From positions 1 to 36,748 of the forward strand of contig JABMNR010000027.1 of NCBI GenBank assembly GCA_013203465.1: a stretch of DNA of 36,748 bases, read 5' to 3'. The stretch's first letter is position 1; the number at the start of each line of letters is the position of its first letter. This DNA is from Alphaproteobacteria bacterium. Lineage in GTDB: Bacteria > Pseudomonadota > Alphaproteobacteria > Thalassobaculales > Thalassobaculaceae. The notes under the pieces were generated by a model that saw nothing but the letters and a program-made list of their open reading frames with translations, had not been told where the DNA came from and did not search any database. The position numbers were made by a program, and so were the translations under genes. Positions 1 to 36,748 of this stretch are shown here, piece by piece.

Positions 1-64
1 ACCACGGCCCGCCCATGACCTCGGCCCGCCCATGACCTCGGCCCGCCCATGACCTCGGCCCGTT
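1..64. repeat. 17-bp tandem repeat spanning the MATE start codon
   Basis: A 17-bp unit (CATGACCTCGGCCCGCC) occurs at 14-30 and 31-47. A third copy at 48-64 differs only in its last two bases, and positions 1-13 look like the tail of a further, slightly diverged copy. Each unit contains an ATG (15, 32, 49). The first two ATGs open six-codon frames that end in TGA overlapping the next ATG as ATGA. Only the third ATG opens the long transporter frame. The array therefore sits on the translation start region of the MATE gene. Confidence 0.9.
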
Positions 65-1407
65 CTCGCTTGATCGACGGCCCGATCGGTCCAACCCTCG
101 TATGGCTGGCGGCACCCAACATGCTGGCGGCGTTCGTGCAGTCGCTGATAAGCGTGGTCGAGGGTTGGCTGATCGGCGGCCTTGGCATCATCGCGCTGGC
201 GGGCGCGGCGCTGGTGTTCCCGTTGTTCATGCTGACCACCATGTGGTCGGCCGGCGCGATTGGCGGAGCGGTCGCGGGGGCGACGGCCCGGGCGCTCGGC
301 GCGGATGATCGGGCCCAGGGTGAAGCGGTGCTGCGGGCGGCACTGGTGATCGCACTGGCGGGGGCGGCCGGGATGGCGGTGCTGATCGTCGGCTTCGGCG
401 CGGTGCTGTTCATGGCGTTGGGGGGTGACGGCGCGGTGCTTCAGGCGGCGCTGGCTTATTCCCGGCCTCTGTTCGTTGGCATCGTGGCGGTGTGGCTGTT
501 CAACATTGCGGCCAGCGTGCTGCGCGGCAGCGGCGATACCACACGGCCAGCCATCGCACTGATCGTGATCGCGACGGTGCATGCGCCCTTGGCGTGGGTC
601 TTGATCCATACGGCTGGGCTCGGCATCGCCGGAGCCGGTTTCGCCATGCCGATCGCCTATGCGGTGGGCGCGGCGATGTTGTTCGTTCGACTTCGGTCCG
701 GGCGTGCGGCGGTCACGCTCCGGCGCGGCGGCGTACCGATATCGGCGACGATGCCGATCCTCCGCAACGGCTCGTTGGCGGCGGCGCAATCGGCGATGAC
801 GGTCGGTATGTCATTGGTGGTGACGGCGATCGTCGGTCGACTGGGGATCGAATGGCTGGCGGGCTACGGTATCGGCGCGCGGCTTGAGTTCCTGGTGATC
901 CCGATCATTTTCGGCATCGGCGGTGCCTTGATCGCCATGACCGGCGCCAATGTCGGCGCCGGACGGCGCCAACGGGCGGTGCGCGTCGCCTGGACCGGCG
1001 GGTTGACGGCGGCGGCGATCGTCGGCGCGATCGGTATCCTGGTGGCGCTGTGGCCGGGTCTCTGGGTGGGTCTGTTCTCGACCGATCCGGCGACGGTCGC
1101 GGCGGCGGGCTTGTACTTCCGGTTGGTCGGGCCGTTCTACGGGTTCTTCGGTCTCGGGCTGTGCCTCTATTTCGCTAGCCAGGGGTTGGATTCCCTGGTT
1201 TGGCCGGTGATCGGCACGGCGCTGCGGTTGGTGGTGGTCCTGGTGGGTGGATTCGGTTTGCTGGCGTTGGACAGCGCGACGCCAACGCGGGTGTTCATGG
1301 TGGTGGCGGCGGCGATGGCGCTCTACGGCTTGTTCGTCGCGGCGGCGCTACGGCTCGGTCCGTGGCGTCCGGTCACCGATCGGCCCGTGCCTAGCGCCGG
1401 AGCTTGA
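49..1407 (+). CDS. MATE family efflux transporter
   Basis: This 452-residue, almost wholly hydrophobic protein has about twelve predicted membrane helices in two similar halves, matching the usual length and layout of MATE (multi-antimicrobial extrusion) pumps. These inner-membrane carriers export cationic drugs or metabolites against a Na+ or H+ gradient. The N-terminal region (residues 10-60) has the family-typical asparagine/proline helix followed by a Gly/Ala-rich second helix, and Gly-rich repeats recur near residues 280-310. The start at 49 is chosen because the upstream in-frame copies of the same ATG repeat terminate at once. No clear Shine-Dalgarno is visible in the repeat. The 3' end overlaps the convergent MFS gene by 17 bp. 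The substrate cannot be read from the sequence; the family call is firm. Confidence 0.88.
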   Translation: MTSARSRLIDGPIGPTLVWLAAPNMLAAFVQSLISVVEGWLIGGLGIIALAGAALVFPLFMLTTMWSAGAIGGAVAGATARALGADDRAQGEAVLRAALVIALAGAAGMAVLIVGFGAVLFMALGGDGAVLQAALAYSRPLFVGIVAVWLFNIAASVLRGSGDTTRPAIALIVIATVHAPLAWVLIHTAGLGIAGAGFAMPIAYAVGAAMLFVRLRSGRAAVTLRRGGVPISATMPILRNGSLAAAQSAMTVGMSLVVTAIVGRLGIEWLAGYGIGARLEFLVIPIIFGIGGALIAMTGANVGAGRRQRAVRVAWTGGLTAAAIVGAIGILVALWPGLWVGLFSTDPATVAAAGLYFRLVGPFYGFFGLGLCLYFASQGLDSLVWPVIGTALRLVVVLVGGFGLLALDSATPTRVFMVVAAAMALYGLFVAAALRLGPWRPVTDRPVPSAGA

Positions 1408-2914
1408 CGAGGAAGATCACCGGAATCACCGCAAAGGCGGTCAACCCGAACACAAAAAAGGCGTTGAGATAACCAATCATCAGCGCTTGGCGCCCGATCT
1501 CGCCCGACAACCCGGCCAGCGCCCCCACGCTCTCCAGCGACCAGGAGCCTTGCAGCCCCTGTTGAAAGACCAGGGCCTCGTTGATTGGGCTGGCGTGGGT
1601 CACCAACTCCGCGTAGCTCACACGCGCGGTGCGCAACGCCAGGGCGATCGACAGCGAGATGTAGAGCGAGCTGCCGAAATTGCGCACCATGTGGAAGATG
1701 GCGGTTGCTTCGGCGGTGTGTCGTTTGTCGAGCGTGTTGAAGGTCACCACCGTCAACGGCACCCAGATCAAGCCGACGCCCAGGCCTTGAAGAGCACTGG
1801 TCCAGAACACATCATTGATCGTCATGTTCACGCTGAAGGTGGACATGTACCAGCCGGAAAAGCCCTGAAGCCCAAACCCCAGTGCCAACATCGGGCGGGG
1901 ATCGAGCTTGTTGCCCCAAAACATAAAGGTGAATCCGGCCAGCGTGCCGATACCGCGCGCGCCGAGAACCAGCCCGATGATCGAGTCCGGGTATCCGCGG
2001 ACGTTCTGCAGCAGGGACGGCAGCAAGGTGGTCGGCGTGAAGTTCAGCATGCCGAAGATGAACACCAGCAACAGACCGAGCGCGTAGTTCCGATCGAGCA
2101 GCAGACCCGGGTTCAGAAACGGCCGATCGGCGGTCAGTGAATGCGCGATGAACAGATAGAGCGCCAGCGCGGCGATCGTACCGGCGAGAAGCACGGTACC
2201 GGATTCGAACCAGTCGAGCCGCTCCCCGCGATCGAGCATGAACTGGAAGGTGGCGATGAACAGCGACAGTGTCAGAAATCCGGTCCAGTCGAGATGCGAG
2301 CTGGAGGCCTTCGAGCGGTCCTGGATGTAGAGCAGCACGCCGCCAAGGGCCGCCAACCCGCAGGGCACGATCATGAAGAACACCCAGCGCCAATTGTACA
2401 GCTCCGACAGATAGCCGCCGAGGGTCGGCGCCAGCACCGGGCCGATGACCACCCCCATGCCGAACACCGCCATGGCCGAGCCCTGCTTCTCCCTGGGATA
2501 GCTGTCCATGACGATCGCCTGGCTGAGCGGCACCAGCGGCGCGCCGAAGGCCCCTTGGAAGATCCGGGCAAGGATCAGGGTTTCCAGCGACGGCGCCAAG
2601 CCACAGGCGAAGGACGCGGCGGTGAACCCGAGCACGCCCCACACCAGGATCGACCGCCGCGAGAACCGTGCCGCCAGCCATCCGGTCATCGGTGTGGCCA
2701 CGGCGGTGGCGATGATGTTGAAGGTGACCACCAGCGCGATCTGATCCGTGGTGGCCGACAGCGAACCCTGCATTTGCGGCAGCGCGACGTTGGCGATGGT
2801 GACGGTCATCGCGTACAACGTGGTGACCATCGTGACGGTAATCAGAATCATCGCCCGCTCGAAGGCGTTAGGGCGTTCGTCGGTCACCGGATCGTCAATG
2901 GGTTCGGCGGTCAT
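1391..2914 (-). CDS. DHA2-type MFS drug exporter (EmrB/QacA family)
   Basis: This is a 507-residue protein of about fourteen membrane helices, the size and topology of the EmrB/QacA (DHA2) branch of the major facilitator superfamily, which exports drugs or metabolites by proton antiport. Visible family signatures are a motif A-like loop after helix 2 (GWLAARFSRRS), the antiporter motif C (GPVLAPTLGG), and WRWVFF at the start of the following helix. The frame stays open to a start at 3007, but the ATG at 2914 is preferred. It gives the normal cytoplasmic N-terminus and avoids overlap with the divergent aminotransferase gene. No membrane-fusion (EmrA) partner is adjacent, so it either acts alone or pairs with a protein encoded elsewhere. 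The gene converges with the MATE gene with a 17-bp tail overlap. Confidence 0.88.
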   Translation of the reverse strand: MTAEPIDDPVTDERPNAFERAMILITVTMVTTLYAMTVTIANVALPQMQGSLSATTDQIALVVTFNIIATAVATPMTGWLAARFSRRSILVWGVLGFTAASFACGLAPSLETLILARIFQGAFGAPLVPLSQAIVMDSYPREKQGSAMAVFGMGVVIGPVLAPTLGGYLSELYNWRWVFFMIVPCGLAALGGVLLYIQDRSKASSSHLDWTGFLTLSLFIATFQFMLDRGERLDWFESGTVLLAGTIAALALYLFIAHSLTADRPFLNPGLLLDRNYALGLLLVFIFGMLNFTPTTLLPSLLQNVRGYPDSIIGLVLGARGIGTLAGFTFMFWGNKLDPRPMLALGFGLQGFSGWYMSTFSVNMTINDVFWTSALQGLGVGLIWVPLTVVTFNTLDKRHTAEATAIFHMVRNFGSSLYISLSIALALRTARVSYAELVTHASPINEALVFQQGLQGSWSLESVGALAGLSGEIGRQALMIGYLNAFFVFGLTAFAVIPVIFLVKLRR

Positions 2915-2982
2915 GTGGGCACTGTAGCGCGGCGGCGTGCCGGGCGCTAAGGTCCCCAAAATCGTGATCAGGAGACCCATCC

Positions 2983-4101
2983 ATGGCCGAGGCCGCTTCG
3001 TCATCAACCATCCCCACCACGGTCATCCGAAGCATGCCGACGCCGGGGTGGCCGCCGACCCAGCGGGATTCGGCTTCCGGCATCGATCCGGCGCGAATCC
3101 GCCGGATGAACTTGAACGAGGCACCGTTTCCGCCCTCGCCCAAGGCGATCGCCGCGATGCAGGAGGCGGTGACACGGGTGAACTACTACCCGGACCCGAA
3201 ATGGCGGGATCTGGTGGCGGCTCTGAGCGAGCAGACCGGCCATGCCGCGGAGCGAATCGTGGTTGGTCATGGCTCGGACGAGCTGATCGTTTCGGCCGGC
3301 CGGCTGGCGCTCATGCCGGGCGATGAGGTGGCGGTGCCGACCCCCTCGTTCCCCGGTTACGCCAAATGCGCGGCGGTCAACGGCGCCACCCTGGTGCCGG
3401 TGCGGGTACGCCAGGACGGTGCCTGCGATATCGATGGCATGCTGGAGGCGGTGACCGAGCGCACGCGCATCGTCTTCCTGGCCACGCCGAATAACCCGAC
3501 GGGCGGCATGCTCGGTACCGAGGAGGTGCTGCGGCTGGCCAAGGGATTGCCGGACACCACCCTGCTGGTGATCGACGAGGCGTATTACGAATACGGCATC
3601 TACGCCGGTGGCGAGGATCATATGGCGGCGTTGCGCGAGGTGACGACGGTGCCATGGGTGGTGTTTCGCACCTTCTCCAAGGCTTACGGCCTGGCCGGCA
3701 TGCGGATCGGCTACGCGCTCTGCGCCTCCGACGCGGTGGCTGACTCGTTCCAGAAAATTCGCAGCGTGTTCAACGTGAACGCGGTGGCCCAGGCGGGGGC
3801 CCTGGCGGCGCTGGCCGACCGGGAGCACATGACCTCGATCCTGGAGCGTACCCGTGTCGAGCGTGAGCGAATCGGCGCCGGTTTGGCCCGGCTAGGCTGT
3901 GAGACGTTTCCCAGCGTCGGCAACTACCTCGCCGCCAAGACCGCGAAACCCGCCGCCGAGGTGGTGGCGGCACTAGAGGCCAAGGGCATCATGATCGGAC
4001 GGCTGATGGCACCGGGTTTCCAGGATTACATCCGCATCACCACGGGCACCGCCGAGGATACCGACGCGCTGCTGGCGGCTCTGGATGAGGTGTTGGGGTA
4101 A
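2983..4101 (+). CDS. HisC-like PLP-dependent aminotransferase
   Basis: This 372-residue class I/II fold aminotransferase resembles histidinol-phosphate aminotransferase. Visible signatures are the N-terminal LNE element (near residue 45), the NNPTGG loop, DEAYYEY containing the aspartate that contacts the PLP nitrogen, and FSKAYGLAGMR, whose lysine at residue 233 should form the Schiff base. An arginine near the C-terminus (YIRITTGT) should bind the substrate carboxylate or phosphate. AGGAG at 2970-2974 supports the start. No other his genes are nearby, so the physiological substrate may be histidinol phosphate or an aromatic amino acid. These families are not reliably separable by eye, so no gene symbol is given. 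It is divergent from the MFS exporter with 68 bp between them. Confidence 0.85.
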   Translation: MAEAASSSTIPTTVIRSMPTPGWPPTQRDSASGIDPARIRRMNLNEAPFPPSPKAIAAMQEAVTRVNYYPDPKWRDLVAALSEQTGHAAERIVVGHGSDELIVSAGRLALMPGDEVAVPTPSFPGYAKCAAVNGATLVPVRVRQDGACDIDGMLEAVTERTRIVFLATPNNPTGGMLGTEEVLRLAKGLPDTTLLVIDEAYYEYGIYAGGEDHMAALREVTTVPWVVFRTFSKAYGLAGMRIGYALCASDAVADSFQKIRSVFNVNAVAQAGALAALADREHMTSILERTRVERERIGAGLARLGCETFPSVGNYLAAKTAKPAAEVVAALEAKGIMIGRLMAPGFQDYIRITTGTAEDTDALLAALDEVLG

Positions 4102-4153
4102 CGGCCCGGACCCAGCCCTACGGCCGGGGATTGAACGGGTTCCTGTCCGCCGC

Positions 4154-4759
4154 TCAGCCGTGATTCCAGTTATCCGGGGCATCGTTTTCCCCCGGGGAAA
4201 GGCCGAGGACGTCGCCTTCTGTGTTCACGCCAAGGCCGAGCACGGTGCGGTTGGCGTAGGCGAAATAGCTGACCACCTGGTTGATTTCCAGGATATCGCC
4301 ATCGTCCCAGCCGGCGTCGCGCATGGTCTGGATCGCCTCGGCCGTTAGGCCGGACGGGTCGCGGGTCAGCGCGGTCGCGTAGCGGATGGCCGCCAAGTGC
4401 TTGTCGTCGAACACGGTTGCCGGATCGCCGGTCTCAAAGGCGGCGCGGATGGCGTTGGAACGCTCGTCGTCGGCGAGCAGGCGGCGCAGGCCCTGGAAAT
4501 GGTGCTCGACGCAGTAGGTGCAGCCGTTCATCAAGCTGACCAGAACGCCGAGGGTTTCCAGGAAATGCTTCGGCACCTGGTTGTTCGTATGGTGCAGCAC
4601 GTACTTGTAGAGGTGCATGTGCCCCTCCATCGAGTGCGGCCGCAGCGAGTGCGCCATCATGATGTTGTCGACGTTGTTGTCCGGGCCCTTGACCCGGTCG
4701 TACAGCGTCTTCAGCCGGCCGGTCGCCTCGTCGTACGGTACCGTTCGAATCCAGGCCAT
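4154..4759 (-). CDS. AhpD-like peroxidase-related protein (carboxymuconolactone decarboxylase fold)
   Basis: This is a 201-residue all-alpha protein of the AhpD/CMD superfamily, in the group often annotated as uncharacterized peroxidase-related enzyme. The redox centre is visible as C80-x2-C83-x3-H87 (CTYCVEHH) with a glutamate at residue 68, the usual E...CxxC...H arrangement of AhpD-type thiol peroxidases and reductases. An upstream in-frame ATG exists at 4801, but 4759 is preferred because AAGGGAG lies 6 nt before it on the minus strand and the protein then begins at the conserved MAWI. The gene converges with the aminotransferase and has no obvious functional partner. A thiol-dependent peroxide-reducing role is inferred from the motif; its substrate and reductant are unknown. 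Confidence 0.82.
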   Translation of the reverse strand: MAWIRTVPYDEATGRLKTLYDRVKGPDNNVDNIMMAHSLRPHSMEGHMHLYKYVLHHTNNQVPKHFLETLGVLVSLMNGCTYCVEHHFQGLRRLLADDERSNAIRAAFETGDPATVFDDKHLAAIRYATALTRDPSGLTAEAIQTMRDAGWDDGDILEINQVVSYFAYANRTVLGLGVNTEGDVLGLSPGENDAPDNWNHG

Positions 4760-4887
4760 CGTCGCGCTCCCTTGCATGGTGGCGGCATCATACGTCGGCA
4801 TGGGGATGCGAGCGCAAGCGGCGGATAGCGCGAGGTGGGTGCGCGGTGCTTATTACCCGCATCAATCACCGACCGACGGAGCCGACA

Positions 4888-5361
4888 ATGCGCAATATTC
4901 ACTTCATCGCCCTGGAGACCAAACTGGCCGAGGCTTGGCGCGCCGGCGCGCCCGATGCCAATGGCCAGGCACCCGAGCGCAGGATCTCGGACGGCAGCGG
5001 TGTCGGTGTGCCGTGCCGGCATTGTTTGCGGCACGTAGCCGCCGGCGAGCCGTACCTGGTTCTGGCCCACCGGCCGTTTGCCACGCTTCAGCCGTACGCC
5101 GAGGTTGGGCCGATCTTCATCCACGCCGAGGCGTGCGCGCGCGGCGGCGGCGGCGATCTGCCAACGATGTTCGCCTCGCCAAGCTATATCGTGCGCGGCT
5201 ATGGCGCCGATGACCGGATCGTGTACGGCACCGGCGGCGTGGTGGAGACCGAGACCATCACCGAGCGGGCGGCGGCGTTGCTGGCACGGGACGATATCGC
5301 CTATGTCCATACCCGCTCGGCGGCGAACAACTGCTTTCACTGCCGCGTCGAGAACGTGTGA
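4888..5361 (+). CDS. DUF1203 family protein
   Basis: This small 157-residue protein matches the DUF1203 family by its recognizable core: a CxxC-containing segment (CRHCL, near residue 47), the GEPYLVLAHRPF stretch, then GPIFIHA followed by a further cysteine. The family has no established function. The paired cysteines and histidine hint at metal binding or redox chemistry, but that is speculation. The ATG at 4888 is chosen over the one at 4846 because CGGAG (4877-4881) lies 6 nt upstream and DUF1203 proteins usually begin with a similar short N-terminus. It is transcribed alone, divergent from the AhpD-like gene, and faces the acyl-CoA ligase gene. Confidence 0.75.
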   Translation: MRNIHFIALETKLAEAWRAGAPDANGQAPERRISDGSGVGVPCRHCLRHVAAGEPYLVLAHRPFATLQPYAEVGPIFIHAEACARGGGGDLPTMFASPSYIVRGYGADDRIVYGTGGVVETETITERAAALLARDDIAYVHTRSAANNCFHCRVENV

Positions 5362-5392
5362 GGCGGTGTGCGGCGAGAGGGCGGGCTCAGGC

Positions 5393-7186
5393 TCACCCCT
5401 TGCCGTACAGTGCGTCCAACGCTTCGTAGTACGTCTCGCGAATCTTGTGCCGGCGGATCTTGAGGGTTGGCGTCATCATGCCGTTATCGGTGGTGAACGG
5501 CTCGGTCGCGACAATGAAGCGGCGGACCTTCTCGATCAGCGCTTGGTTCGCGTTCACCCGCTCAACCGCCTTGCCGATGCCCTTCTTGAACGCCTCGTCG
5601 CCCGCCAAGCCCGCAAGGTTGGCGGATGTGCCTTTCTCGCTGGCCCAGTCGGCGATGAAGCTCTCCTCCGGTACCACGACGGCCACCAGATAAGGGCGCT
5701 TGTCGCCATATACCATGACTTGGGCGATCTCCGGTTCCAGCGTCAGCTTGCTCTCCAGTCGCGCCGGCGAAATGTTGTCGCCGCCGGAGTTGACGATGAT
5801 GTCCTTCTTGCGATCGGTGATTTCGATGTAGCCGTCCTCATCGATCCGACCGACATCGCCGGTGTGCAGCCAGCCATCGACGATGGTCGCGGCGGTGGTG
5901 TCCGGGTCGTGCCAATAACCCTTCATCAACAGATCGCCCCGCACCAGGATTTCACCGTCCTCGGCGATCTTGACCTCGACACCGCGCAGGGGCGGGCCGA
6001 CCGTGTGGATCTTGATGCGGCCCGGCGGATTGGCGGAGATCACCGGCGAGGCCTCGGTCTGGCCGTAGCCTTGCAGCAGCTTGATGTCGAGGGCGAGGAA
6101 GAACTTGCCGATGTCGGGGTTGAGCGCCGCCCCGCCCGAGACGAAGGCCTTGAGCCGGCCGCCGAACCGTTGCGCCACCTTCCGGCGCACCAGAAGCGAC
6201 AGCAGGCCGTCGTACAGCCGGTCCTTCAGACCCAGGCTGTCCGGGTCCTCGTAGCGCTTGATGCCAAGGCGGACGGCGTCATGAAACAGCTTGGCCTTGC
6301 CGCCGCCCTGGCGGGTCACACCGCGCACGATCCGGTCGTGCAGCACCTCGTACAACCGGGGCACGGCGGTCATGATGGTGGGCCGCGCCTCGGTCAGGTT
6401 CTGGGCCAGGGTATCGGGTCCCTCGGCGTAATAGATCTGGGCGCCGATCGAGATCGGGAAGAACAGCCCCGCCGTGTGCTCGTAGGAATGCGACAACGGC
6501 AACAGCGACAGGAACACCTCATCGCCAAGACCATAGGACGCCAACAGATCGTGGGCGCCGCCGCAGTTGGCCAGGATTGATTTGTGGGTCAGCATCACGC
6601 CTTTCGGCCGACCGCCGGTACCCGAGGTGTAGATGAAGCAGGCGGTGTCCTCGCGATCGATGCCGCGAGCAGTGACCTCGACGTCGATCGATGCAGCGGC
6701 TCCCTGCGTCATCAATTCATCCCAGCCGATGACGTTGACCCCGGCGGCGGTGGCTTCCTGCGGCGGCTCGATCGAGATCACGGTGGCGCAGGCCTCGGCG
6801 CTGCGGGCGGCCGGGATCACCCGCCGGGCCAATTTGCCGGTGCTGACGATCGCCGCTTTCGCTCCCGAGTGATCCAGGATGTAGAGATTGTCGTCGACCG
6901 TGTTGGTGGTGTAGGCCGGCACCGAGATGGCGCCGGTCGCCATGATCGCCAGGTCGGCCATCGCCCACTCCGGCCGGTTTTCCGCGACGATCACCACCCG
7001 GTCGCCCGGCTCCACACCGATCGCGGACAGCCCTCCGGCGATCCGGCGGATGGTGTCCGCCGCGTGCGTGTAGGAAATCGAACGGTAGCTGCCGTCGATC
7101 TTGGCCCAGAGGAACGGTTTGCCACCAAGTTTGGCGGCCTGCTCGAAGAACAGGGTTGGCAGGTTCGGAACGGCGGCGTAATCCAT
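5393..7186 (-). CDS. Long-chain fatty acid-CoA ligase (AMP-forming)
   Basis: This 597-residue member of the adenylate-forming (ANL) superfamily should activate fatty acids to acyl-CoA through an acyl-AMP intermediate. The P-loop-like AMP motif YTSGTGGRPKG begins at residue 186, the YGQTEASP motif follows near residue 360, and the hinge ITDRKKDII is near residues 455-463. The segment LLPLSHSYEH and the length of about 600 residues match the FadD15-like long-chain ligases rather than the shorter FadD or acetyl-CoA synthetases. A G-rich stretch (GGGGGGA) precedes the ATG. It lies divergent from pepF. Long-chain specificity is inferred from subfamily resemblance. The enzyme would act at the inner face of the membrane, feeding beta-oxidation or lipid synthesis. 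Confidence 0.86.
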   Translation of the reverse strand: MDYAAVPNLPTLFFEQAAKLGGKPFLWAKIDGSYRSISYTHAADTIRRIAGGLSAIGVEPGDRVVIVAENRPEWAMADLAIMATGAISVPAYTTNTVDDNLYILDHSGAKAAIVSTGKLARRVIPAARSAEACATVISIEPPQEATAAGVNVIGWDELMTQGAAASIDVEVTARGIDREDTACFIYTSGTGGRPKGVMLTHKSILANCGGAHDLLASYGLGDEVFLSLLPLSHSYEHTAGLFFPISIGAQIYYAEGPDTLAQNLTEARPTIMTAVPRLYEVLHDRIVRGVTRQGGGKAKLFHDAVRLGIKRYEDPDSLGLKDRLYDGLLSLLVRRKVAQRFGGRLKAFVSGGAALNPDIGKFFLALDIKLLQGYGQTEASPVISANPPGRIKIHTVGPPLRGVEVKIAEDGEILVRGDLLMKGYWHDPDTTAATIVDGWLHTGDVGRIDEDGYIEITDRKKDIIVNSGGDNISPARLESKLTLEPEIAQVMVYGDKRPYLVAVVVPEESFIADWASEKGTSANLAGLAGDEAFKKGIGKAVERVNANQALIEKVRRFIVATEPFTTDNGMMTPTLKIRRHKIRETYYEALDALYGKG

Positions 7187-7242
7187 GTGTCCCCCCGGAA
7201 CGGATTCTGCTGTCGCGCCCCCGGATCGTGATCGCCCGGTGC

Positions 7243-7271
7243 TTGGCGCTGTCGACTTGGTGACTTATATC
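7243..7271 (+). promoter_or_regulatory. Possible sigma-70 promoter for pepF
   Basis: TTGGCG (7243-7248) and TATATC (7266-7271) are separated by 17 bp, each matching four of six consensus positions. They sit about 60 bp upstream of the pepF ATG in the 144-bp divergent gap between the acyl-CoA ligase and pepF. This is an AT-richer patch in an otherwise very GC-rich region. Assigned by eye only. Confidence 0.35.
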
Positions 7272-7330
7272 GCTCGACATCGCCACCCGGCTACCCGATT
7301 AGCCGACCGCCCGATAGGAAAGAGTTCCTC

Positions 7331-9112
7331 ATGTCCGACACCGCCTCCGACCTCGGCCCGCTCCCGGAGTGGAATTTGAACGACCTGTACCCGGGCCGCG
7401 ACTCCGAGGGTTTAAAAAACGATCTCGATGGCTGCGCGGCGGAGGCGCGGGCATTCGCCGAGCGTTACAAGGGCCGTGTCGCCGGGCTCGACGGCACCGA
7501 GTTGGCGCGCGCGATCACGGTCTACGAGGCGATGGACGAGGTCTTGGGTCGTGTCATGTCCTACGCGCACCTGCTCTATGCCGGCGACATGTCCGACCCG
7601 GAGATCGGCAAATTCTTTCAGTCCATGCAGGAGCGGGTCAACGCGATCTCAAGTGAGCTGTTGTTCTTCACGCTGGAGATCAACCGGATCGAGCAGAGTG
7701 ACCTTGACACCAAGCTGGCGGCCCCGGAGCTGACCCATTACGGCCCCTGGCTGCGGGATACGCGGGCGTTTCGCGAGCACCAGTTGTCGGACGAGGTGGA
7801 GACGTTGCTGCTGGAGAAATCGGTGGTCGGGCGTTCGGCTTGGACCCGGCTGTTCGACGAGACCATGGCCCGGCTACGGTTTCCGCTCGACGGTGACACC
7901 CTCACGACATCGGAGATTCTGGACAAGCTCAGCCACCGCGACGGCGCCGTGCGCAAGGCGGCGGCGCAGAGCGTGTCACAGGTGCTGGGCGCCAATGTCG
8001 GGCTGTTCGCGTTGGTCACCAACACGCTGGCCAAGGACAAGCAGATCGAGGATCGCTGGCGCGGCTACCAAAGCCCGATCGCGGGCCGCAACCTCGCCAA
8101 CCAGGTCGAGGATGAGGTCGTCGCGGCGTTGGTGACGGCGGTACGGGGTCGTTACGACCGGCTCAGTCACCGCTATTACGCGATCAAGGCGCGCTGGCTT
8201 GGCGTCGACGCGCTCGACTATTGGGATCGCAACGCCCCGTTGCCGGAAGACGACGACGCCTCGATCTCCTGGGAGACGGCGCGCTCCACCGTGCTCGACG
8301 CTTACGCTCGCTTCTCGCCCGAGTTGGCGGATGTCGGCCGCCGGTTCTTCGACAATCCCTGGATCGACGCGCCGACCCGGCCCGGGAAAGCGTCCGGCGC
8401 CTTCGCTCATCCGACCGTGCCGACCGCCCATCCCTATCTGCTGCTGAACTACCAGGGCAAGACACGGGACGTGATGACCCTTGCTCACGAGCTGGGCCAC
8501 GGCGTGCATCAGGTGCTGGCCGGCCGTCAGGGTCAGTTGATGTGCGACACGCCGTTGACCCTGGCCGAGACCGCCAGCGTGTTCGGCGAAATGCTGACCT
8601 TCCAGTCGCTGCTCCAGAGCCGGACCGACCCGGTGCAGCGCCGGGTGATGCTGGCTTCCAAGGTCGAGGACATGCTGAACACCGTGGTCCGCCAGATCGC
8701 CTTTCACAGCTTCGAGGAACGGGTCCACGCCGAACGCCAGGAGGGCGAGCTGACACCGGACCGGCTGGGCGACATCTGGATGGACGTGCAGCGCGAGAGC
8801 CTGGGGCCGGCCCTGCGGTTCGACGACGGCTACCGGGTCTACTGGTCCTATATTCCGCACTTCATCCATTCACCGTTCTATGTCTATGCCTATGCCTTCG
8901 GCGACTGTCTGGTGAACTCGCTCTACGCGGTCTATCAAGACGCCGAGGCCGGTTTCGCCGGAAAGTATCTCGACATGCTGTCGTCTGGCGGCACCAAACG
9001 GCACAAGGAGCTGCTGGCACCCTTCGGCTTGGATGCGTCCGACCCGGCGTTCTGGGAGAAGGGCTTGGATGTGGTCGAGGGCTTTATCGATCAGCTCGAC
9101 GCGGAGGGCTGA
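7331..9112 (+). CDS. pepF: Oligoendopeptidase F (M3 family)
   Basis: This 593-residue zinc metallopeptidase of the M3B family cleaves short peptides in the cytoplasm. The zinc motif HELGH is at residues 386-390, and the third ligand is expected at Glu413 in the LAETASVFGE segment, the usual spacing for this family. The N-terminal helical region carries the PepF-type sequence around LYAGDMSDPE, and the C-terminal part includes HFIHSPFYVYAYAFG, typical of PepF. AGGAAAG lies upstream of the ATG at 7331. The 3' end overlaps the convergent UDG-like gene by 22 bp. The family assignment is strong. The physiological role (peptide recycling or signal-peptide fragment degradation) cannot be told from context. 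Confidence 0.92.
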   Translation: MSDTASDLGPLPEWNLNDLYPGRDSEGLKNDLDGCAAEARAFAERYKGRVAGLDGTELARAITVYEAMDEVLGRVMSYAHLLYAGDMSDPEIGKFFQSMQERVNAISSELLFFTLEINRIEQSDLDTKLAAPELTHYGPWLRDTRAFREHQLSDEVETLLLEKSVVGRSAWTRLFDETMARLRFPLDGDTLTTSEILDKLSHRDGAVRKAAAQSVSQVLGANVGLFALVTNTLAKDKQIEDRWRGYQSPIAGRNLANQVEDEVVAALVTAVRGRYDRLSHRYYAIKARWLGVDALDYWDRNAPLPEDDDASISWETARSTVLDAYARFSPELADVGRRFFDNPWIDAPTRPGKASGAFAHPTVPTAHPYLLLNYQGKTRDVMTLAHELGHGVHQVLAGRQGQLMCDTPLTLAETASVFGEMLTFQSLLQSRTDPVQRRVMLASKVEDMLNTVVRQIAFHSFEERVHAERQEGELTPDRLGDIWMDVQRESLGPALRFDDGYRVYWSYIPHFIHSPFYVYAYAFGDCLVNSLYAVYQDAEAGFAGKYLDMLSSGGTKRHKELLAPFGLDASDPAFWEKGLDVVEGFIDQLDAEG

Positions 9113-9693
9113 GCGGCCAACACCGCCACCCGCGCCCGCAGCTCGGGCAGCAACTCGGCCTCGAACCATGGGTTCTTCTTGATCAGGTTGGCCGAGCGCC
9201 AGGACGGGTGCGGCAGGGGAAAGTCCCGGGGTCCATAGTCGCGCCAGGCGGCGACCGTCTCTGTCAAGGTGGGTTGGCGCCGGTCGCCGAGATAGCGGGC
9301 CTGGGCGTACATGCCGGCCAGGATCACCAGTTCGATGTTCGGCAAATGCTCCAGCAATCGGTCGTGCCACAGCGGTGCGCATTCCGGGCGCGGCGGAGCG
9401 TCGCCGCCCTTGTCGAGCCGGCCAGGATAGCAGAACCCCATCGGCATGATGGCGATCCGGGCGGGGTCGTAGAAAACTTCCCGATCGACCGCCATCCAAC
9501 CGCGCAAGGTATCGCCCGAGCGGTCGTTCCAGGGAATGCCGCTCTCGTGCACCTTGGTGCCGGGAGCCTGTCCGACGATCAGGATCCGCGCGGTCGCGGT
9601 CGCCACCACCACCGGCCGTGGGCCAAGCGGCAGGTGCTCGGCGCAGTGCCGGCAGGCGCGAATCTCAGCAAGCAGGGGGTCGAGGAGCGTCAT
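9091..9693 (-). CDS. Uracil-DNA glycosylase superfamily protein, probable Fe-S type
   Basis: This 200-residue UDG-superfamily protein shows motif A as GQAPG (residues 41-45) and motif B as LPHPS (160-164), and would excise damaged or deaminated bases from DNA. Four cysteines at C14, C17, C88 and C105 reproduce the CxxC plus two-cysteine spacing that ligates the 4Fe-4S cluster in thermophilic family 4/5 UDGs, so a cluster is likely. Motif A lacks the classical family 1 sequence, so the exact subfamily and activity are uncertain. The start at 9693 shares one base with the stop of the upstream dioxygenase gene (TGATG), implying translational coupling. A longer in-frame start at 9762 would lie inside that gene and is not favoured. 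The tail overlaps pepF by 22 bp. Confidence 0.8.
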   Translation of the reverse strand: MTLLDPLLAEIRACRHCAEHLPLGPRPVVVATATARILIVGQAPGTKVHESGIPWNDRSGDTLRGWMAVDREVFYDPARIAIMPMGFCYPGRLDKGGDAPPRPECAPLWHDRLLEHLPNIELVILAGMYAQARYLGDRRQPTLTETVAAWRDYGPRDFPLPHPSWRSANLIKKNPWFEAELLPELRARVAVLAAQPSASS

Positions 9694-10877
9694 CAATCCA
9701 ACCGATGTTCGCCTTGCAGCACGCGGATACGGCTGTGCCATTCGTCCAGGTCGACGTAGCAACCCTGAAGATGGCGCGGGCCGGTGCTGGGGTCGAAGGC
9801 GCCGCGCCCGTGCAGCACGCGCCGGTTATTGAACACCATCATGTCACCGGGCCGCAGCTTGAACGCAAGCACGTTGCGTGGATCCTTCAGCCGTGCCGCA
9901 TAGGCGGTGAGCGCGCGGTACAGCGGTTTCACCAATGCGAACGGTACGTCGATCGGTGCCGCGATGCCGGGGTTATAACGAATCTCGTGATAGCCGCCAT
10001 CAACGTCCAGGGCGATCACCGGCCCGGACCAGCGGACGTCCCAGTCGCTGTCGTGAAAGCGAAAGGCCACTGGCATGGTGGTCAGCACTGTCCAAGCGCC
10101 GGGGTCGTCGGCGCGCAACTCCTCGGCGGCGTGAAATCCGTCGACCAACAGGCTCTCACCGCCTTCGGCCGCGAACTCCAGACAATGCAGGAACTGCACG
10201 CCGGGTGGCATCTCGCGGTTGGCGAGGTCGGTGTGCGCCAGCAGGGCATCGTGAGTGTAGGCTTGGTTGTTCGGATCGGGCTTGGAGATCACGTCGAACC
10301 GGCGGCCGAAATTGGTCTCGCGCGTGAAGGCGATACGCCGGGCCACGGTCTCGCAGGGCCAGTCGGTGTCGGGTCGATCGCAATTCGGCATGTTCCGTAC
10401 GATGGCGAAGCCGGTGTCCCGGACCTTGATCAGAAGGTCGAGCAAGGCGTTGTCGTCGGCCATCACCGCCGCGTGGTCGACATTTGGCGTGCGACGAACG
10501 ATGTCCTCGGCGCTCCAAAGGTCGAGTTGCGGGCGCCGTTCGGTCCGTGCCGCATCATCGTAGCGGCGGCGGCGCAGGTAGTCGGCGTCGAACGTGCTGA
10601 CGTGGCCATCGGGCCAGCTGACAGTGAGTATGTCGTCCGTTACCGCGACACCCGTTGCGTTGATCTCCAGATCATACGCCGACCAATCCCACAGCCGCTC
10701 CCGGGTCGAGGGATGCAGCCCGCTCGGGCAATGGTCGCGCAACCAGATCTGGTGGAACGCGCTTACCATGCCGTCGGTCCACGACACGACAATGGTGTCA
10801 CCATCGATGCGGGCGTCGGCCAGCATTGGCGTGGAGCCGTTATCCGTGAGAAGGGTGTTTGGCAGAGCCTGGGACAT
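9693..10877 (-). CDS. Gamma-butyrobetaine hydroxylase-like Fe(II)/2-oxoglutarate dioxygenase (TauD/TfdA family)
   Basis: This is a 394-residue protein with an N-terminal GBBH-like (DUF971-type) domain (about 20-105) followed by a TauD/TfdA dioxygenase domain (about 130-380). The iron ligands are visible as H215-x-D217 (HTD) and H356 (RRVLHGRG), and R368 is the likely 2-oxoglutarate-binding arginine. The closest characterized relatives are gamma-butyrobetaine and trimethyllysine dioxygenases of carnitine synthesis. The N-terminal segment WLRDHCPSGLHP keeps only one of the three cysteines of the CxCxxC zinc site known from human BBOX1, so that zinc site is altered or absent. GGAGG lies 6 nt before the ATG. 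It is cotranscribed with the UDG gene through a TGATG overlap. The substrate is not provable from the sequence. Confidence 0.82.
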   Translation of the reverse strand: MSQALPNTLLTDNGSTPMLADARIDGDTIVVSWTDGMVSAFHQIWLRDHCPSGLHPSTRERLWDWSAYDLEINATGVAVTDDILTVSWPDGHVSTFDADYLRRRRYDDAARTERRPQLDLWSAEDIVRRTPNVDHAAVMADDNALLDLLIKVRDTGFAIVRNMPNCDRPDTDWPCETVARRIAFTRETNFGRRFDVISKPDPNNQAYTHDALLAHTDLANREMPPGVQFLHCLEFAAEGGESLLVDGFHAAEELRADDPGAWTVLTTMPVAFRFHDSDWDVRWSGPVIALDVDGGYHEIRYNPGIAAPIDVPFALVKPLYRALTAYAARLKDPRNVLAFKLRPGDMMVFNNRRVLHGRGAFDPSTGPRHLQGCYVDLDEWHSRIRVLQGEHRLD

Positions 10878-11004
10878 GACGCGCCTCCGGATGGGATTTC
10901 CTGAGCGGTCGTATCAGGGACGCAGGCGGGGTGTCTTGCTTGCGCGCGACGCCGCCGCCGTCGGCGACGGGCTAGGCTGTTCAGTCGGTGGCATGCATGT
11001 ATCG

Positions 11005-11041
11005 GGAGACGCAAAGGCGGTTTCGCAGCCCTTGCGTCTCC
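11005..11041. terminator. Strong hairpin downstream of the methyltransferase gene
   Basis: GGAGACGCAA (11005-11014) is perfectly complementary to TTGCGTCTCC (11032-11041). After one A/C mismatch, two further G-C pairs close an 11-nt loop. It lies about 35 bp past the methyltransferase stop and before the dioxygenase gene on the same strand. There is no clear T-run, so it is terminator-like rather than a canonical intrinsic terminator. Confidence 0.5.
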
Positions 11042-11060
11042 ATTCTCGGCCAACCTTACG

Positions 11061-11074
11061 CACGGCTCGCCGTG
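11061..11074. terminator. Short hairpin abutting the methyltransferase stop codon
   Basis: CACGG-CTCG-CCGTG forms a 5-bp stem with a 4-nt loop directly after the TAA at 11075-11077 (minus strand). With the larger hairpin at 11005-11041 it makes a tandem pair in the gap before the dioxygenase gene. It may contribute to termination or 3'-end stability. Confidence 0.4.
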
Positions 11075-11905
11075 TTAACGCTTGGTGACCACCACTTCCA
11101 AATAGCTGGCGGGCGCGGCCATCGTGCCGTCGGTTGCTACGTTGAACCGTTCGATGAGAGCCAAAAGATCGGTGGTTAAGGCGTCCTGCTGTGCCGGTTG
11201 AAGCGCCGCGAACGCTTTCAGAACCGGGCCGTAGTAGCCACGGAAGATCTCCAGCCAATGCGCCGGCGACCGGTAGCGGAAGGTGAAGGTCTTTCGCGTG
11301 ATGTTCAGGTACACCGCATGCGGGCCGAACATCCCGTCCAAGTGGTCCTCGGTGCCCCACAGAGCCGGCGACTGGACGCCGGCGGGCGGCGGCACGTGCT
11401 GGCCGATGGTCTTGAACAACTGGCCGATGAAGCCGTCCGGCGTCCAATTGGCCAAACCGATCTTTCCGCCCGGCTTGCAGACCCGCAGCATTTCGGCGGC
11501 GGCGGCGTCCTGGTCGGGGGTGAATATGACACCGAAGGTCGAGCCGACAACGTCGAAGGCGGCGTTGTCAAAAGGCAGGTTCTCGGCGTCGGCCACCCGA
11601 TAGGTCACGTCGAGCCGGTCGGCGGCCGCACGTTCCTGTCCGCGCTCCAGCAACGCGGCGACGTAGTCGGTGGACACGACGTCGGCCCATTGCCGGGCGG
11701 CGGCAAGGGTGAAGTTGCCGTTCCCGGCGGCGACATCCAGCACCTTCTGGCCGGCGCGCAAATCGAGGGCTTCGACGAGGGACTCGCCAACGATCTGCAG
11801 GGTTGTGCCGACCACGGCATAGTCGCCGGATGACCACGCGGCGTTCTGCTTGGTCTTGATGGTGGTATAATCAGGGGTGATGGGCTGCACAGCGGCGATA
11901 CTCAT
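11075..11905 (-). CDS. Class I SAM-dependent methyltransferase
   Basis: This 276-residue Rossmann-fold methyltransferase has motif I VLDVAAGNGNF at residues 55-65, an acidic post-I strand (STDYVAALL), and a motif around FDVVGSTFGVIFTPD that is typical of UbiE/arsM-like small-molecule methyltransferases. The frame is open to 12136, but the start at 11905 is preferred because GGGAGGAA lies just before it and the homologous protein begins MSIAAVQ. The extra upstream residues would be translated promoter DNA. The gene is divergent from a winged-helix/TPR regulator across a 268-bp region carrying direct repeats, so it is the probable regulatory target. The substrate is unknown. A small acceptor is inferred because no RNA- or protein-binding domain is present. 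Confidence 0.83.
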   Translation of the reverse strand: MSIAAVQPITPDYTTIKTKQNAAWSSGDYAVVGTTLQIVGESLVEALDLRAGQKVLDVAAGNGNFTLAAARQWADVVSTDYVAALLERGQERAAADRLDVTYRVADAENLPFDNAAFDVVGSTFGVIFTPDQDAAAAEMLRVCKPGGKIGLANWTPDGFIGQLFKTIGQHVPPPAGVQSPALWGTEDHLDGMFGPHAVYLNITRKTFTFRYRSPAHWLEIFRGYYGPVLKAFAALQPAQQDALTTDLLALIERFNVATDGTMAAPASYLEVVVTKR

Positions 11906-12030
11906 GGCGATTTCCTCCCAATGGACGACCCCACACCATTGCGAGGCCAGGTTCCGCGCCTCGCCGTCAACAGTGTGAGGGAGGTGCTTGAACTCGGTTG
12001 GGAAACTGCCGTGGTTTGTGATCTCGTGCT

Positions 12031-12072
12031 TGCAGATTGGCTGCAGATTTGATGGATAATCGCTGCAGATTT
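12031..12072. promoter_or_regulatory. Helically phased direct repeats in the divergent promoter region
   Basis: TGCAGATT occurs at 12031-12038, 12042-12049 and 12064-12071, so the copies start 11 and 22 bp apart. A degenerate copy (TGGATAAT, five of eight matches) falls on the missing 11-bp register at 12053. The array lies between the divergent methyltransferase and winged-helix regulator genes. OmpR/PhoB-type winged-helix proteins are known to bind direct repeats at about 11-bp spacing, so this is a candidate operator for the adjacent regulator. The rest of the 268-bp gap (11906-12173) shows no gene and no clear promoter boxes. Confidence 0.5.
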
Positions 12073-12173
12073 CATGCAATCGGCGGATTTGGACGGGGCG
12101 ACGCTGATTCACGACCCGCGAACGGCAGTGAACCATCGGAACGAGTGCGGGTTGGATCGGGTTAGGTAACGGT

Positions 12174-13754
12174 ATGATCTATCGGTTCGAAGATACCGAG
12201 ATCGACACGGATCGATTTGAACTTCGGCAGGGTGGCAAGGCCCAGCAGGTCGAACCACAAGTCTTTGCCCTGATCGAACTTCTGGCCGCCAATCACGACC
12301 GCATGGTGTCGAAAGACGAACTCAATCAGCGGATCTGGGGTGGCCGTATCGTTTCGGACGCCGTGGTCAACAGCAGAATACGCACCGCGCGGCACGCGAT
12401 CGGCGATGATGGAAAGTCACAGCGGCTCATTAAAACCATACACAATCGCGGCTTCCGCTTCGTCGGTGAGGTGGTGGTGGAGAAAGGGCCGCTCACGGGC
12501 TTTGTGGCGACCCGCGACTCGCCCGCGAACGCGGACCCAACGGGCACGGCTGACGCCGATTTGCCGGGTGGAAAGCCGTCGATTGCCGTCTTGCCTTTCC
12601 AGATGTTGAGTGTCGGTGGCGGGTATGGCTTGCTTGCGGATGCGGTGGCGCATGAGGTGATTGTCGAGCTTTCGCGGCTACAGTGGTTGTTCGTGATCGC
12701 GCGCGGCTCGTCGTTCCGGTTTCGCGGACCGGACGTTGACTTCGAGACCGCCGGCAAGGTGCTTGGGGTACGGTACTTCCTGACCGGAAGTGTCGCGATT
12801 GACGGTCAACGAAGTGCGGTTACGGTCGAGCTCTCGGAGGCGGGAAGCCGTCAGGTCCTCTGGGCCGATCGCTTCGAAAGCGTGGTTGACGACCTTTTGG
12901 GGTTGCGCCTGACGATCGCCGCGAAGGTTGTCAACGCGATTGAGCTTCGTATCCCCTTGAGCGAGGCAAGCCGGGCGGCACGGCTTCCGACCGCGAACCT
13001 TGATGCGTGGTCGGCCTATCATCGCGGCCTGTGGCATATGTACCGGTTCAACGCGCACGATAACGAGATCGCCACACGGATGTTTTGCCGCGCCATCGAT
13101 GCTGATCGCGGCTTCGCGCGCGCCCATGCCGGTCTGTCGTTCACCCATTTCCAGAACGCGTTTGTCGGCTACGCCACCGACGCGGCGACCGAGCGCCGTC
13201 TGGCACAGGAACATGCGGAGCGGGGTATGGAGTTGGATTCGCTTGATCCGTTCGCCAACCTCACCATGGGGCGCGCCAACATGCTTGTTGGCGATCTGGG
13301 CGGCGCTATTTCCTGGTTCGACCGCAGTGTGCAGCTCAATCCGAACTACGCGATGGCCATCTACAACGGCGCGCTTGCCAACGCCATTCAGGGCGCCGGG
13401 CAGGAGAGCGAGCAGGGTGCCATGAAGGCGATGGCACTTAGTCCGGTCGATCCGTTGCACTATGCGATGCTCGCGACCCGGGCGCTGTCTCACATCGTTC
13501 GCGAGGATTATGCGGCGGCCATCGGATGGGCCGAGCGTGGGGCAAGGGCGCCAAACGCCCATGTGCACATTCGTATCATTGCGGCGCTTGCATGCGAGCT
13601 GGCAGGCGACCGGAAGACGGCTGAACACTGGGCGTCGGAGGTGCGGCGTCTTGACTCGCGGTTCCAGGTGGCGACCTTTTTCAAGGCGTTCCCTTTTCAT
13701 CAGGATGACACGCTCGCCCGTGCCAAGGCGGCATTGAAGCGCCTGGCGTTCTAA
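12174..13754 (+). CDS. Winged-helix (OmpR/CadC-type) regulator with TolB-like and TPR regions
   Basis: This 526-residue protein has three parts. Residues 1-100 are an OmpR/PhoB-type DNA-binding domain; the recognition region is around VVNSRIRTARHAIGDDG and the wing ends in IHNRGFRFVGEV. Residues 130-260 start with PSIAVLPFQ, the TolB/FlgO-like segment common in proteins annotated as CadC-family or adenylate-cyclase-like regulators. Residues 270-510 are helical and TPR-like. There is no receiver domain and no obvious membrane helix, so it is probably a soluble one-component regulator whose TPR part senses a protein or small ligand. An AGG-containing stretch precedes the ATG. The divergent methyltransferase and the repeats between them suggest local control. 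The signal is unknown. Confidence 0.82.
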   Translation: MIYRFEDTEIDTDRFELRQGGKAQQVEPQVFALIELLAANHDRMVSKDELNQRIWGGRIVSDAVVNSRIRTARHAIGDDGKSQRLIKTIHNRGFRFVGEVVVEKGPLTGFVATRDSPANADPTGTADADLPGGKPSIAVLPFQMLSVGGGYGLLADAVAHEVIVELSRLQWLFVIARGSSFRFRGPDVDFETAGKVLGVRYFLTGSVAIDGQRSAVTVELSEAGSRQVLWADRFESVVDDLLGLRLTIAAKVVNAIELRIPLSEASRAARLPTANLDAWSAYHRGLWHMYRFNAHDNEIATRMFCRAIDADRGFARAHAGLSFTHFQNAFVGYATDAATERRLAQEHAERGMELDSLDPFANLTMGRANMLVGDLGGAISWFDRSVQLNPNYAMAIYNGALANAIQGAGQESEQGAMKAMALSPVDPLHYAMLATRALSHIVREDYAAAIGWAERGARAPNAHVHIRIIAALACELAGDRKTAEHWASEVRRLDSRFQVATFFKAFPFHQDDTLARAKAALKRLAF

Positions 13755-13759
13755 GGCCA

Positions 13760-13788
13760 TTGACAGGGCGTTCCCGGCCGCGTAACGA
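13760..13788 (+). promoter_or_regulatory. Probable promoter of the metY leader
   Basis: A perfect TTGACA lies at 13760-13765, followed after 17 bp by TAACGA (13783-13788), a weak -10. Initiation about 6-7 nt further on would place the 5' end of the transcript at 13794-13795, exactly where the first stem of the SAM-II aptamer begins. The -10 match is poor, so the call rests on the -35 box and this placement. Confidence 0.5.
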
Positions 13789-13792
13789 TATT

Positions 13793-13850
13793 CCCGCGCC
13801 GATTTGAGCCTCCAGCTTGCGGGCGCGTTACAAATGCAGCTAAAGCGACG
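13793..13850 (+). ncRNA. SAM-II riboswitch aptamer
   Basis: The segment follows the SAM-II (metA motif) layout. P1 is CGCGCC (13795-13800) pairing with GGCGCG (13822-13827). The conserved GATTTG follows the 5' strand of P1, and the 3' tail ACAAATGCAGCTAAAG contains the conserved AAATG(C/T)AGCTAAA. TTGC (13817-13820) can pair with GCAG (13836-13839) to make the pseudoknot, and ATTTG/CAAAT are complementary, as in the crystallized Sargasso Sea metX aptamer. SAM-II elements are known from alphaproteobacterial methionine genes and bind S-adenosylmethionine. Here the aptamer precedes metY and is followed within about 10 nt by an intrinsic terminator, so SAM should lower metY expression. No covariance-model score was computed. 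Confidence 0.88.
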
Positions 13851-13860
13851 TTGGTTCGGA

Positions 13861-13888
13861 CCTCGCGCACGGCTGTGGCGGGGTTTTT
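13861..13888 (+). terminator. Intrinsic terminator directly after the SAM-II aptamer
   Basis: CCTCGC (13861-13866) pairs with GCGGGG (13878-13883), and inside it CAC (13868-13870) pairs with GTG (13875-13877) around the loop GGCT. The stem is followed at once by TTTTT (13884-13888). Placed 10 nt after the aptamer and 100 nt before the metY start, it is best read as the riboswitch expression platform for transcription attenuation. Confidence 0.75.
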
Positions 13889-13946
13889 CGTTTCCCGCCC
13901 AGTTTTCAGGCCCGTCTCTCTGACGTTTCGGCTGCGTTTACCCCAC

Positions 13947-13968
13947 ACGTCATCCCCGTGGATGGCGT
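13947..13968 (+). promoter_or_regulatory. Hairpin upstream of the metY ribosome binding site
   Basis: ACGTCATCC (13947-13955) pairs with GGATGGCGT (13960-13968) through nine pairs including one T-G wobble, around the loop CCGT. It ends about 10 nt before the GGAGAGA Shine-Dalgarno (13979-13985). It could tune translation or mRNA stability in the read-through transcript; the role is unproven. Confidence 0.4.
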
Positions 13969-13990
13969 CGGCTAAAACGGAGAGAGACCG

Positions 13991-15307
13991 ATGACCCAGA
14001 CGAAGAACCCCGAGACCCTGGCCCTGCACGCCGGCTATCGCGCCGACCCCGCGACCGGCTCGGTGGCGGTGCCGATCTATCAGACCACGTCCTATCAATT
14101 CCGCGACACCGAGCACGCGGCGAACCTGTTCGCGCTCAAGGAACTCGGCAACATCTACACCCGTATCATGAACCCGACCTGTGACGTTCTGGAGCAGCGC
14201 ATCGCGGCGATCGAGGGGGCGGCCGGCGCGCTCGCCGTCAGCTCGGGCCAGGCGGCCAGCGCCTTCGCTGTCCAGAACCTCGCCAAGGTCGGCGACAACA
14301 TCGTCAGCTCGACCGATCTGTACGGCGGTACCTGGAACCTGTTCGCCAACACGCTGAAGGACCAGGGGATCGAGGTGCGGTTCGTCGACCCGACCGACCC
14401 CGGGGCGTTCCGCCGGGCGACCGACGACCGAACCCGGGCCTATTACGCCGAGACGTTGCCCAATCCGAAGCTGCAAGTGTTCCCGATCGCCGAAGTCGCG
14501 GCCATCGGCCGTGAGATTGGCATCCCGCTGATCGTCGACAACACCGCCGCCCCGATCCTGTGCAAGCCGATCGAGCATGGCGCGGCGATCATCGTCTACT
14601 CGACCACCAAATACATCGGCGGTCACGGCACCTCGATCGGCGGGTTGATCGTCGATGGCGGCAATTTCCCCTGGGAGAAGTTTCCGGAGCGGCAGCCGGC
14701 CCTGAACACGCCCGACCCGAGCTATCACGGCGCGGTGTGGGTCGAGGCGGTCAAGCCGATCGGTCCGGTGGCCTACATCATCAAGGCGCGGACCACCCTG
14801 TTGCGCGATTTGGGCGCCTCGCTCAGCCCGTTCAACGCCTTCCAGATTATCCAGGGGTTGGAGACCCTGCCGCTGCGCATTCGCGCCCACTCGGAGAACG
14901 CCGCCAAGGTCGCCGCGTTCCTTGATGGGCATCCGGCGGTCGACAAGGTGATCTATCCGGGTCTGCAGGATGGCGAGGCCCGTCGACGGGCCGATACCTA
15001 CCTGACGCGCGGGTACGGCGGGTTGGTCGGCTTCGAGGTCAAGGGCGGCAAGGATGTCGGCCGCAGTCTGATCGACCGGCTGAAGCTATTCTATCACGTC
15101 GCCAACATCGGCGACGCCCGCTCGCTGGCGATCCACCCGGCCAGCACCACCCACAGCCAACTGTCGCCGGAGGATCAGTTGTCGACCGGGGTATCCGACG
15201 GCTATGTCCGGCTGTCGGTCGGCATCGAGCACATCGACGATATCCTCGCGGACCTCACGCAGGCGCTCGATGGCGCCACCGGCGCCGTGCAGGTAGCGGC
15301 GGAATAG
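13991..15307 (+). CDS. metY: O-acetylhomoserine aminocarboxypropyltransferase (sulfhydrylase)
   Basis: This 438-residue PLP enzyme of the Cys/Met metabolism family should make homocysteine from O-acetylhomoserine and sulfide in the cytoplasm. The PLP lysine is K207 in [11 protein letters not shown]. The N-terminal [28 protein letters not shown], quoted here as LALHAGYR then VPIYQTTSY, and the length of about 430 are typical of MetY rather than the shorter (about 400-residue) MetB/MetZ proteins. GGAGAGA sits 5 nt before the ATG. It is first in the unit metY, rhodanese, metZ and is controlled by an upstream SAM-II riboswitch with a terminator. O-acetyl versus O-succinyl preference is inferred from subfamily resemblance. 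Confidence 0.92.
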
Positions 15308-15320
15308 TGGTCCCATCATC

Positions 15321-15348
15321 GGCGGTCCGGCCTGAACGCCGGATCGCC
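15321..15348. terminator. Stable hairpin between metY and the rhodanese gene
   Basis: GGCGGTCCGGC (15321-15331) pairs over eleven positions with GCCGGATCGCC (15338-15348), with one G-T wobble, around a 6-nt loop. No T-run follows, so it may act as a partial terminator, an RNA-processing site or a 3'-stabilizing stem that sets the relative levels of metY and the downstream genes. Confidence 0.45.
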
Positions 15349-15379
15349 GCCTCGTCCACACTGTTCAGAGGAGGGTGCC

Positions 15380-15811
15380 GTGACGCAATCCGCGGCCGGC
15401 TACGCCGGTGACGTGAGCCCCAAAGAGGCGTTCGAGATTCTCAGCACCGACGCCGATGCGGTGCTGGTCGACTGCCGGACGACCCCGGAGTGGCAGTTCG
15501 TTGGCGTTCCCGACCTGTCACCGCTCGGCAAGGAGGCGGTGCTGTTGTCCTGGCAGGTCTATCCGGCGATGGAGGTTCAAGCCGACTTCGCCGAGCAGGT
15601 GAAGACGCATGGCGTGACGCCGGATCAGCCGGTGCTGTTGCTGTGCCGATCGGGCGTGCGGTCGAAAGCGGCGGCGATCGCCCTCACACAGGCGGGCTTT
15701 CACAAGGCGTTCAACGTCGCCGAGGGCTTCGAGGGCGACAAGGACGGCGAGCAGCATCGCGGGCGAGCCGGCGGCTGGAAGGCCGCCAACTTGCCCTGGG
15801 TCCAGAAGTAA
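15380..15811 (+). CDS. Rhodanese-like sulfurtransferase
   Basis: This is a 143-residue single rhodanese domain. The active-site loop CRSGVRS begins at Cys89, which should carry the persulfide, and the domain opens with VLVDCRTTPEW, a standard rhodanese element. The start is a GTG at 15380 with AGAGGAGG ending about 6 nt upstream. It sits between metY and metZ, with metZ starting only 5 nt after its stop, so it is almost certainly cotranscribed with metZ. The inferred role is handling or delivering sulfane sulfur to the homocysteine-forming sulfhydrylases, or sulfide detoxification. The position supports this but nothing in the sequence proves it. Confidence 0.86.
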   Translation: MTQSAAGYAGDVSPKEAFEILSTDADAVLVDCRTTPEWQFVGVPDLSPLGKEAVLLSWQVYPAMEVQADFAEQVKTHGVTPDQPVLLLCRSGVRSKAAAIALTQAGFHKAFNVAEGFEGDKDGEQHRGRAGGWKAANLPWVQK

Positions 15812-15816
15812 CGGCC

Positions 15817-17022
15817 ATGACGCACAAAACCTATGACGCGGCGGTCGAGGCGGATTGGGCGCTGGCGACCAAGCTGGTGCGCGGCGGTTTGCGACGCAGC
15901 GCCTTCGGCGAGACCAGCGAGGCGTTGTTCCTCAACTCGGGCTTTGTCTACGACGACGCCGAGGAGGCCGAGGCCCGGTTCAAGGGTGAGGCGGCGGGGT
16001 ACATGTACTCGCGTTACGGCAACCCGACCATCGCCATGCTGGAGGAGCGCTTGGCGTTGTTGGAGGGGGCCGAAGATTGCTTCGCGACGGCGACCGGCAT
16101 GGCCGGTGTGTTCACCGCCCTGATGGCGTCGACCAAGGCCGGCGATCACGTCATCGCCTCGCGGGCGCTGTTCGGGTCGTGCCATCACATCGTCACCCAA
16201 TTGCTGCCGCGTTGGGGGGTCGAGACCACCCTGGTCGACGGTCCCGACCTCGATCAGTGGCAGGCGGCCCTGCGCCCGGAGACGGTGGCGGCGTTCATCG
16301 AGACACCGGCCAATCCGACCTTGGAGTTGATCGACATCGCCGCCGTCGCCGAGATCGTGCATCAAAGCGGCGCTCGGCTGATCGTCGACAACGTGTTCGC
16401 CACGCCGCTGCTGCAGCGGCCGCTGGCGCTGGGCGCCGACGTGGTGGTGTACAGCGCCACCAAGCACATCGACGGCCAGGGGCGGTGCCTCGGTGGCGCG
16501 ATCCTGTCGGACCGTGCCTTCATCCGCGAGAAGGTTGAGCCGCTGATGCGCCATACCGGCCCGTCGCTCAGCCCATTCAACGCCTGGGTCATGCTCAAAG
16601 GGCTTGAGACCCTGGAGCTTCGGGTGACGCGGCACTGCGAGAACGCCGCATTTGTCGCCGCGCGACTGGAACACTCAACGAAAATCAAGCACGTGCTGTA
16701 CCCCGGTCTCGACAGTTTCCCGCAACGCGACCTCGCCCGCCGTCAGATGACCGGCGGGTCAAGTCTGGTGTCGTTCGAGCTCGACGGCGGCAAGGCCGAG
16801 GCGTTCCGGCTGCTGAACGCGCTCACGCTGATCGACATCTCCAACAATCTCGGCGACGCCAAGAGCCTGATCACCCACCCGACCACCACCACCCACAGGG
16901 CCATGGGTGCCGAGGGAAGAGCGGCGATCGGGGTCGGCGATGGTTTGGTGCGGGTGTCGGTCGGCCTGGAGGACAAGCACGACATCGCGGCCGATCTGGA
17001 GCAGGCCCTGACGGCGGTGTAG
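15817..17022 (+). CDS. metZ: O-succinylhomoserine sulfhydrylase
   Basis: This is a 401-residue PLP enzyme of the Cys/Met metabolism family. K216 in YSATKHIDGQG is the PLP lysine, and KHIDGQGR is characteristic of MetZ-type O-succinylhomoserine sulfhydrylases, which form homocysteine from O-succinylhomoserine and sulfide. The frame is open upstream to 15490, but the ATG at 15817, 5 nt after the rhodanese stop, gives the family's normal length. With metY it would give the cell two homocysteine routes using differently acylated homoserine. No second riboswitch is visible before it, so it depends on the metY promoter or an internal promoter. Confidence 0.9.
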   Translation: MTHKTYDAAVEADWALATKLVRGGLRRSAFGETSEALFLNSGFVYDDAEEAEARFKGEAAGYMYSRYGNPTIAMLEERLALLEGAEDCFATATGMAGVFTALMASTKAGDHVIASRALFGSCHHIVTQLLPRWGVETTLVDGPDLDQWQAALRPETVAAFIETPANPTLELIDIAAVAEIVHQSGARLIVDNVFATPLLQRPLALGADVVVYSATKHIDGQGRCLGGAILSDRAFIREKVEPLMRHTGPSLSPFNAWVMLKGLETLELRVTRHCENAAFVAARLEHSTKIKHVLYPGLDSFPQRDLARRQMTGGSSLVSFELDGGKAEAFRLLNALTLIDISNNLGDAKSLITHPTTTTHRAMGAEGRAAIGVGDGLVRVSVGLEDKHDIAADLEQALTAV

Positions 17023-17065
17023 GCGCCGTTTACGGAGTTCCGGCGAGGCGATACAAGCCTTATCG

Positions 17066-18309
17066 ATGACCGACCCGATCAAGGCGTTCTACGAGACCCA
17101 CCCCTATCCGGCGCGTCGCGGGGATCAGACCGCCATGGGCGGGATCTTGCCGAGTAGTCTGCCGGTCATCGTTCACTATATTTTTGGCGGACGCTGGTCA
17201 CGCGCGAGACCGTTTCGTGCGTTGGTCGCCGGGGTGGTACCGGTGACGCCATTTTGGCCTTGGCGTGGCACCTTGAGCGGTTCGGGATCACCGGCGAGCT
17301 TGTGTCCCTCGATGTATCAAACCGTTCGACGGCGATTGCGCGGGAACGGGCGGCCTCGGCAGGGATTGGCAATACCGAGTTCCGGGTCGGCGCGATCGAG
17401 GATCTGCCGATCGACGGCTCGGGGATGTTCGACTACATCGATTGCAGCGGGATTTTGAATCATGTCGTCGATCCGGTGGCGGCGCTGGCCCGACTTGCCC
17501 GAGTGCTCGTGCCGGGCGGTGGTATGGGTGTCATGGCCTACGGCGCGCTTGGCCGAACCGGTGTGTATCCCGCGCAGGAGGCGTTGCGTCTGTTGGCTAA
17601 AGCCGAACCCGTGACGGCCGATCTTGCGCGTCTGTTCGTTGAGGGGTTGCCGGACGAGAACTGGCTACGGAAGAACGCGGCCTTTGCGGGTGTAGCCAAT
17701 ACCGACGATGTGGAGCTCGCCGACATCTTGCTGAATCCGCGTGACAGGGCGTTTTCCGTGCGTGATCTGGTGACGCTGTTCGCGGGTCAGGGGCTTGCAA
17801 TTCGAACGTTTCTGCCACCGGTAATGTACGATCCGGTGCCCGTTCTTCGCGAGCCGACCTTGCGTGAGCGCGCGAACAATCTGTCGCAGGTTGAGCGGTG
17901 GTGTCTGGCGGAACTGATGCAGGGAACCCTCAACAAGCATGTGTTCTACGCGGTCAAGAAGAATGCAGAGAGTGGTGAGATCATGTCGTTGCTGGACGAC
18001 CCCGAGACCTTGATGATTCCCCACGGCATGAACCCATCGGCGCTGGCTCAGGCTGTTCTTGACGCTGGGCGTGAGGATCAACCGGTTGGCATTCAGTTCA
18101 TGGTCGACGGACGCCAGCGGTCGATGGCGGTCAGCTTCTCCGTCGCCGAGCTTGCGATCATGCGGTTGATCGAGGGGCCGACCGCCGTGCGAACGATCGT
18201 GGAACGCCTCGGCGATAAGATCGATCCCCCGATCGTGCATGATGCTCTGAGGCGGGTGGTAACTGTGTTCGAAAAGGTGGCTGGCCTGCATCTCATGCGA
18301 CTCGGTTGA
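17066..18309 (+). pseudogene. SAM-dependent methyltransferase gene with a one-base frameshift
   Basis: The frame from the ATG at 17066 starts like a class I methyltransferase (FYETHPYPARR) and runs to RALVAG. Then GCC-GGGG-TGGT at 17228-17238 lacks one G relative to the expected VAGGGTGDA motif I. In the next frame the protein resumes as GTGDAILALAWHLERFG and continues to the stop at 18309, with an acidic motif II (VSLDVSN), EDLPIDGSGMFDYID, and a C-terminal extension of about 110 residues. The whole span is 1244 nt; adding one base gives an uninterrupted 414-residue protein. A start at 17254 exists but would omit the SAM-binding glycine loop. The cause is either a genuine inactivating deletion in a G-run or a homopolymer sequencing error. 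Confidence 0.8.
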
Positions 18310-18413
18310 GCATCACCGCGACAGGAAAGCGTCGACGCTGGTGGGCCTCTATCCGCGAACCTTGGTATAAGGTCCGGGAACGATGACCTCTCCCCGGAAC
18401 GGATGCGATTTTG

Positions 18414-19262
18414 ATGCCGAGCCAAGAGCAGGACATGTTGACGCGTTACCAGGCGCGGGGGGCGATGGGGTTTCGTGGTACCGACTCCCGGGTATCGATG
18501 TTGCGGCAACAATCCCCGATCCGGTTTCTTCGTCCGGTGTCCGAGATCGGTGATCCGACGACGGCGGTGATTGTGAACACCGCCGGGGGTGTGGTCGGCG
18601 GCGATCGTCTGTCGATAGATCTGTCGGCTCACGAAGGGGCCTCGGCGCTCGTCACAGGGCAGGCGGCTGAGAAGATCTACCGCTCCGACGGACGAGACGC
18701 CGAGATTACGGTTTCCGTCACCTGCCACGCCGGGTCGCGCTTGGAGGTCCTGCCGCAGGGCACGATCCTGTTCGACGGCGCGCGGATGCGCCGTTCCACG
18801 ACGCTCGATGTCGACCGGGACTCCACGCTTCTGTTCGGTGAGATCTTGGCTTTCGGTCGGGCGGCCATGGGGGAAACGCTGCTGACCGGTCACACCGACG
18901 ACCGGATCGATCTCCGCCAGCAAGGGCGCCGTGTCTGGGCCGACGCGTTCCGGTTGGACGAAAACATGATGCGGGCACTGGCGGGCCGCTCCGGTCTCAA
19001 CGGCGCGACCGCGTCCGCCATGGTGTGTCTTGTCTGTCCGCGCCCGGCGGACATTCTGACGGACGTGCGGCGGCTCCTCGTGTGCTTGACGGGTGATGGA
19101 TACCAAGCCGCCGCCGCCACGTTCGAGAACGGACCGTTGATCGTGCGGTGGCTCGGGAAGGATGGCGCGGCCCTGCGTCGGTCGTTTGGCGGGGTGTGGA
19201 TGCATCTCCGGTCCGCTGTCCTTAAGCGTCCGGCGCGAATGCCCAAGATTTGGTCGATTTGA
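18414..19262 (+). CDS. ureD: Urease accessory protein UreD
   Basis: This is a 282-residue protein of the UreD/UreH family, which binds apo-urease and with UreF and UreG forms the complex that delivers nickel and carbonates the active-site lysine. Recognizable parts are NTAGGVVGGD (near residue 60), the segment ending in AEKIYRS, and LEVLPQGTILFDGA. Starts are possible at TTG 18411, ATG 18414 and ATG 18435; the last has GCAGGA before it, so the true start may be 18435. It is the first gene of the cluster and is followed after 83 bp by ureA. The protein looks complete, although the catalytic subunit it should serve is missing from this window. Confidence 0.9.
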   Translation: MPSQEQDMLTRYQARGAMGFRGTDSRVSMLRQQSPIRFLRPVSEIGDPTTAVIVNTAGGVVGGDRLSIDLSAHEGASALVTGQAAEKIYRSDGRDAEITVSVTCHAGSRLEVLPQGTILFDGARMRRSTTLDVDRDSTLLFGEILAFGRAAMGETLLTGHTDDRIDLRQQGRRVWADAFRLDENMMRALAGRSGLNGATASAMVCLVCPRPADILTDVRRLLVCLTGDGYQAAAATFENGPLIVRWLGKDGAALRRSFGGVWMHLRSAVLKRPARMPKIWSI

Positions 19263-19345
19263 CTATTGATTGTGCAATGCACTGAAATCTCGACAACTTC
19301 CCGAATGCTCGTCACCCTGTGCCCGGGATCAAACGGAGGCACGCG

Positions 19346-19648
19346 ATGAATCTCACCCCTCGGGAGAAGGACAAGCTGCTGGTGGCGATGGCGGCGATGG
19401 TCGCGCGGCGCCGCCTGGAGCGCGGCGTCAAGTTGAACTACCCCGAAGCGATCGCGCTTATCTCCGACTATGTGGTCGAGGGAGCCCGCGACGGCCGCAG
19501 TGTCGCCGACCTAATGGCGGATGGGGCGACGGTGATCACCCGCGAGCAGGTGATGGACGGCATCGCCGAGATGATCCACGAGGTTCAGGTGGAAGCGACC
19601 TTCCCGGACGGCACCAAGCTCGTCACCGTGCACGAACCGATCCGCTGA
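19346..19648 (+). CDS. ureA: Urease gamma subunit
   Basis: This is a 100-residue urease gamma subunit of exactly the family's usual length. It shows [12 protein letters not shown] at the N-terminus, [11 protein letters not shown], and the C-terminal [22 protein letters not shown] at 19335-19339 lies 6 nt before the ATG. It is a structural subunit of the (alpha beta gamma)3 urease. The ureB start follows 11 nt downstream. The gene itself is intact, but its normal partners are truncated (beta) or absent (alpha). Confidence 0.95.
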
Positions 19649-19659
19649 GGGAGGCGACG

Positions 19660-19854
19660 ATGAAACCAGGCGAAATTCTCCCCGGCGATGGCGAGATCGA
19701 GCTGAACGCCGGTGCCGAGCGGGTCGCGATCACGGTGGCCAACACCGGCGATCGGCCGATCCAGGTCGGCAGCCACTATCACTTCGCCGAGACCAATCCG
19801 GCCCTCGCTTTCGATCGGGAGGCCGCGCGTGGCCGCAGGCTCGATATTCCGGCG
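19660..19854 (+). pseudogene. ureB: Truncated urease beta subunit (5' part only)
   Basis: The first 65 codons are a clear UreB, with [33 protein letters not shown] and [15 protein letters not shown]. Full-length UreB is about 101-110 residues. After LDIPA the expected continuation (GTAVRFEPG...-like) is missing and the DNA passes directly into ureE sequence in another frame. The UreB frame stays open by chance through the ureE remnant to a TGA at 20224-20226, which overlaps the ureF ATG, so a chimeric 188-residue protein rich in arginine could be made. A good Shine-Dalgarno (GGGAGG) precedes the ATG. The beta subunit is not expected to function. Confidence 0.9.
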
Positions 19855-20233
19855 CCGCGTCCGGCTCGATACCGACGGCGGCGAGGAGGTTCTGCTCGAT
19901 CTCGAACGCGCGGTCGCCATGGCGGGCGGCGATGGCCTGGAGTTGGACGACGGTGGGTGGATCGAGGTGCGGGCGGCGGCGGAACCGCTGCTGGAGATCC
20001 GCGCGGCCGAGCCGACGCGGTTCGCCCGGCTGGCATGGCATCTCGGCAACCGGCATATCCCGACCGAGATCGCGCCCGATGCCATCCGTATCCGGCCCGA
20101 CCATGTACTGGAAGCGATGCTAATCGGCCTGGGGGCGGTGGTTGCCCATGTGGTGTTGCCGTTCCAACCGGAGGGCGGCGCCTATGGCGGGCAGGACCAC
20201 GGCGGCGGTCACGGTCACGGTCATGACCATTGA
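19847..20233 (+). pseudogene. ureE: 5'-truncated urease accessory protein UreE
   Basis: From about 19847 the frame reads [18 protein letters not shown], then [26 protein letters not shown], the nickel-binding-domain signature GNRHIPTEI, and a His-rich tail (GHGHGHDH). This is the body and C-terminal metallochaperone domain of UreE. The first roughly 35-45 residues and the natural start codon are missing; they were lost with ureC in the junction at about 19847-19856. The only in-frame ATG that could restart is near 19919. The frame ends 11 nt inside ureF, a normal ureE-ureF overlap. UreE delivers Ni(II) to the UreDFG complex. This remnant could make a partial C-terminal domain at best. Confidence 0.88.
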
Positions 20234-20912
20234 TCAGGCGCCTTTGCTGCGCCTGCTGGCGTGGTTGTCTCCGTCCTTTCCGGTTGGAAGTTTCGCCTAC
20301 AGCCACGGCTTGGAGGCCGCCCGCGAGCTTGATCTGGTCACCGACCGGGCCTCGTTGACCGATTGGATCGACGGCGCGGTGGCCTTTGGCTCGGCGCGAA
20401 ATGACGCGGTGATCCTGGCTTGTGCTCACCGCGCGGTCATCGAGGACGATGTCGAGGCGTTGCGGGAAGTGGCCGATGTGGCCGCCACGTTGTTCGGCTC
20501 CCCGGAGCTGGCGGGTGAGTCCCTGGGCCAAGGCACGGCGTTCTGGCGGACGGTGGCGGTGGCGTGGCCGCATCCCCGCTTCGAACGTCTGACGGCCATC
20601 CTGCCGCGTGGCCGCATCGCCTATCCCGTCGCGGTTGCCACGGCGGCGGCGGTGCATGGGGTTAGTCGTCGCGATACGCTCGCCGCCTTTCTGCATGGCT
20701 TTGCCGCCAACGCGGTGTCGGCGGCGATCCGCTTGGGGATCATCGGCCAGACCGATGGCCAGATCGCCACCAGCCGGTTGGAAGAGCGGGTTGCATCGAT
20801 ATCGGACAGCGTCCACGACGCGACGCTCGACGACATCGGCTCGGCCTCGCTGATGATCGACCTGCTGACCCTATGGCACGAAACCCAGACCACGAGGTTG
20901 TTCCGATCATGA
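20223..20912 (+). CDS. ureF: Urease accessory protein UreF
   Basis: This 229-residue all-helical accessory protein is recognized by [21 protein letters not shown] at the N-terminus (abbreviated here as [15 protein letters not shown]), then [11 protein letters not shown] and a C-terminal RLF. UreF bridges UreD and UreG in the urease maturation complex and checks GTP-dependent activation. The ATG at 20223 is chosen because it begins the conserved family N-terminus; the upstream open frame overlaps ureE and is spurious. It overlaps the ureE frame by 11 nt and its stop overlaps the ureG start as ATGA, so the distal cluster is translationally coupled. The protein appears complete. Confidence 0.93.
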
Positions 20913-21550
20913 CCATGTCCGTAGAACCGGTGCTTTCACATGGACCGCTGCGTGTCGGCGTCGGCGGCCCGGTCGGGTCCGGCAAGACCAAGCTGTTGGA
21001 ATGTCTGTGCAAGCAGATGCGGGATCGCCACGACATCGTGGTGATCACCAACGACATCTACACTCGCGAGGATCAGGAGATTCTGACCCGCACCGGTGCG
21101 TTGGACGCCGAGCGGATCATGGGGGTGGAGACCGGTGGGTGCCCGCACACCGCGATCCGCGAGGACGCCTCGATCAACCTCGCCGCCATCGATCGCATGG
21201 TCGATCTGTTTCCCAAGGCGGGACTCTGTCTGATCGAATCCGGCGGCGACAATCTGGCCGCGACGTTCAGCCCCGAGCTGGCCGATCTGACGATCTACGT
21301 GATCGACGTCTCGGCCGGCGACAAGATCCCGCGCAAGGGAGGGCCCGGCATCACCCGGTCCGATCTGTTGGTGATCAACAAGATCGATCTAGCCCCCATG
21401 GTCGGCGCCAGCCTGGAGGTGATGGACCGGGACGCCAAGAAGATGCGCGGCGACCGGCCGTTCATCTTCACCAATTTGAAGGACGGCAAGGGGGTGACCG
21501 AGATCGTGTCCTTCATCGAGCGCGAGGGCGGGTTGTCAGGCGAGCGGTGA
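20909..21550 (+). CDS. ureG: Urease accessory GTPase UreG
   Basis: This 213-residue SIMIBI-class GTPase powers nickel insertion into urease. The P-loop GPVGSGKT is at residues 20-27, the conserved nickel-binding CPH at 78-80, [15 protein letters not shown] is the characteristic UreG element, and NKID is the guanine-specificity motif. The ATG at 20909 overlaps the ureF stop (ATGA). An upstream in-frame start at 20873 lies inside ureF and is not favoured. It is the last gene of the cluster and is followed by a very long hairpin. It is intact and may persist because it can be translated independently of the damaged ureB-ureE region. Confidence 0.95.
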
Positions 21551-21575
21551 AGTACTCAACAATTTCCATGACCCG

Positions 21576-21645
21576 AGATAGAGCAGATCGTGAGAAATCC
21601 GAGCCGCTTAGTGGCTCTGATTGCTCTCGTGGATCTGCTCTATCT
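21576..21645. terminator. Very long hairpin after ureG
   Basis: AGATAGAGCAGATC (21576-21589) is perfectly complementary over 14 bp to GATCTGCTCTATCT (21632-21645). The stem continues inward with GAGA/TCTC, AATC/GATT and GAGCC/GGCTC around a 7-nt loop (GCTTAGT), giving close to 29 pairs with small bulges. It lies 25 bp past ureG, in the gap before a convergent gene. A bidirectional terminator is the simplest reading. The AT-richer composition also fits a small inserted repeat or an RNA element. Confidence 0.6.
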
Positions 21646-21667
21646 TAATGAATAAGAGGGCGATTCA

Positions 21668-21707
21668 CGACCACTACCAAGCCACGCAAGTGATCTGATA
21701 GTGGTCG
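21668..21707. terminator. Second hairpin between ureG and the convergent methyltransferase
   Basis: CGACCACTA (21668-21676) pairs perfectly with TAGTGGTCG (21699-21707). Within its 22-nt loop, CAC/GTG closes a GCAA tetraloop (GNRA type). It ends 29 bp before the methyltransferase stop, so it could terminate minus-strand transcription from the methylmalonyl-CoA mutase operon. There is no T-run on either strand. Confidence 0.45.
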
Positions 21708-21735
21708 ATCGCACTCTAGCGCCTCCACCGGATGA

Positions 21736-22488
21736 TCAGCCGGCGCGACCCACCACCGCGATGATCTCCGGACTGTGAGCCGGACCGAACGGGTGGCCAT
21801 CCCAGTCGCCGAGCCACTCGATGGCCCGCAAGCCGGCGGCCTCGATCAGACGCGTGAGGTGATCGCGGTCGATGAAGCGGAGCTTGCTGTCGCCGACCCG
21901 CTCATCGCCGGTGTCGAGGAAGCGGAAACGTGTGTCGATCAGAATCAACCCGGTCGCCGGATCGACGGTGGCGGCGTTGACTTCCGAGATCCGGCCGAAC
22001 GCCGGGCTGTCGACGACGGTCGACGCATCCGGCGTCCAGCGCTCCCAAGCCCGCATCGCCGGGTTGCGGGTCTCGAAAGCGAACCGCCCCTCCGGCCGCA
22101 GATGCCGGGCGACAGCACGCAGCAGCGCCACCGCGTCGTCATCGGTCAGCACCGCCTGGAACGCGTGGCCGGTCATGTAGCCGAAGGCGAACCGGTGATT
22201 GAGGTCCAGGTCCTGTCCGGCCGAGCGTACCCAGGTCACCGCCTCGGCACCGAGGCGGGAGCGCGCCACCCGCATCATGCCCTCGGCCGGATCGGCGCCG
22301 ACCACCGCAATCCCCTCGGCGGCGATGGCACAGGCCAGCATGCCGGTGCCGCACCCGAGATCGAGCACCGGCCCGCCGGAGGCGACGGCCCGCGCCTTGT
22401 AGAAATCGTCACACGCCATCCAGGGATTGAACAAATCGTACAGCTCGGCCAGCTCGGGCTGCTCGAACACCGGGTCGATCGGGGTCAT
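21736..22488 (-). CDS. Class I SAM-dependent methyltransferase
   Basis: This is a 250-residue Rossmann-fold methyltransferase with motif I VLDLGCGTGM at residues 41-50, the acidic strand VVGADPAEGMM, and a post-III region containing LRPEGRFAFETRNP. The subfamily resembles small-molecule methyltransferases of the Methyltransf_11/25 type. The start at 22488 overlaps the meaB stop as ATGA, so it is the last gene of the mutA-scpA-meaB operon by translational coupling. The longer open frame upstream lies inside meaB. A link to methylmalonyl-CoA metabolism is suggested only by position, and the acceptor is unknown. Confidence 0.82.
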   Translation of the reverse strand: MTPIDPVFEQPELAELYDLFNPWMACDDFYKARAVASGGPVLDLGCGTGMLACAIAAEGIAVVGADPAEGMMRVARSRLGAEAVTWVRSAGQDLDLNHRFAFGYMTGHAFQAVLTDDDAVALLRAVARHLRPEGRFAFETRNPAMRAWERWTPDASTVVDSPAFGRISEVNAATVDPATGLILIDTRFRFLDTGDERVGDSKLRFIDRDHLTRLIEAAGLRAIEWLGDWDGHPFGPAHSPEIIAVVGRAG

Positions 22489-23525
22489 GCGTCGCCCCGC
22501 TCGGCCCCAAACACCTTCAGCAGCCGGTCCGCCGCCAAGGCCGGGGTAGTCTCGCCCTTGGCCACCGCCGCCTCCAGCGTCGCCGCCGCGTCGCGCACCG
22601 CCGGATGATCGTCGAGGGCCGCCATCAATCGGTCGCGGACCATGGCCCACATCCAGCGGACTTGCTGCCCCGCGCGTTTGGCATCGAACGCGTTGCCGCC
22701 GTCGACCGCCGCCGCTTCCAAGACTTGGCGATGCTCCCGCACGGTGTCCCAGACCTCGGTGATGCCGGTCCGGGTCAGCGCCGAGCAGGTCAGCACCCGG
22801 GCCGACCAGTGCGGGTCGGCCGGTTGCAGGATGTGCAGCGCGCCCTTGTACTCCCGCGTCGCCCGCAGCGCCCGGTCGGTGTTGTCGCCGTCGGCCTTGT
22901 TGACCACCAGCAGATCGGCGATCTCCAGAATCCCCTTCTTGATGCCTTGCAACTCGTCACCGGCGCCCGGCAGCATCAACACCAGGAACAGGTCGACCAT
23001 CTCGGCCACCGTGGTCTCGGACTGACCCACGCCCACGGTCTCCACCAGCACTACGTCATACCCGGCGGCCTCGACCACCACCATGCTCTCGCGGGTCGCC
23101 CGGGCCACCCCGCCCAACGTGCCGGCCGAGGGCGAGGGGCGGATGAAGGCGTTCGGATCCTGGCCGAGCTCGGTCATCCGGGTTTTGTCACCGAGGATCG
23201 AGCCGCCGGTGCGGCCGCTGGTCGGATCGACCGCCAGCACCGCGACCTTGCGGCCCGCTCCGGTCAGTTGCGTGCCCAAGGCCTCGATAAAGGTGGATTT
23301 ACCGACCCCCGGTACCCCGGTAATGCCAACCCGGTGCGCCTTGCCCGCGTGTGGCAATAGCTGGACCAGCATCTCCTGGGCTTGGACGCGATGCTCGGGC
23401 TTGCGGGATTCCACCAGCGTGATGGCCCGGGCGACGGTGGCCCGGTCACCGGCCAGCACGCCGTCGACATAGTCGGCGACCGACAGCGCGCGCCGCCTTG
23501 GCACGTCGGCAGGCGAGTGGTTCAT
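22485..23525 (-). CDS. meaB: Methylmalonyl-CoA mutase-associated GTPase MeaB
   Basis: This 346-residue G3E-family GTPase (MeaB/ArgK) protects methylmalonyl-CoA mutase from inactivation and gates adenosylcobalamin loading. The P-loop GVPGVGKST is at residues 70-78. The segment containing DPTSGRTGGSILGDK, the ETVGVGQSE switch region and the NKADGDN base-specificity motif are all family-typical. It starts 4 nt after the scpA stop and its own stop overlaps the next methyltransferase, so it belongs to the mutase operon. The length matches the family. The older ArgK kinase annotation is not supported by context here. Confidence 0.94.
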   Translation of the reverse strand: MNHSPADVPRRRALSVADYVDGVLAGDRATVARAITLVESRKPEHRVQAQEMLVQLLPHAGKAHRVGITGVPGVGKSTFIEALGTQLTGAGRKVAVLAVDPTSGRTGGSILGDKTRMTELGQDPNAFIRPSPSAGTLGGVARATRESMVVVEAAGYDVVLVETVGVGQSETTVAEMVDLFLVLMLPGAGDELQGIKKGILEIADLLVVNKADGDNTDRALRATREYKGALHILQPADPHWSARVLTCSALTRTGITEVWDTVREHRQVLEAAAVDGGNAFDAKRAGQQVRWMWAMVRDRLMAALDDHPAVRDAAATLEAAVAKGETTPALAADRLLKVFGAERGDA

Positions 23526-23529
23526 TCGG

Positions 23530-25686
23530 TCAGGCGGCCCGGCTTTCGTGCCCGAGGGCGGTGATCAGCTTTCTCAGAAGTTCCTGGGCCGCTTCGGCGA
23601 TCACCGTGCCCGGCGGGAAGATCGCCGCCGCCCCGGCCTGTTTCAGCGCCTCGTAATCCTGAGGCGGGATCACCCCACCGGCGACGATCATGATGTCCTC
23701 GCGCCCCAGCTTGGCCAGCTCGTCGCGCAGCGTCGGCACCAGGGTCAGATGCCCCGCCGCCAGGGACGACGCACCGATCACGTGCACGTCGTTCTCGACC
23801 GCCTGGCGCGCCGCCTCGGCCGGAGTCTGGAACAGCGGGCCGATATCGACATCGAAGCCCAGATCGGCGAACGCGGTGGCGATCACCTTCTGGCCCCGGT
23901 CGTGACCATCCTGGCCCATCTTGGCGATCAGGATGCGCGGCCGGCGGCCTTCCAGTTCCTCGAACTCGCGGATAAGCGTAGTGGCGGCGTCGACCATGTC
24001 GTTGGCTCCCACTTCGCTGGAATAGATGCCGGTGACGGTCCTCACCTCGGCGACATGCCGACCCCAGACCCGCTCAAGCGCCGTCGATATCTCGCCCACG
24101 GTGGCGCGGGCACGAGCGGCGTCAACCGCCAGCGCCAGCAAATTTCCCGAGCCGGTCTTGGCGGCATCGGTCAGCCTCTCCAACAGGCGCTCGACCTCCG
24201 CTGCGTCACGCTCGGCACGCAATTGTTCAAGCTGAGCAAGCTGACCCTTGCGGACGCGGGCGTTGTCGATCTTCAGGATTTCAACGTTGTCCGGCGTGTC
24301 GATGCGGTATTTGTTGAGGCCGACGATGGTCTGCCGGCCGGCATCGATGCGCGCCTGGGTGCGGGCTGCCGCCTCCTCGATCCGCATCTTGGGAATGCCG
24401 GCCTCGATCGCCTTGGCCATGCCGCCGTAACTCTCGACCTCCTGGATATGGGTCCAGGCCTTCTCCGCCAGATCGCGGGTCAGACGCTCGACGTAATAGG
24501 AGCCGCCCCAGGGGTCGATCACCCGGATGGTGCCGGTCTCCTGCTGGATCAGCAACTGGGTGTTGCGGGCGATCCGGGCCGAGAAATCGGTCGGCAAGGC
24601 CAACGCCTCATCAAGGGCGTTGGTGTGCAGCGACTGGGTATGGCCGTGGGTGGCGGCCAGCGCTTCGATGCAGGTGCGGGTGACGTTGTTGAACACATCC
24701 TGCGCCGTCAGCGACCAGCCCGAGGTCTGGCAGTGGGTGCGCAGCGACAGCGATTTGTCGTTCGTCGCGCCGAACTCCTGGACCAGCCGGGCCCACAGCA
24801 GGCGCGCGGCGCGCATCTTGGCCACTTCCATGAAGAAGTTCATGCCGATCGCCCAGAAGAACGACAGGCGCGGCGCGAAGGCGTCCACGTCCATGCCGGC
24901 GTCGATCCCGGCGCGCAGATACTGCACCCCATCGGCCAGCGTGTAAGCCAGCTCCAGGTCCGCCGTCGCGCCCGCCTCCTGCATGTGATAGCCGGAAATC
25001 GAAATCGAATTGAACTTCGGCATCCGCTCGGCGGTGTAGGCGAAGATGTCGGAGATGATCCGCATCGAGGGGATCGGCGGGTAGATGTAGGTGTTGCGGA
25101 CCATGAACTCCTTGAGGATGTCGTTCTGGATGGTCCCGCTGAGCTTTTCCGGCGGCACGCCCTGCTCCTCGGCGGCCAGGATGTAGAGCGCCAACACCGG
25201 CAGCACCGCGCCGTTCATGGTCATCGACACGCTCATCGCGTCGAGCGGAATACCGGAGAACAGGGTGCGCATGTCGATGATCGAATCGATCGCCACCCCG
25301 GCCATGCCGACATCGCCGACCACGCGCGGGTGGTCGCTGTCGTAACCCCGGTGGGTGGCGAGATCGAAGGCGACCGACAACCCCTTCTGCCCGGCCGCCA
25401 GATTGCGGCGGTAGAAGGCGTTCGACTCCTCGGCCGTCGAGAACCCGGCGTATTGCCGGATGGTCCAGGGCTTCTGGACGTACATGGTCGGGTACGGGCC
25501 GCGCAGATACGGCGGCAGGCCGGGCCAGGTGTTCAGATGGTCGAGCCCGTCGAGATCGGCCGGGGTGTAGAGCGCCTTGACGCCAATCCCCTCGGGCGTG
25601 GTCCAGACCGGCCTATCGTCGCGCGCGGCGGCGGCGGTCGGCGAGCCGCCAAGATCGACGGTGCTGAAATCGGGTATCCGGCTCAT
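23530..25686 (-). CDS. scpA: Methylmalonyl-CoA mutase, large (alpha, catalytic) subunit
   Basis: This 718-residue adenosylcobalamin enzyme interconverts methylmalonyl-CoA and succinyl-CoA, the last step of propionate entry into the TCA cycle. The N-terminal TIM barrel binds the CoA substrate, beginning around [17 protein letters not shown] (cited as [10 protein letters not shown]). The C-terminal B12 domain has the base-off ligand motif DGHDRG with His595, followed by the GASSLAAGH element. These residues are intact, so this is the catalytic chain. Its ATG overlaps the stop of the small subunit gene (ATGA), and meaB follows after 4 nt, the usual order for heterodimeric mutases. It is also called mutB or mcmA. 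Confidence 0.95.
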
Positions 25687-27692
25687 GTTCCGTCTCCCTG
25701 ATCGGAGATGATGCCCAAACCGCGGAGCAGCCGGCGCAACGTCGCCAAGGTGTCATCGCCCGCGAAGACATAACCGTCGACACCGGCCTCGGCCCAAGCG
25801 ATCTCGTGCTCGCCGGGCCGCCCGGCCAGGATCACCTCGCGAGCACCGGCATCCTTGAACGCCTGTGCCATTGCGGCCGCCCGCTCAGCGTAAAGAATAT
25901 CATTACCGCACAGCACCACCAAATCGGCGCCCGCCCGCGCGAGCGCACCCGGCACGTCACCCGGCCCGGCCACCATGGCGTCGACGGCGGCGATGCCGCC
26001 CGTCCCCAGATAGTTACGCGTGAAAGTCGCGCGGGCGGTGTGCTGTGCCGGCTCGCCCAACAACACCAGAAGGGCGGCCGGATGGGTTCCTGTCTTGGCG
26101 CGATGCGCGTCCGAGGCGTCGCGCAGGGCCTCGAACGCTTCGCCCAGCCGGTGCGCCGTCAGCGGTGTGATCGTCGCGCGATCGCCGCCGCCGGTCAGGG
26201 TCGCGAGATCCCTTGTCTCACCCGCCAGCCGCGCGCGCGCCGCCTTAACCAGTGCCTTGCGGTCCACCTCGAGCACGTCGACCGGCGCCTCGTCGACTTT
26301 GGGGAAGGTGTTGACGCCGGTCAGCTCCTCGCGTCGGCGGGCGATGCGGCGCTCCCGCTCCGACCAGGCTTCGGCACACTGCTTGGCGATCGTGCCGTCC
26401 ACCAGGGCGGCCGCCATGCCACCCGCCGCCTCGATGCTCTGGAAATGGCTCCAAGCCCGCGCGGCCAGCTGATCGGTCACGCTCTCAACGTACCAGCTGC
26501 CACCGGCCGGATCGATCACCCTGGCGAGATTGGATTCCTCGGCCAGGATCACCTGGGTATTGCGGGCAATCCGCCGGGCAAAACCATCCGGCAGGCCTAG
26601 GGCGTGCGTGTACGGCAGCACGGTCAACGCATCGGCGCCACCAACCGCCCCGGCGAAGGTGGCGACGGTGGCGCGCAGCATGTTGACCCACGGGTCGCGC
26701 CCGGCCCAGGCCCGCTCGGCGGTAGACACATGCAAGGTCATCCCGCGCGCCTCTTCCGGCACGCCGCACGCCTCCAGCACCCGTGCCCACAGCCGCCGCG
26801 CCGCCCGCAGCTTGGCAATGCCTAGAAACACATCGGCTTCGACGGGCAGGCTGAACACCATCTGCCGCGCCGCCTGGGCCGGGGTCAAACCCGCCGTCTC
26901 AACCGCTCGCAAGTACGCGGCACCGGTGGCCAACGCGTAGCCGAGATCCATCGCCTCGTTGGCGCCGGCGGCGTGATAGGGAGCGGTATCGACCGAGATG
27001 GTGGTGACGTTGGGGTAGTCACGGCGCATCCGAGCCGCCAATTCCGCCATGCGCGCGAGCGAACGGTCCAACGGCTCCGGCAGCACGCCGTCGGATGCCA
27101 AGGTGCCGAGCGGATCGGCACCGACGTGGCCCAACGCCGCATCGTTGGCGACACCACGTCGTTCCCACAAATCGAACAGCAATTCGGTGAGACCGCCAAA
27201 GCCGCCGCCGGGTTGAAACGCCACCGGGGCCGCGTCCAGAAATACACCCCCCAAGGCGGTATCCAGGCTCGCGGCACCGTCGATCATCACCCCGTCGACC
27301 CCGGCATTCTCCGGGTCGGTCGCCGCCGTGCCGCCACGGCGCCCCGCCTTGTCCAGCCGGATCAGCACCGACCGCGCGCCGCGTTCCAGGTCGACCAGGA
27401 TCGCCGCGTTGGTCTCGGCCGGGTCGGGATGAGTGTGAAGCTGGCGAATATCCCAGCCGCCCGCGACCCGATCGACGGCCTCGGCGTGGCGCGTCGCGGC
27501 GTCGGCGGGCGGCGGCGCGTCGGCGGCCGCGTAGATCGGCTCGATCCGGATACCCTCGGCCAATACCGTGGTCAGCGCCTTCTCATACGGCGCGCCCTTC
27601 AGTGCCTTGTCGACCAACGCCCGCCACGCGTCCCGGTCGGCGGCTGGAAACGCGGCGGCGAGGGTCAAGGCATCGGGCTGTTCGTCGAACAT
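25683..27692 (-). CDS. mutA: Methylmalonyl-CoA mutase, small (beta) subunit
   Basis: This 669-residue paralogue of the catalytic chain keeps the TIM barrel layout, with a segment ANTAI-like [12 protein letters not shown] and the WYVE strand. Its C-terminal B12-like domain lacks the DxHxxG cobalamin ligand motif ([19 protein letters not shown] appears instead), as expected for the non-catalytic subunit of a heterodimer. The ATG at 27692 (MFDEQPDAL) is favoured over 27779: GGGGA lies upstream, and the extra 29 residues would be unlike the family. It is the first gene of the operon mutA-scpA-meaB-methyltransferase. It is divergent from the K+-channel gene across 112 bp, which presumably contain both promoters; none is clear by eye. 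Confidence 0.9.
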
Positions 27693-27804
27693 GAGCGCAT
27701 CCCCAAAATTCGTGCATTTGAGATACGACGCTCTCGAGCCGGGCGCAACTCGACCGCGCGCCCGCACGGTGGCGTTCACCCCGGGCGACAGTTAAAACGG
27801 GTTC

Positions 27805-28716
27805 ATGACGATGCAACCAACACCCGACCGTCCCACCTGGATCGCCGCCGTTGTGGCGACCGCGCTGCTGCTTGGTTTGATCGCGGCCGCTGCCGGGAGT
27901 CTGGGTTGGGAGCTGTCGGCGGTGGTGCTGGTCGCGGTGGCCGGCGTCGTGGTGATGCTGAATCGGGTCTTCCCAGGCAGCCGGTTTTTCGCGATCACCT
28001 TTGCCAACGGCATTGGTGTCTATGCCTGCGTTTACATCTCGTTCCTGGAAACGTTGTTTCACGGTCTGCACGGCAACATCATGGTCACCGGGTTCCTGCT
28101 GCCGGTATTGGGCTTCGCCGCCGGCGCTTTCTTGCGGCGTGACGGCATACGCAAGGTGATCCTGTCCGAGCATCCGCGGATCGAGACCCGGTTCGGCCGC
28201 GCCTTTCTATGGCTGGCGCCCGTCATCGCGATCGGGGTGGTGAATTTCCTGCTGCCGCTCGAGGCTTGGGATGAGAGTTGGCGGGCGATTTGGTTGCTGG
28301 TCGCCATGGGCCTGATTGCCGTCATTGTTCTGCTCGCCAGCCACAGCGTGGCGATCTTCCTGCTCGACACCGGTCTGTTGTTCGAGGATTTCTTCGACAC
28401 CGTCACCCAACTGGTCAAACCGGCCTTTGCCTTCCTGACCTTCTATTCCATGATCGTCGTGGTGTTCGGCGGCGTCTACCGCTTGATTGGACGGTTGGAC
28501 AGCGTCCCCACCTTTGTTGTCGGGGGACAGGCGCGCGATCTCAGCTTCGTCGAGAGCCTGTATTTCTCCATCGTGACGCTCTCGACGGTCGGCTACGGCG
28601 ACATCGTACCATTGAGCTACGCCATACGGATCGTGGTGGCGTTGCAGATTGTCTCCGGCATTGTGCTGCTGCTGTTCGGCTTCCACGCCATCCTGCGCCA
28701 GGCCCGGCGGAACTGA
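27805..28716 (+). CDS. Ion-channel-domain membrane protein (K+ channel-like)
   Basis: This is a 303-residue membrane protein with about four N-terminal hydrophobic helices (residues 10-160), further helices near 165-190 and 215-235, and a C-terminal pore module. The selectivity filter TVGYGD is at residues 261-266, flanked by FVESLYFSIVTLS (pore helix) and a last transmembrane helix ending in FGFHAILRQARRN. There is no visible RCK/TrkA regulatory domain or voltage-sensor arginine pattern. K+ conduction is inferred from the filter. The start is ATG 27805 or the in-frame ATG at 27811. The next gene begins 1 nt after its stop, so the two are cotranscribed, but a functional link is unclear. Confidence 0.8.
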   Translation: MTMQPTPDRPTWIAAVVATALLLGLIAAAAGSLGWELSAVVLVAVAGVVVMLNRVFPGSRFFAITFANGIGVYACVYISFLETLFHGLHGNIMVTGFLLPVLGFAAGAFLRRDGIRKVILSEHPRIETRFGRAFLWLAPVIAIGVVNFLLPLEAWDESWRAIWLLVAMGLIAVIVLLASHSVAIFLLDTGLLFEDFFDTVTQLVKPAFAFLTFYSMIVVVFGGVYRLIGRLDSVPTFVVGGQARDLSFVESLYFSIVTLSTVGYGDIVPLSYAIRIVVALQIVSGIVLLLFGFHAILRQARRN

Positions 28717-28717
28717 T

Positions 28718-30190
28718 ATGGCCGCTCTTTCCACGTTTCGCCTGACCCTCGGTCTGGTGACGGCGCTGACCGTGTTGCGGTTGGCCGCCCTGGTGGCCAC
28801 CGGGCTGGAGCTGCACGGCGACGAGGCGCAGTACTGGAGCTGGGCACAAGACCTCGATTTCGGCTACTTCACCAAGCCGCCGCTGATCGCCTGGGTGATC
28901 GCCGCCACCACCGGCGTCTGCGGCGACGCCGAAGCCTGCGTGCGCGCCTCGTCACCGCTGCTGCACGCCGGCACCGCGCTGGTGCTCTACGGCCTCGGGC
29001 GATCCATGGTCGATGGCGACACCGGACGCTGGGTGGGATTCTGGGCGGCCGCGTTGTGGATCACCCTGCCATCGGTGGCGTTTTCCAGTCTTCTGGTCTC
29101 GACCGACGTGCCCTTGCTCGCCTGCTGGGCGGTGGCGATCGCCAGCCTGCGTCGATTGCTCGACACCCGGGGCTGGGGCTGGGCGGTGGCGACCGGGCTC
29201 GCCGTTGGTGTCGGCCTGTTGGCGAAGTACGCCATGGCCTACGCGCTGATCGGTTTTGCGGTGCATCTCACCTTCACCCGGGATGACCGCTGGATCGTGC
29301 GCGATCCGCGCGGCCTGCTGGTGGCGGTGCTGGCGCTCGCGGTGTTGTCGCCGAACCTGGCGTGGAACGCCGCGCATGATTTCGCCACCGTCGGCCATCT
29401 TGGCGACAACGCCAATCTGAACACCGAGAAGATGTTCCGGGTCTCGAAGGCGCTGGAGTTCCTGGGACAGCAAGCCGGTGTGTTCGGCCCAGTTCCGTTC
29501 CTGATTTTGGCGTGGCGGCTGATCGCCTGGGCGCGCGGTCGGGCCAGCGCCGCCGAGCGGTTCCTGCTCGCCTTCGCGGTGCCGCCGTTGATCGTCGTCA
29601 TGGTGCAGGCGTTCCTGTCGCGGGCCAACGCCAACTGGGCCGTCACCGCCTATCCGACGGCGACCGTGTTGGTCGCGCTTTGGTTGGTGAGCACTGCGCC
29701 GAGTTGGGTTCGATTGTGGACGGTGGGGCCGCATTTGGTCGCATCGCTGGTCTTCGCACTCGTGATCGCGCTGTGGCCCGGTTGGCGGATCGAGGCGACG
29801 GAGCGCGGTTTCGGCCGGTTGGAGGGATGGCGCAGCATGGCGGAACAACTGCGGCCGGTACTGTTGACCCATGGCGAGGTGCCGATCCTGATGACCGATC
29901 GGATGACCATGGCGGCCTTGCTGTATTACCTCCGCGACCAAATCGGGGGCGACAAACGACCGGTGCTGATGTGGGATTGGAACAAGACACCCGAACATCA
30001 CTACGAAATGGCCGTGCCCTATCACCGCACCCCGTCCGACCCGGTGATGCTGATCACCGATTGGCGGGATCCGCGTCGGATTCTGGTTCATTTCGAACAA
30101 ACCGAACCGATCACGACGCTGAGCGTCACCCGGTTCGGCCGGACCAAGCGGCTGGAGGTCTGGGCGCTGGACGGTTATCGCGGCGAGTGA
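28718..30190 (+). CDS. Family 39 glycosyltransferase (ArnT/PMT-like)
   Basis: This 490-residue polytopic membrane protein has about 10-12 helices. It shows the GT-C/GT39 signature near the N-terminus, an acidic first periplasmic loop GDEAQYWSWAQ followed by GYFTKPPLIAW, as in ArnT and bacterial protein mannosyltransferase-like enzymes that use polyprenyl-phosphate sugars. The soluble C-terminal part (about 380-490) contains DWRDPRRIL. The ATG at 28718 follows the channel stop by 1 nt (TGATATG); an upstream frame inside the channel gene is not favoured. It faces cydC with only 4 bp between stops. The acceptor could be lipid A, a glycan or a protein; the sequence does not tell which. Confidence 0.83.
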   Translation: MAALSTFRLTLGLVTALTVLRLAALVATGLELHGDEAQYWSWAQDLDFGYFTKPPLIAWVIAATTGVCGDAEACVRASSPLLHAGTALVLYGLGRSMVDGDTGRWVGFWAAALWITLPSVAFSSLLVSTDVPLLACWAVAIASLRRLLDTRGWGWAVATGLAVGVGLLAKYAMAYALIGFAVHLTFTRDDRWIVRDPRGLLVAVLALAVLSPNLAWNAAHDFATVGHLGDNANLNTEKMFRVSKALEFLGQQAGVFGPVPFLILAWRLIAWARGRASAAERFLLAFAVPPLIVVMVQAFLSRANANWAVTAYPTATVLVALWLVSTAPSWVRLWTVGPHLVASLVFALVIALWPGWRIEATERGFGRLEGWRSMAEQLRPVLLTHGEVPILMTDRMTMAALLYYLRDQIGGDKRPVLMWDWNKTPEHHYEMAVPYHRTPSDPVMLITDWRDPRRILVHFEQTEPITTLSVTRFGRTKRLEVWALDGYRGE

Positions 30191-30194
30191 CCGG

Positions 30195-31853
30195 TTAGCC
30201 GGGCTGTTGCAGGCGCCCGTCTTCGATCCGTAGCACCCGGTCGGCCAACGCCAACGGTGCCGGCCGATGGCTGATCAGCAAAACCGTCCGGCCTTCGATG
30301 AACGCGCCGAGCGCCTGGATGACCTCCGCCTCGGTGTCGGCGTCCAGGCCTTCGGTCGGCTCGTCCAGCAGCAGGATCGGTGCGTCCTTTAGGAGTACTC
30401 GGGCCAACGCGATGCGCCGCGCCTCACCGCCGGACACCGCCACGCCGGCCTCGCCCAGCCAAGTATCAAGCCCATCCGGCAAACTGCCGACGAAGCTGTC
30501 CAGACCAGCGGTGGCGAGGGCGGCGCGCAGCGTCTCTTCGTCCGCCTCGGCACGACCCAGCAGCAGATTCTGGCGCAGAGTGCCAGCGAAAATCGCCGTT
30601 GCCTGGCTGAGTACGCCGATGCGCGACAACAGCTCCACCTGCGCTAGATCGCGCAGGTCGACCCCGTCCAGCGTCACGCGGCCGGCGTCGGGATCATGAA
30701 ACCGGACGATCAGCGACAACAGGGTCGATTTACCCGCACCGCTTGGCCCGGTGATCGCCACCCGCTCGCCCTCGGCGATCGTGAGGTCGATCCCTCGGAG
30801 CGCCGCCGTCTCGCTTCCGGGATACTGAAACGTCACGCCCTCGAACCGCAGCGTGGTTTCCGACGGTACCGGTACCCGACGATCTGGCGGCGGATCGCTG
30901 ACCGCCGGCTCGGTCGTCGCCACCTCGAGCAAGCGTCTGGCCGCCGTCTTGATCCGACCCAGGGTTTGCCAGGCACCGGGCAAGGGTGCCACCGCTTCGA
31001 AGGCCGCCAAGGTCACGAACAGCGCCAGCACCACCCCGCCCAAACCGGCGCGGCCGGTGTGGACCGCCCAGGCGCCGGTCAGGATCACCGCGATCAGCGC
31101 CAGATGCGTGGTGACTTGGGTCGCCGCCGCCGACCACGCGGCGATGATCGCCTGACGATGGCCGGCTGTATCACGCTGGTGCCCGGCCGCTTGGATCCGC
31201 GCCGCTTGGCGGGCCTCCGCTTGGTTCACCAGCAAATCGGTGATGCCCTGGACGTAGTCGACCGTGGCGGTGCGCAGCCGGGCTACCGCCACCACCTGTT
31301 CCGCGCCGACATCGCGCCCGGCCCGCTCGGCAACCGCCGGCACTCCGATCCCGGCAAGCGCGAACAGCCCAAGCACCAGGACCGCCATTACCATGCTCAC
31401 GCCACCGAGAACGACCGCGAGGATCATCGCCGCCGCGATCGCCACCACACCCGGCGTGATCAGGCGCAGGTAGAGGCCGTCCAAGGCATCGATATCGCCG
31501 ACCAGACGCGACAACAGATCGCTCGCGCGCAAGCCGTCAAGCCTGCCGGGAGACAGGGGCGCCGTTTGCTTGAAGAACCACAGCCGCAGATCGGCCAGCA
31601 CCCGAAACGTCGCCTCGTGGGTCAGCAGCCGTTCGAGATAGCGGGCGATCGCGCGCCCGACCGCGAGTGCGCGCAGCAGGACCGCCGCCCCCGCGACCAC
31701 CACGCCTGCCATCATCCCGCCCGCCACCATCCCGCCCGCGAGCCCCAGCAACGCGATCCCGGCACCCATCACAAACAAGGCGGCGGCCAGCCCTACTGCC
31801 ATCCACCCGGCCTGGCGACGCGCCAAGCGCAGGAAATACATCAGGTCAGCCAT
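30195..31853 (-). CDS. cydC: Thiol reductant ABC exporter subunit CydC
   Basis: This is a 552-residue half-transporter with a six-helix transmembrane domain (about 1-310) and a nucleotide-binding domain (about 335-545). It has Walker A GPSGAGKST (about 370-378), the signature VSGGEARR, and Walker B ILLLDEPTEGLD. CydDC exports glutathione and cysteine or handles heme at the inner membrane and is needed for assembly of cytochrome bd. The start overlaps the end of cydD by 8 bp, the usual coupled arrangement. The cydAB oxidase genes are not in the window. Assignment as CydC rather than CydD rests on order and on the N-terminal form MADLMYFLRLARRQ. Confidence 0.87.
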   Translation of the reverse strand: MADLMYFLRLARRQAGWMAVGLAAALFVMGAGIALLGLAGGMVAGGMMAGVVVAGAAVLLRALAVGRAIARYLERLLTHEATFRVLADLRLWFFKQTAPLSPGRLDGLRASDLLSRLVGDIDALDGLYLRLITPGVVAIAAAMILAVVLGGVSMVMAVLVLGLFALAGIGVPAVAERAGRDVGAEQVVAVARLRTATVDYVQGITDLLVNQAEARQAARIQAAGHQRDTAGHRQAIIAAWSAAATQVTTHLALIAVILTGAWAVHTGRAGLGGVVLALFVTLAAFEAVAPLPGAWQTLGRIKTAARRLLEVATTEPAVSDPPPDRRVPVPSETTLRFEGVTFQYPGSETAALRGIDLTIAEGERVAITGPSGAGKSTLLSLIVRFHDPDAGRVTLDGVDLRDLAQVELLSRIGVLSQATAIFAGTLRQNLLLGRAEADEETLRAALATAGLDSFVGSLPDGLDTWLGEAGVAVSGGEARRIALARVLLKDAPILLLDEPTEGLDADTEAEVIQALGAFIEGRTVLLISHRPAPLALADRVLRIEDGRLQQPG

Positions 31854-33594
31854 CCGGCGCCTCCCTCGCGGGCGGCTCGATCACCCGACCACGCGCCAAC
31901 CGGACGATCCGATCGGCCCGTTCGATCACCGCCGGCGAATGGGTGGCGATGATAACGGTCCGTCCGGCGCGCAATCGGTCGAGTGCGTCGAGCATCGCCG
32001 CCTCGCTCGTCCGATCCAGATTGGCGGTCGGTTCGTCCAGCAGGACCAGCGGCGCGTCACGTACCATCGTGCGGGCCAGGCCAAGGCGCCGCGCCTCACC
32101 GCCCGACAGCCCGCGTCCACCCTCGCCGATCATCGTGTCCAACCCATCGGGCAAAGCATCGGCCCACTGATCCAGACGCACCGCCGCCAGCGCCGTCAAC
32201 AGGTTCTCGACCGGTGCATCGGGACAGCCCAACCGGAGGTTATCGGCTAGGCTCGCAGCCAACACCCGGGGGCTTTGTCCGGCCCAGGCCACCGACGGCC
32301 GCAGCGCCACGCCCGCGACCGGCACCCCATCAACCAGGATCCTTCCGGCGGTTGGCCGTTCCGTGCCGAGCAGTATCGCCAGGATCGAGGATTTACCGGC
32401 ACCGCTTTCCCCCACCAGGGCCACGGTCTCGCCCGCACCGGCCGTGAAGGACACAGCGTCCAGCGACGCACGCCGCCCATCCTGGCGGATCAGACTGACT
32501 CCCTCGAAGACAAGCGCCGGCGGCATGGCGAGCCGGTCGTTCCCGCTCTCCTCGGGCATGGCATCGGCCGCGTCGAGCAGCTCCAGCATCGCCTCGGCGC
32601 CGGCCATCGCCGCCGCGCGGTCGTGATAATGCTGGCCCAAGCGCCGTAGCGGCAAGAAGATTTCGGGAATCAAAATCAGCAGGAACAACGCCTCGCGCGC
32701 CGCGACCGTCCCCGAGCCGTCGATCATCCCGGCCCCCAAACGGATCGCGACCACCGCCAAGGCTCCCGAGGCCAGCAGTTCCAGCGCCGTCGACGATAGA
32801 AACGCCAACCGCAGCACCGCCATGGTGCGGCGGCGCAGATCATCGGCCACGGCGGCGATGCGTCCGGCCTCGCGCTCGATCTCGCCGAACAATTTCAGCG
32901 TCGCAAGCCCCTGCAACCGGTCGAGGAAATAGCCGCCGGCACGGGCCATGGCCGTCATCTGCGCCCGCGCCGTCGCCGCCGTGCGCCAGCCGACCACCCC
33001 CATCGCCACCGGCACACAGGCTCCGGCGATGGCCAGGATCCACCCGGTTCCCACATCGATCAGGAACACCGGCACCAGGAAGGCTAGCGGCAGAACCACG
33101 GCCAGTACCTGGATCGGCAGGAAGCGCGCGACATAACCGTCCAAAGCCTCGGTCAGATCGACCACGGTCGCGGTAACGGCACCACTCGGCCGGGCAGCCA
33201 GCCACGCCGGGCCTAACTTGGCCAGGGCCTTTGTCAGCTCGGCTCGAACCTGTGCCTTTACGCGCTGGGCCGCCGCCGATGCCTGTATCTCCGCCAGGGC
33301 CGACAACGCCGCACGGACCGCCAGAACGCCCACCACAAGCACCGTCGGCGTCATCAAACCCGCAGCCGGCGTTCCGGACAACAAGGTGGCGATCAATCCA
33401 GCCAACAGCCAGGCTTGCGGCACCGCCAGCAGTCCGGCGACCCCCATGACCGCGACGGTGGGGATCAGCCGTGGCATCTCGCTTCGAGCCCGCGACGCCA
33501 ACCAGCGCGCCCGTCGACGCTCAGCCGCGCGTTGGGCGGCGCGGTCGGCGGGAGGTGAGCTGGAAATGGCTATCGGGAGAGCGGCGTCGACCAT
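31846..33594 (-). CDS. cydD: Thiol reductant ABC exporter subunit CydD
   Basis: This is a 582-residue half-transporter with a cytoplasmic, basic N-terminus, six membrane helices (about 45-330) and a nucleotide-binding domain. It has Walker A GESGAGKSS near residue 400, the signature LSGGEARR, and Walker B LVLLDEPTANLD. It pairs with CydC to form the heterodimeric CydDC exporter. The ATG at 33594 has no visible Shine-Dalgarno. A GC-only 19-bp palindrome and a TTGACA lie immediately upstream. It follows metH on the same strand after 71 bp; transcription from its own promoter or read-through from metH are both possible. Confidence 0.87.
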   Translation of the reverse strand: MVDAALPIAISSSPPADRAAQRAAERRRARWLASRARSEMPRLIPTVAVMGVAGLLAVPQAWLLAGLIATLLSGTPAAGLMTPTVLVVGVLAVRAALSALAEIQASAAAQRVKAQVRAELTKALAKLGPAWLAARPSGAVTATVVDLTEALDGYVARFLPIQVLAVVLPLAFLVPVFLIDVGTGWILAIAGACVPVAMGVVGWRTAATARAQMTAMARAGGYFLDRLQGLATLKLFGEIEREAGRIAAVADDLRRRTMAVLRLAFLSSTALELLASGALAVVAIRLGAGMIDGSGTVAAREALFLLILIPEIFLPLRRLGQHYHDRAAAMAGAEAMLELLDAADAMPEESGNDRLAMPPALVFEGVSLIRQDGRRASLDAVSFTAGAGETVALVGESGAGKSSILAILLGTERPTAGRILVDGVPVAGVALRPSVAWAGQSPRVLAASLADNLRLGCPDAPVENLLTALAAVRLDQWADALPDGLDTMIGEGGRGLSGGEARRLGLARTMVRDAPLVLLDEPTANLDRTSEAAMLDALDRLRAGRTVIIATHSPAVIERADRIVRLARGRVIEPPAREAPDG

Positions 33595-33607
33595 GGCGCG
33601 CTGCGGT

Positions 33608-33626
33608 ACCGCGCGGACCGCGCGGT
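33608..33626. promoter_or_regulatory. 19-bp perfect palindrome just upstream of cydD
   Basis: ACCGCGCGG-A-CCGCGCGGT is a perfect inverted repeat located 14-32 bp before the cydD start. On the minus strand it directly follows TTGACA (33631-33626), so it would occupy the spacer of a -35/-10 promoter whose -10 (TACCGC at 33608-33603) is poor. It could be an operator or a terminator-like stem for metH; both readings are tentative. Confidence 0.4.
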
Positions 33627-33665
33627 GTCAAACCGGCCGTGGCAATCCTGTGGAAGGCCCTCGGC

Positions 33666-36394
<2,729 letters not shown>

Positions 36395-36398
<4 letters not shown>

Positions 36399-36748
36399 GC
36401 GACCACCTCGAAGGCGTCGATCCCCGCCAGCCGCATCCGTGGCTCAATCACTGGGATCGGGCGCGGCGCTTGCTCGGCTACTGCTGCCGCAATCTGTCTC
36501 ACGTGCTCCGGCGTCGTACCGCAGCACCCGCCCACGATGTTCACCAAGCCCGACGTCGCCCACTCGCCAAGCTGCCCCGACGTGATCTCAGCCGTCTCCT
36601 CGAACTCGCCCAACTCATTCGGCAACCCCGCGTTGGGATGTGCACTGATCGGCACATCGGCAATCCGCGCCAGCTCCAGCACGTGTGGCCGCAGATCCGC
36701 CGCCCCGAACGAGCAGTTCAGCCCAATGCTGAACGGCTGTGCGTGTCG
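36395..36748 (-). CDS. Homocysteine S-methyltransferase half of split MetH (5' end outside window)
   Basis: The frame is open to the window edge and shows 117 residues of the homocysteine-binding barrel. It includes [16 protein letters not shown], whose cysteine is the first zinc ligand, [11 protein letters not shown], and [13 protein letters not shown], which holds the other two zinc cysteines. It ends soon after [14 protein letters not shown], at the point where fused MetH proteins have the linker to the folate domain. Its TGA (36397-36395) overlaps the TTG start of the downstream part, so the two are translationally coupled and probably form one enzyme. The N-terminal roughly 200 residues are outside the window. 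A GTG at 36682 is internal and not the true start. Confidence 0.9.

Follow-up and report, generated by a model that had tools for sequence, protein, structure and literature searches.

Does the small aptamer in the metY leader control only whether transcription runs on into the gene, or also whether the resulting message is translated? The locus lies within a stretch of 36,748 nucleotides that was analysed as a whole (hereafter the window), and a first-pass annotation of this DNA had described the leader as a compact terminator switch. The aptamer class, the terminator, the promoter and metY all held good, but the description is incomplete: one strand of the second hairpin is conserved and complements the aptamer, and the leader is therefore probably more than a compact terminator switch. 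The reading favored here, with moderate confidence, is that one SAM-II aptamer serves two outputs on metY-rhodanese-metZ, namely a terminator and a translational switch of the Shine-Dalgarno (SD) sequence that works by strand exchange. Table 1 presents the features of the locus.

Table 1. Features of the metY leader and of the genes that follow it (window coordinates).
Feature	Position	Strand	Basis
-35 element TTGACA, with weak -10 TAACGAT at 13783-13789	13760..13765	+	sequence; conserved TTGAC
SAM-II aptamer	13786..13864	+	full RF00521 match, 45.7 bits, E 2.4e-7
P1 stem CGCGCC/GGCGCG, 21-nt loop with P2 5' strand	13795..13827	+	cmscan alignment
Aptamer 3' strand: CAAAU (P2a), AGCUAAA, GCGA tail	13831..13848	+	cmscan alignment
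Predicted antiterminator GCGA 13845-13848 / UCGC 13863-13866, GGU/ACC inside	13845..13866	+	covariation, nine leaders
Intrinsic terminator ACCUCGC-G-CAC-GGCU-GUG-GCGGGGU + U tract	13860..13888	+	fold -16.1 kcal/mol, z -3.36
SD-sequestering hairpin, outer arms 13914-13921 GUCUCUCU / 13981-13988 AGAGAGAC	13914..13988	+	-35.5 kcal/mol, z -2.81
Switch strand CGUUUCGGCUGCGUUU	13924..13939	+	complementary to aptamer 13832-13847, 15/16 pairs
SD-proximal mimic of aptamer strand GGCUAAAACGGAG; SD GGAG 13979-13982	13970..13982	+	conserved GCU(A)AAACGGAG block
metY, O-acetylhomoserine sulfhydrylase, 438 aa	13991..15307	+	TIGR01326 610 bits, cut-off 495
Rhodanese-domain protein, second gene of likely operon	15380..15811	+	PF00581 40.1 bits
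metZ, O-succinylhomoserine sulfhydrylase, third gene	15817..17022	+	TIGR01325 569 bits, cut-off 510

The SAM-II aptamer and its genes

The Rfam covariance model RF00521 (SAM_alpha) was matched by cmscan from end to end (positions 1-79 of 79) and above its gathering score (45.7 against 36 bits), which confirms the SAM-II class; this is the only SAM-II match in the window's genome. In the alignment, P1 is formed by CGCGCC (13795-13800) and GGCGCG (13822-13827), and the P2a pseudoknot by AUUUG (13802-13806) and CAAAU (13831-13835). The first-pass annotation had taken this second pair for a compensatory change that supported a working fold. The pairing is present, but it agrees with the Rfam consensus and is thus no special compensatory change. 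The 3' strand of the aptamer carries AGCUAAA, the conserved ligand-binding segment, and beyond GCUAAA the P2b helix reads GCC/GAC with one mismatch, or GC/GC, according to register. Judged by its sequence, 13786-13864 is a genuine and typical SAM-II aptamer, which would be expected to bind SAM.

Of the working fold, P1 and P2a stand, and A13848 may weaken P2b, depending on register: relatives with an identical aptamer 5' strand have a G at the equivalent position, giving GCC/GGC in place of GCC/GAC. An aptamer so weakened that the window's genome responds poorly to SAM is nevertheless highly improbable, given that the P2b register is uncertain, that the GC/GC pairs beside GCUAAA are intact, that the aptamer scores similarly to those of relatives, and that A13848 has a matching U13863 as its partner in the predicted antiterminator.

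Downstream of the aptamer lie the methionine/SAM genes metY, whose earlier assignment is upheld by a TIGR01326 score above cut-off, and metZ, whose ATG was assigned by inspection; together with the rhodanese gene they look like a single operon. On the upstream side, 12174-13754 codes for a protein of the CadC/HilA-like regulator type, 526 aa long, in which a winged-helix domain (Trans_reg_C) occupies the N terminus and TPR matches weakly.

The window's family, which alone represents its order in the comparison set, was sampled with 36 genomes from 12 genera, and SAM-II is present in 30 of these. Two near-complete 1.5-Mb genomes of genus g12 (G011 and G020), which stand beside 5-Mb members, are without SAM-II and metY; genome reduction within this genus is strong. 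Other SAM-II loci of the family take several forms. Five of them (L111-L115, from G005, G015, G027, G031, and G001) have true tandem aptamers separated by about 115-145 nt, with a terminator after the first and the SD close to the second, which is a known arrangement (PMC9481103); L113-L115 are located upstream of metZ-like genes. In L023 and L026 (G031 and G012), an aptamer is found about 100 nt upstream of a CysG-type siroheme synthase, a SAM-using step of sulfite reduction (domains TP_methylase, NAD_binding_7, and CysG_dimeriser in L023), and L117 and L014 have a start that resembles these two. An unusual target is seen in L119 (G004), where 40-50 nt separate the aptamer from the aminomethyltransferase-like GCV_T gene (PF01571, 162 bits) downstream of it.

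Promoter, terminator, and predicted antiterminator

For comparison, metY leaders were gathered both by aptamer strand and by MetY protein: 24 from the family and one, L031, from an unclassified alphaproteobacterial MAG whose MetY (83%) is the closest in the named set. The promoter position proposed earlier is well placed, with TTGACA 35 nt upstream of P1 and TTGAC 34-39 nt upstream of it in 24 of 25 related leaders, the sole leader lacking it being at a contig end. A consensus scan called no sigma-70 site at the window leader because the -10 element is poor. The terminator that had been noted about 10 nt after the aptamer was likewise recovered: the segment 13858-13890 folds with the energy and z given in Table 1, a value that no shuffle equalled, and is completed by a U5 tract at 13884-13888. 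It is absent from the list of a strict terminator consensus scan, probably because its stem is bulged. A promoter just before P1 and terminators are already typical of SAM-II, according to Corbino et al. 2005 (PMC1273637), so that up to the terminator the leader appears ordinary.

When each leader was folded up to the 5' arm of its terminator, this arm paired with the aptamer 3' tail (AGCGG/CCGCU) in most terminator-bearing leaders, and pairing probabilities of 0.16-0.94 were obtained for relatives with a standard terminator. In the nine-leader alignment, 81.8% of cells of the antiterminator helix are paired, two pairs show double changes, and the covariation is 0.189 against 0.078 in shuffles, a value that one shuffle in 500 equalled; with the partner shifted by 1-3 columns, the score falls. 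The window has a double change of its own, A13848-U13863 replacing G-C. In the window the automatic finder picked a rival hairpin, and the antiterminator given for it is predicted from the comparison of related leaders and from covariation. An antiterminator drawn from the aptamer 5' half, as in the global fold of the window, was rejected because most relatives use the 3' tail instead.

Since the aptamer 3' tail pairs with the terminator arm and does so with covariation, the terminator would be opposed by the very bases that SAM binding would engage. A terminator with a competing antiterminator built on aptamer bases, as predicted here, is what defines an intrinsic-terminator riboswitch, and the pair appears to work as transcriptional OFF switches usually do. 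Without SAM, the tail GCGA would pair with the terminator arm UCGC and the polymerase would read through; with SAM bound, the tail would be locked in the P2 pseudoknot, allowing the terminator to form. Plentiful SAM would thus turn the metY-rhodanese-metZ operon off, a polarity that fits the known role of SAM-II (PMC1273637). The terminator 3' arm GGCGGG is followed by the U tract and then by CCCGCC, which makes an alternative hairpin available in the read-through RNA (13877-13899); leaders of g3 and g12 likewise have CCGCC/CCCGC after the U tract.

A downstream strand complementary to the aptamer

Between terminator and ATG, nine leaders of genera g1, g3, g5, and g12 share only two substantial conserved blocks. 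The first, GGCUG-(A/G)UUUGG, is the reverse complement of the aptamer 3' strand (CAAAUGCAGC). The second, GCU(A)AAACGGAG, stands beside the ATG, contains the SD (GCUAAA-CGGAG), and resembles the aptamer strand (GCUAAA-GCGG); in genus g10, GCUAAAGAGG occurs in both the aptamer strand and the SD-proximal block. Owing to this resemblance, one downstream strand can pair with either of them.

In the window, both blocks fall within the second hairpin, whose presence ahead of the SD the first-pass annotation had correctly reported (Table 1). The switch strand 13924-13939 is more complementary to aptamer 13832-13847 than expected (z -4.5, p 0.0007, 10,000 dinucleotide shuffles), and among the 19-mers of the whole aptamer the best-pairing one coincides with this target to within one nucleotide. 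The aptamer 3' strand is the common target of antiterminator and switch strand, as found by leader comparison. In the fold of the SD hairpin, the switch strand uses its first 11 nt to pair (10 of 11) with the SD-proximal copy at 13969-13979. A leader peptide was considered and rejected on sequence grounds: the 10-codon frame near 13957 runs into the start of metY, and aligned g12 leaders have no in-frame upstream ATG.

The GCUAAA directly before the SD might instead mark a separate, degenerate SAM aptamer of SAM-II or SAM-V type, the more so as true tandem SAM-II leaders precede other genes of the family. This is hardly credible for the window, however, as 13880-14020 matches no Rfam SAM family, even at E 10, where only chance matches appeared, and contains neither a second AUUUG/CAAAU pseudoknot nor a CUUGC segment. 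A SAM-V aptamer over the SD gave no match at E up to 10 in this interval, and the single SAM-II match in the entire genome sets the leader apart from tandem SAM-II.

The preferred two-output reading adds to the terminator a second control, which would act on translation in the read-through mRNA. In the ON state, the switch strand would pair with aptamer 13832-13847, leaving the aptamer open and the SD free; in the OFF state, the aptamer would hold SAM and the switch strand would pair with the mimic 13969-13979, hiding the SD. The sequence data establish the identity of the aptamer, the terminator hairpin, and the complementarity with its conservation; ligand binding, the order of folding, and the effect of the switch strand on SD access are inferred. 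The broader idea that the SD region evolved into a mimic of the ligand strand, with one downstream strand choosing between the real strand and its mimic and thereby controlling both termination and translation, has in our view a slightly less than even chance.

Several relatives changed both partners. Genus g10 has alterations in the aptamer as well as in the downstream strand: in L163, AUGCAGCUAAAGAGGG pairs with CCCUCUUUGGCUGCGU across 16 nt, and in L159, ACGGCUAAAGA pairs with UCUUUAGCCGU, with compensatory changes from G-C to A-U and from A-U to G-C. L157 and L158 show a change from A-U to U-A, and in g8 the aptamer GUGCUGC is accompanied by the downstream strand CAGCAUUU. The core helix has an A-G mismatch in g6, g7 (3 of 4), g9, and L031, and L161 has lost the usual switch-strand site. 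Complementarity with z below -3 was found in 15 of 24 family metY leaders, at the switch-strand site in 14 of the 15; these leaders, like those counted below, are not independent, because relatives share ancestry. An extended test gave a mean z of -2.90 over the 25 metY leaders, 18 of which lie below -2, against a mean of -0.12 (sd 0.99, minimum -2.58) in 35 SAM-II leaders of other families; the strand to test was chosen after inspection of the sequences, a bias that these control leaders and the element shuffles limit without removing it. In this extended test, with a 15-nt tail added, the complementarity of the window reaches p 0.06 only.

Aptamers and elements were also swapped between genera, in a double-centered test that removes composition effects and that was run on two choices of one member per genus, overlapping only in the window and L031. 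Own pairs had an advantage over swapped pairs of 3.6 kcal/mol (p 0.0014) in one choice and of 2.6 kcal/mol (p 0.0099) in the other, a coevolution signal that leans mostly on g8 and g10; with the tail only, coevolution of aptamer and element was not significant in this test, and the window pair matches no better than swapped pairs (residual +2.3). In equilibrium folding, 21 of 25 leaders expose the SD more when the aptamer is free; taken as a stand-alone signal, SD hiding is in many leaders no stronger than in shuffles (mean rank 0.29). In the window itself, SD exposure is 0.22 with or without the aptamer and aptamer-switch pairing is almost nil, owing to the high stability of the local SD hairpin, and switching there would consequently have to be kinetic. 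On these data, translational control is a hypothesis that has support at the level of the family and less of it for the exact sequence of the window.

The last results suit a simpler account, in which the leader would be a SAM-II terminator switch and nothing more: the downstream hairpin would act as a constitutive brake or reflect base composition, and the complementarity would be inherited and take no part in switching. The terminator alone would explain repression, the window model shows no SD change, and SD hiding exceeds shuffles only modestly. We nonetheless consider this account unlikely, since the complementarity is conserved, with compensatory changes and a coevolution signal, and since some genera keep the element yet show no convincing terminator. 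Indeed, no convincing U-tract terminator was found in leaders of g7, g8, and g9, where the SD hairpin would hence be the sole platform. In L148 and L149 of g9, the aptamer tail CGGAAG can pair with a distant downstream CUUCCG, and no terminator is seen where CUUCCG stands, though one would be expected there.

The same complementarity could also serve other ends. The switch strand might be a one-way latch that, once the polymerase has read through, opens the aptamer and keeps SAM from binding, much as a linker downstream of SAM-II in the Pelagibacter SAM-II/SAM-V leader blocks the SAM response in vitro (PMC11508383). Alternatively, the short leader RNA that termination yields at high SAM might target this strand in trans; small RNAs derived from terminated SAM-II leaders do build up in Sinorhizobium meliloti (PMC9373788). 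Both variants are decidedly unlikely: the SD-proximal mimic and the shared arm are better suited to reversible exchange, and if the strand were paired in trans, high SAM would free the SD, opposite to the polarity of the terminator.

The proposed strand exchange in the light of known riboswitches

If the two-output reading is true, the leader would show how a terminator-only switch can gain a translational platform, or survive on one, as three genera of the family (g7, g8, and g9) appear to have this platform only. The short distances and strands of the window leader suit direct mutational tests. In the literature searched, which included few subscription papers, no description of a one-aptamer, strand-exchange SAM-II arrangement was found.

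The nearest relatives each share part of the design. The Agrobacterium metA SAM-II leader (PMC1273637) has the same succession of an aptamer with a promoter near P1, an intrinsic terminator, and a methionine gene, with the same OFF polarity, but the available part of that source describes terminators and no aptamer-complementary downstream strand. The metA leader of S. meliloti (PMC9373788) also combines one aptamer, a terminator, and SD-dependent translation in a single leader; there, however, the SD is sequestered in P2 of the aptamer and SAM control of the terminator is not predicted, whereas the SD of the window lies about 130 nt downstream and is joined to the aptamer by a complementary strand. 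Among other classes, c-di-GMP Bc1 (PMC11218506) is a single-aptamer riboswitch with two levels of control, transcription and translation, but it is incoherent and shows little ligand response. Finally, the tandem SAM-II/SAM-V and tandem SAM-II "bi-mechanism" riboswitches (PMC9481103, PMC11508383) place a terminator and then SD control on one transcript, as proposed here, but with two aptamers where the window leader has one detectable. Two-level control of SAM genes is thus known from serial leaders with two aptamers, and one small aptamer with strand exchange would be a simpler way to achieve it.
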